From the NCBI RefSeq assembly GCF_000154285.1, contig NZ_DS483474.1, positions 248,001-312,000 on the forward strand: 64,000 nt of DNA, in the 5' to 3' direction. Position 1 is the stretch's first letter, and the number at the start of each line of letters is the position of its first letter. Under the pieces are notes generated by a model. The model was not told the DNA's origin, made no database searches, and saw only the letters and a list, made by a program, of their open reading frames with translations. Positions 1 through 64,000 of the stretch are shown here, piece after piece. Position numbers and translations under genes: made by a program. Source of the stretch: Amedibacillus dolichus DSM 3991. GTDB taxonomy: Bacteria; Bacillota_I; Bacilli_A; Erysipelotrichales; Erysipelotrichaceae.

Positions 1-234
1 GCAAAGGGGCTGGAAATAGCACTGCCGATTAGCGTTGGTGATGATGTATGGATTGGTGCAAATGTATCGGTTTTACCGGGAGTTTCTATTGGAAGCAATA
101 CAATCATAGGTGCCGGTAGTGTTGTTAATAAGGATATACCCGATGGAGTAATTGCGGCAGGAGTTCCTTGTAAAGTAATTCGTAGAATAACAGAGGAGGA
201 TAAGCAAAAATATTCAGAATATATAGAGATGTAG
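1..234 (+). CDS. Sugar/maltose O-acetyltransferase family, C-terminal part
   Basis: The reading frame is open from the first base and ends at a TAG, giving the last 77 residues of a protein whose start lies outside the window. The visible part contains left-handed beta-helix hexapeptide repeats (VWIGANVSVLPGVSIG, TIIGAGSVVNKDIP) and ends with the AAGVPCKVIRRI segment that closes the LacA/Maa/NodL acetyltransferase fold. Family knowledge: these trimeric enzymes move acetyl from acetyl-CoA to a sugar hydroxyl. The acceptor cannot be read from this fragment. A terminator follows at 419-446, so it is probably transcribed apart from the purine genes. Confidence 0.85.
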   Translation, partial: AKGLEIALPISVGDDVWIGANVSVLPGVSIGSNTIIGAGSVVNKDIPDGVIAAGVPCKVIRRITEEDKQKYSEYIEM

Positions 235-329
235 TAAAATCTCAGTTATCTCTATGTTTGTAATGGGAATCATACCCTGATTTTTCTAATATAGAAGCCT
301 TCGATGCTAAATAATTTTTGCATTTGCTG

Positions 330-338
330 TGCTATACT
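330..338 (+). promoter_or_regulatory. Possible extended -10 promoter
   Basis: TGC followed directly by TATACT is an extended -10 element. No good -35 box is visible at the usual distance. It would start a transcript of about 100 nt that ends at the terminator at 419-446. Confidence 0.3.
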
Positions 339-344
339 ATATAC

Positions 345-445
345 ATTGAACAAACGATGCAGTAGTACATGTAAAACACATAAGTTAGGAATCATGTAAA
401 AATAATTGAGTTCACACCCCAGTCCTTTAGCAAGACTGGTTTTTT
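345..445 (+). ncRNA. Possible short noncoding RNA
   Basis: There is no convincing ORF between the extended -10 element and the terminator. The interval holds a six-base-pair complement (TACATG at 366-371 with CATGTA at 393-398) and then the terminator hairpin. It could equally be the untranslated end of the upstream acetyltransferase message. The remaining bases from 235 to 344 show nothing I can name. Confidence 0.22.
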
Positions 446-446
446 C
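419..446 (+). terminator. Rho-independent terminator
   Basis: CCAGTC (419-424) and GACTGG (434-439) form a six-pair stem with a nine-base loop, followed by six T. It separates the acetyltransferase side from the purine operon leader. Confidence 0.8.
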
Positions 447-468
447 ATGTAAAAATTACCTTTTGCTA

Positions 469-497
469 TTGTAATACACAAAGAGAAAGAGTAAAAT
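469..497 (+). promoter_or_regulatory. Probable promoter of the purine operon
   Basis: TTGTAA (469-474), a 17-base spacer and TAAAAT (492-497) fit a sigma-A promoter. The expected start near 504 lies just upstream of the riboswitch aptamer, which is the arrangement expected for a riboswitch leader. Confidence 0.55.
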
Positions 498-515
498 AAG
501 ATTGTATTGGCGATT

Positions 516-584
516 ACTTGTATATATTTCGTAATAAGGTCGAAAAGTCTCTAGCCTCTTGCCATAAATGAGAGGGCTACAAGT
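516..584 (+). promoter_or_regulatory. Purine riboswitch aptamer, guanine type
   Basis: The three-way junction of the purine class can be drawn directly. P1 is ACTTGTA (516-522) with TACAAGT (578-584). P2 is TTTCG (527-531) with CGAAA (541-545) and a loop containing AATAAGG. P3 is CCTCT (555-559) with AGAGG (571-575) and a loop containing CCATAAAT. The J2/3 strand GTCTCTAG resembles the conserved GTTTCTA segment. The base at the specificity position just before the 3' P1 strand is C (577), which pairs with guanine or hypoxanthine in the known family; a U there would mean adenine. It lies upstream of de novo purine genes, so ligand should switch them off. Confidence 0.85.
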
Positions 585-620
585 GAACGGTTATGCTTTT
601 TATATCGAATAACAGATGTA

Positions 621-657
621 AAGGCGTACTTGTTTGCTTGAAAACAGGTACGCCTTT
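621..657 (+). terminator. Riboswitch-controlled terminator
   Basis: A 13-pair stem (623-635 with 642-654, one G-U pair) is followed by TTTATATTTATT. The 5' arm contains ACTTGT (628-633), which can pair with ACAAGT (579-584) of the riboswitch P1 strand. P1 formation on ligand binding would therefore free the terminator, the classic transcriptional OFF switch. Confidence 0.85.
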
Positions 658-682
658 ATATTTATTATAGGAGGTCTTACTT

Positions 683-745
683 ATGGTCTTAAGAAGATAC
701 GCTATATTAAATAAAAAAAGGAATGTTTTTTCATGTGCATATTAA
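683..745 (+). CDS. Possible 20-residue leader peptide upstream of purE
   Basis: An AGGAGG site (669-674) precedes an ATG at good distance. The 20-codon ORF reads MVLRRYAILNKKRNVFSCAY and ends in TAA at 743-745. It lies between the riboswitch terminator and purE. Its stop codon falls inside the 5' arm of the hairpin at 735-761, so a ribosome finishing this ORF would cover that arm. I know no family for the peptide, and expression is unproven. The strong ribosome binding site is the main support. Confidence 0.4.
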   Translation: MVLRRYAILNKKRNVFSCAY

Positions 746-767
746 CGGGATTAATATGTACTTTTTT
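735..767 (+). terminator. Second attenuator-like terminator before purE
   Basis: GTGCATATTAA (735-745) pairs with TTAATATGTAC (751-761) over 11 pairs including one G-U, with a CGGGA loop, and six T follow. It stands only about 20 bases before the purE start, so it would stop transcripts that had passed the riboswitch. Confidence 0.6.
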
Positions 768-787
768 ATTTGTAAGGAGGAGAACAC

Positions 788-1285
788 ATGTCAAACAAAC
801 CGCTCGTTTCAATTCTAATGGGGAGTCGTTCCGATTTGCCAACTATGGAAAACTGTTTTGCACAGTTAAAGGAATTTGATATTCCATTTGAAGCTCATGC
901 CTTGTCAGCCCATCGAACACCGAATGAGGTCATTAAGCTGGCAGAAGAAGCAAAGGATCGTGGCATTAAGGTCATTATTGCCGCTGCCGGTGGTGCGGCT
1001 CATCTTGGCGGAGTTATCGCCTCAAGCACAACGCTTCCGGTTATTGGTGTTCCTATTCAAACCAGCGCGCTTGGTGGTATGGATTCTTTGTTATCAACAG
1101 TACAAATGCCGGGAGGAATTCCTGTCGCAACGGTTGCTATCGGAAAAGCCGGTGCTAAAAATGCCGCTATTTTGGCAGTCCAGATGCTTGCGCTTAGCGA
1201 TGAAGCATTAGCAAAAAAACTAGAAGCTTTTAAACAGGCGATGGCGGATAAAGTAATTGCCGATTCCGTAATTGAAGTGGAATAG
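788..1285 (+). CDS. purE: N5-carboxyaminoimidazole ribonucleotide mutase PurE
   Basis: The protein (165 aa) interconverts N5-CAIR and CAIR in de novo purine synthesis. Family signatures are clear: GSRSD at residues 12-16, the SAHRTP segment around 40-45 with the catalytic histidine, and the glycine-rich AAAGGAAHLGG stretch near 65-75. The length is normal for a class I PurE. A TAAGGAGG site at 773-780 fixes the start. Class I enzymes normally work with PurK, but no purK lies in this window. It is the first gene of a six-gene operon behind the riboswitch leader; purL starts 12 bases after its stop. Confidence 0.97.
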   Translation: MSNKPLVSILMGSRSDLPTMENCFAQLKEFDIPFEAHALSAHRTPNEVIKLAEEAKDRGIKVIIAAAGGAAHLGGVIASSTTLPVIGVPIQTSALGGMDSLLSTVQMPGGIPVATVAIGKAGAKNAAILAVQMLALSDEALAKKLEAFKQAMADKVIADSVIEVE

Positions 1286-1297
1286 AAAGGACATTGT

Positions 1298-4200
1298 ATG
1301 AATTTTCGCGTATTTGTTAAAAAGAAGGAAGCATATCGTGTAGAAGCCGATTCTTTGTTTCATGAATTGAAAACAAACCTTAACCTGCAAGGTCTAAAGG
1401 ACGTAGAGCTTTATAACGTATATGACGTATTTCATGGTGATGAGCATGATAAAGAGCTGTTATGCGCCCATGTGTTATCAGAAAAAGTAACCGATGAGGT
1501 ATATGATGAAATCGACTTAAGCAATCAGACATACGTTGCCTATGAATGCTTACCGGGACAGTATGATCAGCGTGCCGACAGTGCTCAGCAATGCTTGATG
1601 CTGTTAAATAACAAGCAAGACGTTGTTATCAAAAGCGGCCGTATCGTTGTATTGCATGGCAGCGTAAGTGAGGAAGAAGTAAATCGCATCAAGAAATATA
1701 TGATCAATCCGGTAGAAAACAGAGAAAAGGATTTAGCTGTTTTAGCTTATGAAGAAGATGTAGAAATCGAACCGGTACCTGTACTTCATGGCTTCTGTGA
1801 ATTAAGTGAGGAAGGCTTGGAGGATTTGCGTAAGGAACAAGGCTTAGCCATGACACTTGCGGATCTAAAGCATATTCAAGCATACTTCAAGGAAGAAGAA
1901 CAACGTGATTTGACCTTGACGGAGCTAAAGGTATTGGATACCTATTGGTCCGACCACTGTCGTCATACAACCTTTGAAACGGTTTTACAAAATATCAAAT
2001 TTGATGCCGGAAGCTTACAGGACTCTATGCAAAAGGCATACGAATTGTATTTGAAATTAAGAGAAGAGGTACATGGCGGTAAGAAGGTCATGACACTTAT
2101 GGACATGGCAACCATTGCCGGAAAATACTTACGTAAGCAGGGCAAGCTTGATGATATGGAAATCAGTGATGAAATCAATGCCTGCTCGATTGAAATCAGT
2201 GTTGATGTCGATGGTAAGGAAGAACCATGGCTATTGATGTTCAAAAACGAAACACATAATCACCCAACGGAAATCGAACCATTTGGTGGAGCAAGTACCT
2301 GTATCGGTGGGGCAATTCGAGATCCTTTATCAGGAAGAAGCTATGTGTATCAGGCAATGCGTATCAGCGGTGCCGGAGACATTACCAAAGATATTGCCGA
2401 TACCTTACCAAACAAACTTCCGCAATCACGTATTTCCAAAGGTGCTGCGGCAGGCTATTCCTCTTATGGAAATCAGATCGGACTTGCGACTACCTATGTA
2501 AAAGAAATCTTCCATGACGGTTATGTCGCAAAACGTATGGAAGTCGGTGCGGTTGTCGGTGCTGCACCAAAAGAAAATGTTGTACGTAAATCACCGGAAA
2601 CCGGAGATATCGTTGTATTGATCGGAGGAGCTACCGGACGTGATGGTGTCGGAGGAGCTACCGGATCAAGTAAGGAACATAACGATACTTCCTTGACGAA
2701 ATGCTCAAGTGAGGTACAAAAAGGAAATGCACCGATCGAACGTAAATTGCAGCGTCTATTCCGCAATCCGAAAGCAACTCGCTTGATTAAGAAAGCCAAT
2801 GACTTCGGTGCTGGAGGCGTAAGTGTGGCAGTTGGTGAAATTGCCGATGGATTGTTGATTGATTTGGATAAGGTTCCGGTAAAATACAGCGGCTTATCCG
2901 GTACAGAATTAGCAATCAGTGAATCACAAGAGCGTATGGCGGTTTTGATTGAAAAAGATGCTTTTGAAGAATTCCGTCAGTTAGCATACGAAGAAAACCT
3001 AGATAGCTGTATCGTAGCGGAAGTAACAGAAGAAAAGCGCTTGGTTATGACCTTCCATGGAGAAGAAATCGTTAATATTTCACGTGCTTTCTTAGATACC
3101 AACGGGGTCCGTGGTTTACAAGATGTTATCATGAAGGAAGGATTGACTTCCACAGATCCATTCCACAGCAAGGTAACAAGCATGGAAGAAAACCTTCAAC
3201 AGCCAAATGTCGCATGTCAGATCGGATTGGCAGAAATGTTTGATGCTTCCATCGGAAAATCAACGGTATTGATGCCGTTTGGCGGAAAGTATCAGTTAAG
3301 TGAAACCGAAGGCTCTGTGCAGAAGCTTCCGGTATTAGGCTTTACAAATACATGCAGCATCATGACGCATGGGTATCACCCTGAGTTATCTCAATATTCA
3401 CCATATTTAGGAGCTTCCTATTCCGTAGTCGAAGCACTTGCCAGAGTAGCGGCACTTGGTGGTAACTATGCAACTTGTCGTTTGACAAATCAAGAATACT
3501 TCGAACGTCTGCATAATGATCCTGAAAAATGGGGAAAACCAATGCAGGCATTGCTTGGTTTGATCGAAGCGGAATTGGCATTCGAAACTCCTGCTATCGG
3601 CGGTAAGGATTCCATGAGCGGTACATTCAATGATATTACCGTACCACCTACACTGATTACCTTTGCGGTAACTACGGAAAAAACACAAAATATTATTTCC
3701 AGTGAATTTAAAAAAGCCGGCAGTCGTATTTATTTGTTGAAGCATACACCAAAGGAAAATATGACACCGAATTATGAACAGCTGAAAGAAAACTTTGCGA
3801 AAATGTATCAGCTTGCTTGTGAACATAAAATTCTAAGTGCCAGTACGGTGAAGTTTGGCGGTATCAGTGAGGCATTGTGTAAGGCAACCTTCGGTAATAA
3901 GCTTGGTGTTGATGTTCATACAAGCGAACCGCTTTATGATTTATCTTTAGGAAGTATCCTTGTGGAAAGTGAAACGGAAATCCAAGATGCGGCATTTGTG
4001 GAAATCGGTCGTGTAAGTGATGACGGTGTATTAAGCATCAATGACGAAAAGCTGAGCGTAGAAGAAGCTATCAAACTTTGGCGCAAGCGTTATGAAGGTT
4101 TATACCCAATGCATGTAAACGAAGATAAACAAGCGATTGAAACTCCGCTTTATGAAGCACCAACTGCTTTAAAGGCAAGTAAAACATACGATAAGCCAAA

Positions 4201-4990
4201 GGTTATCATTCCGGTATTCCCGGGGCAAAACTGTGAATACGACACAAAGCAACAATTCGAACGTGCGGGTGCTGAAGTGGAAATCTATGTATTTAACAAC
4301 TTGAATGTTGAAAGCATTGAACGTTCCTTAAAGGAATTGAGCGAAAAGATTGCAAGTGCACAGATCCTAATGGTTGTTGGAGGTTTCTCCAGTGGTGATG
4401 AGCCAGATGGCAGCGGTAAGTTTATTGCTAATGTTTTAAGCAATGAATTGGTAAATGCAGCGGTTCAGACCTTACTTGCTAATGATGGCTTGATCTTAGG
4501 TATCTGTAATGGATTCCAAGCCTTGATTAAATCCGGTCTATTACCGTATGGCGATATTAAGCAGTTAAATGAAAATTCACCAACCTTATTTAGAAACGAT
4601 ATTAACCGCCACGTATCCCACATTGCCTATACACGCATTGCATCAAATAAATCTCCATGGTTAGCAGGTTTTACGGCAGGAGAAACTCACAGCATTGCAA
4701 TGAGCCATGGTGAAGGAAAATTTGTGGTAAGTGAAGAAGTCGCTAAGGAATTGTTTGCAAACGGTCAGGTTGCTACACAGTACGTTGATTTAGATGGCAA
4801 TCCGACAATGAACGGCGAATACAATATCAACGGCTCCAGCTATGCAATCGAAGGTATTACTTCAGCTGATGGACGTATCTTCGGTAAGATGGGACATAGT
4901 GAGCGTTATGAAGATGGCTTATTCCAAAATATTGACGGAAATAAGTTACAAAATATTTTCCAAAATGGTGTCAATTACTTTAAAAAATAG
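1298..4990 (+). CDS. purL: Phosphoribosylformylglycinamidine synthase, long single-chain type
   Basis: This 1230-residue enzyme makes FGAM from FGAR, ATP and glutamine. Synthetase and glutaminase are fused in one chain instead of separate PurS, PurL and PurQ. DHCRHTTF lies near residue 218 and NETHNHPTEIEPFGG near 317. The C-terminal class I amidotransferase shows FPGQNCEYDT near 974, the nucleophile motif GICNGFQ near 1068 and the histidine motif MGHSERYE near 1198. The length and order match the clostridial/anaerobe form of the long enzyme. An AAAGGA ribosome site precedes the ATG, and purF follows after 15 bases. Confidence 0.96.
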   Translation: MNFRVFVKKKEAYRVEADSLFHELKTNLNLQGLKDVELYNVYDVFHGDEHDKELLCAHVLSEKVTDEVYDEIDLSNQTYVAYECLPGQYDQRADSAQQCLMLLNNKQDVVIKSGRIVVLHGSVSEEEVNRIKKYMINPVENREKDLAVLAYEEDVEIEPVPVLHGFCELSEEGLEDLRKEQGLAMTLADLKHIQAYFKEEEQRDLTLTELKVLDTYWSDHCRHTTFETVLQNIKFDAGSLQDSMQKAYELYLKLREEVHGGKKVMTLMDMATIAGKYLRKQGKLDDMEISDEINACSIEISVDVDGKEEPWLLMFKNETHNHPTEIEPFGGASTCIGGAIRDPLSGRSYVYQAMRISGAGDITKDIADTLPNKLPQSRISKGAAAGYSSYGNQIGLATTYVKEIFHDGYVAKRMEVGAVVGAAPKENVVRKSPETGDIVVLIGGATGRDGVGGATGSSKEHNDTSLTKCSSEVQKGNAPIERKLQRLFRNPKATRLIKKANDFGAGGVSVAVGEIADGLLIDLDKVPVKYSGLSGTELAISESQERMAVLIEKDAFEEFRQLAYEENLDSCIVAEVTEEKRLVMTFHGEEIVNISRAFLDTNGVRGLQDVIMKEGLTSTDPFHSKVTSMEENLQQPNVACQIGLAEMFDASIGKSTVLMPFGGKYQLSETEGSVQKLPVLGFTNTCSIMTHGYHPELSQYSPYLGASYSVVEALARVAALGGNYATCRLTNQEYFERLHNDPEKWGKPMQALLGLIEAELAFETPAIGGKDSMSGTFNDITVPPTLITFAVTTEKTQNIISSEFKKAGSRIYLLKHTPKENMTPNYEQLKENFAKMYQLACEHKILSASTVKFGGISEALCKATFGNKLGVDVHTSEPLYDLSLGSILVESETEIQDAAFVEIGRVSDDGVLSINDEKLSVEEAIKLWRKRYEGLYPMHVNEDKQAIETPLYEAPTALKASKTYDKPKVIIPVFPGQNCEYDTKQQFERAGAEVEIYVFNNLNVESIERSLKELSEKIASAQILMVVGGFSSGDEPDGSGKFIANVLSNELVNAAVQTLLANDGLILGICNGFQALIKSGLLPYGDIKQLNENSPTLFRNDINRHVSHIAYTRIASNKSPWLAGFTAGETHSIAMSHGEGKFVVSEEVAKELFANGQVATQYVDLDGNPTMNGEYNINGSSYAIEGITSADGRIFGKMGHSERYEDGLFQNIDGNKLQNIFQNGVNYFKK

Positions 4991-5005
4991 AAAGAGGGAA
5001 CTTCG

Positions 5006-6424
5006 ATGAACGAATTAAGAGATGAATTTCTATCAAGAGAATTACATGAGGAATGCGGTATTTTCGGAATTTACAACAATTCCGATGCCGCAAGTCTTTC
5101 CTACTATGGTCTGCATGCCTTACAGCATCGTGGGCAAGAGGCAGCGGGAATCGCAGCCTGCGACACCGGTGGAGAAATCAACTGTTATAAAGGAAAAGGT
5201 CTTTTAGCAGAAGTCTTTAACAACGAAATCATTGCGACCTTACCGGGTCGTCATGCAATCGGACATGTGCGCTATTCTACCGCTGATGCCAATCAGATCG
5301 AAAACGTACAGCCAATCATGGTACGTTCTCATACCGCAAGCTTTGCGGTTGCGCATAACGGACAGATCGTTAATGCTCCGGAATTGCGTCATGAGTTGGA
5401 AAAACGCGGAAGCATCTTCCAAGGTGTCAGTGATTCCGAATTATTGGCACACATGATTCAGGTAGAGGAAGGAAGCTTTGAAGAATGTATCGTCAAAGCA
5501 TGCCGTCGTTTTGAAGGTGCGTTTGCCTTTGTCATTTTAACAAACAAAGCCATTTATGCCGTACGTGATAAAAACGGTTTGCGTCCGGTATCCATTGCGA
5601 AACTGCCGGAGGGCGGATATTGCGTAAGCAGCGAAACCTGTGCGTATGATATTGTTGCCGGTGAATATGTACGTGATTTAAAAGCCGGAGAAATCGTTAA
5701 AATTGATGATGAGGGAATTCATAGCTATCAATATACCGATGATACACAATATAAGATGTGTGCGATGGAATATATTTACTTTGCCCGTCCGGATTCTACG
5801 ATTGATGGCATCAATGTACATACTGCACGTCGTTTATCCGGTCGTGCCCTTGCGAAGCGTGAAGATACGGAAGCTGATATTGTCATAGGTGTTCCGGATT
5901 CCTCAACTTCCGCAGCTATTGGTTTTGCGGAAGAAAGCGGACTTCCATATGAAATCGGATTGATCAAAAATCGTTACGTGGGAAGAACCTTCATTCAGCC
6001 AACCCAGAAGCAGCGTGAACGTGGTGTGCGTATGAAGCTGTCTGCGGTATCCTCTATCGTAAAGGGAAAACGTGTCTTTATGATTGATGATTCCATTGTA
6101 CGTGGAACAACCAGTAAGCGTATCGTACAGCTGTTGAAAGAAGCGGGAGCTACGGAAGTGCATGTACGTATTTGCAGTGCTCCGCTGATTAGTCCATGCT
6201 TCTATGGGGTTGATACTTCAACCTATGATGAATTGATTAGTGCCCGTTTAACGCACGATGAATTGTGTGAGTTTATCGGAGCGGATTCTTTACGTTTCAT
6301 GGAAGTCGATGAAATGGGCGAATCTTTCGGTACCAAAAATTTATGTACCGCATGTTTTGATGGACAGTATTGTACAAAGCTGTTCAGTTATGGGGAAATC
6401 CTAGAAAGTGAGAAAAACAAATGA
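5006..6424 (+). CDS. purF: Amidophosphoribosyltransferase PurF
   Basis: PurF (472 aa) catalyses the first committed step, PRPP plus glutamine to phosphoribosylamine. The catalytic Cys17 follows a short propeptide in HEECGIFGIY, as in the Bacillus-type enzyme that is matured by cleavage. The PRPP-binding motif FMIDDSIVRGTTS is at about 357-369. Cysteines near 252, 391, 399 and in NLCTACFDGQYC near 447 fit the iron-sulfur ligands of this class. The gene overlaps purM by four bases (ATGA), indicating translational coupling. Confidence 0.96.
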   Translation: MNELRDEFLSRELHEECGIFGIYNNSDAASLSYYGLHALQHRGQEAAGIAACDTGGEINCYKGKGLLAEVFNNEIIATLPGRHAIGHVRYSTADANQIENVQPIMVRSHTASFAVAHNGQIVNAPELRHELEKRGSIFQGVSDSELLAHMIQVEEGSFEECIVKACRRFEGAFAFVILTNKAIYAVRDKNGLRPVSIAKLPEGGYCVSSETCAYDIVAGEYVRDLKAGEIVKIDDEGIHSYQYTDDTQYKMCAMEYIYFARPDSTIDGINVHTARRLSGRALAKREDTEADIVIGVPDSSTSAAIGFAEESGLPYEIGLIKNRYVGRTFIQPTQKQRERGVRMKLSAVSSIVKGKRVFMIDDSIVRGTTSKRIVQLLKEAGATEVHVRICSAPLISPCFYGVDTSTYDELISARLTHDELCEFIGADSLRFMEVDEMGESFGTKNLCTACFDGQYCTKLFSYGEILESEKNK

Positions 6425-7452
6425 GTGAAAAATATAGAGAAGCCGGAGTAAACCTTGAAGCCGGTTATGAGTCTGTTCGTCTGATCAAGGATCATGTAGC
6501 ACGTACAAAGGTAGTAGGTGCAATGGATTCCATCGGTGCTTTTGGCGGTATGTTTGATCTATCGTTATTAAAGATGGAAGAGCCTGTACTTGTTAGTGGT
6601 ACAGATGGTGTCGGTACCAAATTGATGATTGCCTTTGAAATGGACAAACATGATACGGTTGGAATTGATGCAGTTGCAATGTGTGTAAACGATGTATTGG
6701 TTCAAGGTGCAGCACCGATCTTCTTCTTAGATTATTTAGCAGTTGGGAAAAACGAACCACAGAAAATCGAACAGCTGGTAAAAGGTGTTGCGGACGGCTG
6801 TGTACAGGCAGAGTGTGCTTTGATTGGCGGTGAAACAGCAGAGATGCCGGATATGTATGATGTTAAGCACTATGATATCGCAGGCTTCTGTGTCGGTGCT
6901 GTGGATAAGAAAAACCTATTGGACGGTTCTAAAATCGAAGCTGGTAATGTCTTAATCGGATTGCCAAGCTCCGGTGTGCATTCCAATGGCTTCTCTTTGG
7001 TACGTAAGGTTTTATTAAAGGACGCTAAGTTGGATTTGCATAAGACTTATGATGAATTGAACGGTGAGCTTTTAGGAAATGTGCTATTAACTCCGACACG
7101 TATTTATGTAAAAGCAATCAAACATTTACTAGGAAAAGTAGATATCAAAGGAATGAGTCATATTACCGGTGGCGGTTTCTATGAAAATGTACCACGTATG
7201 TTAAAAGAGGGACAAGGCGTAAGTATTGATCTTACAACCTATCCACGCAAACCGATCTTTGACTTTATTGCGAAAACCGGAGATATTCCAATGAAAGAAA
7301 TGTGTAATGTTTTCAATATGGGAATCGGCTTCATCATGGCAGTGGATAAAAACGATGTTGAAAAGGTACAATCCTTATTGTCAGAAATCGGTGAAGAAAG
7401 CTATGTAATCGGCGAAGTTACAAATAGTGGAAGCGTGGATTTAACATGGTAA
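6421..7452 (+). CDS. purM: Phosphoribosylformylglycinamidine cyclo-ligase PurM (AIR synthetase)
   Basis: PurM (343 aa) closes the imidazole ring, turning FGAM into AIR with ATP. The nucleotide-binding segment SGTDGVGTKLM is near residue 59 and GGETAEMPDMY near 136, both hallmark motifs of the family. Length is typical. It is coupled on both sides: the start overlaps the purF stop by four bases, and purN begins inside its last codons. Confidence 0.96.
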   Translation: MSEKYREAGVNLEAGYESVRLIKDHVARTKVVGAMDSIGAFGGMFDLSLLKMEEPVLVSGTDGVGTKLMIAFEMDKHDTVGIDAVAMCVNDVLVQGAAPIFFLDYLAVGKNEPQKIEQLVKGVADGCVQAECALIGGETAEMPDMYDVKHYDIAGFCVGAVDKKNLLDGSKIEAGNVLIGLPSSGVHSNGFSLVRKVLLKDAKLDLHKTYDELNGELLGNVLLTPTRIYVKAIKHLLGKVDIKGMSHITGGGFYENVPRMLKEGQGVSIDLTTYPRKPIFDFIAKTGDIPMKEMCNVFNMGIGFIMAVDKNDVEKVQSLLSEIGEESYVIGEVTNSGSVDLTW

Positions 7453-8036
7453 ATATTGCCATCTTTGCGAGTGGAAACGGCTCTAATTTTGAAAATCTAA
7501 TCAATGCAATCAATGATAAGCAAATTGATAATGCACAGTGTAAGGTATTGATTGTCGATAAAGAAAATGCGTATGCCTGCAAGCGCGCAGAGCGCTTGCA
7601 CATTCCCTTTGTTTATGTAAATCCGAAGGAATATGCCAATAAGGCAGAATATGAAAGTGAGATTTTACGTATTTTAAAGGGATATGGAGTCGAGCTGATC
7701 GTACTTGCCGGCTATATGCGTTTTATCGGTGAGGTTTTATTAACGAATTATCCGAATCGTATCATCAACCTACACCCTGCCTATTTACCGAACTTTCCGG
7801 GTGCACATAGTATTCTCGATGCGTATGAAGCCCATGCCGAATTTACCGGTGTTACGGTACATTATGTAGATGAAGGTGTAGATACCGGAGAGATCATTCA
7901 TCAAGAAAAGATCGTGATCGATCCATCATGGTCATTAGAGGTCTTGGAGGAGCATGTACATGCTTTGGAGTATCGTATGTTTCCAAAGGTTGTAAAGATT
8001 GTTTGCGATAGGATAGAAGAGGAGGCTACAAAATGA
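7446..8036 (+). CDS. purN: Phosphoribosylglycinamide formyltransferase PurN
   Basis: PurN (196 aa) transfers a formyl group from 10-formyl-THF to [12 protein letters not shown] at residues 8-16 binds the substrate phosphate. [13 protein letters not shown] near 107 carries the catalytic Asn and His, and the downstream Asp is in DEGVDTG near 142. The ATG overlaps the end of purM by seven bases. FolD, encoded at 61818, can supply the folate cofactor. Confidence 0.96.
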
Positions 8037-9565
8037 AAAGAGCTCTTGTAAGTGTATCAGACAAAACAAATCTAGTAGAATTTGTTTCCGAATTAGTAAA
8101 ATTAGGCTATGAAATTATATCAACCGGAGGTACAAAGAAAGCATTAGAGGCAGCCGGAATTGAAACCATCGGGATTTCCGAGATTACCGGATTTCCGGAA
8201 ATCATGGACGGACGTGTAAAAACCCTACACCCTAAGGTGCATGGTGCATTGCTGTGCGTACGAGATAATGAGGAACATGTAAAACAGCTAAAGGAATTGG
8301 ACATAGATTATATCGACCTTGTTTGTGTGAATCTATATCCATTCAAACAAACCGTACAAAAGCCGGGAGTAACGCATGAGGAGATCATTGAAAATATTGA
8401 TATCGGCGGTCCTAGTATGCTGCGTAGTGCTTCTAAAAATTATAAGTTTATTCCGGTTGTAGTAGATCCTAGTGATTATGAAACGGTCATTGAAGAATTA
8501 AAGGCAAATGGCGAAACAAGTTTGGAAACAAGAGAAAAACTAGCCGCTAAAGTATTCCGTCATACTGCCAATTATGATGCGATGATTGCCAGCTATTTAA
8601 CTGAAAAAACCGGTGAAAAATATCCGGAAAAGCTAACCATTACCTACGATAAGGTACAGGATTTACGTTATGGAGAAAATCCACATCAAAGTGCTGCTTT
8701 CTATAAGAATATGAATCCACAGTATTCTTTGGCAAATGCAAAACAGCTGCATGGTAAGGAGTTATCTTACAACAATATCCAAGACGGCAATGCGGCAATT
8801 GAAATCTTAAAGGATTTTGAAGGTACATGTGCGGCAGTTGGTTTGAAGCACATGAATCCATGTGGTGTTGGTTTAGGTAAGACGATCGAAGAAGCATGGG
8901 ATAAGGCTTATGAAGCAGATCCGGTTTCAATCTTCGGTGGTATCGTAGCTTTCAATGAGCCGGTAAATAAAGCCGTAGCGGAAAAACTAGCAAATATCTT
9001 CTTGGAAATCATTATTGCGCCTGCCTTTGATGAAGATGCTTTTGAAATCTTGTCAAAGAAAAAGAATATTCGTTTGATGCAGCTAGATACAACGCTGTCT
9101 GTAAATGCAAAATATAAGGTAACCAATGTCAATGATGGATTGTTAGTACAAGATGTAGATGATCATAAGCTAACCAAAGAAGATTTGCGTTGTGTAACAA
9201 ATCGTAAGCCAACAGAAGAAGAATTGGAACAGCTGTTGTTTGCTTGGAATGTTGTAAAGCATGTAAAATCCAATGCCATCGTACTTGTTAAGGATAACAT
9301 GACCATCGGTGTCGGTGCCGGACAAATGAATCGTGTCGGTGCTGCACGTATTGCGATTGAACAGGCACAGGAAAAAGCAAAAGGCTCTGTGATGGGATCT
9401 GATGCCTTCTTCCCAATGCCGGATACCGTAGAGGAAGCTGTAAAAGCAGGAGTTACGGCAATTATTCAACCGGGTGGTTCCATTAAGGATCAGTTGTCTA
9501 TTGATGTATGCAATGAGTATGGTATTGCCATGGTTTATACCGGAGTACGTCATTTTAAACACTAA
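8033..9565 (+). CDS. purH: Bifunctional AICAR formyltransferase/IMP cyclohydrolase PurH
   Basis: PurH (510 aa) catalyses the last two steps to IMP. The N-terminal methylglyoxal-synthase-like domain (about 1-140, with [13 protein letters not shown]) is the cyclohydrolase. The remainder is the transformylase, with the catalytic Lys-His in [11 protein letters not shown] near residue 270. The start overlaps the purN stop by four bases. It is the last gene of the operon and is followed by a terminator. purC, purB, purD and purK are absent here and must lie elsewhere. Confidence 0.97.
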
Positions 9566-9580
9566 TAGTTGTGATGAATT

Positions 9581-9608
9581 GAGCTCTTGAAAGAGGGCTC
9601 TTTCTTTT
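9581..9608 (+). terminator. Terminator of the purine operon
   Basis: GAGCTCTT (9581-9588) and GAGGGCTC (9593-9600) form an eight-pair stem with G-U pairs and a GAAA loop, followed by TTTCTTTT. Confidence 0.8.
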
Positions 9609-9669
9609 ATATATTTCAGCCAACAAAGAAAAATTTTAGTATAATTTATTTATAAAGGGAAGTGATCTT

Positions 9670-10527
9670 ATGTGGTTAGCATTTGCATTTGGTTCGGCTT
9701 TGTTTGCGGGACTTACATCAATTTTGGCAAAAATCGGTATTCAGCATACCGATAGTAATGTCGCAACTGCAATTCGTACAGTTGTAGTGTTGTTTTTTTC
9801 ATGGCTTATGGCTGCTATATCGGGTTCTTTATCCGAGTTATCTGCCATACAACCGAAAACTTTAATCTTTTTGATATTATCCGGCTTATCAACAGGTGCG
9901 AGTTGGTTGTTTTATTTCAAAGCATTGCAAAAGGGAAACGTGAATAAGGTGGCAGCAGTCGATAAATCCGGTATTGTTTTAACAATTCTTTTATCTTTTA
10001 TCTTTTTTCATGAAGAAATTACATTTGGTAAATTGATAGGCTTGGCAGGAATTACGCTTGGAACCTATTTGATGTTGGAGCCGAAAAAGGAAGTAAGCAA
10101 AACAGAGCATAGCTCGTGGTTTTTATATGCTGTTTTGTCTGTGATTTTCGCAAGCTTAACAACCATTTTAGGAAAGATCGGTATTCATGATATTGAAAGC
10201 AATCTAGGTACGGCAATTCGAACAAGTGTTGTATTGGTGATGGCATGGATCGTTGTGTTTGTTACAAAGAAGCAGGATAGCATACATACGATTTCACGCA
10301 AGGAACTTTTCTTTTTAGGCTTATCCGGATTGGCAACGGGAGCTAGTTGGCTTTGTTATTATAAAGCCTTACAAGATGGACAGGCATCGCTTGTTGTACC
10401 GATTGATAAGCTAAGTATTTTGGTTACCGTTGCGTTTTCGGTTGTTGTGTTGCATGAGAAGCTATCCAAGAAGGCTGTTTTTGGTTTAGGTGTATTAACA
10501 ATCGGAACACTGTTGATGTTGGTGTAA
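9670..10527 (+). CDS. EamA-family membrane transporter
   Basis: A 285-residue integral membrane protein with two tandem EamA repeats (about 1-136 and 150-285), each with about five hydrophobic helices. The two halves are visibly alike: both contain a LxGLAGxTxG or LSGLxTGASWLxYxKAL-type segment. Drug/metabolite transporters of this group export or import small metabolites. The substrate cannot be inferred. The gene is monocistronic between the purine terminator and the PTS promoter; a GTATAATTTA sequence about 30 bases upstream is a likely -10. Confidence 0.85.
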   Translation: MWLAFAFGSALFAGLTSILAKIGIQHTDSNVATAIRTVVVLFFSWLMAAISGSLSELSAIQPKTLIFLILSGLSTGASWLFYFKALQKGNVNKVAAVDKSGIVLTILLSFIFFHEEITFGKLIGLAGITLGTYLMLEPKKEVSKTEHSSWFLYAVLSVIFASLTTILGKIGIHDIESNLGTAIRTSVVLVMAWIVVFVTKKQDSIHTISRKELFFLGLSGLATGASWLCYYKALQDGQASLVVPIDKLSILVTVAFSVVVLHEKLSKKAVFGLGVLTIGTLLMLV

Positions 10528-10564
10528 TAAAAATCAACTACTTTCTATAGATATTATAAAAATA

Positions 10565-10592
10565 TTGATTTGTAAGCGTTTTAGTGTATAAT
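10565..10592 (+). promoter_or_regulatory. Promoter of the DUF3284/PRD-regulator unit
   Basis: TTGATT (10565-10570), a 16-base spacer and TATAAT (10587-10592) make a good sigma-A promoter about 95 bases before the DUF3284 gene. Confidence 0.65.
10571..10584 (+). promoter_or_regulatory. cre-like site in the promoter spacer
   Basis: TGTAAGCGTTTTAG matches the CcpA operator TGWAANCGNTNWCA at 12 of 14 positions and lies between the -35 and -10 boxes. Binding there would block RNA polymerase, so glucose repression of the PTS regulator is expected. Confidence 0.55.
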
Positions 10593-10686
10593 AAGCGATG
10601 AGCAGAATTTTTAATAATCTTATTGTTTTCATAAAGATGCTTAGAAGAAAGGAAAGTATATTTTTTAATATATATGGAGTTAAATT

Positions 10687-11172
10687 ATGACACTTGAGAA
10701 ATTTGATAATAGTGAATATATACAGGTAAGTGAGCTTTTGAACGTTTCTTCAAAAACATTTTTTGATGAAATTGTACGTTCGATCTTAGGAGATATACAG
10801 AGACAGACAAACCGTAAAATGCATGCAAGTCAATTGAAATCAGGACTAACCTATAAGAAGAAAATTTCAGGTAGATCTTCAAAAAATGCAGAGGTCATTA
10901 TTAAAATTTTAGAATGTGTACCTTCGAAAATATATAGTGCTAGTTTTACGAGCGAAATCGACATTACAACTGTAACTTATGAAATTGAAGAAAAAGAAGA
11001 AAACAAAATATGTGTTACTTATACAGAGACATTTAAGCTTTTAAGTGGAAAGAAATTACGAAGCCAATCAAAACTTCATAAAATGTATTTGCATAAAAAA
11101 TCAGAAAAGAAAAGTAGGAAGCTATTAAAGCATATTGAAGAATATATTCTTATGAATCAAAATAAAGAATAA
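10687..11172 (+). CDS. DUF3284-family protein of PTS gene clusters
   Basis: A 161-residue soluble protein of the DUF3284 type, which is often found beside PTS operons. The fold resembles small START/SRPBCC-like beta-barrels. The visible pattern is a helix with KTFFDEIVRSIL near residue 25 followed by alternating beta strands ending in a long C-terminal helix rich in lysine. It has no recognised catalytic motif. It is cotranscribed with the PRD regulator 28 bases downstream, so a role in that sugar system is inferred. Confidence 0.75.
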   Translation: MTLEKFDNSEYIQVSELLNVSSKTFFDEIVRSILGDIQRQTNRKMHASQLKSGLTYKKKISGRSSKNAEVIIKILECVPSKIYSASFTSEIDITTVTYEIEEKEENKICVTYTETFKLLSGKKLRSQSKLHKMYLHKKSEKKSRKLLKHIEEYILMNQNKE

Positions 11173-11199
11173 AATTATACGAAAGAGAAGGTAAGAGGT

Positions 11200-13248
11200 A
11201 TGGTAGTTTTTGATTATAGACAAAAGGAATTTCTAAATATTTTATTAAATACAAATGCACCCGTCTCTATATCTTCTTTGCAAGTACAAATGAATATTAG
11301 TAAGCGTACAATTTATTATATTGTAAATAAGCTTAATGATACACTCTATCATTGTTCATTAGATCCGATTCAAAATATAAGAAAGCAAGGATATTTTATA
11401 AAAGAAGAACAAAAAGAAAAAATACATGAGCTTATATGCGAAGAAGCTTCTGATGAGGTTATGAAACCAAAAGAGCGGGTATATTATTTAATATGTTGGC
11501 TTTTATATCCACAAAGTCCGGTACATGTAGAAAGTATTATGGACGAAATGGAGATATCACGTAATTCTGTCTTTAATGATTTAAAGCAAGTAAAAGAAGA
11601 GTTGGAAAGCTATGATTTGTGTTTAGAATTTGATATTAAAAGAGGTTATTCTATTAATGGAAAGACATTAAGTAAACGTACGGTTTTATTGTACTATTTA
11701 CGTTTATTACTGAATAGGATTCACTATAAAAGCTTACATTTTCTTAATTCAAGTGATGTAGAGGATTTCTATAATCGGTTAATAAAAATATCTTTGGAGA
11801 TGAATAATGAATACGATTTTGAAATGTTGTTATCAATTGCTTGTTTATTATGTATTATACGCAATGTAAAAGAGCAGTTTGAGTTCTCATTGTTAGAGCT
11901 AAAAGACTTAGGGAAAACTTCTGAGCTGCGATTAATTGACATCTATTTTCAAGATTTTAATGTTCATGAACGATTATATCTAGCAGTGCATCTATTAGGC
12001 TCAAAGGCAGGAAGCACACTAAAGGTAAAAGATGATGAGAGCGATATTCAGTTATTTGAATTGGCACAGCATCTATGTGATGTATTTGAACGCTTAGCAT
12101 ATATTCAGCTTGTTGATAAAAATGGATTAATTAACTCATTATATATTCATTTTAAATTGACTATGTACTATTATCGTTTGTCTATTCAAGTTGTAAATCC
12201 ACTTATTGAGGAAGTAAAAGAAAACTATTCAGATTTATATCAGTTAGTTTCAGAGATATGTAAAGACTTAAGCAGTGAGTTTCCATTTCCGGTATTAGAC
12301 AGTGAAATTGTCTATATTACCATGCATTTTGGTGGACATCTAAGACAAGGAAGTGGAAAGTTTTATCGTAAAATTCGCGTTCTCGTAGTTTGCCCCAGTG
12401 GTATTTCAACTTCAACGCTATTGAAAAGAGAGGTCGAACAGTTATATTCAAATGTTACGGTTGTCGCAACAGCAGCGGCAAGTAATATTGATGAATATGA
12501 GGAAGATATAGATTTTATAGTATCTACGATTGATATCCAATGTGAAATGCCATGGATTAAAGTACATACTATTTTAACAAATGAGGATAAATCTAGAATT
12601 GCATCGCTGATGATGTTAAACGTTGATACTTATAAAGCAGATGGGGAGCATATCAACGGACTGTTTCAATTATTGGAGAGATATGTTCCACAAGAAAAAA
12701 TGGAGGCATTGAAACAAGATGTTTATCAATATTTAAAAGAAGGGAATGTATTGGTTGAGATTGAAAAGAAAGGTCCAACCCAAGCATTTGATTTGTTAAA
12801 ACCGGAGAACATTCAAATTTTAAACGAAGAGAAATCATGGGAAGAAGCAATAAAAGTTGCATCAAAACCACTTTTACAAAAGAAAGTAATTAAAGAAAAA
12901 TATATTATTGCCATGATAGAATTGTTAAAGGAGTATGGCCCATATATTGTATTGCGAAATAAAGTTGCTATTGCGCATGCAGCGCCATCACAGGGTGCTA
13001 ATATTTTAGGGTTATCCTTACTAATTAGTAAGCGAACAATATCTTTTGAAGGAGAGGAAGTGAAATATTTGTTTATTTTATCAAATCCTGAACAAGATAA
13101 GCATTTGCATTTACTTAGAGGCATAATGAACATGTCATCTGATCCAGCATTACTAAGTGAGCTTGATCAAATGCAAGATACACAAGAGATTTATAAAAGG
13201 TTATCGCAAGCTACATATAGAATACCAAAAAATTCTAAGTCCAATTGA
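11200..13248 (+). CDS. PRD-containing transcriptional activator with PTS IIB and IIA domains
   Basis: A 682-residue MtlR/BglG-like regulator. Order of domains: two helix-turn-helix segments (about 5-60 and 85-140), PRD1 with a histidine in LAVHLLG near 262, PRD2 with ITMHFGGH near 374, a GatB-like IIB domain with VVCPSGISTST near 397, and a IIA domain with AIAHAAPSQG near 591. Phosphorylation of these sites by PTS proteins is known to set activity in the family. It sits directly upstream of a galactitol-type PTS, which it probably activates. Its own promoter carries a cre-like site. Confidence 0.9.
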   Translation: MVVFDYRQKEFLNILLNTNAPVSISSLQVQMNISKRTIYYIVNKLNDTLYHCSLDPIQNIRKQGYFIKEEQKEKIHELICEEASDEVMKPKERVYYLICWLLYPQSPVHVESIMDEMEISRNSVFNDLKQVKEELESYDLCLEFDIKRGYSINGKTLSKRTVLLYYLRLLLNRIHYKSLHFLNSSDVEDFYNRLIKISLEMNNEYDFEMLLSIACLLCIIRNVKEQFEFSLLELKDLGKTSELRLIDIYFQDFNVHERLYLAVHLLGSKAGSTLKVKDDESDIQLFELAQHLCDVFERLAYIQLVDKNGLINSLYIHFKLTMYYYRLSIQVVNPLIEEVKENYSDLYQLVSEICKDLSSEFPFPVLDSEIVYITMHFGGHLRQGSGKFYRKIRVLVVCPSGISTSTLLKREVEQLYSNVTVVATAAASNIDEYEEDIDFIVSTIDIQCEMPWIKVHTILTNEDKSRIASLMMLNVDTYKADGEHINGLFQLLERYVPQEKMEALKQDVYQYLKEGNVLVEIEKKGPTQAFDLLKPENIQILNEEKSWEEAIKVASKPLLQKKVIKEKYIIAMIELLKEYGPYIVLRNKVAIAHAAPSQGANILGLSLLISKRTISFEGEEVKYLFILSNPEQDKHLHLLRGIMNMSSDPALLSELDQMQDTQEIYKRLSQATYRIPKNSKSN

Positions 13249-13254
13249 TTGCAC

Positions 13255-13283
13255 AAAAAAGTTCAATCTAGTTGGACTTTTTT
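13255..13283 (+). terminator. Terminator after the PRD regulator
   Basis: AAAAAAGTTCAA (13255-13266) pairs with TTGGACTTTTTT (13272-13283) over 12 pairs with one G-U. It separates the regulator from the PTS operon that it probably controls. Confidence 0.8.
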
Positions 13284-13297
13284 ATATATAGGCAGGT

Positions 13298-13306
13298 TGC
13301 TATAAT
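13298..13306 (+). promoter_or_regulatory. Probable extended -10 promoter of the PTS operon
   Basis: TGC followed by TATAAT (13301-13306) is an extended -10 element. The -35 region lacks a good TTGACA match, which fits an activator-dependent promoter. Confidence 0.45.
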
Positions 13307-13353
13307 GGCAGTGTAAAGAGATATATTTCTTACAGTTGAATCGAGGTGATACG

Positions 13354-13812
13354 ATGCTGGATGATATTCTGACACAAGAAAGCGTTCAGTATATAGAATG
13401 TGTAGAAAGTTGGAAAGAAGCAGTTGTTATCTGTATTCAACCACTCATTGATCAGGGAAAAGTAGATTGTGAATATATTAGCGCTGTAAATAGAAACATT
13501 GAACGGTATGGTAGTAACTTCGTTATTTATCCATATATCATTTTACCTCATGCACGTCCTGAACAGGGAGTTAAGGAAAATGCAGTTTCCATTTTATTAA
13601 CAAAAACCCCTTTCCACTTTGATGATAATAAAACACCGGTAAGGCTTGTAATTGTAATGGCTCCGATGGATTCAAAATCACATTTACAGATCTTAAAGGA
13701 AATATCCGGTATGCTTTATGATAGAAACAGTAATCAAAGTATTATGGAAAGCAAGAGTAAAGGGCAACTGTATCAGAAAATTAGAGAAAGAATAGGAAAA
13801 GAGGTGAAATGA
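13354..13812 (+). CDS. PTS IIA protein, fructose/mannitol type (first of two)
   Basis: A 152-residue PTS EIIA type-2 protein that passes phosphate from HPr to IIB. The phosphorylated histidine is in ILPHARPEQG near residue 66. I choose the ATG at 13354 because GAGGTGA lies five bases upstream; the same frame also opens at a TTG at 13336. It is followed by a second, different IIA that overlaps it by four bases. It resembles the IIA domain on the C-terminus of the upstream regulator, so one of the two may act in regulation. Confidence 0.87.
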   Translation: MLDDILTQESVQYIECVESWKEAVVICIQPLIDQGKVDCEYISAVNRNIERYGSNFVIYPYIILPHARPEQGVKENAVSILLTKTPFHFDDNKTPVRLVIVMAPMDSKSHLQILKEISGMLYDRNSNQSIMESKSKGQLYQKIRERIGKEVK

Positions 13813-14282
13813 TGAATTATAAATTTATACCTGAACTTGTAGAAACAAATATTAGTGCAAAAAATAAGGAAGAGGTTATACGATTTCTAGCAAAGAAACT
13901 AGCTGATAGAAAATGTGTTAGTAGTCATTATTCGGAGCTGGTATTACAAAGAGAAAAAGAGTATCCTACGGGCTTAATAACGAAAGGGGCAGTAATAGCG
14001 ATTCCTCATGCTTTCGATCCGGAAACAAAGGGAAATAACATTGCGATTGGGATTTTAAAAACACCAGTAGGCTTTAAGCACATGGAGGATATTGATGAAA
14101 CAGTACCGGTAAAAATCGTATTTATGCTAGCGATTAATGGCTCACATGAACACATGGAGATGCTAAAAATCCTAATGCAGCTAGTTAGGGATGAAGAATT
14201 ATTTAAAAAGCTTCAAAGTATTAGTTCAAAGAATGAAATATGTAAATTATTAAATGAATATATAGAGACATTAGAAAGCTAA
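13809..14282 (+). CDS. PTS IIA protein, galactitol type (second of two)
   Basis: A 157-residue EIIA of the GatA/fructose group. The active histidine is in AIPHAFDPETKG near residue 66, followed by the usual glycine and hydrophobic pattern (IAIGILKTPVGF). The start overlaps the previous stop (ATGATG). With the adjacent IIB and IIC it gives a complete IIA-IIB-IIC set, so it is the better candidate for the transport partner, while the first IIA may serve regulation. Confidence 0.88.
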   Translation: MMNYKFIPELVETNISAKNKEEVIRFLAKKLADRKCVSSHYSELVLQREKEYPTGLITKGAVIAIPHAFDPETKGNNIAIGILKTPVGFKHMEDIDETVPVKIVFMLAINGSHEHMEMLKILMQLVRDEELFKKLQSISSKNEICKLLNEYIETLES

Positions 14283-14295
14283 AGAGGGTTATGTT

Positions 14296-14571
14296 ATGAA
14301 GAAAATAGTTATTGCTTGTGGAGCCGGTTTGGCTACTTCAAGTATGGTGAAAGATAAAGTAGAACAAATATTAAAGAAAAATAGTATCCCGTTTAAAACA
14401 ATTCAATGTACTTTAACAGAGGTTGATAATTATGATGGTGATGTAGACTTGATTATTACAACCATGCGAGTTCGTAAAAAATATGAATCACCGGTGGTTT
14501 CCGGAAGTGCGTATTTATCCGGAGTAAATGAAGAAGCAGTTACAGAACAAATTTTAGAAATTTTGAAATAA
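14296..14571 (+). CDS. PTS IIB protein, galactitol type
   Basis: A 91-residue GatB-like IIB protein. The phosphocysteine is Cys9 in IACGAGLATSSM, the hallmark P-loop of this family. It takes phosphate from IIA and gives it to the sugar during transport. An AGAGGG site precedes the ATG, and the IIC gene starts 20 bases after its stop. Confidence 0.92.
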   Translation: MKKIVIACGAGLATSSMVKDKVEQILKKNSIPFKTIQCTLTEVDNYDGDVDLIITTMRVRKKYESPVVSGSAYLSGVNEEAVTEQILEILK

Positions 14572-14591
14572 ACTTGGGAGGAAATAAATAT

Positions 14592-15995
14592 ATGCAAGTT
14601 GTAATGGATATAATTTCGTATATCGTTGATTTAGGAAGCTATATTTTTGTACCAATGTTAATGTGTTTAATTGGTATGTTATTCGGATTAAAGTTTTCAA
14701 AGGCAGTAAAAGCTGGAGCAACTGTTGGTATTGGTTTAGTTGGTGTCAGTATTGTTTCGACATTGACTTCAAATTCACTAGGCCCGGTCATCAATGAAAT
14801 GGTAGATGTATTAAATTTAAATCTTACCGCTATTGATGTTGGAGGATCACCGGCAGCAGCTGTTGGTTTTGGTGGCTTAATCGGTGCAACGTTAATTGTA
14901 ATTATTGTAGTAGTAAATATTATTATGGTTGCGTTGAAGCTTACAAATACTGTAAATGTTGATATTTATAATTTTTGGTATTTTGCAATTACAGCTGGTT
15001 TTGTAAATCTTGTAACAGGTAACTTTTGGTTAGGTATTCTGGCGGGCGTTACACATGCTATTTTGGGCTTAAAGGTAGCAGATGTCATGGCTCATAGAAC
15101 ACAACAGATTATAGGAATTGAAGCAATTGCGATTCCGCATGGATTTGCAGCAGCAAGTGCGCCATTGTTTTTATTACTAGATAAGATTTATGATCATATA
15201 CCTTTCTTAGCACATAAGAAGATCGAAGATGATTATCAAGAAAATGAGAAAAAAGGTATTGGACACTATATAGGCGCAATTTTTGGTGAAAGAATCTATT
15301 TAGGATTAATTATGGGTATGTTCTTTGGAATTGTTGCAGGTTATGATTTCAAGGGAATTGCAGATGTAACTATTAAAACCGCAGCTTTAATGGAACTATT
15401 CCCAACAGTAGTAAAGATGATGGTAAATGGATTAATTCCAATCTCCAACCAAGCAAAAAAATTCTTTACGAAGCATTTTGCTGATCGTGAATTGTATATC
15501 GGATTAGATTCCGCTGTAACTATCGGACATCCAGTAACTATTGCTGTAGGTTTCTTAATGATTCCAGTATTTATGCTCTTGGCTGCGATTCTTCCTGGAA
15601 ATACGACACTTCCACTAGGTGAAGTACCATTTGCGGCTTTCTATGTATGCTTTGCAACCATTGTGCATAGAGCAAACAAGAGAAGAACCATCGTTTCAAG
15701 CTTGATTTTTATTCCAATCGTATTATGGGTATCTAGTTGGGCAGCTCCAATGTTTACACAGCTTGCCGCAGATGCAGGCATGGAATTAGTTGCAGAAGGA
15801 ATGCAAGCAACAACAATGGCATTGGGTAATTTGTTTATTCTGATTCCGACACTATTAGCTGAAATTCCAGTAGTAGGTGCGATCGTTTTAGTTGTTGTTG
15901 ATATTGTTGCAATTTTCGGTGGAAAATATTTAGAAAAATATTATGCAAAAGAAGATGAAGCTTTTGAAGAAACCATTGGTATTGAATCTTTATAA
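14592..15995 (+). CDS. PTS IIC permease, galactitol type
   Basis: A 467-residue polytopic membrane protein of the GatC/SgcC family, forming the sugar channel of the PTS. It has about ten hydrophobic segments and the family stretch IPHGFAAASAPLFLLLDKIYDHIP near residue 178-200. I start at the ATG at 14592, since GGGAGG lies seven bases upstream; the in-frame TTG at 14574 would put the ribosome site inside the gene. Substrate is not fixed by sequence. Downstream genes suggest an amino sugar or keto-sugar rather than galactitol. Confidence 0.9.
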   Translation: MQVVMDIISYIVDLGSYIFVPMLMCLIGMLFGLKFSKAVKAGATVGIGLVGVSIVSTLTSNSLGPVINEMVDVLNLNLTAIDVGGSPAAAVGFGGLIGATLIVIIVVVNIIMVALKLTNTVNVDIYNFWYFAITAGFVNLVTGNFWLGILAGVTHAILGLKVADVMAHRTQQIIGIEAIAIPHGFAAASAPLFLLLDKIYDHIPFLAHKKIEDDYQENEKKGIGHYIGAIFGERIYLGLIMGMFFGIVAGYDFKGIADVTIKTAALMELFPTVVKMMVNGLIPISNQAKKFFTKHFADRELYIGLDSAVTIGHPVTIAVGFLMIPVFMLLAAILPGNTTLPLGEVPFAAFYVCFATIVHRANKRRTIVSSLIFIPIVLWVSSWAAPMFTQLAADAGMELVAEGMQATTMALGNLFILIPTLLAEIPVVGAIVLVVVDIVAIFGGKYLEKYYAKEDEAFEETIGIESL

Positions 15996-16012
15996 AATAG
16001 GGGGTATGGAAT

Positions 16013-17023
16013 ATGAAAAAGATAACAGTTGGTGTAGTAGGCGCAGGAATTTATGGGAATTATCATATACACACATTTATCTGTGATCCAAATGTGGAAA
16101 GAGTTGTATTTTGTGATTTAAATGAAGAAAGAAGATGTGCAACAAGTAAAAAGTATAATGTTACGGGATATGCTACTGTAAAAGAAATGATACATGCAGA
16201 AAAGTTAGATGCCGTTAGTATTGCTACTCCGGATCCATATCATTTTGAACCAGCTAAAGATGCAATTGAAGCAGGAATTAAATATCTGTTAATTGAAAAA
16301 CCGCTTGCGACAACAATAGAAGAATGTGAAGAAATTCTTCGTTTAGCAGAAAGACATAATGTAAAGATTTCAGTAGATTTTCATAAGCGTTGGGATCCGG
16401 CATATAATTGTATTAAAGATGAAATACAAAAAGATAAGGAGAAAGTTATTCGAGGATATATGGCATTGGACGATATTATTGATGTCCCTAAAAAATGGTT
16501 TACTTGGACAGATAAATCATCACCTGCTTGGTTTTTAGGAGTTCATTGTTACGATTTAATTCGCTACATTACAGGAAGCGAAGTAGAAAAGGTTTATGCT
16601 AGTGGAAATAAAGAAATTTTAGAAAAGGAGGGCTATCATACATGGGATAACATTCAAACGATTTTAACGATGAAGGATGGTAGTAATTGGACAGTAGAAA
16701 CTAGCTGGATTCTACCGAACACATATCCGAAATCTAATGATGGACAGCTTGTAATTCTAACAGAGAATAAATACTTCAAAAATGAATCCTATCGAGGTGT
16801 TAAATATTTTACAGAAAAGAAGGAAAATATTCCTAACTATATTTTTATGAATTTTGATGAACATAGTGCAAGTGGGTTTGGATTAGAGCCAATGCAGGAA
16901 TTTATTAGTGATATTATTAACGAAAGGGAATTTAGAACATCTGCTTATGATGGCTTGCAAGCTACACGTATTGCACAGGCAGTTCATGAATCAGCTGAAA
17001 CGGGAAAGGTAGTTTATTTGTAA
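16013..17023 (+). CDS. Gfo/Idh/MocA-family sugar oxidoreductase
   Basis: A 336-residue NAD(P)-dependent dehydrogenase. The N-terminal Rossmann motif GVVGAGIYGNYH is at about residues 6-17 and the conserved EKPLATT segment, with the catalytic lysine, is near 95-101. The C-terminal alpha/beta sheet domain gives substrate specificity, which I cannot read. The gene starts 17 bases after the IIC gene behind GGGGG, so it is part of the PTS operon and probably oxidises or epimerises the imported sugar. Confidence 0.88.
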   Translation: MKKITVGVVGAGIYGNYHIHTFICDPNVERVVFCDLNEERRCATSKKYNVTGYATVKEMIHAEKLDAVSIATPDPYHFEPAKDAIEAGIKYLLIEKPLATTIEECEEILRLAERHNVKISVDFHKRWDPAYNCIKDEIQKDKEKVIRGYMALDDIIDVPKKWFTWTDKSSPAWFLGVHCYDLIRYITGSEVEKVYASGNKEILEKEGYHTWDNIQTILTMKDGSNWTVETSWILPNTYPKSNDGQLVILTENKYFKNESYRGVKYFTEKKENIPNYIFMNFDEHSASGFGLEPMQEFISDIINEREFRTSAYDGLQATRIAQAVHESAETGKVVYL

Positions 17024-17048
17024 AAAGCGATTGTTATGATCGCTTTTT
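17022..17048 (+). terminator. Terminator-like hairpin inside the PTS operon
   Basis: AAAAAGCGAT (17022-17031) and ATCGCTTTTT (17039-17048) form a perfect ten-pair stem with a seven-base loop, placed right between the dehydrogenase and the epimerase gene. It may reduce expression of the last two genes. Confidence 0.6.
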
Positions 17049-17061
17049 GAGAGGAAATGAT

Positions 17062-17943
17062 ATGGTAGAAATTACATCAGAACAGATAAGAGTTAGAATT
17101 GATGAAAATGGAGCGCAGATGATTTCCATCTATGATTTAGAACATGAAATAGAGTATTTGTGGCAACGGGATTCAACATATTGGTCTAGCTCATCACCAG
17201 TAGTTTTTCCGGTTATTGGAAAACTTAATAATCTTGAATTTTATCATAAAGGAAAGTCCTATCCTTTGAAATCAAATGGGCTGATTCGATATGAAAGAAT
17301 ACCAATACTTAATCAAGAGAAACATTATGTAGAGTTCTTATTTACCAATACAGAAGATTTAAAAAGGAAGTATCCGTTTAATTGTCGGGTTTTATTACGT
17401 TATGAGATTGTTGGACGTGAATTAGTTATGTCTGCGACTATTTATAATGATGGCAATGAAGCTATGTATTATAATTACGCTGGACACCCAGGCTTCTGTG
17501 TGCCTATGTATGAGAATGAAAATTGCAATGATTACTATATTGAATTTGAAGAAAAAGAAACAACAGATATTTTTAAAGTGTGTGAAACCGGACAATTAAT
17601 ACCTGAAAAAAGTCAATTTTTCTTTGAAGAAAGTCGCTTCTTTATACGTAAAAACTTATTTCAAAAAGAAGCATTGGCATTTTATCATCCAAAATCAAAC
17701 AATGTATCTATTAAAAATCTTAATCATAACCGTAGAATTACAGTGTCTTTTGAAGATTTTGACAACTTGGCTATATGGTCTCCGTATATCAAAGATAAAC
17801 CATTGAAATTTATATGTATAGAGCCTTGGGTAGGACATACTGATTTTAAAGGCTACAATAATGAAATTTCAAAAAAGGAAGAGGTTGCTTGTTTAGAGCC
17901 GAATCAACATAAAAAATACAGCTATAAAATTACATTTCAATAA
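17062..17943 (+). CDS. Aldose 1-epimerase-like protein (galactose mutarotase fold)
   Basis: A 293-residue protein of the aldose epimerase superfamily, similar to LacX/YihR-type members found in sugar operons. The pattern includes an early beta-sandwich (GAQMISIYD, SPVVFPVIGKL), the histidine segment AGHPGFCVP near residue 140 and a C-terminal EPWVGHTD stretch near 255. It probably interconverts anomers of the imported sugar. The ATG at 17062 follows a GAGAGG site; an in-frame TTG lies 15 bases earlier. Confidence 0.82.
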   Translation: MVEITSEQIRVRIDENGAQMISIYDLEHEIEYLWQRDSTYWSSSSPVVFPVIGKLNNLEFYHKGKSYPLKSNGLIRYERIPILNQEKHYVEFLFTNTEDLKRKYPFNCRVLLRYEIVGRELVMSATIYNDGNEAMYYNYAGHPGFCVPMYENENCNDYYIEFEEKETTDIFKVCETGQLIPEKSQFFFEESRFFIRKNLFQKEALAFYHPKSNNVSIKNLNHNRRITVSFEDFDNLAIWSPYIKDKPLKFICIEPWVGHTDFKGYNNEISKKEEVACLEPNQHKKYSYKITFQ

Positions 17944-17959
17944 AAAAGGGGAAAAGAAA

Positions 17960-19132
17960 ATGTTTGGAAAGACAACAAAATATTGGATTTCATGCAAAGG
18001 TGTTTATACAAGTAATGAGATTGCACAACAGCCAAATACATGGAAAAAAACATTACATCAAATTAAAGAAAATCAGAATGATATTCAAAAATTTATAAAT
18101 CAAGTAATTTTACAAGAAGATTTTGATATTGTACTCTGTGGTGCGGGAACAAGTGAATATGTAGGAAACTCAATTTATCCATTTTTAAACGAACAGCTGC
18201 AATATAAAGTAAAATCTTATGCAACAACAGATATCGTAGCTGCACCGCAAAAATATTTATCAAAAACAAAGCCTACACTTTTAATTTCCTATGGAAGAAG
18301 CGGAGATTCACCGGAATCCGTAGGCGCACTACAAGCTGCTGATGCGGTATGTGAGAATATTTATCATTTGTTTATTACCTGTAATAAAGACGGTGCACTG
18401 TCTAAAGCAGCAAAGCTGAGAAATAATGCACTTGCGATTAATTTAACTCCGGAAACACTAGACAAAAGTTTTGCCATGACATCTTCATACACCAATATGG
18501 CATTAGCGACATTACTTTGTTTTCAACTAGATCGTTTATCAGTTTTTGATGCGATGCTTGAGGATCTTGGAAAAGCCGCAAATCGAATTATAGAAAATGA
18601 TTGGTTAAAATTGAAAGAGTTTGTAGAGGTTTATGATTTTAAACGTATCGTTTACTTAGGTTCAAATTGTCTAAAAGGAACAGCACAAGAAAGTCAATTA
18701 AAGATGTTGGAATTAACACAAGGTAGAGTTACCACGATGTATGATTCCCCAATGGGATTTCGTCATGGGCCAAAATCAATTGTAAATGATGATACATTAG
18801 TTGTTGTTTATGTCAGTGATGATTCTTATACCAGAGAATATGAAAAGGATCTGATAACAGAAATTAGCCTTCAACGAAAGAATAATCGTTTGATTGTTAT
18901 AGGAAATCATTGTAAAGAAGCTTATAGTCATTTAAGTGATCTTTGTTTTGATCTCAATTTACAACAGAACTATGATAATGCTTATTTAGGTTTATGCTAT
19001 ATTCTTTATGCACAAATATTGGCATTCTTTAAATCTTATGCGTGTGGTATTCAACCAGATGATCCATGTCCTAGTGGTGAAGTTAACCGAGTAGTTAAAG
19101 GAGTAACAATTTATCCTTATATTAAAAAGTAA
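17960..19132 (+). CDS. AgaS-type sugar isomerase/deaminase with two SIS domains
   Basis: A 390-residue protein with two sugar-isomerase (SIS) domains, close in length and pattern to AgaS, a galactosamine-6-phosphate deaminase/isomerase. The first domain shows LCGAGTSEYVG near residue 58 and ISYGRSGDSPES near 110. The second shows YLGSNCLKGTAQES near 231 and DSPMGFRHGPKS near 262. This gene is the best clue that the operon handles an amino sugar (for example a galactosamine derivative), but that is inference. An AAAAGGGGA site precedes the ATG. Confidence 0.87.
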   Translation: MFGKTTKYWISCKGVYTSNEIAQQPNTWKKTLHQIKENQNDIQKFINQVILQEDFDIVLCGAGTSEYVGNSIYPFLNEQLQYKVKSYATTDIVAAPQKYLSKTKPTLLISYGRSGDSPESVGALQAADAVCENIYHLFITCNKDGALSKAAKLRNNALAINLTPETLDKSFAMTSSYTNMALATLLCFQLDRLSVFDAMLEDLGKAANRIIENDWLKLKEFVEVYDFKRIVYLGSNCLKGTAQESQLKMLELTQGRVTTMYDSPMGFRHGPKSIVNDDTLVVVYVSDDSYTREYEKDLITEISLQRKNNRLIVIGNHCKEAYSHLSDLCFDLNLQQNYDNAYLGLCYILYAQILAFFKSYACGIQPDDPCPSGEVNRVVKGVTIYPYIKK

Positions 19133-19159
19133 TTTGACATTAGTATCAATAAATTTAGC

Positions 19160-19199
19160 AAAGGGATTGGTTATCGAAATGAAATCAATCCTTTTATTT
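19160..19199 (+). terminator. Terminator of the PTS operon
   Basis: A 13-pair stem (19160-19172 with 19183-19195, two G-U pairs) is followed by a T-rich tail. Confidence 0.75.
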
Positions 19200-19273
19200 G
19201 TGGTAAAAAATTATAAGATTGCCAAAGTATGATAAAACTTAATAATTTATGCGGCATTAGTTAATAAAAAGAG

Positions 19274-19279
19274 TATAAT
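19274..19279 (+). promoter_or_regulatory. -10 box of the PHP phosphatase unit
   Basis: TATAAT stands 28 bases before the start codon. The -35 region is weak. Confidence 0.45.
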
Positions 19280-19306
19280 GATAATTGAATTAGGGAGGGA
19301 ATGTTC

Positions 19307-20113
19307 ATGTTTGCAGATTATCACTTACATACCTATTACAGCAGTGATAGTGTGTATCCTATGGAAGAGGTAGTAAAGGACGCTATTTTATTAGGGATTG
19401 ACGAGCTGTGCTTTACCGATCACTGCGATTTGACCATACGGCTTTTGGGCTATGCCGATGCCAGTGAAACAAAGCCGCCATTTAAGAAATATTTTAGGGA
19501 AATCAATCAAATGCAGAAAAGGTATGGAGAACAAATTACGATTAAAAAGGGATTGGAAATCGGTATCCAGTATGAAACCATACCTCAGTATCAAGAAATC
19601 ATACGTGAGTATCCGATGGACTTTGTTTTATTATCCATTCATCGCATTGATAATCTAGGCTATTGGAATCGTAGATTTCAAGAAGGAAAGAGCGAGGCAG
19701 AATATTATCACGCATATTATGAAGCAATGTTAAAAATCGTTAAGGAATTTCATGATTATAGTGTACTCGCTCATTTGGATTTGATTCGCCGTTATGATAA
19801 CCACGATGGCTATGACGTGATGAATGATCGTGAAATCATTACCGAAATTTTGAAGTATATCATTGCAGATGGAAAAGGAATCGAAGTCAATATGTCCTGT
19901 ATTCGTTATGATATCGGAGATATTACACCGGCAAAAAGTATTTTGGAATTGTATCATGAATTAGGCGGACGTATTTTAACCATCGGCAGTGATTCACATA
20001 AACCGATCCATTTAGGAGCATACGTCGAGGAGGTCAAGGAAGAACTGCGTTCGATTGGTTTTAAAGAGTTTTGTACCTTTGAGAATATGAAACCGATATT
20101 TCATAAGTTATAG
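19307..20113 (+). CDS. PHP-domain histidinol-phosphatase family protein
   Basis: A 268-residue metal-dependent phosphoesterase of the HisJ/PHP type. The metal-binding motifs appear in order: DYHLHTYYSSDS at the N-terminus, FTDHCD near residue 38, the SIHRID segment near 110, HLDLIRR near 158 and the C-terminal GSDSHKP near 228. No other histidine genes are nearby, so the substrate could be histidinol phosphate or another phosphomonoester. I choose the ATG at 19307, eight bases after GGGAGGG; the ATG at 19301 is too close to that site. The amidohydrolase gene follows after 18 bases. Confidence 0.85.
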   Translation: MFADYHLHTYYSSDSVYPMEEVVKDAILLGIDELCFTDHCDLTIRLLGYADASETKPPFKKYFREINQMQKRYGEQITIKKGLEIGIQYETIPQYQEIIREYPMDFVLLSIHRIDNLGYWNRRFQEGKSEAEYYHAYYEAMLKIVKEFHDYSVLAHLDLIRRYDNHDGYDVMNDREIITEILKYIIADGKGIEVNMSCIRYDIGDITPAKSILELYHELGGRILTIGSDSHKPIHLGAYVEEVKEELRSIGFKEFCTFENMKPIFHKL

Positions 20114-20131
20114 ATAGGAGGAGATGGAAAT

Positions 20132-21262
20132 ATGATTATCAAAAATGCAAAAATTTATACTATGGAAGAAAACAATGTACAAGAGGGGGATATTCTTGTA
20201 AAAGACGGAAAGATTGCGAAAATAGGAAGCATTGATGAACAAGACGAGCAAGTGATTGACGCAAAAGGAATGTGTGTTTACCCCGGACTTATCGAAGCAC
20301 ATTGCCATTTAGGTATGGAAGAAAGCGCGATTCGTATGGAGGGCAACGATGTTAATGAGATGAGTGAGCCATTAACACCACAGGTACGTGCGATTGATGG
20401 CTGTAACCCGCTTGATGAAACCGTAGTCAATGCATGCAATGCCGGTATTACCTGTGTAGCGGCAGGACCGGGAAGTGCGAATGTCATCGGCGGTACCTTT
20501 CTAGCCTATAAGACACATGGCATCAGCATTGATGAAATGGCAATCAAAAATCCAATTGCTATGAAATGTGCTTTCGGTGAAAATCCAAAGCGAGTTTATC
20601 AGGATTCCCGTATCAAAACCCGTATGAATATTGCGGCTATGCTGCGTGAAACATTATTCAAAACAAAGGAATATTTGGCAAAGAAGGAAAACGGAGAGCA
20701 GCCTGCTTTTGATATGAAGCTAGAAGCGATGATACCGGTAATCAAGAAGGAACTGCCTTTAAAATGTCATGCGCATCGTGCCGATGATATTTTAACCGTT
20801 ATTCGTATTGCTAAGGAATTTGATGTAAAGGTAACCTTAGATCATTGCACCGATGGGGCAATTATTGTAGATCAGATCAAGGCTAGTGGATATCCTGTCA
20901 TTGTAGGGCCGGCATTGACGCATAAAAGTAAATTCGAATTGGCACATAACTCCTTTAAAACACCAAAGGTGATGAATGATGCCGGTATTTTAATGGCGAT
21001 TACCACCGATTCTCCGGTCGTACCTCAGGAATATTTGCCGCTATGTGCAGGTCTGGCAATGAAAGCAGGCTTATCGGAAATGGACGCTTTGAAAGCAATT
21101 ACCATCAATCCGGCAAAAATCTTAGGTCTTGATGATCGTATTGGCAGTATCGCAGTTGGAAAAGATGCCGACTTGGTAATCTGTGATGGCTCTATTTTAG
21201 ATCCTCAGCATACCGTATCCTATACGATTATTAACGGAGAAGTCGTATATTGCGCACAATAA
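20132..21262 (+). CDS. Amidohydrolase, imidazolonepropionase-like
   Basis: A 376-residue metal-dependent hydrolase of the amidohydrolase superfamily. The metal-binding HxH is in IEAHCHLGM near residue 52-60, further ligands are in KCHAHRADD near 213 and DHCTDG near 238, and the catalytic Asp is in TTDSPVVP near 291. A small beta-sandwich domain is formed by the first 50 and last 50 residues. The exact substrate is unknown; relatives cleave cyclic amides or peptidic C-N bonds. It probably forms a two-gene unit with the phosphatase upstream. Confidence 0.85.
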   Translation: MIIKNAKIYTMEENNVQEGDILVKDGKIAKIGSIDEQDEQVIDAKGMCVYPGLIEAHCHLGMEESAIRMEGNDVNEMSEPLTPQVRAIDGCNPLDETVVNACNAGITCVAAGPGSANVIGGTFLAYKTHGISIDEMAIKNPIAMKCAFGENPKRVYQDSRIKTRMNIAAMLRETLFKTKEYLAKKENGEQPAFDMKLEAMIPVIKKELPLKCHAHRADDILTVIRIAKEFDVKVTLDHCTDGAIIVDQIKASGYPVIVGPALTHKSKFELAHNSFKTPKVMNDAGILMAITTDSPVVPQEYLPLCAGLAMKAGLSEMDALKAITINPAKILGLDDRIGSIAVGKDADLVICDGSILDPQHTVSYTIINGEVVYCAQ

Positions 21263-21274
21263 ACAATCAAAGAG

Positions 21275-21295
21275 CCTGTCCGATGACAGGTTTTT
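21275..21295 (+). terminator. Terminator after the amidohydrolase
   Basis: CCTGTC and GACAGG form a six-pair stem with a CGAT loop, followed by five T. Confidence 0.8.
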
Positions 21296-21372
21296 GCGTA
21301 AGAAGGACATTCTAATTCACTTTTTTAACAAGTTGTTTTATAATTTAATTAGATAAAAAAGGGGGATTCTAT

Positions 21373-23061
21373 ATGCTTGATCTAGCAGGCCTGCAAAATA
21401 ATGAGGATATGAAGAAGATGAAAAACAGTGAAAAAATCTACATTACCGGACATCGCCACCCCGACAGTGATTCGATTGTTTCTGCGATTGCTTATACAGA
21501 ACTAAAAAAACGCAAGGGCTTTGATGCCGTAGCTTGTCGTTTAGGAGCATTAAATCCGGAAACAAAGTATTTGTTGGAGCGTTTCGGCTTTGATGAACCG
21601 ATGCTGTTTGAAGATGCACGCTCTACCTTGGCAGAGATTGCACTCGATCCGCCGATTACAATAACATCAACAACCACGATTCAAGAAGCACTTGAAATTA
21701 TGAAAACACAAAACAAACAGTCATTGGCAATCGTAAATTCCAAGAATAAGCTGATGGGTATGGTTACGAAATCCGATTTGGCAGAGATTGGTTTGAGTGA
21801 TACAGCAGTTTCTATTTCTTTGTTGAAGGAGACACCAACGGACTATATCGCAAAAACCATCAGCGGTGAAGTGCTGTATGATGATGACGAGCGACATTTT
21901 AATGGAAAGGTTAGTGTTATTGCGATTGCGGAATCACGTTTGAAAAATTATGATTTAAAGGATCGCTTGGTCATTGTAGGGAATGACACCGATGCACAGC
22001 TAGCGGCAATTCGCAAGCATGCCGGTATTTTGATGGTCGTATGGTGTGATACAATTGAACCGGAGGTTTATGAGCTGGCGCAACAGATGCATTGTCCGAT
22101 TATTAAGAGCGGACATGGTACGATGAATACCACACGTTACTTATACTTCTCACCACCGGTGCGTTTAATCATGAAAACCGATTTGATTTCCTTCAATATT
22201 AACGAATTTGTAGAAGAAGTAGGAATGAAAATGTTAAAGTCAAGGTATCGTAGCTATCCGGTTGTTGATGATGAAAACCGCTTTGTCGGATATGTTTCTC
22301 GTTTCCATGTTTTAAATCAGCATAATAAAAAAGTGATTTTGGTGGATCATAATGAGTTTTCACAATCTGTTAAAAGTATTGAAAAGGCAGATTTATTGGA
22401 GATTGTCGATCATCATCGCATCAGTGATATCGTTACAAGCAGACCGATTGCTTTCCGTAATGAAATCATCGGTAGTACCGCAGCGATTATTGCCTCTATT
22501 TATTTTGAGAATCAAATGGAAATACCAAAGCGTTTGGCAGGCTTGTTGCTGGGAGCGATTATTTCCGATACTTTGAAATTCAAATCACCAACAACAACGG
22601 AAAAAGATCGAGGGATTGCAAAGGTATTGGCTGAGATTGCAAACTTGGATATTGATGCTTTTGCCAAGGAAATGTTCAAGCTAACATCAAACATTTCCAA
22701 TCGAGCGGTTAAAGACTTGATTCGTCAGGATATTAAAAAGTTTGAGATTGATGGTAAAAAGGTCATGATTGCCCAAGTAATCGCTTATCAGGTAGAAGAT
22801 GCTAAGGAAATTGAAACAGAATTAGAAAAAGAAATGAAGGCGTTTGTAAAAGGCAAGGGCTTGGATCTTTTGGTAATGGCATTTACAAGTATTCTAGAAA
22901 ACGGCAGTGTATTTTATGCAGCAGGGAAATTGGATTATGTGGTTGAGGAGGCTTTCCCTAATAATGAAGGGGAAAAGCATAGCTTCCAAGCGGATATTCT
23001 ATCACGTAAGAATCAGTTTGTTCCTCTCTTATCAAGAGCAATCATCAATACGTTTAATTAG
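21373..23061 (+). CDS. ppaC: Manganese-dependent inorganic pyrophosphatase with regulatory CBS domains
   Basis: A 562-residue family II pyrophosphatase that drives biosynthesis by removing pyrophosphate. The DHH domain begins with TGHRHPDSDS near residue 25. It is interrupted by an inserted regulatory block of CBS, DRTGG-like and CBS segments (about 80-320), then continues with VDHHRISD near 345 and the C-terminal DHHA2 domain. The simple enzyme is about 310 residues; the long form is known from clostridia, where adenine nucleotides bind the CBS pair. The ATG follows AAAAAGGGGG. It is a single-gene unit ending in a terminator. Confidence 0.93.
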   Translation: MLDLAGLQNNEDMKKMKNSEKIYITGHRHPDSDSIVSAIAYTELKKRKGFDAVACRLGALNPETKYLLERFGFDEPMLFEDARSTLAEIALDPPITITSTTTIQEALEIMKTQNKQSLAIVNSKNKLMGMVTKSDLAEIGLSDTAVSISLLKETPTDYIAKTISGEVLYDDDERHFNGKVSVIAIAESRLKNYDLKDRLVIVGNDTDAQLAAIRKHAGILMVVWCDTIEPEVYELAQQMHCPIIKSGHGTMNTTRYLYFSPPVRLIMKTDLISFNINEFVEEVGMKMLKSRYRSYPVVDDENRFVGYVSRFHVLNQHNKKVILVDHNEFSQSVKSIEKADLLEIVDHHRISDIVTSRPIAFRNEIIGSTAAIIASIYFENQMEIPKRLAGLLLGAIISDTLKFKSPTTTEKDRGIAKVLAEIANLDIDAFAKEMFKLTSNISNRAVKDLIRQDIKKFEIDGKKVMIAQVIAYQVEDAKEIETELEKEMKAFVKGKGLDLLVMAFTSILENGSVFYAAGKLDYVVEEAFPNNEGEKHSFQADILSRKNQFVPLLSRAIINTFN

Positions 23062-23065
23062 TATT

Positions 23066-23097
23066 AAAAGCATATCGACTAAGGTATGCTTTTTTTG
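23066..23097 (+). terminator. Terminator of the pyrophosphatase gene
   Basis: AAAAGCATA and TATGCTTTT form a nine-pair stem with a ten-base loop, followed by a run of T. Bases 23098-23218 hold nothing else that I recognise. Confidence 0.8.
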
Positions 23098-23218
23098 TAA
23101 CGTAAAGAATGATCCTTGTCAATTCAAAACATATCAAAGAACTAAAGAGAGCTAGTTATTATTAAAGTATCATATTTTCAATCATCAATAGCAACACTTG
23201 TAAAAACAGCTATATAAC

Positions 23219-23255
23219 AAAAAGGAATCGCTATTATTTCAAGCAATTCCTTTTT
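23219..23255 (-). terminator. Terminator of the reverse-strand ABC exporter
   Basis: Two 14-base arms (23219-23232 and 23242-23255) are complementary with one C-A mismatch and carry A/T runs at both ends. It suits the gene on the reverse strand and may also stop forward transcripts. Confidence 0.65.
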
Positions 23256-23288
23256 ACTATGCATTTAAAATCAATGTATAGAAATTAT

Positions 23289-25064
23289 CTAAGCTTTGCT
23301 GTGGATCGTTTCAATCGTATCTTCATCATAATCTAAGCCTTCAAATTGTAAACGATAGTAGTTTGCATAGACACCATTCTTTGCTAATAGCTCCTTGTGT
23401 GTTCCTCGCTCTTCCATACCGTTTTCTGTGATAACGATAATTTCATCGGCATTGCGAATCGTAGATAAACGATGGGCAATCGTGATGGAAGTACGATTTT
23501 TTGCCAATTCCTCAAGGCTCTTTTGAATATGACGTTCACTTTCATTATCCAAAGCACTGGTAGCTTCATCAAGAATTAAGATCTTCGGATCTTTTAAGAA
23601 TACACGAGCAATGGATACACGCTGCTTCTGCCCACCGGATAAACGTGTACCACGCTCTCCGACATACGTATCGTACCCATCAGGCAGTGCCTCGATGAAG
23701 TCATGGATATTTGCTTTCTTAGCTGCTTCGATAATTTCCTCATCACTGGCAGTTGGCTTACCATAGGCAATATTATCACGAATCGATCCGGCAAATAAAT
23801 AAACATCTTGTTGAACAATACCGATACTGCTGCGTAAGCTATGTAATGTAAAGTTACGAATATCCTCGCCATCAATGGAAATACTGCCATCACCGACATC
23901 ATAGAAGCGAGGCAGTAAGCTGCAAAGGGTTGTTTTTCCTCCACCGCTTGGTCCAACCAACGCAACCGATTTTCCGGCTTCGATATGAATATTTACATGG
24001 TTCAATACCGGTTCTTCATCAGTATAAGCGAAGGAAACATCTTGGTAATCAATAACTCCTTTGACATCTTTTAGCTCTTTAGCATCAGGACGATCAACGA
24101 TTTCCGGTTCGGTTTCGATGACCTCTAAGAATCGTTTAAAGCCGGAGAATCCCTTTTGGAACATTTCGGTAAATTCTACTAAAATTTCAATTGGCGCAAC
24201 AAAGATATTGATATATAAAGCATAAGTCGCAAGACTTACAGGGTCAAGTGTTCCCATTGCCACAAAATATCCTCCGGCAACCAAAATAACCAAATACAAT
24301 AAGCCTTGAAAGAAATTATTTCCACCATAGAAAATTCCCATGATGTTATAATTGTTTTCCTTGGATTTCAAAAAACGATCGTTGGATTGATAAAATTTCT
24401 CTCTTTCCAAATCCTCATTCGCAAAGCTTTTCACAACACGAATACCGGCTAAGCTATCCTGTAAGCTGGCATTGACACCGGCAATCTTACGGCGGTTATC
24501 CGTAAAAGTAGCCTGCATACGTTTATTTTGATAGTAAGAAAAGACAAGCATGATAAGTGTTACGCTTAATAAAATCAAGGTAAGTGGAATATGGATAAAG
24601 GATAACAGTACAAAAGAACCGATAATCTTCAACAGACTGATAAACAGGTTTTCTGGCCCATGGTGAGCAAATTCGGAAATATCAAATAAATCAGAAACTA
24701 AACGGCTCATCATTTCACCGGTATTATTTTTATCATAGTAAGAAAAAGACAGCTTTTCATAATGATCAAACAAGTCCTGACGCATATCGCTCTCCATGCG
24801 TGCCCCCATGATATGTCCTTGACCGGACACATAGAAACGACAAACCGCACGTACGATATACATAATAAGCAGTCCGATAAACAAGTACAATAGGCTATTG
24901 AGAATTGCCTCTTTTGTATCAAGATATAAGGTATCATTTAAATAGTTTAAAATTTGCGGAAATGCCAAGTCGATCAAGCTGATCATCATCGCACAAAACA
25001 TATCAATAAAGAAAATCTTTTTATAAGGCTTATAGTAGCCGATAAATTTTTTCATTACATGCAT
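23289..25064 (-). CDS. ABC-type multidrug/peptide exporter, fused permease and ATPase
   Basis: A 591-residue half-transporter: six membrane helices in the first 310 residues, then an ATPase domain with Walker A GPSGGGKTT, signature LSGGQKQR and Walker B ILILDEATSALD. It should work as a homodimer exporting hydrophobic compounds, lipids or peptides. I choose the start at 25064 because a GGGAGG site lies eight bases upstream on the reverse strand; the frame also opens at 25088. It is a lone gene with no diagnostic neighbour, so the substrate is unknown. Confidence 0.88.
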   Translation of the reverse strand: MHVMKKFIGYYKPYKKIFFIDMFCAMMISLIDLAFPQILNYLNDTLYLDTKEAILNSLLYLFIGLLIMYIVRAVCRFYVSGQGHIMGARMESDMRQDLFDHYEKLSFSYYDKNNTGEMMSRLVSDLFDISEFAHHGPENLFISLLKIIGSFVLLSFIHIPLTLILLSVTLIMLVFSYYQNKRMQATFTDNRRKIAGVNASLQDSLAGIRVVKSFANEDLEREKFYQSNDRFLKSKENNYNIMGIFYGGNNFFQGLLYLVILVAGGYFVAMGTLDPVSLATYALYINIFVAPIEILVEFTEMFQKGFSGFKRFLEVIETEPEIVDRPDAKELKDVKGVIDYQDVSFAYTDEEPVLNHVNIHIEAGKSVALVGPSGGGKTTLCSLLPRFYDVGDGSISIDGEDIRNFTLHSLRSSIGIVQQDVYLFAGSIRDNIAYGKPTASDEEIIEAAKKANIHDFIEALPDGYDTYVGERGTRLSGGQKQRVSIARVFLKDPKILILDEATSALDNESERHIQKSLEELAKNRTSITIAHRLSTIRNADEIIVITENGMEERGTHKELLAKNGVYANYYRLQFEGLDYDEDTIETIHSKA

Positions 25065-25157
25065 TTTAAAACCTCCCTTTACATTCATACACTACATTAT
25101 TATAATCTATATTAAAGAAAAGCTCTAGTGAATTGCGTAAAAATAAGGAGATTGACT

Positions 25158-25883
25158 ATGGAATGGGTAAGGGATATTTTTACTATCAACGGGTATGAGG
25201 TAGAGGCAAGCTATACGAAAGAAAACATCACAAAAATCTTTCAGCCTTTGCTTAAGCATTGGGAGAATTTATATGCAAAGAAGAAAAAGCGAATCCTAGT
25301 GTTTATTGCTGCACCTCCTGCCTGCGGGAAGTCCACCTTGGTGGCATTTTTGGAGAAATTAGCAAAAGATATGGGATATGATAATGTACAGGGAATCGGT
25401 ATGGATGGTTTCCACTATCCAAATGACTATTTGGATTTTCATTTTGTAAGAGGTGGTTTGCTGCGTGATGTAAAGGGTTGTCCGGAAAGTTTTGATTATG
25501 CAAAATTAAAAAGCTACATCATAGACAGCAAAACGAAGGATCTTGCTTGGCCGATATATGATCGTACCTTACACAATCCGAAAAATGATGCTATGTTGGT
25601 GAATAAAGATATTGTTTTGCTTGAGGGAAATTACTTGTTGCTGGACGAAGCACCATGGCGGGATTTAAAGCAGTATTGCGATTATTCTATTTTTCTTTAT
25701 GGAGATGAAGCAATGCTAGAAAAGCGCTTGATCGAACGTAAAGCAAAGGGTACGACTATGGAAGAAGCGATTGTCTTTTATAAGTGCAGTGATCAAAAGA
25801 ATGTTCAGCGTGTATTAGCGCATAGATTAGAGGCAGACTGTGTTTTGTATTTAGATGGGCAAGGTGTTTACACAAAGTTATAA
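25158..25883 (+). CDS. Nucleoside/sugar kinase of the uridine kinase-like P-loop family
   Basis: A 241-residue P-loop kinase. Walker A is in AAPPACGKSTL near residue 55-65; GIGMDGFHYPND near 90 resembles the substrate-binding segment of the uridine kinase/pantothenate kinase group, and the lid region has an ERKAKG stretch near 196. It resembles bacterial proteins labelled nucleoside/nucleotide kinase family whose substrate may be a sugar or nucleoside. The start at 25158 follows AAGGAG; a TTG at 25128 is in frame. It is a single gene between a divergent exporter and the SdpI-like gene. Confidence 0.8.
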   Translation: MEWVRDIFTINGYEVEASYTKENITKIFQPLLKHWENLYAKKKKRILVFIAAPPACGKSTLVAFLEKLAKDMGYDNVQGIGMDGFHYPNDYLDFHFVRGGLLRDVKGCPESFDYAKLKSYIIDSKTKDLAWPIYDRTLHNPKNDAMLVNKDIVLLEGNYLLLDEAPWRDLKQYCDYSIFLYGDEAMLEKRLIERKAKGTTMEEAIVFYKCSDQKNVQRVLAHRLEADCVLYLDGQGVYTKL

Positions 25884-25959
25884 GCTTTACATAATAAACT
25901 AGGAAAAGCTTACCAAAAAATAGGAAGTAATAAGAAATAGAGCTTTTGGAGGAATTACG

Positions 25960-26337
25960 ATGTGGTTTTGGATATTTATGTTATGTATAGATTTATTAAC
26001 GCCATTGCTTATGGTTGGCTTTGGAAAATACTTTTTTAAACATACCCCAAAAGATATAAACGGAATATTCGGATATCGTACGGCAATGACGATGAAAAAT
26101 AAAGATACTTGGGTATTTGCTCATACCTATTGTGGAAAGCTATGGTATGTAAGTGGGTTTATCTTATTGCCTATTTCATCATTGGTTATGTTTACGGTTA
26201 TGGGAAAAACAGAGAATATTATCGGAATAGTAGGTGCAGCTTTATGTTTTGTACAGCTTATCCCACTCGTCGGTGCTATTATACCTACTGAAAGAGCATT
26301 GAAAAAGAATTTTGATCGAAACGGGAATAGAAAGTAA
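25960..26337 (+). CDS. Small SdpI-family membrane protein
   Basis: A 125-residue membrane protein with the SdpI domain signature GYRTAMTMKNKDTWVFAH near residue 34-51 and about three hydrophobic helices (1-21, 61-81, 86-112). SdpI itself gives immunity to the SdpC killing factor in Bacillus, but most short members have no proven role. It is about half the length of SdpI. The ATG follows GGAGG. No toxin gene is recognisable next to it. Confidence 0.78.
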   Translation: MWFWIFMLCIDLLTPLLMVGFGKYFFKHTPKDINGIFGYRTAMTMKNKDTWVFAHTYCGKLWYVSGFILLPISSLVMFTVMGKTENIIGIVGAALCFVQLIPLVGAIIPTERALKKNFDRNGNRK

Positions 26338-26501
26338 ATTTCCAAAATAAATGGAATATGAAAAATATATATGGAATTAAATAATAAAATTTAGCTTATC
26401 AAACCCCTTGATCGCTGCTTGCATTTCACTGATTTTCTATGTATGATGTACTTAGAGATACAGTAAGCAATGAACATACGATTTTCAATGGAGGTGAAAG
26501 C

Positions 26502-26735
26502 ATGACAGAAAATAAACAGGATTTTTCGTATGACAAGCTATTTGATGAAGGTGAGGATTTGGATAAGCTGATTGCGGAATATCTTACGCAAGAGGAAGCA
26601 GAAGAACTCAAGCAGGCAGGCTTTTGTAAGGAACAAATCGCTTATGTAGCAAAAGAAAAAATGAAGGGTGAAAAACAGGGCAAGGTAATAGAAAAAGTGC
26701 TTGATATCTTGCCATGGGTCATGCCGCCTTGGTAG
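26502..26735 (+). CDS. Small acidic protein of unknown function
   Basis: A 77-residue soluble protein behind a strong GGAGGTGA site. It is rich in Glu, Asp and Lys, with predicted helices from about 10 to 65, and ends in the unusual hydrophobic tail ILPWVMPPW. I do not recognise a family. The middle part (EEAEELKQAGFCKEQIAYVAKE) reads like a helical docking segment. The frame is open back to 26439, but the ribosome site and spacing favour 26502. A terminator follows. Confidence 0.6.
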   Translation: MTENKQDFSYDKLFDEGEDLDKLIAEYLTQEEAEELKQAGFCKEQIAYVAKEKMKGEKQGKVIEKVLDILPWVMPPW

Positions 26736-26776
26736 GATAAAACTGTCAATAACCACTATAATTGAATAATTTAAAT

Positions 26777-26806
26777 AAGGTCGTGCCGTAGGGTAGGACC
26801 TTTTTT
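26777..26806 (+). terminator. Terminator after the small acidic protein gene
   Basis: AAGGTC and GGACCTT enclose a partly paired 14-base loop, with six T following at 26801-26806. Confidence 0.7.
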
Positions 26807-26837
26807 GTGCTAACGAATGAAAGAATAGGAAAAGCTA

Positions 26838-26866
26838 TTGACAGCTTAAGTTAGCTATGGTAAACT
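26838..26866 (+). promoter_or_regulatory. Strong promoter of the ABC-YgbA-YbaN operon
   Basis: A consensus TTGACA (26838-26843), a 17-base spacer and TAAACT (26861-26866) form a strong sigma-A promoter 44 bases before the first gene. Confidence 0.75.
26843..26856 (+). promoter_or_regulatory. Operator-like palindrome 1 in the promoter spacer
   Basis: AGCTTAAGTTAGCT is an imperfect palindrome with half-sites AGCTTAA and GTTAGCT. It sits between -35 and -10 and shares AGTTAGCT (on one strand) with palindrome 2. Confidence 0.45.
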
Positions 26867-26880
26867 TTAATCGTTCACAA

Positions 26881-26898
26881 AGTTAGTTTAAGCTAACT
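26881..26898 (+). promoter_or_regulatory. Operator-like palindrome 2 before the ribosome site
   Basis: AGTTAGTTTAAGCTAACT is an 18-base near-perfect palindrome (two central-flank mismatches). The AGTTAG/CTAACT arms recall DtxR/IdeR-type metal-regulator boxes (TTAGGTTAGSCTAACCTAA). Together with palindrome 1 it suggests repression of this operon. Confidence 0.5.
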
Positions 26899-26909
26899 AG
26901 GGAGGTTTT

Positions 26910-28652
26910 ATGATTAACAAGCGTTTATTAAATGAAATGCCGCAAGCCAAAACCGATATATTTAAAACAGTTTTGATGCAATGGATTTCATTGTTATGCA
27001 ATATTGCTTTTGTCTTTTCAATAGCTTTTCTTATTGATCAGGCACTGCATCAGACGATTCGTGTTTCATCGCTATGGCTGGTTATTGCCATATCCATTAT
27101 ATGTATTGCCATGCGTATGTTAGCCACCAATCGCAGTACCTACTATATTCACAAGGCAAGCAGCGGAATAAAGGATCACTTACGCAATCGAATGTTTGAT
27201 AAACTGATTGAAATGGGAAGTGCCTATCAGGAGCATTTATCAACCAGTGAGCTTGTACAGCTGAATGTAGAAGGAATCGACCAGCTGGAAACTTATTTTG
27301 GAAGATATATGCCGCAGTTCTTTTACAGTATGTTGGCACCTCTTACCTTATTTCTGATCTTGGTATGGTTGGATTGGAAAAGTGCGGTTGTACTTTTGAT
27401 CTGTGTGCCACTGATTCCACTTTCCATTATTGCCGTTCAGAAGTTGGCGAAGCGTTTATTATCGAAGTATTGGACAAGCTATGCCAATCTCGGTGATAGC
27501 TTCTTGGAAAACCTACAAGGATTAACAACGCTTAAAATTTATAAGGCAGATGCATATCGCAATCAAAAAATGAATGAGGAAGCCGAGAATTTTCGTAAGA
27601 TTACAATGCGTGTTTTAACGATGCAGTTAAACTCCGTCAGCGTTATGGATTTTATTGCCTATGGCGGAGCTGCGGTTGGCAGTATCGTTGCGATTAGCGG
27701 TTTTATCAACGGAAGTGTTTCGCTATTTGCGGTGCTATGTATTATTCTACTATCCTCTGAATTTTTCATTCCTCTACGAATCCTAGGCTCTTTCTTTCAT
27801 ATCGCAATGAACGGAATTGCCGCCAGTGATAAAATATTCAAAATCTTGGATATGCCAAGCGATACGCAAGGACAAGAGGTGTTAAGCGACGATGCGCTTT
27901 CCGTTACAATGGAACATGTAAATTTTTCTTACGATCAAAGCCGTCAGATCTTATTCGATATTTCCTTGGAAATACAGCCACAGGAATTTATCGGAATCAT
28001 CGGAGAAAGCGGAAGTGGGAAAAGTACGATTGCGAAACTTATGAGCGGATTCCATAAGGACTATGAAGGCAGTGTGCAAATACAAGGTAAGCAGCGCAAG
28101 GAAATCAAGGATACTTCCTTTTATCAAAGAGCAGCCTATATTACCCATCAGCCGATGATATTAAAAGGCAGTGTAAGAGAGAATCTATTGATTGGCAAGG
28201 CGAATGCGAATGAAGAAGAAATGTGGAACGCCTTAAAACAAGTACGCTTAGATGGATTCTTACAAGAGCAGGGCGGCTTGGATATGCAGCTGTTGGAAAA
28301 GGGAAACAACTTATCCGGAGGACAGAAGCAGCGCTTGGCATTAGCAAGAGCGTTATTAGCCGATCGTGAGCTTTATATCTTTGATGAAGCCACAAGCAAT
28401 ATTGATGTGGAAAGCGAGGAGGCAATTCTTGCGGTCTTAAAGCAGTTGGTAAAGGAAAAGAAAACCGTTGTTTTGATTACCCATCGTCTGGCAAGCATTA
28501 CTGCTTGTGATAGAGTGTATGTCATGGAGCAGGGACACTGTATAGAGCAAGGAAGTCATGAAGCATTGTATCAGCAACAAGGCAAATATTATGCAATGTT
28601 TGAAAAGCAAAGAGAGCTAGAGGAATGGGAAGGAGGAAGTGCGCATGCATAA
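26910..28652 (+). CDS. ABC exporter half, CydD-like
   Basis: A 580-residue fused permease/ATPase. Membrane helices fill the first 300 residues; the ATPase has Walker A GESGSGKST near 366-374, signature LSGGQKQRLALARALL near 471 and Walker B LYIFDEATSNID near 490. With the next gene it makes a heterodimeric exporter of the CydDC layout, which in other bacteria moves thiols or affects haem and redox balance. The promoter carries two operator-like palindromes. The start follows GGGAGG. The substrate is not known from sequence. Confidence 0.87.
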   Translation: MINKRLLNEMPQAKTDIFKTVLMQWISLLCNIAFVFSIAFLIDQALHQTIRVSSLWLVIAISIICIAMRMLATNRSTYYIHKASSGIKDHLRNRMFDKLIEMGSAYQEHLSTSELVQLNVEGIDQLETYFGRYMPQFFYSMLAPLTLFLILVWLDWKSAVVLLICVPLIPLSIIAVQKLAKRLLSKYWTSYANLGDSFLENLQGLTTLKIYKADAYRNQKMNEEAENFRKITMRVLTMQLNSVSVMDFIAYGGAAVGSIVAISGFINGSVSLFAVLCIILLSSEFFIPLRILGSFFHIAMNGIAASDKIFKILDMPSDTQGQEVLSDDALSVTMEHVNFSYDQSRQILFDISLEIQPQEFIGIIGESGSGKSTIAKLMSGFHKDYEGSVQIQGKQRKEIKDTSFYQRAAYITHQPMILKGSVRENLLIGKANANEEEMWNALKQVRLDGFLQEQGGLDMQLLEKGNNLSGGQKQRLALARALLADRELYIFDEATSNIDVESEEAILAVLKQLVKEKKTVVLITHRLASITACDRVYVMEQGHCIEQGSHEALYQQQGKYYAMFEKQRELEEWEGGSAHA

Positions 28653-30300
28653 AGAAAACAATATAAAGCTGATGTGGAAGATGTCCAAGCTTGTAAGACC
28701 TCTAGCCGGATATATGGTACTTGCGGTCATACTAGGAGTTGTTGGCTATTTATGTGCGATTTATATTCCATATTTTGCGGCTTTATTGATTACGCATATT
28801 GCGATTCAAGCACCGGATTTTCCGATTCATGTATTCTTTATCTTATTGCTTATATTTGCACTTATGCGAGGTATCTTACATTATGGCGAACAGGCATGCA
28901 ATCACTACATCGCCTTTCGTTTGTTGGCTCTGTTGCGTGATAAGGTATTCAAAGCTTTACGTAAGTTAGCACCGGCAAAGCTAGATCGCCATGACTCCGG
29001 TGATTTGATTTATCTGATTACCGGTGATATCGAAGCACTCGAGGTGTTTTATGCCCATACGATTTCACCGATCCTAATCGCTCTTGTAACAAGTATCATT
29101 TTACTGTTTCAGTTTTATCGTATGCACATCTTATTCTTCCTAATTGCCTTGGCAGGCTATGCGTTTTGTGCATTGTTCATTCCGTTTATCATTATGAAAC
29201 AAGGAAAAAAAGACGGAGAAACCAGCAAGGCTATCTTTGGTGAAATGAGCAGTTATACGCTAGAAAATTTACGAAACATGCAGGATATTCTACAATATCA
29301 AATCGCTGATGAGCGTAAGTTGGGCATGCTGAAGCGTAGTGCGGAAGTAAACAAGGCGCAAGAAAAGCTAAAGCGTCATGAAGGAAAAAATGCAAGCTTA
29401 CAAACAATGGCAGTGATGAGCTTTAGCTTGTTGATGCTAGGCGTTGCCACAACCCTTTATATGCAGGGTGAGGTATCCATTACTTCTTTAATCATGACAA
29501 CCGTTCTTATGCTTTCCAGCTTTGGTCCGGTATTGGCACTCTCCTCACTATCCAATCATCTTTTGCTTACGATGGCAAGCGCAAGACGAGTATTAGCCCT
29601 ATTAGAAGAAGCACCACAGGTTGAGGACATCAATGGTAAGGAAGATGCTGTATTTGATACGATAAAGGTAGAAAATATAAGCTTTGCTTATGATAAGGAA
29701 AGAATTTTAGATAAGGTATCCCATACGTTTGAAAAAGGAAAAATAACTGGCATTCTTGGAAAAAGCGGAAGTGGAAAGAGTACCTTATTAAAGCTGTTGA
29801 TGCGTTTTTATGAAGCACAGGACGGAGCAATTCAAGTTGGTGAGCGAGCATTGGATAGTATCAATACAAATGATCTGCGTGATATGCAAAGCTATGTTAC
29901 ACAGGATACGATCATGTTCCACGATACCATCTTTAACAATGTGCATATTGCCAATTTAGAGGCAAGTGTCAGCGATGTTGAAAGAGCATGTAAAAAAGCA
30001 AACATTCACGATTTCATCATGTCCTTGCCGAAGGAATATGAAACCAGTGTCGCAGAGCTAGGTTCCTCTCTATCTGCCGGTGAGCGACAAAGAATTGCCT
30101 TAGCACGTGCCTTCCTACATCAAGCACCTTGCATTCTTCTTGATGAGCCGACCAGCAGCTTAGATGTATTGAATGAAGCCATGATTTTAAAAAGTCTTAA
30201 GGAACAAAAGGATACAACGATCCTATTGGTAACTCACCGCCAAGCAACCCTACGTATTGCCGATGAAATTTTGCATATCGAAAATGGCCGTGTCAGCTAA
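28645..30300 (+). CDS. ABC exporter half, CydC-like
   Basis: A 551-residue partner of the preceding ABC protein: six membrane helices, then Walker A GKSGSGKSTLL, a variant signature LSAGERQRIALARAFL and Walker B CILLDEPTSSLD. The altered signature (LSAGE rather than LSGGQ) is common in heterodimers. The ATG at 28645 is eight bases after AGGAGG and lies inside the last codons of the first gene; a GTG at 28639 is also in frame. The overlap implies coupled translation and equal amounts of both halves. Confidence 0.87.
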   Translation: MHKENNIKLMWKMSKLVRPLAGYMVLAVILGVVGYLCAIYIPYFAALLITHIAIQAPDFPIHVFFILLLIFALMRGILHYGEQACNHYIAFRLLALLRDKVFKALRKLAPAKLDRHDSGDLIYLITGDIEALEVFYAHTISPILIALVTSIILLFQFYRMHILFFLIALAGYAFCALFIPFIIMKQGKKDGETSKAIFGEMSSYTLENLRNMQDILQYQIADERKLGMLKRSAEVNKAQEKLKRHEGKNASLQTMAVMSFSLLMLGVATTLYMQGEVSITSLIMTTVLMLSSFGPVLALSSLSNHLLLTMASARRVLALLEEAPQVEDINGKEDAVFDTIKVENISFAYDKERILDKVSHTFEKGKITGILGKSGSGKSTLLKLLMRFYEAQDGAIQVGERALDSINTNDLRDMQSYVTQDTIMFHDTIFNNVHIANLEASVSDVERACKKANIHDFIMSLPKEYETSVAELGSSLSAGERQRIALARAFLHQAPCILLDEPTSSLDVLNEAMILKSLKEQKDTTILLVTHRQATLRIADEILHIENGRVS

Positions 30301-30607
30301 AACAAAGCGTTCCAAGGAAAAAGCGGTCATCGAGCAAATGATTGCTTTATATTGCCGAAAGAATCATAAACAAGCGATGTGTGAGGATTGCCAAAGACTA
30401 TTGGAATATGCCTGTCAACGAATCGATTGCTGTCCCTTTATGGAAACCAAAAGTTTTTGTTCCAACTGCAAGGTACACTGTTACCAAAGCGAAATGCGTG
30501 AAAAGATTCGCAAAGTGATGCGCTTTAGCGGACCACGCATGCTGTTTCATAAGCCATGGCTCGTAGTATCTCATATCTACCATAGCAGAAAGGAAAGAAA
30601 TCTATGA
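30284..30607 (+). CDS. YgbA-type protein (nitrous oxide-stimulated promoter family)
   Basis: A 107-residue cysteine-rich protein of the YgbA family. It has conserved cysteines in MCEDCQRLLEYACQR and CCPFME, then FCSNCKVHCYQSEMRE and the typical MRFSGPRML end segment, a pattern suggesting metal or cluster binding. Family knowledge: E. coli YgbA is linked to survival of nitrosative stress. The frame is open from 30257 and overlaps the ABC gene; the ATG at 30284 is the best start, though its ribosome site is weak. Its place here ties the exporter to stress or metal handling. Confidence 0.82.
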   Translation: MAVSAKTKRSKEKAVIEQMIALYCRKNHKQAMCEDCQRLLEYACQRIDCCPFMETKSFCSNCKVHCYQSEMREKIRKVMRFSGPRMLFHKPWLVVSHIYHSRKERNL

Positions 30608-30963
30608 AAATCATTTATTTTATACTTGCCTGTATAAGCAGCGCACTTGGTGCCATCGGTGTGTTATTACCGGTTTTACCAACCACACCCTTTCTATTAT
30701 TAGCTGCTGTGCTATTTGCGAAAAGCTCGAAGCGACTTCATCAATGGTTTGTTCAAACGAAGCTGTATCAAAAACATTTGGATAGCTTTGTTAGAAATCA
30801 GGAAATGACCCTGCAAACAAAGGTTCGCTTATTAAGCTTTGCAAGTATCATGATACTACTGGCAATCTACTTTACAAACTCCCTCCATTTACAAATTTTC
30901 CTCTTACTTTTAATGTTTATCAAATATTATTATTTTATCGTTCATATCAAAACGATACGCTAG
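30604..30963 (+). CDS. YbaN/DUF454-family small membrane protein
   Basis: A 119-residue inner-membrane protein of the DUF454 (YbaN) family, recognised by LGAIGVLLPVLPTTPFLLLAAVLFAKSS-like residues 16-43 and the helix with RLHQWF. It has three or four hydrophobic segments. Function is not established; members cluster with iron and haem genes in many genomes. The ATG overlaps the YgbA stop by four bases, so it is the last gene of the operon. Confidence 0.82.
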   Translation: MKIIYFILACISSALGAIGVLLPVLPTTPFLLLAAVLFAKSSKRLHQWFVQTKLYQKHLDSFVRNQEMTLQTKVRLLSFASIMILLAIYFTNSLHLQIFLLLLMFIKYYYFIVHIKTIR

Positions 30964-31019
30964 GCAGGTTCTAACCATCACGACTGCTTCATAAGGTATA
31001 CTGTGAAGGAGGAACATTC

Positions 31020-31322
31020 ATGGAAGAACACAATGCCAATCCGCTTCGTTTCGAAACCAATCCATACCATAACATCGTGATAAAGGATCGCAAGGTTATG
31101 GAATTAACTGGCGTAAAACAGATTGATAGCTTCGATGCGAATGAGTTTTTATTAGAAACAGCACAAGGCTGGCTTATGATACAGGGAAAGGATTTAAAAC
31201 TTGGCAAGCTAGATACCGAACGAGGAGATGTCATTATCAATGGCATCATTGAGGCATTAAGCTATGTATCCAATAAAAAAGGAACTGCCAAGGAAACGAT
31301 GATGTCAAAGCTGTTTCGATGA
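31020..31322 (+). CDS. yabP: Sporulation protein YabP
   Basis: A 100-residue protein of the YabP/YqfC family, needed for the spore cortex in Bacillus. The pattern HNIVIKDRKVMELTGV near residue 18 and the strands LLETAQGWLMIQGKDL and RGDVIINGIIEALSY fit the family. It is followed by yabQ with a four-base overlap and then divIC, the same order as in Bacillus. This supports an endospore-forming host. The ATG follows AAGGAGG. Confidence 0.88.
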   Translation: MEEHNANPLRFETNPYHNIVIKDRKVMELTGVKQIDSFDANEFLLETAQGWLMIQGKDLKLGKLDTERGDVIINGIIEALSYVSNKKGTAKETMMSKLFR

Positions 31323-31777
31323 TGCTGCTTCCAATACAAATCCAAGCGATACTCTACCATTTGCTTATGGGGTGGGTGTATGGGCTTGGATTTAGTTTTA
31401 TATTAACGCTAAACAGGCATTTTCGTATTCGCTTCTTCAAGGGCATCATGGAGATTCTCTATCATATCCTTTTCACCCTGCTTATGTACTATGGTCTTTT
31501 TTGTATCAACGGAGGCATTACCAACATTTACCTAATCGCTTTTTTTCTGCTTGGTATGATACTTTATTATCGCTATTATTTAGCTGTTTTCTTATCCTTT
31601 TTTCAAAAAATCATCGCCATTTTTCGATGGATTCGTAAGAAATTTAAGGTTGTCAAATATAAAATACTTGGTATAATTAAGGTGCTTATACGCAGAGTGA
31701 ATAGGAGGAAGGGATATGACAAAAAACGAAAGCGCACCAAAGCAAAACGTAAGCAAAAAGAAAAAACGTCCGATTAA
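31319..31777 (+). CDS. yabQ: Spore cortex protein YabQ
   Basis: A 152-residue membrane protein with about four helices in the first 100 residues and a very basic C-terminal tail (repeats of Lys and Arg after 110). Position between yabP and divIC and the LMGWVYGLGFSF start identify it as YabQ, a forespore outer-membrane protein needed for cortex formation in Bacillus. The basic tail overlaps divIC in another frame for 62 bases, an unusually long overlap. Confidence 0.82.
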   Translation: MMLLPIQIQAILYHLLMGWVYGLGFSFILTLNRHFRIRFFKGIMEILYHILFTLLMYYGLFCINGGITNIYLIAFFLLGMILYYRYYLAVFLSFFQKIIAIFRWIRKKFKVVKYKILGIIKVLIRRVNRRKGYDKKRKRTKAKRKQKEKTSD

Positions 31778-32057
31778 GACATTTTTCAGCATCCTTTTCA
31801 TCTTCATTGCCTGCTTTTTGATTTATTCATCAGCACATGATGTATTGATGACCGTTAAGCTAAAGAAGGAAATTTCTTCTCATCAGGAAATCGTAGACGA
31901 ATTGGAAAGTGAAAAGTCATCACTAACCAAGGAAAAGAAAAACTTGGAAAATCCGGAATATGTAAAACGCTTTGTGCGTGGTAAATATCTTGTCAGCAAG
32001 CCGGGAGAGCAGGTATTTATCCTGCCATCAAAGAATGCCGCAGCAGATGAGGAATAG
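31716..32057 (+). CDS. divIC: Septum formation initiator DivIC/FtsB family
   Basis: A 113-residue bitopic membrane protein. It has a basic cytoplasmic start, one helix at about 25-45, then an extracytoplasmic coiled coil (KLKKEISSHQEIVDELESE and following) and the short PEYVKRFVRGKYLVSKPGE end typical of DivIC. It takes part in the FtsL-DivIB-DivIC complex of cell division. The AGGAGG site and start lie inside yabQ. The S1-domain yabR that often follows is not present; a terminator comes next. Confidence 0.88.
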   Translation: MTKNESAPKQNVSKKKKRPIKTFFSILFIFIACFLIYSSAHDVLMTVKLKKEISSHQEIVDELESEKSSLTKEKKNLENPEYVKRFVRGKYLVSKPGEQVFILPSKNAAADEE

Positions 32058-32074
32058 CATAAAATCGAATAACT

Positions 32075-32110
32075 AAAAAGACAATGCAGAGTTAAAGCAT
32101 TGTCTTTTTT
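32075..32110 (+). terminator. Terminator of the yabP-yabQ-divIC unit
   Basis: A 13-base arm at 32075-32087 pairs with 32097-32109 (GCATTGTCTTTTT), making a strong stem with a T tail. Bases 32111-32238 hold nothing else that I can name. Confidence 0.88.
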
Positions 32111-32238
32111 GAAGGAATATTAGGAAATGATACAAAAGGATAGAGTGCTTTTTGCATTGCTATAAAATATATAGGAAAGCTACTTATAAGATTCAAAGAC
32201 TTTTTGATCTTTATACGATAAATGCATGTATGCTTTGT

Positions 32239-33294
32239 CTAACTGGGAAGTTTATCTTTAAATATATATGCACGATGATATGCAAGAAACAAACGCCGGT
32301 TCTTGGTCATATATTCCTTTGGAATACGATAGTTTTTCGCAATACCATACACATCACAGGTTTCCATGTGCTTTAAAAGCTCATGGGAAAGAATAACATA
32401 TCCTCGATCATCAAAGGTAAAATAGCCTTGATCGAATAAATAGTCATGATTACGGCATAACAAAAGTCCGTTGTTGTGATCGACTGCCTCAAAGATATGA
32501 GCACAATCACGGAAGGGTTTGATATGCGAAGCAATCAGCATGTGAGGAATACGAATATGACAGATCGGACAAGCATGATGAAATTCATGGAATAAGGTAT
32601 CCTTATAAAAGGACTGCATGGCTTTGGTTTCATCACGATCATGAGGGATTCCCAAACGAGGAATAACCGTATAAATAATATCTTTGTTGTCATAATCCAC
32701 CATTTTTCGTTCACTGTTTTTATAGTGAATACGTAAATCGCTATGAGAAACAACACTATCGGTAAAATAAGCCATCAATGCCGTAGATATCAAGAGTTTA
32801 TCATTTTGTTTATACTCATCTACGATTATACGAATTCCTTTTAGCAGTTTGGGGTGAATGCGATAGGCTTCTTTTTCGATTTCAAATAACATCGTTTGTG
32901 CCAGATAACAAAAGATCTCGTTATTTCCAAGTTGTTGTAGGATTTCTTCCTTACGACAAAACGGATTTTGTTGGCATTGCTTTTGAAAAAAGACCGCAAC
33001 TTTTTCAACTTTAAGAAAAGCTTCGACAATGGCATAGGCCTCCAAGCGTGAATTTTGATTGCTTTTCGCATAAACAGTAGCGGCAGGAGTTAAGTCGATT
33101 CCGTTACCGGTATCGCAAATAAGCTTTGTGGAAACAAGAAAATCAAAGAGTTCTTCCACTGCCGACAATTTCATCGCATAGTATTCATTTGCTATTTCCT
33201 CATACAAAGCAAGCGGTGCTTCTTGTAGGGAAATCTCACGAAGCTCAATGGCATCAACAATCAAAAGGATTTTCTTAAACTGTAATTTTCGCAT
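32239..33294 (-). CDS. HNH endonuclease-domain protein (HNH_2 type)
   Basis: A 351-residue protein whose C-terminal third is an HNH nuclease: CPICHIRIPHMLIASHIKP with two cysteines and the catalytic histidine, then NGLLLCRNHDYLFDQGYF. Such domains occur in modification-dependent restriction enzymes and defence nucleases. The N-terminal 220 residues are mostly helical; I do not recognise a specific fold there. It is divergent from the protein at 33419, with only 124 bases between, so they may share control. The DNA target is unknown. Confidence 0.82.
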   Translation of the reverse strand: MRKLQFKKILLIVDAIELREISLQEAPLALYEEIANEYYAMKLSAVEELFDFLVSTKLICDTGNGIDLTPAATVYAKSNQNSRLEAYAIVEAFLKVEKVAVFFQKQCQQNPFCRKEEILQQLGNNEIFCYLAQTMLFEIEKEAYRIHPKLLKGIRIIVDEYKQNDKLLISTALMAYFTDSVVSHSDLRIHYKNSERKMVDYDNKDIIYTVIPRLGIPHDRDETKAMQSFYKDTLFHEFHHACPICHIRIPHMLIASHIKPFRDCAHIFEAVDHNNGLLLCRNHDYLFDQGYFTFDDRGYVILSHELLKHMETCDVYGIAKNYRIPKEYMTKNRRLFLAYHRAYIFKDKLPS

Positions 33295-33418
33295 AAAATC
33301 ACCGCCTTTATATGTTTATTATACACCGAAAAAGAAATTTTTTCTTCTACAACAAAATGTGCGTGCATTCGACAAAACAAAACATTTACAATGTAGGCAT
33401 AAAAGGAGAGTGTAACAA

Positions 33419-34105
33419 ATGAAAGGACCAGGTATTAAAGATTACTTGCAGGTAATTGAAAATTTGAAAAGGGAGGCGATCGAAAAGGGGGAAGCATATC
33501 TTGAAATCAATTCCAAGGAGCTCCATGCCCATGTTTCACCAAATCATGCAACGATGCCAACATGCTGTCAGGCAATGTATAAGCACATGCTAGAGGGAGA
33601 TGAAATCCTACAAAAGCCAAAGGGAAACACCGGCTTCGGATCACATTTAACCATTCGTTTTTATGTGCATGATATAGAGGGAAGAAAGCGTATGTTCCCT
33701 AATAAAAAACGTGGTAGACCGGCAAAGAGCGAGGAAGAAAAGCTAGCGGCGCGCAAAGCAAAGATGAAGCGTAATACAGAGGATTTAAGCAGGCTGATTA
33801 CCAATTGGCTGCAGGCGCATGGCTGGGAGTATATGGAGAATAAGGAAATTATTGAAGCACATCATGAAGAAGAAAAATGGATCATCAATGTGCAGGGGAT
33901 TAAGCGTGGAAGAAAACAGTCATTACCGGTGAAACTTAGTGAAGTAATTAAACAGATCGACGATACACATACGCATTACAGTATGGCATTTAATGATTCG
34001 ATTAGTTATCGCCGGCAATGGAATGAAATTCCAAAAGCAGTAAAAAGCAGTTTGAACATGAGCGTAATCTTAGCAGATAAAAAGGGGAATATTGTAGAAA
34101 TTTAA
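33419..34105 (+). CDS. Unknown protein with AT-hook-like motif and degenerate nuclease-like C-terminus
   Basis: A 228-residue protein with a clear AAAGGAG site. The first 95 residues look like a compact DNA-binding or adaptor domain (MPTCCQAMYKHMLEGDEILQ near 42). KKRGRPAKSEEE near 96-107 resembles an AT-hook. The C-terminal part has the strand pattern WIINVQG near 155, HYSMAF near 186, QWNEIPKAVKSSLNMSVIL near 199 and KKGNIVEI at the end. This resembles PD-(D/E)XK nuclease-like domains, but the E-x-K position reads N-V-Q, so catalysis is doubtful. This is my pattern reading, not a database match. Confidence 0.5.
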   Translation: MKGPGIKDYLQVIENLKREAIEKGEAYLEINSKELHAHVSPNHATMPTCCQAMYKHMLEGDEILQKPKGNTGFGSHLTIRFYVHDIEGRKRMFPNKKRGRPAKSEEEKLAARKAKMKRNTEDLSRLITNWLQAHGWEYMENKEIIEAHHEEEKWIINVQGIKRGRKQSLPVKLSEVIKQIDDTHTHYSMAFNDSISYRRQWNEIPKAVKSSLNMSVILADKKGNIVEI

Positions 34106-34130
34106 AAAAATAATCAAATAAAGGATAAGA

Positions 34131-34172
34131 AAGTATATTTTGAAAGTAAAAGCACAAAATGTACTTTTTTTA
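34131..34172 (+). terminator. Terminator after the AT-hook protein gene
   Basis: AAGTATATTTTG (34131-34142) pairs with CAAAATGTACTT (34155-34166) over 12 pairs with one G-U, followed by T-rich sequence. The next 210 bases up to the Rpn gene hold only short AGGAGG-like stretches with no convincing ORF. Confidence 0.8.
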
Positions 34173-34386
34173 TTTATTTTTATAAATTTTACCGATTTTC
34201 ATGAATTGTTACGTATTAAATATAGAGAAGGAGGTGTTTTTAAAGAGGAAGAAAAGACGCAATCATACAAAAGAAATATATGATATATCGAATTGAGAGC
34301 AGATAGGAGGTGTGATAAGCTTAAGGTGTAGAAATATTCATACGAATACAATAATAAAGAACGAAAAAGTGAAAGGAGTTGAGGCT

Positions 34387-35362
34387 ATGAAAGTTAATGC
34401 CGTAAATAATGTATTAGGTGCAGCAATCAAGCAGCAAGCGGATCGAAAAGCATACGATCGCTATTGTAAGAAGCTATTATCAAACAAACAAATACTTGCC
34501 TATTTTTTTAAAGAGTATGTGGAGGAATTTAGTGATATTCCTTTAAAAGATATAGCAAAGTATTTGGGAAATCCAAATCAAGAATATGTCGAAAATCTTA
34601 ATCTCGAGGACGAGAGCATTTTAGGTTCTGTAATTCGCTTTGATACTTTATTTGAAGTAAGAATGCCAAAAAGCAAGCGATTGGAATTGTTTAATATCGA
34701 AGCACAGATGAGTGATTATCCCCGGATATCCGATATTGAAAAGAGCGCTCTACTATTGTAGTCGTTTGATTGATCGACAATTGCATCATACAGCAGGAGG
34801 ATATGATAGTCTGATCAAAGTAAATTCTATATGGCTGATGTATGGCTGTGCAAAGTATAAGCAAGGCGCGGTGAATAGCTATCGAGTAGCGGAGAAGAAA
34901 CTTCAAAGAGCATTAAGACATTGCCGCGATACGTATGATTTAAGCAATATTCTGTTGATTTATACAAATGAAGAATACGATGAGAATAATACCGATTTTC
35001 AGAATTTAATTGTAGTATTATTTACGAATCAGCTAAGTGCAGAAAAGAAAATAGAGATATTGAGGAAGCAGTATCATATTGAAGTAACAAAGAAAATGGA
35101 GGAGGATTTAAACGATATGTGTAATATCAGTATGTATCATGAAAGAGTTGGAGAGCAAAGAGGAAAAAGAGAAGGTATAGCGAAAGGAATACAGGTCGGA
35201 GAACTAAAAGCATTGACTACGAGTGTAAAAAGACTGTTAGAGCATCAGCTAAGTATAGAAGAAGCTTTTGCTTTGTTAGGAATAGAAAAAGAAATGCAAA
35301 CTAAGATACGTAAACAATTAACAACTGCATATATAAAGGAAATGAAAAGCAATCGTTCTTAA
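34387..35362 (+). pseudogene. Rpn-family nuclease/transposase-like gene broken by a one-base insertion
   Basis: The first frame gives 125 residues ending NIEAQMSDYP and then nonsense and a stop. The neighbouring frame then reads GYPILKRALYYCSRLI and runs on to 35362. In intact Rpn (PD-(D/E)XK) proteins a NIEAQ-type strand is followed at once by PGYP-type residues and an R-x-x-YYCSRxI helix. The join lies at four C (34720-34723); removing one C restores one continuous protein of about 325 residues. The C-terminus has the usual basic helix (GEQRGKREGIAKG). Rpn proteins promote recombination or act in phage defence. A sequencing slip is possible. Confidence 0.82.
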
Positions 35363-35422
35363 ATGAAATTCACATGTTTTTAGCCTATCAACAACGTGTT
35401 ATAATGAATCTAGGTGATGGAT

Positions 35423-36121
35423 ATGAACTTAGATATTGATAAGATTTTATATGCGGATATGCAAAATGCTCTGCGTCATCAAGCGGTAATTTTATATGAA
35501 GATGAACGAAGTCTGCTTTTACAAGATATTTCTTCCAGATTGACGTATTGCACAGCTTTAGATGCAGAAGCTGCCGCAAACATGATTGGGCACATTAAGG
35601 ATTTTGATATTCTCGTGTCGCATGATGAATATTGTAATCAAGCTATTCAGCAACGTTTTCACATTACCTATGAAAATTGTTGTTACCATTGTGTCTATAT
35701 TGGGCATAAGCGTTTTTTTGTTGATTTGCCAGCAGGCTTTCACTTTGCTTTTGTAGATGAGCGCTATATGGAAGATGTGATAGCACTATACCGTAAAGAA
35801 ATGCCTGAATTAGCGAATGCCGCATATATGCGAAAAGCGATGGACTATGGCTTAATTGGAGTATTTCATGGAGATGAGCTTGCCGGATTTATGGGAGTTC
35901 ATGAAGGTGGCAGTGGTTCTATGGGAATGTTGGAGGTGAAGGACTGTTACAAGCGAAAAGGGTTAGGCTCTGCCTTAGAAAAAGCGGTTATCAATATGCA
36001 GTTGGAAAGAGGGAAGATTCCGTATGGTGAAATCTTTATAGATAATACGGCTTCTTTAAAGCTTCAAGAACATGTAGGTTTAACCATCGGTGATAGGCTT
36101 ACCTATTGGTTCTATAAATAA
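35423..36121 (+). CDS. GNAT-family N-acetyltransferase
   Basis: A 232-residue protein with a GNAT domain in its second half: the acetyl-CoA-binding stretch GMLEVKDCYKRKGLGSALEKA near 171-191, followed by the helix and strand that end the fold (GEIFIDNTASLKLQEHVGLT). The first half is a helical domain of its own, possibly for substrate choice. Acceptor unknown. Starts at GTG 35414, ATG 35417 and ATG 35423 are all possible; I prefer 35423 because AGGTGA then has normal spacing. Confidence 0.8.
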   Translation: MNLDIDKILYADMQNALRHQAVILYEDERSLLLQDISSRLTYCTALDAEAAANMIGHIKDFDILVSHDEYCNQAIQQRFHITYENCCYHCVYIGHKRFFVDLPAGFHFAFVDERYMEDVIALYRKEMPELANAAYMRKAMDYGLIGVFHGDELAGFMGVHEGGSGSMGMLEVKDCYKRKGLGSALEKAVINMQLERGKIPYGEIFIDNTASLKLQEHVGLTIGDRLTYWFYK

Positions 36122-36140
36122 AAGACCTCTATGGTCTTTC
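36120..36140. terminator. Short bidirectional terminator between convergent genes
   Basis: AAAGACC (36121-36127) and GGTCTTT (36133-36139) form a seven-pair stem with A runs on one side and T on the other. It separates the acetyltransferase from the patatin gene, which end face to face. Confidence 0.6.
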
Positions 36141-36986
36141 ATTGTTGATAAATTGTAATAAGGCTTCATAGTGATTTGTAGCATCTTGATAGCCTTGCTC
36201 ATACAATGCCCTTAACGCATGCATATTCTTTTCCAAACGACCGATTTCTACCGGCTGACTAGGACGAATAACAAAGACACTGCCTTCTTTTTCCATGAGG
36301 TTGATTTCATCAAGTGTCCGATTGTAATGGATATGACGCTCTTGCATTGCTTTTACGAATTCAGGGTATTTGCGATAAGTGCGTTTGATAATCGGCATCA
36401 GATTATTCTTGCCTTTCCGATACTCTTTTGCCTGTGTTAAGACGATAATGTTTTTTTCATAACCGAGGCTTTGAAAATATTGAATCGGAATGCTGTCGGC
36501 AACTCCACCGTCTAGTAGCTTTTTGCCATTCACCTCTACGATTTTCGATAACAATGGCAAAGAGGCAGAAGCTCGAACGTAGGCAATATCCTTCTTCATA
36601 TCCATGCAGGGTGCATAAACAGCCTTGCCGCTTTCCACATCGGTACAGACAGCATACAGCTTCATGCCACTCTTATGGAAAGTATCATAATCAAATACCT
36701 CCAACTCATTGGGAATAACATTATAAATAAAATCCGCACCGAACAAATCACCGGTTTTGATTAAAGATTGCATGCTCATATAGCGCTTATCATTTAAAAA
36801 CCGCTCATTGATGCGCCAAGCACGTCCCTGCTGTTTTGAGGCATAACTGCATGCATGACAAGCACCGGCACTTACGCCGATTACCCCATCGGTATATAGA
36901 TTATGCTCCATAAAATAGTCAAGCACACCCATGGTATAAACTCCACGCATACCTCCGCCTTCCAATACCAAACCTAATTTACTCAT
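36129..36986 (-). CDS. Patatin-like phospholipase
   Basis: A 285-residue serine lipid hydrolase of the bacterial patatin group (RssA/YjjU-like). The oxyanion motif GGGMRG is near residue 10-15, the nucleophile is in GVSAG near 37-41, and the catalytic Asp is in DGGVADS near 159. The serine-aspartate dyad is therefore complete. It probably cleaves acyl groups from phospholipids at the cytoplasmic membrane. It is a single gene without obvious partners. Confidence 0.88.
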   Translation of the reverse strand: MSKLGLVLEGGGMRGVYTMGVLDYFMEHNLYTDGVIGVSAGACHACSYASKQQGRAWRINERFLNDKRYMSMQSLIKTGDLFGADFIYNVIPNELEVFDYDTFHKSGMKLYAVCTDVESGKAVYAPCMDMKKDIAYVRASASLPLLSKIVEVNGKKLLDGGVADSIPIQYFQSLGYEKNIIVLTQAKEYRKGKNNLMPIIKRTYRKYPEFVKAMQERHIHYNRTLDEINLMEKEGSVFVIRPSQPVEIGRLEKNMHALRALYEQGYQDATNHYEALLQFINNERP

Positions 36987-37152
36987 TCCTTACACTTCCT
37001 TTGCGACTATCATTATAGCATAAAGCAACGTGGCTGACAGATGTGTAAAAACGAAATATTTTCTTAAATTTTAGGATATGCAAAGGATATGTTTGTAAAA
37101 CGAGTCTATAAGTGATAAAATGTGCATATACACAAGAAAGGAGCAAACAATC

Positions 37153-37476
37153 ATGAAACTAATTTTAGCGATTATGTCCAATGACGACAGTCCGGCAGTT
37201 TCCAGTGCTTTAACAAAAGAAAACTATCAGGTAACCCGTTTAGCAACAACCGGAGGCTTCTTGCGTGCAGGAAATACAACTCTGATCGTCGGTACAGATG
37301 ATGATAAAATCGAAAGAGCAATCGAAGTCATTGGTGAATATAGCAGACGCCGTACGGAAGTTGTGCCTAGTACTGCCTCTTATGATATCGGGCGCTACGC
37401 TTCTTTCCCAGTTGAAGTTCAGGTTGGGGGAGCTACGATTTTTGTAATTGATGTGGAACAATTTATTAAGCTATAA
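37153..37476 (+). CDS. darA: Cyclic-di-AMP receptor DarA/PII-like protein
   Basis: A 107-residue PII-like protein (YaaQ/DarA family) that binds c-di-AMP as a trimer. The opening MKLILAIMSNDDSPAV, the loop GGFLRAGNTTLIVGT near 35-49 and the ending GGATIFVIDVEQF match the family well. The ATG at 37153 follows AAAGGAG; an in-frame codon at 37120 lies farther from any ribosome site. In Bacillus the gene sits near tmk and holB, but here it stands alone with its own terminator. Confidence 0.92.
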   Translation: MKLILAIMSNDDSPAVSSALTKENYQVTRLATTGGFLRAGNTTLIVGTDDDKIERAIEVIGEYSRRRTEVVPSTASYDIGRYASFPVEVQVGGATIFVIDVEQFIKL

Positions 37477-37485
37477 TGATAAACG

Positions 37486-37516
37486 AACAGGGTGAAAAAA
37501 AGCCCTGTTTTCTTTT
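37486..37516 (+). terminator. Terminator of the c-di-AMP receptor gene
   Basis: AACAGGG (37486-37492) and CCCTGTT (37503-37509) form a seven-pair stem followed by TTCTTTT. Confidence 0.75.
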
Positions 37517-37531
37517 GGGAAAACAGAGCGA

Positions 37532-38593
37532 TTACACATGCAGAATACTTTTGCCGTTGATGATAACCTCACAGATACGCAAGTCATGATCTAAAACGAC
37601 CAAATCAATTTTCTTTCCTAATCCGATCTCATAAGAATAGGATTTCAACATCTTTGCGGCATTGCCGCTGCACATTTGCAAACAGTCAGCCAAGTCAAAC
37701 ATTTCCTCACGATATAAGAAACGAAAGATATCCAGCATATCACAACTGGTATCACTATATCCTTCTTCTCCCTTTTCATAACCGCATTGCTTACGACCAT
37801 CACTGATGGCATTGATACGTTTACAGCCTAATAACGGAATAAGCCATTTTAACATTTTATGTTGAATATGCTTACGATCCATAATAATTTCGCAGCAGCA
37901 ATCGGATAAGAATACAGCGTCCATCATTGTTTCCTTATGGTGATCAATGAAAGGCATCGTATTGCATAAATGAGTGATTCTTGTTGCGCCGTTTTCAAAT
38001 GCCTCCATGGTAGTATCAAAGCTGGCATTGGTATGTCCTAAAGAAACCTGCACACCATACAGATGCAGCAAAGAGATTGCCTCCATGGCATTGGGAATAT
38101 CCGGTGAAATGGTCATAATGCATATATCATCATGATAGTTTGAAAGAAAACCGTCCAGCTCACTGAGATTGATTTCACAAAGCTGATCTTTTTCCTGTGC
38201 ACCACAGCAATCGGGATTGAGGAAAGGACCTTCCATGTGGATACCACAATATGCAGCTCCCTTGATATCATTTTCAAATACCGCATGATAGCCTTCGATG
38301 ATGGCAGCATATTCCGCTAAAGAGCGGGCAGATATGGTCGGACAAAAGGCTGTGATTCCTCGTTTCGCATATTCCAAAGCCAACTGCTTTAGGTTTTCCG
38401 GTTGGATATTATCACAATCATGTCCACGAAAGCCATGGGTATGTAAATCAATAAAGCCGGGAATTGCCAAATAGCTATTGGCATGTGGTGTTTTATAATC
38501 AATACGCTCCACAAAACCGTTTTCTAGGTGCAAATCACCGAAAACAAGCGTACCATCTTGAATGAATTTTACATTTTCGATTATTTTTTTCAT
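37532..38593 (-). CDS. nagA: N-acetylglucosamine-6-phosphate deacetylase
   Basis: A 353-residue amidohydrolase that removes acetate from GlcNAc-6-phosphate. The metal motif DLHTHGFRG is near residue 49-57; HMEGPFLNP near 119 carries the metal-binding Glu; LGHTNAS near 191 and HLCNTM near 212 complete the set, and an Asp is kept in ISDGRK near 263. It is somewhat shorter than the usual 380 residues. nagB is not adjacent, so it stands as a single gene on the reverse strand. Confidence 0.88.
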   Translation of the reverse strand: MKKIIENVKFIQDGTLVFGDLHLENGFVERIDYKTPHANSYLAIPGFIDLHTHGFRGHDCDNIQPENLKQLALEYAKRGITAFCPTISARSLAEYAAIIEGYHAVFENDIKGAAYCGIHMEGPFLNPDCCGAQEKDQLCEINLSELDGFLSNYHDDICIMTISPDIPNAMEAISLLHLYGVQVSLGHTNASFDTTMEAFENGATRITHLCNTMPFIDHHKETMMDAVFLSDCCCEIIMDRKHIQHKMLKWLIPLLGCKRINAISDGRKQCGYEKGEEGYSDTSCDMLDIFRFLYREEMFDLADCLQMCSGNAAKMLKSYSYEIGLGKKIDLVVLDHDLRICEVIINGKSILHV

Positions 38594-38710
38594 TGCAACA
38601 CTTCCTTAATACTACCATTGTATTGCATATCATATCCTTTGACAAGCAGGACTTGCCACTATTCTTGAAAAGATGAATGTATGATAAAATGATAAGAGAG
38701 GGTGTTTCGT

Positions 38711-39964
38711 ATGCTAAGTGATGGATATAAAGAAAAGTGCAACATTCTAATACCTTACTATCGAAAACAAAGACTGTATGCTACAAATGAGGGAAAGTGG
38801 CAGAAACAATGGTTTTATAGTGATCCTACAACCAATACGCCGATATGCTCCACAAGAACCTATTGCTCATTGGAAATGCAAAAGGGTATTTTTCAAGATG
38901 AAATTTATATTTTTGCAGCAAGTAAGCTAGATAAGATTGCAGAAGAAAAACAGGATTGGGAAGAAATGCTAACCAAAGAAAGCACTTTATTGATAGATGC
39001 CATGAATCGCAAGCAGGATCAAGAAAGCGCAGATATCATTGAACGAATGCTATCGACAATGCAAAATGCAAAGAACTATTTTTACTACGGAGAGATTGCT
39101 TATTTACTGCAATCCCTAAAAGTTTTTCTGACAGATCGTAAATTTGTATCGGAAAGCGAGTACGATAACTTAAATGAGATCAGCGCTATTTTTAAAAATG
39201 AGCTGTATGATCTTTGCATTTATTATCTGTATGTTTATGCAAGCTTTCATGAAGATGAAAAGTTAGAATATGTACTTCATAACTATGACTATGCACATTC
39301 TAAGCTGATTGCAAATCAACGGTTTTCAGTGGATCTTTTAGAAAGAGAAAAAAGATATCTTGAAGCACAAAATGCACTTGAGAATATTTTAGAAAACATT
39401 GTTGATGAAAGGTATAATTTTCAGAAGCTATTTGTTTACTCAAATTTAGCAACACTTTTTGTACGCTTTGATAAACATATCGCACGTCAGTATTGTAGAA
39501 ATATAATGGATTTAATTAAAACTATCGACTTATCACAAGGGCAGAATTATACATTTTATTTAACTTTAGCTGATTTATATTTACTCATGGAAGATTATAC
39601 GCAAAGCATAGAACTGTATCAAAAAGCATTGACATACAGTAAAACCAATCTTATTCGTATATACAGCTGTTTGTGTTTCTTATATAAAATTCAAAATTTT
39701 GAGATTCCATTAGAGTATTATTCTAGCGAAGAACATGAAAAAGGAGATAAGGTGGATTGGTTGTTGTATTCCTATTTTAAGGATTATCAAAATCAAGAAG
39801 AAAGCAAAGCGATTGATTATCTTTTAAAAAGCGTTCTTCCGATTCTTACGCATAACGATATCCTATATTATGAGATCGTAGAAAAAATCATCGTTGATTA
39901 TTGCAAGCGAAGAAAGGCATATAAGCCGATGTATTTACTTCATGAAATGAAAAAAACTTCATAA
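38711..39964 (+). CDS. Hypothetical protein with TPR-like helical repeats
   Basis: A 417-residue soluble, almost entirely helical protein. Residues of about 190-330 show the spacing of TPR-type helix pairs (for example YFYYGEIAYLLQSL, FYLTLADLYLLMEDYTQSIELYQKAL). The first 60 residues, with WFYSDPTTNTPICSTRTYC, are unlike a TPR and may bind a partner. I recognise no family and no enzyme motif. The start at 38711 follows GAGAGGG; a GTG at 38702 is in frame. It lies 108 bases before the peptide gene on the same strand. Confidence 0.65.
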   Translation: MLSDGYKEKCNILIPYYRKQRLYATNEGKWQKQWFYSDPTTNTPICSTRTYCSLEMQKGIFQDEIYIFAASKLDKIAEEKQDWEEMLTKESTLLIDAMNRKQDQESADIIERMLSTMQNAKNYFYYGEIAYLLQSLKVFLTDRKFVSESEYDNLNEISAIFKNELYDLCIYYLYVYASFHEDEKLEYVLHNYDYAHSKLIANQRFSVDLLEREKRYLEAQNALENILENIVDERYNFQKLFVYSNLATLFVRFDKHIARQYCRNIMDLIKTIDLSQGQNYTFYLTLADLYLLMEDYTQSIELYQKALTYSKTNLIRIYSCLCFLYKIQNFEIPLEYYSSEEHEKGDKVDWLLYSYFKDYQNQEESKAIDYLLKSVLPILTHNDILYYEIVEKIIVDYCKRRKAYKPMYLLHEMKKTS

Positions 39965-40017
39965 AAACGGAAATGATTTTAAAAAAATTGTATCTTTTTT
40001 CATTCTCCTCCAATCTA

Positions 40018-40045
40018 TTGAAAAAACTATAAGTTAGGTTATAGT
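40018..40045 (+). promoter_or_regulatory. Probable promoter of the small peptide gene
   Basis: TTGAAA (40018-40023), a 16-base spacer and TATAGT (40040-40045) fit a sigma-A promoter whose spacer and -10 box are covered by a perfect inverted repeat. Confidence 0.5.
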
Positions 40046-40046
40046 T
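40025..40046 (+). repeat. Perfect inverted repeat over the peptide promoter
   Basis: AACTATAA (40025-40032) and TTATAGTT (40039-40046) are exact reverse complements around GTTAGG. It could be an operator or an RNA hairpin; its position over the -10 box favours an operator. Confidence 0.55.
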
Positions 40047-40071
40047 TTAGTAAAGAATTGGAGGTTTTTTT

Positions 40072-40209
40072 ATGAAGAAGTATGTTAAAAGTTTAATTAT
40101 AATTTTACCTATTATGGGTATGGCACTATGTTATTGTGCCAAATGTGGAAGCGACCATTCACATACAATAGATTGTAATGATGAAATTATTTTATATGGT
40201 GGTAAGTGA
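40072..40209 (+). CDS. Small cysteine-rich peptide, possible exported peptide or bacteriocin precursor
   Basis: A 45-residue ORF behind a GGAGG site. It has a basic start (MKKYVK), a hydrophobic stretch at about 8-19 and then four cysteines (20, 22, 25, 35) and two histidines (29, 31) in CYCAKCGSDHSH, ending in ILYGGK. The layout fits a signal-like segment followed by a small Cys-rich mature part; a lipoprotein-like Cys20 is conceivable but the lipobox is poor. Four ABC-transporter genes follow. No modification enzyme is near. Function is unproven. Confidence 0.5.
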   Translation: MKKYVKSLIIILPIMGMALCYCAKCGSDHSHTIDCNDEIILYGGK

Positions 40210-40236
40210 AAGAACAATATATGGGAGGGTTAATAA

Positions 40237-40284
40237 ATGAATAATAAAATGTGCTACGTATATAAAACCCGTAAACATGCTTAA
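40237..40284 (+). CDS. Possible 15-residue peptide
   Basis: An ORF of 15 codons (MNNKMCYVYKTRKHA) follows GGGAGGG with good spacing and ends just inside a terminator stem. It may be a tiny peptide or a leader that affects the terminator at 40283. Nothing else supports it. Confidence 0.25.
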   Translation: MNNKMCYVYKTRKHA

Positions 40285-40303
40285 GAGATCTATGTCTCTT
40301 TTT
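40283..40303 (+). terminator. Terminator between peptide genes and ABC operon
   Basis: AAGAGA (40283-40288) and TCTCTT (40295-40300) form a six-pair stem with T following. A TATAAT at 40339-40344 can restart transcription for the ABC genes. Confidence 0.55.
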
Positions 40304-40372
40304 CACAATATAATACTATAGTATATCATAAAATAGATTATAATGAGTGTATAGAGAGGAGGGGGACATTTA

Positions 40373-41722
40373 ATGAAAAAAATAAACAAAAGGGAAATAA
40401 TAATTATGATTTTTATATTTTTGATATTCCTATCTTTTTGTTATTCATTTGTTGGTAGAGAAGAGGAAACTATTGCGAATGAGCGATTTACAATGTTGAA
40501 TTATGATTTAATGATGCCTGATTTGCATTATGCAGAAGAGACTATGTCAGTAGAAGATAAATGGAAGATAGAAGAATCGTTAGCTGAATTTGATAAGATT
40601 TACAAGCAAGCGAATGAGGCGCTAACAAAAAGGAATTATAAAGAATATAATTTGAATGCGACAAAATTATGTTTACTACACTCGCTGTATGTTTATGAAG
40701 TGTATTATGATCATAAGGAAACGAGTAATGTAGATCATAAATTATATAATGAGCGAAAACAATTGGCAGATTCACTATTTAAAAAAGTAGGATTGAATCA
40801 AGATGATTACTATTTTTTAGTGAAAGATCCTTTATATCATGCACCTAGGATACTTATATGGGAATATCCCGGTATCGTTTTACGGGCATCTTTGTACTAT
40901 GAACAATATGAAAAAGGATTACCCCCTTTATCTTCCGGTTCTTCTGATAGTGCTTCTTCCATAATGCATATTTTGGAAGAATTGATGCCATATTTTTTGA
41001 TTCTTATAGTGGCGATAGTATGTCTTGATATGGTAGATAGTGATCGTAAACAAGGAACATTAAAGTTACTATTAACTCAACCAAAGAAACGCAGTGTATA
41101 TTTGATGAATAAGGGGAAGCTATATGCTAAAAAAACAGCACTGATTATCTTTATACCGCTTGCATTCACTTTTGCATGTATTGGTGTACAAAGTGGATTC
41201 GAAACGCTTTCTTCTCCTGTTCTTGCTTATGAGAGAGGTTTAACTAATTTAAAAAACATAGATAATCATATTGATGATATTCATTATGTATATGGCTATG
41301 ATAAAAAAATATATTTTTCAAATGTTTTAATTAATCCGGATAATCCTGAGGATATGGAACCGCAAGATGAAATGGAATTGATTCCTTTTTGGAAATTATT
41401 ATTAGCGGCATCGGTTTTTACAATACTATTGATATGCTTCTATGTTTCATTAAATTTGTTGTTGCATACATTGATATCGAATCCAATCATTGCAGCATTG
41501 AGCTTTTTGGTTATTGCGGGATTTGGTGTACTTATATCAATGCCTGAAAATGCATGTGCTGTTTATAATGTATTAAATCCGTTTACACATCGAAATCCAA
41601 TTTATGCAATTACAGGATATACAGGTTATTCTTTCTTGTTTGCGGCAATTGTTTTGTTGCTTGCCACATTTTTGGTTAATAGAATAAGTGTGTTTTTCTT
41701 CAAAATAAAGGATATATCGTGA
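40373..41722 (+). CDS. ABC-2-type transporter permease
   Basis: A 449-residue membrane protein with a first helix at about 8-28, a large outside domain (about 30-190) and at least five more helices after 205. A cytoplasmic DSDRKQGTLKLLLTQP segment near 225 is typical of ABC-2 permeases that couple to an ATPase. It resembles the permeases of peptide resistance or bacteriocin immunity systems. A GAGGAGGGGG site precedes the ATG. The next gene starts on its last codons (GTGA). Confidence 0.8.
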   Translation: MKKINKREIIIMIFIFLIFLSFCYSFVGREEETIANERFTMLNYDLMMPDLHYAEETMSVEDKWKIEESLAEFDKIYKQANEALTKRNYKEYNLNATKLCLLHSLYVYEVYYDHKETSNVDHKLYNERKQLADSLFKKVGLNQDDYYFLVKDPLYHAPRILIWEYPGIVLRASLYYEQYEKGLPPLSSGSSDSASSIMHILEELMPYFLILIVAIVCLDMVDSDRKQGTLKLLLTQPKKRSVYLMNKGKLYAKKTALIIFIPLAFTFACIGVQSGFETLSSPVLAYERGLTNLKNIDNHIDDIHYVYGYDKKIYFSNVLINPDNPEDMEPQDEMELIPFWKLLLAASVFTILLICFYVSLNLLLHTLISNPIIAALSFLVIAGFGVLISMPENACAVYNVLNPFTHRNPIYAITGYTGYSFLFAAIVLLLATFLVNRISVFFFKIKDIS

Positions 41723-43452
41723 AAAGGAAGATACGAACGATTTTCTATTGGCTTTCTTATGGAGTTAGAAATAGCAAAAGGTTTTTCTTCCTTAGTATCC
41801 TGGGATTATTGATACAGGTTTGTTTTAATATTTTTGATATTCTATTGTTAAAACTTGTTCTGGATAATTTATTACAGGGCAATTTTGGTAAAATCTTATT
41901 TTTTGTTGGGATATTTATGATGATTACTTTGACATTGCAATTTCTGTTAAATCAGATTATAAATAAAAGTATTCCAATAGAAAAGATCAAACTACAAAAA
42001 GGTTTACTCATGTGTATCTATGAAAAATCACTTGCCAGAAGCTTGAAAAGTTTAGATGATATGAGGGAATATAGTGATTTTTACTTTGTTTTAAATCAAG
42101 GTGTAACCAATGTTTTGAATCTGTATGATCATGTAATTTTACTATTACAACAGTTGCTTACTATGCTTTCATTGATAGGGTTGGTTATTGTTTATGATTT
42201 GTATATTTTAATAATTGCTGTTATTTGTGTCTGCATTCTTTCCTATTTAAATTATTGCTTGTCAAAGGAATACTATAATGCAAATGTAGAAATGGCAGAG
42301 GTAGAACGTGATTTAGATTACATTCATCGAGTCATGTATTTAAAAGAATATGCAAAAGAGTTAAGAATTTATAACTTATTTCTTAAGCTTAAAAAACGTT
42401 TTAATTATCAATATCAAGAAAAAGTAAAAGTTCAAGAAGATACAGGGAAAAAGCAGACAAGATTAAAGACAATGCAGCACTTTGTTCAAATATCTTTTCA
42501 GGGGATTGTAATATTGTTGTTGTCATTTAAAACGATAAGTAAGAAAATAGCAATCAGTGATTTTGTGGTTTTATTTAATAGCATATTGGAAATAGAAAAT
42601 CAGTTAGATGCTATGATACAGCTGATACCCAGAATCTTTGAAAATGAGTTATATTTGGAAAAAATAGATGAATTCCTATATGAAAAAGAAGCAATGATTT
42701 ATGGTAAAGGTAAAGCTGATATTGATAAGATAGTTTTAAAAGATGTATGTTTCAAATATACTACAGCGCATTTAGAGATTTTGCATGATATCAATATGAA
42801 GGTCGAACGGGGAAAAAAGATCGCGATTATCGGAAAGAACGGTGCCGGAAAAAGTACATTAGCAAAGATTTTATGTGGTCTATATACACCGGATTCAGGA
42901 GAGATAAGTGAAAGTCAATCTAGTTTGTTAGCAAATAGTTCTGTTGTCTTTCAAGACTTCTGTATTTATTCTATGAGCATTTTTGATAACATTTGCATAG
43001 AAGAAAGCGGAAAGCGAAGCAGTGATGAAATAAAAGTGTGGGAAGCATTGGAAATGGTTGGATTAGCAGATAAAATTCGTCAAATGCCTAAGAAATTAGA
43101 AACTATTATTGATTCGGAATATGATGAAGCAGGAGTTTTATTATCAGGAGGAGAATTGCAAAAAATTGCTATTGCAAGAGCTTTACTGAAAAAAGCATCT
43201 ATTTTGGTGCTTGATGAGCCGTCAGGCGCATTTGATGTTTTTTCACAAAATGAGTTTTATCATATTTTTGATGAAATAAGTAAAGATAAAATAGTAATTT
43301 TTATAACTCATAAATTGTCTTATTTGAAGTGTATGGATAATATATACGTGATAGATGACGGTTGTATTGTAGAAGAAGGAACACATGATGAGCTGCTTCG
43401 AAGCCAAGGGCTTTACAAAAAAATGTATTTAGCAGAAGGTGAACATAAATAA
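41719..43452 (+). CDS. ABC exporter, fused permease and ATPase, without peptidase domain
   Basis: A 577-residue half-exporter starting at GTG and overlapping the previous stop by four bases. Six membrane helices occupy about 1-290; the ATPase has Walker A GKNGAGKST near 372, signature LSGGELQKIAIARALL near 476 and Walker B ILVLDEPSGAFD near 494. The layout is that of lantibiotic and peptide exporters such as NisT/SpaT, which lack a C39 leader peptidase. The small peptide at 40072 is the obvious candidate cargo, by inference. Confidence 0.83.
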   Translation: MKRKIRTIFYWLSYGVRNSKRFFFLSILGLLIQVCFNIFDILLLKLVLDNLLQGNFGKILFFVGIFMMITLTLQFLLNQIINKSIPIEKIKLQKGLLMCIYEKSLARSLKSLDDMREYSDFYFVLNQGVTNVLNLYDHVILLLQQLLTMLSLIGLVIVYDLYILIIAVICVCILSYLNYCLSKEYYNANVEMAEVERDLDYIHRVMYLKEYAKELRIYNLFLKLKKRFNYQYQEKVKVQEDTGKKQTRLKTMQHFVQISFQGIVILLLSFKTISKKIAISDFVVLFNSILEIENQLDAMIQLIPRIFENELYLEKIDEFLYEKEAMIYGKGKADIDKIVLKDVCFKYTTAHLEILHDINMKVERGKKIAIIGKNGAGKSTLAKILCGLYTPDSGEISESQSSLLANSSVVFQDFCIYSMSIFDNICIEESGKRSSDEIKVWEALEMVGLADKIRQMPKKLETIIDSEYDEAGVLLSGGELQKIAIARALLKKASILVLDEPSGAFDVFSQNEFYHIFDEISKDKIVIFITHKLSYLKCMDNIYVIDDGCIVEEGTHDELLRSQGLYKKMYLAEGEHK

Positions 43453-43469
43453 AGGATAGGGAGGATATC

Positions 43470-44372
43470 ATGAAAACAATTGTGGAAGTAAATAATCTAA
43501 CAAAGTTTTACGGAAAAAATAAGGTGCTATCAAATGTTACTTTGAAGATACAAGAAAAAGAGATTGTAGGTTTAATTGGTCCCAATGGTGCTGGGAAATC
43601 AACACTTATGAAATGTTTGACAAGCTTGGTGTTTTTTCAAGAAGGGGAAATTAAGATTTGTGGATATGATATACAAAAGCAACGTGAACATGCGCTTTCC
43701 GTTCAATCCTCATTGATTGAAATGCCAGGAATGTATCCAAATATGTCAGGAGATGCAAATCTTACCTATTTTGCGAAACTCAGAGGCTGTAGTGAGGAGC
43801 AGTATCAATTTGTAAAGGAATTTACAGGACTTGGCGATGCTTTAAAAAAGAAAACAAAGGAATATTCTTTAGGAATGAAACAGCGTCTGGGTTTAGGAAT
43901 TGCGTTGTTGTCAGAGCCGAAATTTTTAATCCTGGACGAGCCGATGAACGGTTTAGATCCCGATGGTGTCATTTCTTTGCGTGAAAGCCTGAAATATCTT
44001 GTTGAGGAAAAGAAAATGAGCATTCTTATTTCTTCCCATCAATTGGGAGAAATTGAAAAAATGGCATCAAGAGTTATTTTCTTGAACCATGGGGAAGTGG
44101 CAGATTATAATGAAGCACTTGTGCAAAAGAAGTTTTATATCTTAGAATCAAAGCAAATAGATGCACTTATTCAAACTTTGGCAAATAGGGAAACAAGCTG
44201 TCAATATCAGAAGATAGGAGAGTATCAAATACTATTGGAAACAAGTGGACTGAATGTTCTGCAGAAAGTGTTGGTTGAAGCGGAAAAGCAAGGTATAGAG
44301 ATTAGTGATATTTATAAAAAGACTGCAAATATCGAAGATATTTACCGTCAGATTTTTAAAGGAGAAGCATGA
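43470..44372 (+). CDS. ABC transporter ATPase, BcrA/LanF-like
   Basis: A 300-residue ATPase subunit: Walker A GPNGAGKST near 38-46, signature YSLGMKQRLGLGIALL near 130 and Walker B FLILDEPMNGLDP near 152. The C-terminal 80 residues are the extra domain common in the BcrA/LanF immunity group. A strong AGGGAGG site precedes it. It pairs with the permease that overlaps its stop and may also serve the permease at 40373. Proteins of this type often protect producers from their own peptides. Confidence 0.85.
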   Translation: MKTIVEVNNLTKFYGKNKVLSNVTLKIQEKEIVGLIGPNGAGKSTLMKCLTSLVFFQEGEIKICGYDIQKQREHALSVQSSLIEMPGMYPNMSGDANLTYFAKLRGCSEEQYQFVKEFTGLGDALKKKTKEYSLGMKQRLGLGIALLSEPKFLILDEPMNGLDPDGVISLRESLKYLVEEKKMSILISSHQLGEIEKMASRVIFLNHGEVADYNEALVQKKFYILESKQIDALIQTLANRETSCQYQKIGEYQILLETSGLNVLQKVLVEAEKQGIEISDIYKKTANIEDIYRQIFKGEA

Positions 44373-45475
44373 TGAGATATTTTTTTATTGAGCTAAAAAG
44401 ACATCTTGCGAGTAAATTTACTATCATCATTTTTTTAAGTATGACGATCTTTCTTCTTTTGCATATTCCTTTCCATATGTGGAAAGCACAGAAATATATT
44501 GAGAATACAAGAATAAAGATATATACTATTGCCGATAGTGCAGAATCCTATAAAGAAATGACACAAACTAAGGAAGATCGCACCTTTTATCATGAAGAAT
44601 TTGAAGATTATTACTTTCTCTATCAGGTTTATAATTCCAAGCAGTATGAACAAAATGTTTCAATTAAGACAAATACAGAATATGATATATTAAAGAGAGA
44701 GCTCTTGCGCGCCGAACAAGGGAAGGATTTACTTTCACCCAAAACAGTGAAAGAAATTAAACAAGAAATGAAATGGTATGAAGCTTTAGAAGCAAAAAAA
44801 TATATTCCTTATGCGACACCTTATGATAATCAAACCTTCAATTTCTTATATTTAATTATGAATGATACGATTTCAGTCATTATTCTTCTTCTTTTAGCAT
44901 TAAGTATAATTCCGATGATCGTTTGCTCGGACTTTGAGGTACACACATATAAATATGTATATACGAGTAAAGCATCAAGAGCAACTATCATGCTTACCAA
45001 GTTTGGAATTTCTGTGATTCTTCCACTTGCCATGCTTTTATTATCGGTTGGAATAACATCGCTTGTTACGGGAGCAGTCTTTGGCTTAGGAATAAGTGAT
45101 TACCCATATTTATTGAGCAATGGTATGCTTATAACAGCAGATAGTTATTTATTTGAGAGTATCAAGCTATTCGCAGCTGTCTTATTTTTCTTTGCCTCTA
45201 TTCTTTTTGCATTATCCTATATATGTAAAAAGCAGGTAGATGCGATTACTTATTTTAGTTTATTTATCGCAATAACCTATGTCTTTCTAACCTATCGTAT
45301 TACTTTGAGCTTTTTTCGCTATATTCCGATTTTTTATCTGAATGTAGAAAATATTTTGACAAATGCATTGGGTATTTCAATTCATGAAGCAATTATTTAT
45401 TGCATTAGTTTTGGAATGATAGTAGTTTTGATGGTTGTGTTATATTATCGAAAAAAGGATTTGCTTGTTGAATAG
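44369..45475 (+). CDS. ABC-2-type transporter permease, second
   Basis: A 368-residue membrane protein with a first helix near 16-36, an outside domain to about 165 and five more helices. IVCSDFEVHTYKYVYTSKASR near 189 is the cytoplasmic coupling stretch. Its layout is like that of the first permease of the cluster, so the two may pair with the single ATPase. The ATG overlaps the ATPase stop by four bases. Confidence 0.8.
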   Translation: MMRYFFIELKRHLASKFTIIIFLSMTIFLLLHIPFHMWKAQKYIENTRIKIYTIADSAESYKEMTQTKEDRTFYHEEFEDYYFLYQVYNSKQYEQNVSIKTNTEYDILKRELLRAEQGKDLLSPKTVKEIKQEMKWYEALEAKKYIPYATPYDNQTFNFLYLIMNDTISVIILLLLALSIIPMIVCSDFEVHTYKYVYTSKASRATIMLTKFGISVILPLAMLLLSVGITSLVTGAVFGLGISDYPYLLSNGMLITADSYLFESIKLFAAVLFFFASILFALSYICKKQVDAITYFSLFIAITYVFLTYRITLSFFRYIPIFYLNVENILTNALGISIHEAIIYCISFGMIVVLMVVLYYRKKDLLVE

Positions 45476-45506
45476 TAAGCGGCTATGGATACCTTTTTTA
45501 GCAAGA

Positions 45507-45612
45507 GAATATCACATTGATTAAAGAGAAAAGCTTAGATTACACAGATATGGAATACTTTGAGTCCTTAGACGATTACAAAAAGCGTTGTATCAATCCG
45601 TATTTTAATTAA
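45507..45612 (+). other. Open stretch, possible transposase C-terminal remnant
   Basis: After an in-frame stop the frame stays open for about 35 codons and includes DMEYFESLDDYKKRCINPYF before a TAA. The spacing of Tyr and Asp-Tyr residues recalls the last helix of IS3-like transposases (ESLxEx..DYIxYYN). There is no ribosome site and no inverted repeat, so this is a weak reading of a degraded fragment. Confidence 0.22.
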
Positions 45613-45624
45613 ATAATAGAAATA

Positions 45625-45664
45625 CAAAGCATTCTTTTGCAGGATAAGAGAATGCTTTGTTTTA
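45625..45664 (+). terminator. Terminator after the ABC peptide operon
   Basis: An 11-pair stem (45625-45635 with 45649-45659) is followed by TTTTAT. Confidence 0.85.
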
Positions 45665-45780
45665 TAAGTTAGTAAGCACGAAGGGTTGTGATAGTAACAA
45701 CAAAGCTTTCATAAAGTATGCTTATAGCGTATAATAAAGATAATATTTTTACTATATATGTAGATGACAGGAGTGATTAT

Positions 45781-46467
45781 ATGCTGCGAGTGGCAATTCT
45801 GGAAACCGAAGAAGTTGCAAAAGACATTATGTTTGAATTAGCATCTGCTCATCAGAAACAGGAATTTGCTTTTCATGCATTTAGAAAAATATCAGAGCTG
45901 GCAACTGCGCAGGAGGAAAAAGAATTTCATATCATTGTTTTTCATCAAAAATTCGAGATTCCGCGTATTACACAATCCTTTGTTTTAAACAACCCTCAGC
46001 GCATTGTTATATATATGAAAGAGGAGCTGACGGAATGTGAGAAAATCATTCTGCCATTTGCTCGTATTTTTTATCTTAATAAGCATCATATAAAGGAAGA
46101 AATTGCACGTATTATGCCACATGTTGAACGTATGCTTAGTAATCAAGAGGAGTATATGTTTGCCTATAACAATGTGGAAATACCACTGCGCATTGCGGAT
46201 ATTCTTTATATTGAAAAGGAGGATAAGTTTTTGGTTTATCATACCAAGCGAGGAGAGTTTCGTGAACGAAAGAGCATGAAGGTGGCAAGTCATGATTTTG
46301 CGAAAAATAACTTTCTATGGATTCATGCCAGCTATCTTGTGAATATGCAGCATATTACGCAAATGACACCTGATACGGTATATTTACAAAAGATAAAATT
46401 ACCGATTGCAAGAGCGAGAAAAAACGAGGTAAGTGAACAAATACGGAAGTATGTACGCCTGAGATAA
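45781..46467 (+). CDS. LytTR-domain transcriptional regulator
   Basis: A 228-residue regulator. The last 100 residues are a LytTR DNA-binding domain (IADILYIEKEDKFLVYHT near 139, FLWIHASYLVNMQHI near 178, LPIARARKNEV near 208). The first 115 residues look like a receiver fold that lacks a clear phosphoacceptor Asp, so activity may not need a kinase; no histidine kinase is near. I choose the ATG at 45781 after CAGGAG; the frame is open from 45718 but crosses a TATAAT at 45730. LytTR regulators often control peptide bacteriocin or quorum genes, like those just upstream. Confidence 0.82.
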   Translation: MLRVAILETEEVAKDIMFELASAHQKQEFAFHAFRKISELATAQEEKEFHIIVFHQKFEIPRITQSFVLNNPQRIVIYMKEELTECEKIILPFARIFYLNKHHIKEEIARIMPHVERMLSNQEEYMFAYNNVEIPLRIADILYIEKEDKFLVYHTKRGEFRERKSMKVASHDFAKNNFLWIHASYLVNMQHITQMTPDTVYLQKIKLPIARARKNEVSEQIRKYVRLR

Positions 46468-46474
46468 CCGATTT

Positions 46475-46499
46475 TTCCAAAAATATACCAATTCTTCCA
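46475..46499 (+). promoter_or_regulatory. Direct repeat upstream of the ncRNA promoter, possible LytTR site
   Basis: TTCCA recurs at 46475-46479 and 46495-46499, exactly 20 bases apart, just before the -35 box. LytTR regulators bind direct repeats about two helix turns apart. The match to a known consensus is not clear. Confidence 0.35.
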
Positions 46500-46505
46500 T
46501 AACGC

Positions 46506-46533
46506 TTTACAATTTCAAATGATGGACTATAAT
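46506..46533 (+). promoter_or_regulatory. Promoter of the large noncoding RNA
   Basis: TTTACA (46506-46511), a 16-base spacer and TATAAT (46528-46533) make a good sigma-A promoter with no protein gene downstream for almost one kilobase. Confidence 0.7.
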
Positions 46534-46539
46534 AAAGGT

Positions 46540-47173
46540 GTAAAGAAAGAGAGCGGTGAGAAAATGGGAAGTTTTAGAGGCTAGATTATTTCATTCATAC
46601 GTGAAAGCATTTCTTGTAAAGGAATGAATGAAAGGGAAATAATCATAATAATAGCGGACCATAAAACATACGGTGTGGAAACCATCGAAGTGAAGATGCC
46701 TAAAGAAAAGTCGGTGAAAGAGGCTCATGTATTAGGAAGCAAAGCCATATCGATCAAATGATGAAAATACATCTAGCGACTGTTGGGAAAGACAAAAGGA
46801 AGTGATATCTGGTGAGGAATTGCTAACTAGGTAAAGGAAAGACAGAAGCTAATGTTGAAAGTCATTCGTATAACCGATGAAAAAACAAAATACAAGTAAT
46901 CGAAAAATACAAAATATTAGAAATACATACAATCGGTTATCATAGAGATGAGTTCATAGATATTTCAGATGAAGAAAGGAAAATAGGCGAGTGAACCTGT
47001 AACATACAAATGTAAAAAAATTGTCTGAAATAATCGTCATAAGATAGATAAAGGTATCCGATGTATTGCAATCCGATGAGATATCGCATGCAAAGATAAG
47101 GATATTGTTGGTAAAATTGAATAGCATAAACAAGCGAGGCAGAAATGGATTAGACAAATGCCTCGCTATTTTT
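46540..47173 (+). ncRNA. Candidate large structured noncoding RNA, about 630 nt
   Basis: No reading frame of useful size exists here, yet the interval has its own promoter and terminator and several exact long stems. One pairs 46584-46598 with 46624-46633 plus 46640-46644 (15 pairs, six-base bulge). Others are 46870-46878 with 46932-46940 (9 pairs), 46961-46969 with 47024-47032 (9 pairs, enclosing an ACAT/ATGT hairpin), and 47066-47070 with 47089-47093 enclosing CGAT/ATCG. Purine-rich linkers with many GAAA and GGAAAG stretches separate them. Size and autonomy recall large bacterial RNAs such as ROOL or OLE, but I cannot assign a class. Confidence 0.6.
47133..47173 (+). terminator. Terminator of the large noncoding RNA
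   Basis: AGCGAGGCA (47133-47141) and TGCCTCGCT (47159-47167) form a perfect nine-pair GC-rich stem, followed by ATTTTT. Confidence 0.88.
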
Positions 47174-47289
47174 GAATGAATATTGAAATTTGTGTTATGA
47201 AAGCTCAAGTACCATAAAATTTATAAGAGATAATAAACACAAAGATAAGGGAATATGCAATAAGCTTGCTTTTAACTATCTTTTTTAGG

Positions 47290-47388
47290 TTATCTTCGTC
47301 GTTTGCATTTTTGGCAGCAGCGGCTTGGATATATTAACAATACATATACCAAATAGGCGATAATCAAAGCGAAAAGAAAGAAAAACAT
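47290..47388 (-). CDS. Possible 32-residue single-helix membrane microprotein
   Basis: On the reverse strand an AAAGGGGTGAG site precedes an ATG and a 32-codon ORF. About 20 hydrophobic residues (MFFFLFALIIAYLVYVLLIY) are followed by a short Cys- and Arg-rich tail (CCQKCKRRR). The pattern of one membrane helix with a basic cytoplasmic tail is typical of small membrane proteins. No homologue is known to me. The rest of 47174-47514 has no further feature except the rsmG promoter region (TATAAT at 47490-47495). Confidence 0.4.
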   Translation of the reverse strand: MFFFLFALIIAYLVYVLLIYPSRCCQKCKRRR

Positions 47389-47514
47389 CTACTCACCCCT
47401 TTCTTTACTATGTAAAAATGATTGTAATGTATGGGGTGATGTAGGGGAAAAACAAAAGTAAATATTCATTTCAAAGGGTAAGTTTGGTATAATATAAAAT
47501 ACTGGAGGGATATC

Positions 47515-48225
47515 ATGACAAAGCAGTTTTATAAACAGGATTTTTTTGATGCGTTGGGCAAGCAAGGAATTGTATTAAATGATCAGCAGCAACAGCAGTT
47601 TGATGAGTATGCGCAGATGCTTGTGGAATGGAACAAAAAAATGAATTTAACCGCTATTACGGAAATTGATGAAATTTACGAAAAACATTTTTTGGATAGT
47701 CTGTTGCCCTCTTTTGATATGGAAATAAACGGAAGCTTTTGTGATGTGGGAGCGGGAGCCGGTTTTCCCAGTATCCCATTAAAAATCGTATATCCGCAGC
47801 TAAAGGTTACAATCGTAGAAACCTTGGGAAAGCGAATCACTTTTTTAAATGCCTTATGTGAAAAACTGGGGTTGAAGGACGTAGTGCTTGTGCATGCACG
47901 AGCGGAGGATTATGCCAAGGAGCATCGGGAAAGCTTTGATATCGTAAGTGCCAGAGCTGTAGCGAATTTGCCAATGTTATCAGAGCTGTGTATTCCCTTG
48001 GTAAAGCTGAATGGGACGTTTTTAGCGCTCAAGGGTGCAAACGGCGATGAGGAATATGAAAATGCCAAGCATGCAATCGAGATTCTCGGCTGTAGACTGG
48101 CACAGCGTGATGAAAAAACCTTGAGCGATGGTTCAAAGCGTATCAACTTTGGATTTGCGAAGGTTAAGAAAACACCGAAATGCTATCCAAGAGCATTTGC
48201 GAAGATAAAGAAGAACCCTTTATAA
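47515..48225 (+). CDS. rsmG: 16S rRNA (guanine-527-N7) methyltransferase RsmG
   Basis: RsmG (236 aa) methylates G527 of 16S rRNA using SAM. The SAM-binding motif FCDVGAGAGFPSIPLKI is near residue 76-92, with NLTAIT near 43 and SARAVANLPMLSELC near 144. A GGAGGG site precedes the ATG. As in Bacillus it leads into noc, soj and spo0J, an arrangement normally close to the replication origin. Confidence 0.95.
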   Translation: MTKQFYKQDFFDALGKQGIVLNDQQQQQFDEYAQMLVEWNKKMNLTAITEIDEIYEKHFLDSLLPSFDMEINGSFCDVGAGAGFPSIPLKIVYPQLKVTIVETLGKRITFLNALCEKLGLKDVVLVHARAEDYAKEHRESFDIVSARAVANLPMLSELCIPLVKLNGTFLALKGANGDEEYENAKHAIEILGCRLAQRDEKTLSDGSKRINFGFAKVKKTPKCYPRAFAKIKKNPL

Positions 48226-48236
48226 AGGAGAGTAGT

Positions 48237-49001
48237 ATGAGAGAAACGAAAATGGTTACCATTGATCAGATAGAACCTAATCCCTATCAGCCACGTATCG
48301 AATTTAACGATGAAGCACTAATGGAGTTAGCCCAATCCATTCGTGAAAATGGTTTGATTCAACCGATTAGTGTACGTAAAACAGAGAACGGCTATCAGAT
48401 CATTGCCGGTGAGCGAAGATATCGTGCGATGAAGATGAATGGTATGGTGGAAGTACCGGTCGTAATTATGGACGCCAATGATATTCAAATGGCGGAGATG
48501 GCACTTGTAGAGAATATTCAGCGTGAAAATCTAAGTGCGATCGAAGAAGCAAAATCTTATGTCGATATTATGCGTTTTACCGGTGTCAATCAATCGGAGC
48601 TGGCTTTGCGAGTAGGAAAATCACAGTCGGCGATTGCGAATAAGATTCGCCTTTTGCAGCTTGATGAAAACATACAAAATGCAGTATCCGCACATCAGAT
48701 CACAGAGCGTCATGCACGTGCGCTGTTGGGCTTGGATAGTGATAAGCAGCAAAAGATGTTAGATACGATTGTGAAAAAGGGCTTAAATGTTTCACAGACG
48801 GAAAAGGCTGTAAAGCAAGAAAAGCTACCAAAAGAAGAAAAGAAAAAGGTGATGCTGAAGGGTATCAGTAAGAATGTAAAGATTGCCGTTAATACGATTC
48901 ATCAGGCAGTAGCAATGGTAAAGCGTGCCGGTGTCGATGCAAAGGTATCACAGGAAGAGCTTGAAGATGATGTGATCATCACCATTCGCATACCGAAGTA
49001 G
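48237..49001 (+). CDS. noc: ParB-like nucleoid occlusion protein Noc
   Basis: A 254-residue ParB-family DNA-binding protein. The CTPase/ParB core has NPYQPRIEFNDEAL near 14, AGERRYRAMK near 58 and ENIQRENLSAIEEA near 90, followed by a helix-turn-helix (ELALRVGKSQSAIANKIRLL). The first ParB copy after rsmG is normally Noc, which keeps division away from the nucleoid; the name rests on gene order. The ATG follows AAGGAGAG; an in-frame codon at 48180 would overlap rsmG. Confidence 0.85.
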   Translation: MRETKMVTIDQIEPNPYQPRIEFNDEALMELAQSIRENGLIQPISVRKTENGYQIIAGERRYRAMKMNGMVEVPVVIMDANDIQMAEMALVENIQRENLSAIEEAKSYVDIMRFTGVNQSELALRVGKSQSAIANKIRLLQLDENIQNAVSAHQITERHARALLGLDSDKQQKMLDTIVKKGLNVSQTEKAVKQEKLPKEEKKKVMLKGISKNVKIAVNTIHQAVAMVKRAGVDAKVSQEELEDDVIITIRIPK

Positions 49002-49015
49002 AAAGGACGATGAAG

Positions 49016-49792
49016 ATGGGAAAAATAATTGCAGTATCCAATCAGAAGGGCGGTGTCGGAAAAACAACAACCTCCATCAATTTGGCAGCCGGCTTAGGCT
49101 ATTTGGGAAACCGTGTTTTATTGGTGGACTTTGATCCACAGGGAAACGCTACACAAGGAGTAGGCGCTGAGGTTGGTGATGACAAGCTATCTGTTTATAA
49201 TCTGATCATGGAGGATTATGAGGTAAGCGATATTTGTAAAAAGCTATCCTCTCCGCCGATTGATATCGTTCCTGCCAATATCGCACTTGCCGGTGCAGAC
49301 TTGCAAATGGTGAAATTTGAAGCCGGTAAGGAAGAGCTGTTGAAAAATAAGCTAGATAAGGTAAAGGACGAATATGATTTCATCATCATCGACTGTCCGC
49401 CATCTCTTGGCTTATTGAACACCAATGCTTTAACCGCTGCCGATTCGGTCATTATTCCGGTGCAGTGTGAATATTATGCTTTAGAGGGTGTAACACAGCT
49501 GTTATTAACCATTCGTTTGGTACAGCAGCTATTCAATAAGAATTTGGTGATTGAAGGTGTTGTATTGACGATGTACGATGCGAGAACAAAGCTGAGCGTT
49601 GAGGTACAGCAGGAGGTACGCCGCCACTTTAAAGAAAGAGTATATAAGAACTACATACCCCGTAATGTTAAGTTGAGTGAAGCGCCATCAAGAGGAATGT
49701 CCGTATTTGAATATGATGTACGCTGCGAGGGCGCAAAGGCGTATGCCGGACTTGCCAGCGAGGTACAAAGAATGAATAAGAAAACAAAATAA
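49016..49792 (+). CDS. soj: Chromosome partitioning ATPase Soj (ParA)
   Basis: Soj/ParA (258 aa) is a deviant Walker ATPase: SNQKGGVGKTTTSINLA near residue 8 with both signature lysines, FDPQGNATQG near 40 and IIDCPPSLGLL near 122. It moves the origin region together with Spo0J. I start at the ATG at 49016, seven bases after AAAGGA; the ATG at 49010 is very close to that site. It lies directly between the two ParB genes. Confidence 0.95.
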   Translation: MGKIIAVSNQKGGVGKTTTSINLAAGLGYLGNRVLLVDFDPQGNATQGVGAEVGDDKLSVYNLIMEDYEVSDICKKLSSPPIDIVPANIALAGADLQMVKFEAGKEELLKNKLDKVKDEYDFIIIDCPPSLGLLNTNALTAADSVIIPVQCEYYALEGVTQLLLTIRLVQQLFNKNLVIEGVVLTMYDARTKLSVEVQQEVRRHFKERVYKNYIPRNVKLSEAPSRGMSVFEYDVRCEGAKAYAGLASEVQRMNKKTK

Positions 49793-49803
49793 GGAGGCTA
49801 GTT

Positions 49804-50691
49804 ATGGCGAAGAAAGAAAGCAATCCAAGACTTGGAAAAGGATTATCTGCGATTTTCGGTGAAGATGTCAATTCCGTATTGGAGGATATCCAACAGGGAA
49901 AAAGCGAAGTACATAGCGATGCAAAATTTGAAGTCGCTGTCAGTGAAGTAAAGCCGAACCCATATCAGCCCCGCAAGGTTTTCGATGATGAAAAAATCCA
50001 AGAATTAGCACACTCCATTCAACAGCATGGAGTGTTTACTCCGATTTTGGTTAAGAAAACAATCAAGGGCTATGAACTGATTACCGGTGAGCGACGCTTG
50101 CGTGCCGCTAAGCTTGCGGGATTAAAAAACATACCGGCAATTTTAATGGATTTTGATGATCAGCAAATGATGGAAATTGCCTTGTTGGAAAATATACAAC
50201 GTGAGGATTTGAATGCCATCGAGGAAGCACAGGGCTATGAAAAGCTGATTAAAAAGCTTGGCTATACCCAAGAGGAGCTTGCAAAGCGTATCGGAAAATC
50301 TCGAGAACATGTTGCGAATATGTTACGCTTACTAAGACTTCCAAAAAAGGTGCAGGAGCATGTAACAAATGGTGAATTAAGCATGGGACATGTACGTGCC
50401 TTGTTGGCATTGAATGATGAAAAGCAAATGGAAGAGGCAGCAAAAAAAGCTATCAAAGAGGGTATGAGTGTACGTGCTATTGAGGCGTATGTAAAGGCAT
50501 TACAAACACCGAAGCCACAAACAGTAAAGAAAGAAAAAGATGTTAATCTAACCAGTGTGGAAAACCGCTTGCAAAATCGCTTTCAAACAAAAGTGCAGGT
50601 TAGTGAAAAGCAAATCACGATTCATTATAAAGGAAATAATGATTTGAACCGCATCTTAGAGCTATTAGGCGGAATAGAGGAAGAAGTATAA
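49804..50691 (+). CDS. spo0J: Chromosome partitioning protein ParB/Spo0J
   Basis: A 295-residue ParB. The start RLGKGLSAIFG is typical, followed by NPYQPRKVFDDEKIQELA near 57, the CTP-binding GERRLRAAKLAG near 98 and ENIQREDLNAIEEAQGYEKL near 133, then the helix-turn-helix near 160 and a C-terminal dimer domain. A strong AAGGAGG site precedes the ATG. A full 16-base parS site was not found by eye in this block. Confidence 0.95.
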   Translation: MAKKESNPRLGKGLSAIFGEDVNSVLEDIQQGKSEVHSDAKFEVAVSEVKPNPYQPRKVFDDEKIQELAHSIQQHGVFTPILVKKTIKGYELITGERRLRAAKLAGLKNIPAILMDFDDQQMMEIALLENIQREDLNAIEEAQGYEKLIKKLGYTQEELAKRIGKSREHVANMLRLLRLPKKVQEHVTNGELSMGHVRALLALNDEKQMEEAAKKAIKEGMSVRAIEAYVKALQTPKPQTVKKEKDVNLTSVENRLQNRFQTKVQVSEKQITIHYKGNNDLNRILELLGGIEEEV

Positions 50692-50987
50692 TGAAACTGC
50701 ATATCCTGCTTATCAGCCTAATCGTGATATTTTCGATCATGGCACTTGCGATTAAGAAATATCATGTCTTAGTGCTTGTACCGGGAGCAAAAAAGCATCG
50801 AGAAGAGATTGATATTCCCCTAATTTGCAAGCTTATGGGAAATCTGTATTTGTTAATTGCGGGAATGCTGTTGGTGTGTGAAATCGGAGAGTGGATCTAT
50901 CCTGGATTTTTGAAAATTTTTATTTGGATAAGTGTCATACCGATTGCCGTATATGTTCGTTTAGCAATGAGTAAGATTATGAAATAA
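50691..50987 (+). CDS. Small membrane protein of unknown function after spo0J
   Basis: A 98-residue protein with three hydrophobic helices (about 3-22, 45-65, 75-92) separated by a short polar loop with GAKKHREEIDIP. The start codon overlaps the spo0J stop (TAATG), so it is the last gene of the partitioning unit. It resembles small DUF3784-like membrane proteins, which have no known role; this assignment is tentative. Confidence 0.6.
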   Translation: MKLHILLISLIVIFSIMALAIKKYHVLVLVPGAKKHREEIDIPLICKLMGNLYLLIAGMLLVCEIGEWIYPGFLKIFIWISVIPIAVYVRLAMSKIMK

Positions 50988-51046
50988 CTAAAATAATCGT
51001 TGGTTTTATCTTATTAAAATGAACAATTAAGCAAACGAATAGCAGA

Positions 51047-51061
51047 ATGAAATCGTTTTCG
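51047..51061 (+). promoter_or_regulatory. cre site upstream of the sucrose-type operon
   Basis: ATGAAATCGTTTTCG fits the CcpA consensus WTGNAANCGNWNNCW at all but the last position. It ends eight bases before the -35 box, so catabolite control of the operon is expected. Confidence 0.65.
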
Positions 51062-51068
51062 AAAAATA

Positions 51069-51097
51069 TTGACATAACTATTCTTTTATGATTAAAT
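51069..51097 (+). promoter_or_regulatory. Promoter of the sucrose-type PTS operon
   Basis: A perfect TTGACA (51069-51074), a 17-base spacer and TTAAAT (51092-51097). Confidence 0.6.
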
Positions 51098-51111
51098 TAA
51101 GTTGAAATCAA

Positions 51112-51138
51112 TGAGAGTAACTCTTTTGAGGCTTAACC
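51112..51138 (+). promoter_or_regulatory. Ribonucleic antiterminator (RAT) 1
   Basis: The strand contains GTAAC and, eight bases on, GGCTTAACC, the same core as RAT 2 (GTTAC ... GGCATAACC). It overlaps the 5' arm of the terminator that follows, as in sites bound by LicT/SacY-type antiterminators. Confidence 0.6.
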
Positions 51139-51197
51139 AGCGATTTATTCAATTACTATGTAGTAAGAAGATGGGGAGCAGAAAAAGAGTTTTTTTG
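51119..51197 (+). terminator. Regulated terminator before the IIA gene
   Basis: AACTCTTTT (51119-51127) pairs exactly with AAAAGAGTT (51183-51191), and T continues to 51197. The 5' arm lies inside RAT 1, so the two structures exclude each other. Confidence 0.65.
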
Positions 51198-51216
51198 TTT
51201 CTCACGATGGGAGCAA

Positions 51217-51702
51217 ATGATGTTTGGATTTAAGAAAAAAGAAAGAATCGTCGAATTAGCATCTCCGGTGAATGGGAAGATGATTGATTTAAAAGAAGTA
51301 CCTGATAAAGTTTTTGCTTCGGAAATGATGGGGCCGGGAGTCGCATTTATTTCAAATGACGGCAAGATTTATTCTCCATGTGATGGTGAGCTTATAACTG
51401 TGTTTCCAACGAAGCATGCAATTGGAATTAAAGCTAACAATGGAGCAGAAATTTTGATTCATTTTGGATTGGACACGATTCAATTAGAAGGCAAAGGTTT
51501 TAAACAGGTTGCAAAAGAAGGGCAAAGGCTAAAAAAAGGAGATCTTATTTTAGATGTGGATATTGTATTTCTTCAAAAAAAAGGATATGCAATAGAAACG
51601 CCTATGGTTATAACAAATTCAGATGAATTTTATGTGAAAGTAAATAAACTTGCAAATGTATCAACAAATACAGAAGTAGTGATTACCTTAGAAAAGAAGT
51701 AG
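51217..51702 (+). CDS. PTS glucose-type IIA protein
   Basis: A 161-residue EIIA of the Crr/glucose group. The early ASPVNGKMIDLKEVPD, the active-site histidine in ILIHFGLDTIQLEG near residue 88 and the second histidine in TKHAIGIK near 69 match the family. It supplies phosphate to the IIBC permease of the same operon, which lacks a IIA domain. Two ATG codons in a row make the exact start uncertain by one residue. A RAT/terminator switch lies upstream. Confidence 0.92.
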   Translation: MMFGFKKKERIVELASPVNGKMIDLKEVPDKVFASEMMGPGVAFISNDGKIYSPCDGELITVFPTKHAIGIKANNGAEILIHFGLDTIQLEGKGFKQVAKEGQRLKKGDLILDVDIVFLQKKGYAIETPMVITNSDEFYVKVNKLANVSTNTEVVITLEKK

Positions 51703-51711
51703 TGATAGTAT

Positions 51712-52533
51712 ATGGAAGTAATAAAAAAATTAGGGAATAATGCAGCTATATGTAAAGATAATAGCGGAAGAGAATTGATTGCTATCGGATTAGGAATTGG
51801 TTTTCCTAAATGTCCGTATATATTGGAAGATTTAAGTAAGATTGATCGTACTTTCTATAACGTTGATAAAGAGTATTTGAATTTGTTTGAATATATTGAT
51901 TCTGAAATTTTTAGTATTGCAGCAGATGTGATAGATTTAGCTACAACAATGTTAAGTGTACCATTAAAACATAATGCACAATATACATTGGCAGATCATT
52001 TGAATTTTGCAATTGAACGTATGGATAAAGGTATGATTTTTTCAACCCCGATTTCAAATGAATTGAGAGATTTATATCCGGTGGAAGTAAAGATTGCTAA
52101 ATATACCTTAGGATTAATGAAAAAAAGACGGAATATTGATTTGCCAGAAGAAGAAATGTATGCAATCGCAATGAATATTATCAATTCAGAAGAAAATATA
52201 ACAGTATCAGGTAATGTTAAGCTTAAATCAGAGTTTATACGTGAAGTTGTTCACGTAATAGAAGCGCAAATGAACGTTTCGATAGATATGCATTCATTCA
52301 ATTATTCGAGATTTGCTTCACACATGCAGTATTTATTCAGAAGAAAAAACGAATGCACAGAAATAAGTAGTGCAAATAAAAAATTATTTGAAGTATTAAA
52401 AAATGAATACACAGAAACATATCAATGTGTATTATTGATTAAAAAACTGATTTTTGATAAATTTAATTGGAATATTGGCGATGAAGAAATTTTATATTTA
52501 ATTCTTCACGTCAATAGATTATGTTCACATTAG
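51712..52533 (+). CDS. LicT/SacY-family transcription antiterminator
   Basis: A 273-residue RNA-binding antiterminator. The first 55 residues are the CAT RNA-binding domain (VIKKLGNNAAICKDNSG), followed by PRD1 with LADHLNFAIERMD near 95 and PRD2 with FASHMQYLFRR near 203 and ILHVNRL near 264. PTS phosphorylation of the PRD histidines sets activity in this family. It should bind the two RAT sites at 51112 and 52533 and so control its own operon in response to substrate. It lacks PTS domains, unlike the activator at 11200. Confidence 0.93.
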   Translation: MEVIKKLGNNAAICKDNSGRELIAIGLGIGFPKCPYILEDLSKIDRTFYNVDKEYLNLFEYIDSEIFSIAADVIDLATTMLSVPLKHNAQYTLADHLNFAIERMDKGMIFSTPISNELRDLYPVEVKIAKYTLGLMKKRRNIDLPEEEMYAIAMNIINSEENITVSGNVKLKSEFIREVVHVIEAQMNVSIDMHSFNYSRFASHMQYLFRRKNECTEISSANKKLFEVLKNEYTETYQCVLLIKKLIFDKFNWNIGDEEILYLILHVNRLCSH

Positions 52534-52560
52534 GGTGTTACGATAGAATCGGCATAACCT
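52533..52560 (+). promoter_or_regulatory. Ribonucleic antiterminator (RAT) 2
   Basis: GGGTGTTACGAT, a four-base linker and ATCGGCATAACC form the bulged hairpin typical of LicT/SacY targets. It begins at the antiterminator stop codon and shares bases 52556-52560 with the next terminator. Confidence 0.8.
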
Positions 52561-52606
52561 TTACATAATTTGCATCTATAAGTGCATATTGCGTAAAGGT
52601 TTTTGT
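52556..52606 (+). terminator. Regulated terminator before the IIBC gene
   Basis: AACCTTTAC (52556-52564) pairs exactly with GTAAAGGTT (52593-52601), with further pairing inside (AATTTGCA with TGCATATT), and T follows. RAT 2 and this stem cannot form together. Confidence 0.82.
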
Positions 52607-52627
52607 TTTATGAGAGGATAAAGAGAT

Positions 52628-54025
52628 ATGAAAAAAGAAAAAGCTATACAAATTGCAGAAAATGTTTTAAAACAAATAGGTGGAAAGGATAATGTATCTA
52701 AAGTATTACATTGTCAAACACGTTTACGATTTAACTTGAAAGATGAGAGTATTGCAGATGATGCGAAGATTGAAGCAATTACTGGTGTATTAGGTGTAGT
52801 ACGTGCAGGTGGTCAGCTACAAGTTGTTGTTGGGACAGAAGTAAAAGATGTTTATAGAGAAATTTGTGAAATAGGAAATTTTGAAAATACAGATAAAGAC
52901 ATTGTTCCGGTAAAGAAAGAAAAAATCACTATCAAATCAATAGGAAATGGGATTTTAGATGCCATTTCCGGAAGTATGGGTCCAGCTATTCCAGCAATTG
53001 TGGCATCTGCATTCTTTAAAATGCTTGTTGCTGTATTGGGGCCAGATGTATTAGATGTATTACATGAAGGAAATGATTTATACACATTATTCACATTTGT
53101 AGGAGATGCAGCATTTTATTTCTTCCCGGTAATTGTTGGTTATACGAGTGCAAAGAAATTTAATTTGAATCCGGTACTAGGTATTTTAATGGGGGCTATT
53201 CTAATCCACCCGACATTTGTAGGTTTAGTTGGAAAAGAATTTACAGTTTATGGAATCCCATGCAATGTTCAAAGCTATGCTAGTTCAATTGTACCAATCA
53301 TTTTATCAAATTGGGTAATGTCATATATTGCTCATTTCTTTGATCGTATCATTCCCGGATCTATTCGTTCCGTATTCTCACCGGCATTTACCCTTGCTGC
53401 TATGTTACCAATTGCATTATGTGTGTTTGGACCAGCAGGAGCGTTTATTGGGGAATATGTAGTAGCTGCATTATTCTCATTAGAAGGTATTGCTGGATTT
53501 ATTGGTATTGGGTTAATCGCTGCTTTATATCCTGTTTTGGTAATGACCGGTATGCACATGGTATTGATTACAACGTTGTTCCAGATCTTTGCTACCAAGG
53601 GATTTGATGGTTTTGCAGCAGTTGCAGTTTCTGTTTCTAGTTTTTCAATTATGGGTGTTGGCATCGGTGCCTTCTTACGTTTGAAAAATAAAGAACAGAA
53701 AGCACTTGCGTTATCTTATGGAATTACCGCAATTGTTGCTGGAACATCTGAACCGACAATTTATGGTATATGCACAAAATACAAGAAACCATTCATTGGT
53801 CTGTTAGCCGGAGGATTCTTAGGTGGTGCATACGCAGGATTAACCGGAGTTATTGATGCTACTCTTGTTCCATCTTCCAATATATTTGCGGCATTATGTT
53901 TCCTTGGTAAATCACAAGCTAATGTGGTTAATGGGATTATTGCATGTGTAATTGCATTTGTAGCAACAGCCGTATTTGTATATTTCTTTGGTTTTGATAA
54001 AAACGAAAAAGATATTCAAGGTTAA
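52628..54025 (+). CDS. PTS IIBC permease, sucrose/beta-glucoside type
   Basis: A 465-residue membrane enzyme. The IIB domain has the phosphocysteine in VLHCQTRLRFNLKD near residue 29, then a linker to the IIC domain (about 105-455) with about ten helices and the ITAIVAGTSEPTIYGICTKY stretch near 371-390. There is no IIA domain, so the IIA at 51217 is its partner. The GH32 hydrolase and fructokinase downstream suggest sucrose or a derivative as substrate. Confidence 0.92.
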   Translation: MKKEKAIQIAENVLKQIGGKDNVSKVLHCQTRLRFNLKDESIADDAKIEAITGVLGVVRAGGQLQVVVGTEVKDVYREICEIGNFENTDKDIVPVKKEKITIKSIGNGILDAISGSMGPAIPAIVASAFFKMLVAVLGPDVLDVLHEGNDLYTLFTFVGDAAFYFFPVIVGYTSAKKFNLNPVLGILMGAILIHPTFVGLVGKEFTVYGIPCNVQSYASSIVPIILSNWVMSYIAHFFDRIIPGSIRSVFSPAFTLAAMLPIALCVFGPAGAFIGEYVVAALFSLEGIAGFIGIGLIAALYPVLVMTGMHMVLITTLFQIFATKGFDGFAAVAVSVSSFSIMGVGIGAFLRLKNKEQKALALSYGITAIVAGTSEPTIYGICTKYKKPFIGLLAGGFLGGAYAGLTGVIDATLVPSSNIFAALCFLGKSQANVVNGIIACVIAFVATAVFVYFFGFDKNEKDIQG

Positions 54026-54080
54026 TATAGAAAACGAGGGGAATAGCTCCCCTCAAGTCATTTAATAAAGAGGTGTTTAT

Positions 54081-54968
54081 ATGATAAATTCAAAAATTTA
54101 TTTGCCTAGTGGAGCATATTTTGATACATATATCATGGATTCAGAAATAAACTATCGTGAATTTAGAAAAAGACCTGCTATTATAGTTGCACCAGGTGGT
54201 GCGTATGCAATTCATGCTACGAAAGAAGGGGAACCTATTGCGCTTGAATTCATGAAAATGGGATACCAAATGTTTGTATTAAAATATTCTGTTGGTTCGG
54301 ATCGTGAACATCCAGAAAAAGGTATTTTAAAAGCTGCAAAGTATCCGCTCCAAGTTGTTGAGATGTTTGAAACATTACATATCATAAAACAAAATGCAGA
54401 ACAATGGAAAATTGATGTGAATCGTATATTTATGATGGGATTTTCAGCTGGAGGTCATGTTTGCGCATCTTGCGGGGTTCGTTGGAATGATCCTAGTATC
54501 ATAAAAGAATTAAGTTTTAAACCGAAAGAAAACGAATTAAAAGCAAAGGGAATTATATTGGGTTATCCTTTCTTAAGACCGAATAGTGAAGAATTTATGG
54601 TGCAACACAAGTTAGAAAGTGTAAAGAAAGTCCAAAAGATAATGAATTATGTCTTATATCAAACGAATACACCTTTATTGGAACAAATATATAAAGTGGA
54701 TTTATTAAACTATATTTCAACAGATACTGTACCAATGTTCATTTGGCATTCTATAGATGATCCGGTTGTTGATTCTCGAAATTCTACGAAATTCATCGCA
54801 AAATTATTAGAATTTGATGTGCAAGTAGAATATCATTTATTTGGTCATGGTGAACATGGAAAAGCGTTGGATAATAGGTTGACTCATATAGATGATGAGA
54901 TTGATTGTCATTTGAATCAATGGGTATTTTTGGCAGATTATTGGATGAACAGGATGGGAAGAAAGTAA
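54081..54968 (+). CDS. Alpha/beta hydrolase, esterase/acetylesterase-like (first)
   Basis: A 295-residue alpha/beta hydrolase. The oxyanion stretch VAPGGAYAIHA is near residue 36, the nucleophile is in MGFSAGGHVCAS near 122-133, the acid is in WHSIDDPVVD near 222 and the histidine in HGEHGKAL near 257. The pattern resembles small acetylesterases that act on sugar esters. It lies between the PTS permease and the sucrose hydrolase, so its job is probably to remove acyl groups from the imported sugar. A signal peptide is absent. Confidence 0.86.
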   Translation: MINSKIYLPSGAYFDTYIMDSEINYREFRKRPAIIVAPGGAYAIHATKEGEPIALEFMKMGYQMFVLKYSVGSDREHPEKGILKAAKYPLQVVEMFETLHIIKQNAEQWKIDVNRIFMMGFSAGGHVCASCGVRWNDPSIIKELSFKPKENELKAKGIILGYPFLRPNSEEFMVQHKLESVKKVQKIMNYVLYQTNTPLLEQIYKVDLLNYISTDTVPMFIWHSIDDPVVDSRNSTKFIAKLLEFDVQVEYHLFGHGEHGKALDNRLTHIDDEIDCHLNQWVFLADYWMNRMGRK

Positions 54969-54969
54969 T

Positions 54970-55866
54970 ATGATGAGAAAAGAAGATTATACAATTTTTG
55001 AATATCGTATGGGAAAAGAAATTAAATATGCAGATATGATACACGAAGAACGGTTACATGGAAAATTTGAAAAAATTTGTGTAAAGACAGAAACTGCTGG
55101 ATATGTAGATATATCTATTTATAGACCACTGAATTGGAATGGAAAAACGCCATTGAAAGCTGTATTCAATTTTCATGGAGGAGGAAATGTTTTAGGATAC
55201 TATGAGCAAGATGGAAAATACTGTCGGAAATTAGCAGATTTAACAAATTGTGCTATTTTGAATGTAGATTATGTTTTAGCACCGGAATTTAAGTATCCCA
55301 AACCGTTATTTTCAAGCTATGAGGCAATAGTGGAAGTTCTGAAACGCAACGAAGAATTATTGCTTGATAAAGAAAATGTTATGGTCATGGGACATAGCGC
55401 AGGCGGATATATTTCAGCATGCTTATCTTTAATCGATCGTGATAGAAAAGAAATCGGAATTAAGGGTGCTATTTTAGATTATCCTCCTCTACGACAAGAG
55501 ATAAGCGCAGATCTTCGAAAGGTACAAGATCCGTCCAAAGCAATTTCAGAAAATAGAATGCTGCAATATATCAATTGGTACTATAATAGTTTTGATGAGT
55601 TAGATGAAGAATTAGCATCGCCATTGTTGGCAGATCTTCATAATTTACCTAAAATGTTAGTGATAAGCGCGGAATTTGATTCATTAAAAAATGAAGAAAA
55701 AGCTTTCGCGGAAAAAATGAAACTAGCTGGCGGTGATGTAAAATATATCGAATATTCTTCTTGTCGTCATGGTTTTACACATGAATGCTTTGATGAGTAT
55801 ATGCCACAAGAAGCAGAGGAAGCATGGTGTGTAATGGCTGATTTTATTAAGGAGATTCTAGAATGA
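54970..55866 (+). CDS. Alpha/beta hydrolase, hormone-sensitive lipase-like esterase (second)
   Basis: A 298-residue esterase of the HSL group. NFHGGGNVLGYYE near residue 66 forms the oxyanion hole, MGHSAGGYISACL near 139 has the catalytic serine, SAEFDSLKNEEKA near 236 the Asp and CRHGFTHE near 262 the His. It is only distantly similar to the first esterase, which suggests two different ester bonds or positions. It starts one base after the first esterase stop. There is no signal peptide, so it acts in the cytoplasm. Confidence 0.86.
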   Translation: MMRKEDYTIFEYRMGKEIKYADMIHEERLHGKFEKICVKTETAGYVDISIYRPLNWNGKTPLKAVFNFHGGGNVLGYYEQDGKYCRKLADLTNCAILNVDYVLAPEFKYPKPLFSSYEAIVEVLKRNEELLLDKENVMVMGHSAGGYISACLSLIDRDRKEIGIKGAILDYPPLRQEISADLRKVQDPSKAISENRMLQYINWYYNSFDELDEELASPLLADLHNLPKMLVISAEFDSLKNEEKAFAEKMKLAGGDVKYIEYSSCRHGFTHECFDEYMPQEAEEAWCVMADFIKEILE

Positions 55867-55867
55867 T

Positions 55868-57175
55868 ATGGCAGCCAAAAAACTAAATTATCATTTGATG
55901 CCTAGAAAAGGTTGGTTAAACGATCCCAATGGGTTAGTTTTCTTTCATGGCAGGTATCATATATTTTATCAAGCTGACGAAGATGACTTACAAGGACGTA
56001 TGAATAAAGCTTGGGGACATTATTCAACCACTGATTTTGTAACATATACAAGGCATGAGCTGGCTATTTTACCAGATTCTGAATATGATATGAACGGAGC
56101 TTATTCAGGGAGTGCAATCATTAAAGAAGATACATTGTATTTGTTTTATACGGGAAATGTACGATATGCAGGAAATCATGATTATATACACTCGGGAAGA
56201 GAACAAAATTTAATTTGTGTAGAAAGTAAAGATGGATTCAATTTTAAAAACAAGCGCTGTCTTTTATCGAATAAAGATTATCCAAGAGATTGCACGAAGC
56301 ATGTGAGAGATCCTAAATTATTTATTTCAGAGGGGAATTATCATCTTTTATTAGGGGCACGTTTGCATGATGATACAAGCTGTGTTTTAGAATATATTAG
56401 TAAGGATCTTAATTCGTGGAAATACTTTCAACGATATACTCCTAAAAAAGATGTAGGGTATATGATTGAATGTCCTGATTTACTTAAAAATGAAAGCAAT
56501 AGTTTTATTATGTGTTGTCCACAAGGCTTTGTTAAAGAGCAAGAGATATTTAAAAATGTTTATGATTGTGGGTACTATAAAATTAAGGGGAAAGATTTAG
56601 TTGAATATCAAGCTTTAGATTACGGGTTCGATTTTTATGCTCCGCAAACATTTTATAATTCAAAACGATTGATTATGATGGCGTGGATAGGAATGCCGGA
56701 TAATGAATATCTTGATATATATGATGATTGGAATCAAACATTAAGTATGCCAAGGCAAATAGAATTTAAGGAAGGTAGAATGATACAAAAACCGATTGAT
56801 GAAATATTAAGCTTGCGAAAAGAGAAGAAGAAATATTGTCGCTCTTTTGCAATCTCGAAATCAAGCAATATTGAATTTGAAGCTGATAATGAATTTGTTT
56901 TGTCTTTAAATGATATAAAAATGGTATATAAGAAAAACGAATTATGTCTAGATCTTTCTAAATGTAACTGTAATAGAAATAAACGATATATTCAAAATAT
57001 AAAAGTGAATAAAATGTCGATATTTATAGATGAGACGGTACTTGAGATTTTTATTAATGATGGAAGATATACTATGACTTCAAGGTTTTATGATTCCAAT
57101 AATCAATTAAATATAAAAACAGAAGGCATTAAAGAGATGATAACTTATGAAATGAAGGGGGTTAAAATTTTATGA
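55868..57175 (+). CDS. Sucrose-6-phosphate hydrolase, GH32 family
   Basis: A 435-residue glycoside hydrolase. The nucleophile motif WLNDPNGLVFF is near residue 16, the RDPKLF motif near 148 and the acid/base ECPDLL motif near 200, all three hallmarks of GH32. It is shorter than the usual 480 residues because the C-terminal beta-sandwich is small. It should split sucrose-6-phosphate into glucose-6-phosphate and fructose. It follows the second esterase after one base and overlaps the kinase gene by four. Confidence 0.92.
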   Translation: MAAKKLNYHLMPRKGWLNDPNGLVFFHGRYHIFYQADEDDLQGRMNKAWGHYSTTDFVTYTRHELAILPDSEYDMNGAYSGSAIIKEDTLYLFYTGNVRYAGNHDYIHSGREQNLICVESKDGFNFKNKRCLLSNKDYPRDCTKHVRDPKLFISEGNYHLLLGARLHDDTSCVLEYISKDLNSWKYFQRYTPKKDVGYMIECPDLLKNESNSFIMCCPQGFVKEQEIFKNVYDCGYYKIKGKDLVEYQALDYGFDFYAPQTFYNSKRLIMMAWIGMPDNEYLDIYDDWNQTLSMPRQIEFKEGRMIQKPIDEILSLRKEKKKYCRSFAISKSSNIEFEADNEFVLSLNDIKMVYKKNELCLDLSKCNCNRNKRYIQNIKVNKMSIFIDETVLEIFINDGRYTMTSRFYDSNNQLNIKTEGIKEMITYEMKGVKIL

Positions 57176-58122
57176 AAAAGCTGTTAGCTATTGGAGAAGC
57201 GCTGATTGATATGATTCCTTCAAATGTTGGAAAAATTATGAATGTAAACAGTTTTTCTCCGAAATTAGGTGGTGCTCCTTTGAATGTGTGTGGTGCATAT
57301 TCAAAGCTTGGAGGAGTTAGCAATATTATTACAATGTTAGGAAACGATTCGTTTGGAGACAAAATTATTAAAGAATTGGAAGATTTTAATGTGCATGTAG
57401 ATTATGTGAAAAGAACAGATTTGGCAAATACTTCTTTAGCGTTTGTGGCTTTAGATGAACAAGCGAATCGTGAATTTTCTTTTTATCGAAAAATGGGTGC
57501 GGATATGTTGTTGTCTGAAAAAGATATAAATCCAGAGTGGTTTTTAGATGCATACGCGTTACATTTTTGTTCCGTATCATTGGGGGAATTTCCAATGCGT
57601 AAAGCGCATGATCGGGCATTAGAAATTGCTAAAGAGAAGAATATTGTTATTTCATTTGACCCTAATGTCCGTTTACCGTTATTTGAAGATTATGGATATC
57701 TAAGAAAAACAATTAACGAATACATTAACTATGCAGATATATTAAAAATTAGTGATGAAGAAGTGGAATTTATCTTTGAAAGTAAAAATATTGAAGATGT
57801 TTTGGATTCTTTATTTGAAAAAGGCGTAAAGTTAATAATTTATACAGCAGGTAAAGAAGGAGCAACAGCATATACAAAACATGTAAAAGTTTATTCAGAA
57901 GGAAAAAGGGTTAAGGCAGTAGATACAACGGGAGCAGGAGATGGCTTTATTGGTTGTTTATTATATCAATTGGCAAAAGATAAAGTAGAATTAGAGGATC
58001 TTGAAAGGCTTAAAGAAAATCAATTAAAGCATTATCTGGATATCGCAAATAAATTTTGTGCAATTTCTGTTACAAAAGAAGGTGCCATAGCAAGTTATCC
58101 AACATTTGAAGAATTAAAATAA
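57172..58122 (+). CDS. Fructokinase, PfkB family
   Basis: A 316-residue ribokinase-like sugar kinase. The N-terminal GEALIDMIPSNVG and GGAPLNVCGAYSKLGG near 30-45, and the C-terminal active-site DTTGAGDGFIGCLL near 248-261 with the catalytic Asp, are clear. It phosphorylates the fructose released by the GH32 enzyme. The ATG overlaps the hydrolase stop by four bases. It is the last gene of the operon, and a strong terminator lies about 90 bases later. Confidence 0.92.
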   Translation: MKKLLAIGEALIDMIPSNVGKIMNVNSFSPKLGGAPLNVCGAYSKLGGVSNIITMLGNDSFGDKIIKELEDFNVHVDYVKRTDLANTSLAFVALDEQANREFSFYRKMGADMLLSEKDINPEWFLDAYALHFCSVSLGEFPMRKAHDRALEIAKEKNIVISFDPNVRLPLFEDYGYLRKTINEYINYADILKISDEEVEFIFESKNIEDVLDSLFEKGVKLIIYTAGKEGATAYTKHVKVYSEGKRVKAVDTTGAGDGFIGCLLYQLAKDKVELEDLERLKENQLKHYLDIANKFCAISVTKEGAIASYPTFEELK

Positions 58123-58213
58123 GAAATTTAGAATACTTTGAATGGTTAAAGCAAGTATAAAATCAAAATATAGTTACATCATAAATAATATTTTAAATAG
58201 TATATTTCGTAAT

Positions 58214-58266
58214 AAATAAGCAGGCAATTCAACATACCTCTGTGAATTGCCCGCTTATTTATTTTT
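58214..58266. terminator. Bidirectional terminator between convergent units
   Basis: Arms 58214-58231 and 58243-58260 are complementary over 18 bases with one mismatch, with A/T runs on both flanks. It ends the sucrose operon and the reverse-strand DUF5662 gene. Confidence 0.85.
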
Positions 58267-58782
58267 TAACAGCTCTTTGCGAATATAAGCAATCGTTTGA
58301 TCCGTACCATGATCTCGTTGATAAATTAAAATATGTTCCAACAATGCTTTGGTGTTGGGGTGCATAAGAACATGGTGATAGCCACGCATAAAGTATTCAT
58401 AAGCACTGCCATCATGATAAGCGTCCTTCATATAGATTTTGGAAGCAGCGGTACGATCACAATACATTTCGATAACATAATTTAAGGGCATTTCCAAAGG
58501 CTGAATTCCATCGGCAGCATTATCTAACCAATACTCCCAATGATGCTTATTTCTTCCTTTGTGATGCAGCCAGCCAAGCGAATACCCCTTGACTTCCTTT
58601 TCCCGATCGATCGGACTGCGATTGCCTTGATAATAACGAGCACCGGCGGAAAACTCCACCCAAGAATATTTGGATAAATCATGCAGAAGCCCTTGTTTAT
58701 ATAAACCACAGCGAAAGCAAAGCTTGGTTACCGCAATCTTATGCTTTGTAATGGTTTTTAAATGTCCCCATATATTTGCCAT
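58255..58782 (-). CDS. DUF5662-family protein
   Basis: A 175-residue soluble protein of the DUF5662 group, known by LLHDLSKYSWVEF near residue 33, GWLHHKGRNKHHWEYW near 70 and a His-rich body (many HH and HxxH pairs) that looks metal-binding, similar to HD-type phosphohydrolase folds. Its function is not established. The start at 58782 follows GAGAGGTG on the reverse strand. It stands alone. Confidence 0.78.
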   Translation of the reverse strand: MANIWGHLKTITKHKIAVTKLCFRCGLYKQGLLHDLSKYSWVEFSAGARYYQGNRSPIDREKEVKGYSLGWLHHKGRNKHHWEYWLDNAADGIQPLEMPLNYVIEMYCDRTAASKIYMKDAYHDGSAYEYFMRGYHHVLMHPNTKALLEHILIYQRDHGTDQTIAYIRKELLKNK

Positions 58783-58829
58783 TCGCAACACCTCTCAATA
58801 ATAATATTGTATCATGGATTATGAAAAGG

Positions 58830-58860
58830 ACAAAAGAAAAGAGCCTATTGCTAAGCTCTT
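58830..58860 (-). terminator. Terminator of the sodium-dependent transporter gene
   Basis: On the reverse strand AAGAGC and GCTCTT form a six-pair stem with a ten-base loop, followed by TTCTTTT. The stem overlaps the stop codon region. Confidence 0.7.
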
Positions 58861-60322
58861 ATTTTGCTTTTCTGCGATTGGCAACCCATGCCTGTATCGG
58901 AAAATACAAGACGATTGCCAAGATCACTGTCGCAAGAATGAAATTCAAAGGCCATGTAAATTTTTCGATGTAGCCTTGGAAGAAGATTACCAGAATGATT
59001 ACCGGTAAAATATAGGCACAGTAGCTAAATAGTTTTGCCGGGAATTTTCTCCCTTTACCAGTATTCGCTTCGTTAATAAAGTTTTTCCAGCCCCAGCCAT
59101 AGCGATGTGTACAAAACATTAGATACAGCAAGGAGCCAAGTGGAAGCAAGTTGTTGGAAACGATGAAATCTTCCAAATCTTGAATGGTTGTTCCAACACC
59201 GAGTGGCTGAATATCCGATAAGATATTAAAACCAAGAGCACAAGGAAGTGATAGTACAATAATCAATACAAAATTTACGAGAACGGCCTTTTTTCTTGTC
59301 CAACCGCTGTCCATGGCATAGGCAACGATATTTTCAAACACGGCGATAATGGTTGTAAGTGCCGCAAAAGACATAAACAAAAAGAATAAAAAGCCCCAAA
59401 TACTTCCTCCTGCCATTGAATTAAATACATTTGGTAAGGTTACAAATACTAATCCCGGACCACTGTCAGCTGCCACTCCAAAGGAGAAGCAAGATGGGAA
59501 GATGATCAAGCCGGCAATAAAAGCAACCAAGGTATCTAAGATACAAACATTTAAGCTTTCCTGTGTTAAACGATGCTCTTTTCCGATATAAGAACCGAAG
59601 ATTGCCAAAGAACCGATACCTAAGCTTAAGGTAAAGAAGGCTTGTCCCATTGCCGCAAATACTGCATTGCCAATCCCGTTTTCAATCATTTTATGGAAGT
59701 CGGGAACCAGATAAAACTTCAAGCCTTCCATTGCATTTGGTAAGGTAAAAGCACGAACGACAAGCACCAACATAACGATGAATAGACATGACATCATGTA
59801 TTTCGATACCTTTTCAACTCCATTCTGCAAACCGCGGCTGCAAATGAAGAAACCGATGATGATGGTAGCTAGCATCCAAAAAATATTTTGCCACGGATCT
59901 GCCAACATGTTGCTAAAGGTTGCGCTGACTTCTTCCGTATGCAAAGAACCATTAAAGTGTCCGCTCAACATTTTGAAACAATAATTCAGCATCCAACCTC
60001 CGACTGTTGTGTAAAACATCATCAAAAGGTAGTTGCCTCCAATTGCAAAATATTTGATGCCATGCCACTTGGTTTTGGGTGGCTCTAAGACATCAAAAGA
60101 TTGTGCCGATGATTTCTGTGAAGCACGTCCAACCGAAAATTCCATAACCATGATCGGTAAGCCGAGAATCACTAAAAAGATTAAATAGAGCAGTACAAAT
60201 GCAGCTCCGCCGTATTGACCGGTGATATAGGGGAAACGCCATACATTTCCCAAACCTACGGCACAGCCTGCGCTAATTAACAAAAAGCCCAGACGCGACG
60301 AGAATTTCTCTCTGTTTTTCAT
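58859..60322 (-). CDS. Neurotransmitter:sodium symporter family transporter
   Basis: A 487-residue transporter of the NSS/SNF family, with about 12 helices. The first helix carries GCAVGLGNVWRFPYITGQYGG-type residues (20-40), the sodium and substrate site of LeuT-like proteins. Bacterial members import amino acids such as tryptophan or leucine with sodium. I choose the start at 60322 after AGAGGGA on the reverse strand; the frame is open to 60412 without a good ribosome site. Confidence 0.9.
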   Translation of the reverse strand: MKNREKFSSRLGFLLISAGCAVGLGNVWRFPYITGQYGGAAFVLLYLIFLVILGLPIMVMEFSVGRASQKSSAQSFDVLEPPKTKWHGIKYFAIGGNYLLMMFYTTVGGWMLNYCFKMLSGHFNGSLHTEEVSATFSNMLADPWQNIFWMLATIIIGFFICSRGLQNGVEKVSKYMMSCLFIVMLVLVVRAFTLPNAMEGLKFYLVPDFHKMIENGIGNAVFAAMGQAFFTLSLGIGSLAIFGSYIGKEHRLTQESLNVCILDTLVAFIAGLIIFPSCFSFGVAADSGPGLVFVTLPNVFNSMAGGSIWGFLFFLFMSFAALTTIIAVFENIVAYAMDSGWTRKKAVLVNFVLIIVLSLPCALGFNILSDIQPLGVGTTIQDLEDFIVSNNLLPLGSLLYLMFCTHRYGWGWKNFINEANTGKGRKFPAKLFSYCAYILPVIILVIFFQGYIEKFTWPLNFILATVILAIVLYFPIQAWVANRRKAK

Positions 60323-60470
60323 ATAAATCCCTCTTTCATTTGTTGATATTTTAGCGGATTTATAAGGAATTATCAACGTATATGACAGATAAAAAAAGAA
60401 AATAAGAGTCAAGATATGAAATTTTTAGGGAATAATGATATACTAAGGAAAGAAAACGAGGTGTATAGAA

Positions 60471-61340
60471 ATGGAAATGGGTAGAAATACACGCTGCTGG
60501 TGTGGCAGTGGAAAAAAATATAAGCAATGTCATGAGAAGTTTGATGAAAGACTATCGCAAATGGCAAGAGAGGGGCATGTGATTCCCGATCGTTCCTTAA
60601 TTAAAAACAAAGCGGATATTGAAGGCATTAAGAAAAGCGCTAAGATCAATACCGGTGTATTGGATCATGTCGCAAAGCATATTCATGCCGGTATGAGTAC
60701 AGCAGAAATTGATCAGTTGGTGTATGATTATACGGTTTCTCACGGAGCGATTCCGGCACCGTTAAATTATATGGGGTTTCCGAAAAGTGTTTGTACTTCG
60801 ATCAATGATGAGGTATGCCATGGGATTCCCGATGAAAATATCATCTTGCAAGAGGGGGATATCGTAAATGTCGATGTATCAACGATCTTTCATGGATACT
60901 ACTCCGATGCTTCTCGTATGTTTATGATCGGTGAGGTAAGTGAGAATGCCCGCCGTCTTGTAGAGGTTACCAAGGAATGTTTGGAAATCGGTATTCAGGC
61001 AATCAAGCCTTGGGGACATGTAGGTGATATCGGTGCGGCGATTATGGCACATGCCAAGAAGAACGGATACAGTGTGGTTATTGACTTTGCAGGGCATGGG
61101 GTAGGTAAGGAGTTCCATGAGGACCCGATTGTTTCCCATGTTGGGAAAGCCGATACAGGCATGGTGTTAGCACCGGGCATGGTGTTAACTGTTGAGCCGA
61201 TGATCAATGAAGGAGATTATCATTTATATATTGATGCGGATAATGGTTGGACAAGCTATACCGAAGATGGAAAGCTGTCTGCACAATGGGAGCATACCGT
61301 TTTGATTACCGAAAAGGGAGTCGAAATTTTAACATATTAA
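60471..61340 (+). CDS. map: Type I methionine aminopeptidase with SEC-C zinc motif
   Basis: A 289-residue enzyme that removes the first methionine of new proteins. The N-terminal extension has a SEC-C motif, CWCGSGKKYKQCH at residues 9-21, which binds zinc and is thought to help dock on ribosomes. The catalytic core shows VNVDVSTIFHGYYSDASRMF near 132, GHGVGKEFHEDP near 206 and VEPMI near 240, giving the five metal ligands. A TATACT at 60439 is a likely -10. It heads a row of genes (dtd, folD, DUF951). Confidence 0.93.
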   Translation: MEMGRNTRCWCGSGKKYKQCHEKFDERLSQMAREGHVIPDRSLIKNKADIEGIKKSAKINTGVLDHVAKHIHAGMSTAEIDQLVYDYTVSHGAIPAPLNYMGFPKSVCTSINDEVCHGIPDENIILQEGDIVNVDVSTIFHGYYSDASRMFMIGEVSENARRLVEVTKECLEIGIQAIKPWGHVGDIGAAIMAHAKKNGYSVVIDFAGHGVGKEFHEDPIVSHVGKADTGMVLAPGMVLTVEPMINEGDYHLYIDADNGWTSYTEDGKLSAQWEHTVLITEKGVEILTY

Positions 61341-61349
61341 GGAGAATAT

Positions 61350-61805
61350 ATGCGAGTATTACTACAAAGGGTAAAACATGCAAGCGTAAAGGTTGATGAT
61401 ACTGTTTGCGGACAGATTGAACAGGGCTTTTTATTGCTTGTGGGAATTACGGATACCGATACGGAAGAAATCGTAAAGAAGCTGGCAAGCAAATGTGCAC
61501 AACTGCGTGTATTTGAAGATGAAAACGGAAAGCTGAATCAAGGTTTGCAAGATGTTAAGGGTAAGATTTTATCAATTTCACAATTCACACTTTATGCGGA
61601 TTGTCGTAAGGGCAGACGTCCAAGCTTTGATAGGGCAGCAAAGGGAGAAATCGCCAAGCCGCTGTATGAGCTGTTTAATAAGGAATTGGAAAGCTATGGT
61701 ATCGTTGTAGAAACAGGCATATTCGGTGCGGATATGAAGGTGGAATTGTTAAATGACGGACCGGTTACCATTTTGCTTGACAGTTATGAATGGGTTGGAA
61801 AATAA
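61350..61805 (+). CDS. dtd: D-aminoacyl-tRNA deacylase
   Basis: Dtd (151 aa) frees tRNAs wrongly charged with D-amino acids or glycine. Its two defining motifs are present: LSISQFTLYAD near residue 75-85 and the C-terminal NDGPVTILLD near 136-145, forming the cross-subunit cis-proline site. It starts ten bases after map behind AAGGAG and precedes folD, so the three are probably cotranscribed. Confidence 0.95.
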   Translation: MRVLLQRVKHASVKVDDTVCGQIEQGFLLLVGITDTDTEEIVKKLASKCAQLRVFEDENGKLNQGLQDVKGKILSISQFTLYADCRKGRRPSFDRAAKGEIAKPLYELFNKELESYGIVVETGIFGADMKVELLNDGPVTILLDSYEWVGK

Positions 61806-61817
61806 AAGGAGAAAGAT

Positions 61818-62672
61818 ATGGCTGAAATTGTATATGGAAGTGAAATTGCCAAGAAGATAAAAGCAAAATTAGCAGCGAAAATGCAAGCCTTAAAACAGGA
61901 AGGTAAGCGATTGCCGAAGCTATGTGTTGTTTTGGTAGGCAATCATCCGGCAAGTCTTTCTTATGTAACAGGAAAGGAAAAGGCTTGTAGGGAAATCGGA
62001 ATGGAAAACGATTTGATTCGTTTGCCACAGGACATCAGTGAAAAAGCACTTTTGGATTTTATTCAAAAGTTAAATGTTGATGATGCAGTCGATGGAATTT
62101 TGGTACAGCTGCCACTGCCTGCACATATTGATGAGCATAAGGTGCTGTTTGCGATTGATCCCGCTAAAGATGTCGATGGCTTTCACCCAATTAGCTTAGG
62201 AAAGCTGATGTTGCAAGAGGATACGTTTATCTCCTGTACTCCCAAAGGCATCATGCGTATCCTAGAGGAAATCGGCTACGATGATTTAAGCGGCAAAAAA
62301 GCAGTTGTGGTAGGACGTAGCAATATTGTCGGAAAGCCGGTTGCACAGCTGTTGATGAATAAGCATGCGACGGTAACAGTATGCCATTCCCGTACGAAAA
62401 ATGTAGAAGAAATTGCCGCACAAGCAGATATTTTGATTGCGGCGATCGGCAAGCCACGCTATATCCATGCTTCTTGGGTAAAGGAAGGTGCAGTGGTTAT
62501 TGATGTTGGTATCAATCGTGATGAAAACAACAAGCTGTGCGGTGATGTGGATTTTGAAGCCGTAAAGGAAAAGGCGGCATACATTACTCCGGTTCCCAAA
62601 GGAGTTGGACCGATGACGATTGCGATGTTATTGGAAAATACCTTAGAGGCTTATGAAAAGAAGGAAGGATAA
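61818..62672 (+). CDS. folD: Methylenetetrahydrofolate dehydrogenase/cyclohydrolase FolD
   Basis: FolD (284 aa) makes 10-formyl-THF, the one-carbon donor used by PurN and PurH. The catalytic lysine region is ASLSYVTGKEKACREIG near 47-63, QLPLPAHID near 98, and the NADP fold has VVGRSNIVGKPVAQLL near 163. PVPKGVGPMTIAML near 256 closes the fold. A good AAAGGAG site precedes the ATG. It is six bases before the DUF951 gene. Confidence 0.96.
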   Translation: MAEIVYGSEIAKKIKAKLAAKMQALKQEGKRLPKLCVVLVGNHPASLSYVTGKEKACREIGMENDLIRLPQDISEKALLDFIQKLNVDDAVDGILVQLPLPAHIDEHKVLFAIDPAKDVDGFHPISLGKLMLQEDTFISCTPKGIMRILEEIGYDDLSGKKAVVVGRSNIVGKPVAQLLMNKHATVTVCHSRTKNVEEIAAQADILIAAIGKPRYIHASWVKEGAVVIDVGINRDENNKLCGDVDFEAVKEKAAYITPVPKGVGPMTIAMLLENTLEAYEKKEG

Positions 62673-62678
62673 TGCGAA

Positions 62679-62891
62679 ATGGTGGATAAGAACTACGATT
62701 TAAACGATATTGTGGAAATGAAAAAAGAGCACCCTTGCCATAAATCGAAATATTGGAGAGTCATTCGCATGGGAGCGGATATTCGCATCAAATGCTTGGG
62801 GTGTGGAACAAGTGTATTATTTCCACGTGTAGAATTTGAAAAGAAATTAAAGCGTGTTATTGAAAAAGCAGATCAAGGAAGCGAAGAATAG
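62679..62891 (+). CDS. DUF951-family small protein
   Basis: A 70-residue protein of the DUF951 family, with the pattern VEMKKEHPCHKSKYWRVIRMGADIRIKC-like residues 12-39 and a CLGCG cysteine pair. Members are small soluble proteins, possibly metal- or nucleic-acid-binding, of unknown role. They often lie near soj/spo0J or ychF genes; here it follows folD closely and is ended by a terminator. Confidence 0.82.
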   Translation: MVDKNYDLNDIVEMKKEHPCHKSKYWRVIRMGADIRIKCLGCGTSVLFPRVEFEKKLKRVIEKADQGSEE

Positions 62892-62907
62892 TCATTCGCT
62901 TCTTTTT
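62878..62907 (+). terminator. Terminator after DUF951
   Basis: GAAGCGA (62878-62884) and TCGCTTC (62896-62902) form a seven-pair stem whose loop contains the stop codon; five T follow. Confidence 0.75.
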
Positions 62908-62926
62908 GAGTGAAAGGAGAAACGCT

Positions 62927-63466
62927 ATGCAATCTCTATGGAAGCTATATCAGGTATTTTGTTCGGTGGGGTTTTGTACCTTTGGCGGTGGCTATGCCAT
63001 GTTATCACTGTTGCAACGAACGGTAGTAGAAAAATATCATTGGGCAAGTGAGGAGGAACTGATGGATTATTATGCCATCGGACAATGCACGCCGGGTATT
63101 ATTGCCATCAATACCGCCACCTTCATCGGTTATAAAAAAGAGGGGTTACGCGGAGCACTGGCCGCAACACTCGGTTTTTTAACCCCATCACTCATCATTA
63201 TTTTGTTAATTTCCATGTTTATGCAAAACTATGCTGAGCTGCCAATCGTCAAGCATGCCTTCGCAGGCATTCGCATAGGTGTTACAGTGCTGATTTTCGA
63301 TGCTATTATCAAGCTTGGCAAGAAAAGTATTATCGATGCCTATTCACTTGTTATTTTTGCGATTATTCTTGTGCTTGCGGTATGTACAGGAGTTTCCCCA
63401 ATCATTTTGGTCGTAAGCTGTGGTGCTGTGGGATATATGCTTTATCATAAGGCGGTGATGAAGTGA
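62927..63466 (+). CDS. Chromate transporter family protein, first subunit
   Basis: A 179-residue membrane protein with the CHR-family motif FGGGYAMLSLL near 21-31 and GQCTPGIIAINTATFIGYKK near 60-79, and about five helices. Short CHR proteins work as pairs; this one is followed by a second short member. The family name comes from chromate export, but most members have unknown substrates. I start at the ATG at 62927 after AAAGGAG; an in-frame codon at 62906 is less likely. Confidence 0.86.
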   Translation: MQSLWKLYQVFCSVGFCTFGGGYAMLSLLQRTVVEKYHWASEEELMDYYAIGQCTPGIIAINTATFIGYKKEGLRGALAATLGFLTPSLIIILLISMFMQNYAELPIVKHAFAGIRIGVTVLIFDAIIKLGKKSIIDAYSLVIFAIILVLAVCTGVSPIILVVSCGAVGYMLYHKAVMK

Positions 63467-64000
63467 TGAAAACATTATTTCGTTTGATGTTTGAATTTTT
63501 CAAAACGGGATTATTTGCTGTCGGCGGTGGCTTGGCAACCTTGCCGTTTATTTATGACATGGTAGATAAGAGCGGGTGGTTCACACATCTGGATATTTCC
63601 AATATGATTGCCATATCCGAATCTACGCCCGGTGCTATGGGCATTAACATGTCCACCTATGTAGGCTATTTGGTAGATGGCATATCAGGTGCATTGTTGG
63701 CAACCTTAGCTCTTGTTACACCTTCCGTTATCATTATTATTATCATTGCCAAGGGAATGGAGCGCTTTAAAAATTCAAAGACGGTTGAATGTATATTTAA
63801 AGGCTTACGTCCGGCATCTACGGCTTTGATTGCCGCAGCAGGCTTACGTGTCGCCAAGTTGGCGTTTTTTCCTAACGGAGTAACTATGGAAGGATTTTCT
63901 TTACTTGCAGTGGGGATTGCACTGGGCTTATATGTTCTCATACGTAAATATAAGCTGCACCCGTTAGCGTGTATTGCCCTTAGTGCATTTGTCGGCTGTT
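63466..64000 (+). CDS. Chromate transporter family protein, second subunit (partial)
   Basis: The start codon overlaps the previous stop by one base (TGATG). The visible 178 residues show the partner pattern VGGGLATLPFIYDM near 19 and ESTPGAMGINMSTYVGYL near 51, with about five helices. The gene continues past the window edge. Together the two form a heterodimeric transporter in the style of YwrA/YwrB; the transported anion cannot be told from sequence. Confidence 0.85.
   Translation, partial: MKTLFRLMFEFFKTGLFAVGGGLATLPFIYDMVDKSGWFTHLDISNMIAISESTPGAMGINMSTYVGYLVDGISGALLATLALVTPSVIIIIIIAKGMERFKNSKTVECIFKGLRPASTALIAAAGLRVAKLAFFPNGVTMEGFSLLAVGIALGLYVLIRKYKLHPLACIALSAFVGC

Follow-up and report, generated by a model that had tools for sequence, protein, structure and literature searches.

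Among effector RNAs driven by LytTR regulators, RNAIII and FasX are the textbook cases, and both are known from pathogens. FasX, whose regulator FasA is of the LytTR type, is about 200 nt long and shorter than the RNA of about 630 nt described here; RNAIII carries an internal ORF of 26 codons, compared with the mini-ORF of 3-6 codons found here. AgrA binds two direct repeats directly upstream of its promoters, and the RNAIII promoter is activated by this LytTR protein via direct repeats just upstream of it (PMC4227749). In the fasBCAX system of Streptococcus pyogenes, the FasX gene adjoins the gene of FasA, its controlling regulator, and the FasX RNA is the effector (PMC12675982).

The locus considered here lies in a stretch of 64,000 nucleotides from Amedibacillus dolichus DSM 3991, the whole of which is called the window. 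It resembles RNAIII/AgrA in that a large structured RNA with an internal ORF adjoins a regulator gene and in having comparable repeats upstream of the RNA promoter, and it resembles FasX/FasA in the placement of an RNA gene beside a regulator gene. It differs from RNAIII/AgrA in several respects: neither sequence nor Rfam gives a match, agrBDC-type genes were not recognised beside the RNA, the regulator is without the phospho-acceptor Asp, no C-rich hairpin loops were seen in the RNA, and the promoter spacer is 16 nt as against 20 nt. It differs from FasX/FasA in that no kinase genes were recognised near the RNA, and here too there is no sequence match. By analogy, the circuit logic would be that of these two systems, with no kinship in sequence. 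The explanation that we favour, and consider probable, is a free-standing regulatory RNA of about 630 nt that is activated by, and acts as the effector of, the orphan LytTR regulator encoded immediately upstream; its transcription, activation and targets we infer. The RNA family is new. Its kind, the LytTR-driven effector RNA, is already known, and within that kind the orphan regulator and the unusual 5′ module set it apart.

The RNA gene in the window

On the forward strand, a strong promoter, some 630 nt free of protein genes and an intrinsic terminator lie between the stop codon of the LytTR gene (46467) and rsmG (47515) (Table 1). An earlier note on this DNA had proposed a large free-standing structured RNA beside the LytTR gene, which is supported by the present analysis; with no Rfam match, it is best termed a new class. 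The promoter proposed in that note is present (11/12), as is the terminator, which a terminator scan had missed, its 17-nt loop exceeding the loop limit of the scan.

Five perfect stems of at least nine pairs occur in the RNA interval (46584-46592/46636-46644, 46589-46598/46624-46633, 46870-46878/46932-46940, 46961-46969/47024-47032 and the terminator). As 0.09 were expected and none of 200 dinucleotide shuffles reached five, the argument that such long stems are improbable by chance is borne out. Both 9-pair stems in the 3′ part, at 46870/46932 and 46961/47024, were found perfect as originally drawn, and the nested hairpin at 47066-47093 is present in both the minimum free energy (MFE) and the centroid folds. 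The 15-pair bulged stem drawn at 46584-46644 consists of two overlapping helices and not of a single clean 15-bp stem. For the entire RNA interval, the MFE is -125.6 kcal/mol (z = -3.1), a value as low as which was reached by none of 20 shuffles. The RNA is poor in C, with no obvious C-rich seed of the RNAIII sort.

The statement that the interval contains no usable ORF holds for protein genes, but a conserved 6-codon ORF with a ribosome site (46564-46584) had been overlooked. Apart from this mini-ORF, none on the RNA strand is longer than the one of 45 aa at 46624-46761. Short ORF-like stretches of this sort are what could speak for a decayed protein gene or a chance A-rich spacer, a reading that is hardly credible: it is refuted by compensatory changes in three helices and by the conserved promoter and ends, and homologues with the terminator at the expected place contain no ORF of more than 56 aa.

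Table 1. Features of the RNA locus, in positions of the window
Feature	Position	Strand	Basis or remark
LytTR regulator gene	45781..46467	+	ORF called from 45718; homologues start at Met 45781
LytTR-type direct repeats ACCGATTTTTCC (46467-46478) and ACCAATTCTTCC (46487-46498), 20 bp apart	46467..46498	+	Sequence
Promoter, -35 TTTACA, 16 nt, -10 TATAAT; start inferred near 46540	46506..46533	+	Sequence; kept in homologues
Structured RNA gene, about 634 nt	46540..47173	+	Fold, relatives, covariation, stem counts
Most conserved element AGAGAGCGGTGAGAAAATGGGA, ribosome-binding site and start codon	46548..46569	+	Homologue comparison
Mini-ORF ATGGGAAGTTTTAGAGGCTAG (MGSFRG, stop)	46564..46584	+	Stop overlaps 5′ strand of P1
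P1: outer GCTA 46580-46583/TAGC 46652-46655; inner GATTATTTC 46584-46592/GAAATAATC 46636-46644	46580..46655	+	Covariation
P2: CGGTG 46671-46675/CATCG 46683-46687	46671..46687	+	Covariation
P3: CCTA 46699-46702/TAGG 46733-46736	46699..46736	+	Covariation
Long-range stem ATAACCGAT/ATCGGTTAT, variable 3′ domain	46870..46940	+	Stem count; other members have different stems at similar spacing
Long-range stem TATTTCAGA/TCTGAAATA, variable 3′ domain	46961..47032	+	Stem count
Conserved 3′ element AATTGAATA, just before the terminator	47115..47123	+	Same or close variant in most members
Intrinsic terminator, AGCGAGGCA/TGCCTCGCT then ATTTTT	47133..47173	+	Sequence and stem count

No family of Rfam 15 matches the RNA interval, 13 homologous loci were negative at gathering thresholds, and the Rfam RNAIII model gave no match. 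The only Rfam match in the window is a purine riboswitch at 498-599 (RF00167, 65 bits). ROOL, OLE, GOLLD and raiA are, like the RNA here, large free-standing bacterial RNAs with several long helices, and the earlier note had considered kinship with them. Size and free-standing nature are all that would favour a divergent member of these families or of another known large RNA, which we regard as very improbable: the covariance models of the four families found no match in the window even at E ≤ 10, and the RNA here has another 5′ module, with a ribosome site and mini-ORF, and a regulator as partner. No description of the RNA family was found in the literature, where unnamed candidates in the supplements of metagenomic screens could overlap with it; the main texts of PMC11109978, PMC8040213 and PMC6429828 do not mention the RNA, which might coincide in part with one of the 3,161 candidates of PMC8040213.

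Relatives, conserved helices and the 5′ module

Homologues of the RNA, recognised by motif or covariance model, are present in 27 Erysipelotrichaceae genomes from 16 genera. A DNA search of related genomes gave matches in several genera of the same family, mainly over AAAGAGAGCGGTGAGAAAATGGGA, and a search with the AAAGAGAGCGGTGAGAAAATGGGA motif gave 15 true genomes. Scanning about 85,000 species with this 5′ motif brought up Absicoccus porci, Holdemanella biformis, H. porci, Merdibacter massiliensis, Longicatena caecimuris and uncultured Erysipelotrichales, and the DNA downstream of LytTR orthologues contained many further RNAs with AGAGAGCGGTGGGAAGATGACAATA. Outside the family no match was obtained (316 genomes of the order were searched), and phage and plasmid DNA gave only a 34-nt chance match. 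Motif matches in Selenomonadaceae, Listeria, Acidobacteria, Nitrospira, Lachnospiraceae, other Clostridia and two viral contigs were rejected as ordinary ribosome sites or unrelated sequence. Also set aside were a chance match (L008), a locus that has only the promoter in common (L006), and five weak model matches that on inspection were coding starts or unrelated sequence (L133, L135, L138, L139 and L143).

Two sequence types can be told apart: type A, to which the window belongs, has an MGxxx(R/G) ORF and a long P1, and type B has a mostly MTI- ORF and a short P1. Helices P1, P2 and P3 and the order of elements are common to both. Built from type B members alone, a covariance model recovers the window locus and nothing else in the genome of the window (E 0.0027, a rough value); elsewhere it finds two further type A loci as well as second copies in Merdibacter-type genomes. 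These genomes (L083, L084 and L108) have two RNA copies each, every copy with its own LytTR-type repeat; the second is a shorter variant of about 240 nt with a 12-codon ORF, and in Merdibacter massiliensis the copies (L033 and L108) stand on either side of an asparaginase gene. A distant relative with the P2/P3 part (CTATGGAGCGAAGCCTCCAAAAGTCACGCCGATC...GATCGGAA) occurs in two genomes (L137 and L140, in G234 and G235) at a distance from the LytTR gene; it is flanked by a MATE-like transporter gene and a GntR-type gene and has no obvious LytTR repeat. At three further loci (L091, L099 and L101) the LytTR gene is followed by a good repeat-plus-promoter and then by a non-coding stretch barely similar to types A and B; these stretches are probably further diverged members.

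The genes that follow the RNA bear on whether it might be a cis-acting leader or attenuator of the downstream gene, in the window rsmG. It is rsmG that follows the RNA in the window, as it does in L023 and behind the second Merdibacter copy, but 340 nt separate it from the terminator that ends the RNA, and what follows in other members is an unrelated gene (YggS family, ggt, HAD phosphatase, phosphoesterase) or one on the opposite strand, so that a leader function is unlikely in the extreme.

The first stem, for which the earlier note had suggested a covariation check across homologous regions, covaries, as do P2 and P3. Across 21 distinct members, 98.1% of the cells of P1-P3 are paired compared with 77.2% in shuffles, both sides have changed at 13 of the 15 pairs, and the covariation score is 0.737 against 0.309 (0/500 shuffles); because the arms were picked by eye, which favours structure, and the sequences are related, these shuffle counts overstate the significance. 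The signal is lost when the partners are slid by one column. Pairing between a left arm and its own right arm amounts to 97-99%, compared with 72-78% for the right arms of other species, and a plain MAFFT alignment also yields P2 and P3, with five of nine pairs doubly changed. The apical part of P1, CGTGAAAG...TCTTGTA.AGG, is common to the window and its type A relatives. GGA loops of the CsrA type occur in some P2 loops and were discarded as unconserved. The 3′ domain evolves fast and cannot be aligned across members; in the window it holds the stems at 46870/46932 and 46961/47024, and long stems in the 3′ domains of the members number 21, against 7.4 by chance. In a few type B members a 3′ stem appears to covary (L095 TTCTGTATAA, L098 TTCCATATAA and L100 CTGCATAA).

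The 5′ consensus across members, AGAGAGCGGTG(A/G)GAANATG, is a ribosome site that opens an ORF of 3-6 codons. An in-frame stop falls within six codons in 24 of 26 distinct homologues, compared with 10 and 6 for the other frames, and the mini-ORF is probably translated. The hexapeptide was rejected as a conserved signal: only the first two to three codons are kept, at the nucleotide level, and conservation of the peptide ends after M-G or M-T-I. P1 begins 31-35 nt past the first base of the 5′ motif and, in 22 of 25 members, 16-17 nt past the A of the start codon, regardless of ORF length, which would place it at the front edge of an initiating ribosome. The P1 of type A members includes the stop codon; TAG, TAA and TGA all occur, with pairing partners changed to match. 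The mini-ORF may serve the stability of the RNA or a switch in P1.

These observations also bear on another reading of the 5′ module, as a translation-dependent switch in which a ribosome on, or stalled on, the mini-ORF holds P1 either open or shut, such that the RNA reads translation status or a small molecule; the ribosome, and not base pairing to targets, would then be the working part. The fixed start of P1 at any ORF length, the type A stop codon inside the P1 strand with its matching partners, the persistent shortness of the ORF and the position of the SD-AUG block as the best-conserved part all favour it, but the lack of peptide conservation past the first residues argues against a stalling peptide, and the 3′ domain and terminator lie hundreds of nucleotides away with no visible expression platform. 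We consider such a switch possible but rather unlikely.

The regulator and the RNA promoter

The regulator consists of a receiver-like N-terminal domain and a LytTR DNA-binding domain (Pfam LytTR 5e-14), and the best Foldseek matches of its AlphaFold model (pLDDT 83) are ComE (4cbv) and the DNA-bound LytTR domain of AgrA. In the window regulator, alignment places a His at the position of the phospho-acceptor Asp, which is retained only in some distant homologues; phosphorylation control at this receiver-like domain is therefore unlikely in the window species. No kinase or peptide signal genes were recognised near the RNA, whose neighbours are ABC transporter, rsmG and parAB-type genes in the window and murA and other housekeeping genes at homologous loci. 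Genes for an ABC exporter, an ABC ATPase and an ABC-2 permease (41719-45475) precede the LytTR gene in the window, and in several relatives it is preceded by murA.

A single-copy LytTR orthologue was found by protein search in 44 of 268 family genomes. All 27 genomes with the RNA are among these 44, and none of the 224 LytTR-negative genomes has it (Fisher 8e-26, a figure that overstates the independent evidence because the genomes are related); motif matches in two LytTR-negative genomes (L012 and L025) were chance, lying inside coding sequence and without any other feature. About 12 LytTR-positive genomes contain no recognisable RNA, so the regulator can also occur on its own. At the RNA loci checked, a LytTR homologue lies upstream on the same strand, and the RNA usually begins 100-150 bp past the regulator gene. 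In several genomes one or more genes intervene, and the promoter repeats remain with the RNA; at five loci of one genus (L013, L014, L015, L016 and L017) the intervening gene is an L-cysteine desulfidase/YhaM-like gene.

The earlier note had treated the LytTR gene as a mere landmark, but it is the key to the locus: throughout the family the RNA is found together with the regulator gene, and its promoter has a LytTR-type repeat (46467-46498) that had been overlooked. These direct repeats, read from the sequence, lie about two helical turns apart upstream of the promoter, and the pair in the window is the sole zero-mismatch copy in its genome. In 32 homologous promoters, whose repeat pairs were scored without reference to the -10 box, the spacing of the pair is mostly 20-21 bp, and the distance from the end of the best-scoring repeat to the -10 box is exactly 29 nt in 24 and 30 nt in three more, including promoters whose RNA is separated from the LytTR gene. 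For some promoters the score of the repeat does not by itself stand out from shuffles, and only the constant position is telling. This geometry is that expected for a LytTR activator.

Box-like sites are also found near other genes in the genome of the window, so the regulator may have several targets, the RNA among them. A small lipoprotein gene (L115 1501-2140, in G000:C12), with a weaker LytTR-type repeat at the same spacing to the -35 box, is a candidate second target, and another box-like site adjoins an AI-2E-transporter-like gene, assigned by eye (L114). A search for a shared LytTR regulon gave few further box matches in relatives and no common target.

Proposed mode of action and its meaning

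In the explanation that we favour, the LytTR protein would bind the pair of direct repeats that closely precedes the -35 box and activate transcription of the RNA, as the site, its geometry and the co-inheritance of regulator and RNA suggest. The transcript would present a constant 5′ module, made up of the ribosome site, the mini-ORF, P1 at the front edge of the ribosome and then P2 and P3, joined to a fast-changing 3′ domain that closes with AATTGAATA and the terminator. Loading of ribosomes on the mini-ORF could protect the 5′ end of the RNA or toggle P1. That the RNA most likely acts in trans, on mRNAs and/or the translation machinery, we infer from its terminator, from the change of downstream genes between members and by analogy with RNAIII (AgrA) and FasX (FasA). 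A more tentative proposal, which may well prove wrong, combines both halves in a ribosome-docked regulator: the ribosome site, the minimal ORF and the edge hairpin would park or cycle ribosomes, and the 3′ domain would regulate or sense, all under one orphan LytTR switch. If true, this architecture would be new among bacterial regulatory RNAs.

In Staphylococcus virulence is run by such an RNA, and the present one looks like its counterpart in a commensal. If it is indeed wired to LytTR, a third unrelated RNA, present in common gut commensals (Holdemanella, Longicatena, Absicoccus and Merdibacter), would have come under such a regulator, and the circuit would be one that arises repeatedly. Its carriers are cultivable, which opens the circuit to testing, and the 5′ module makes directly testable why regulatory RNAs have tiny translated ORFs.
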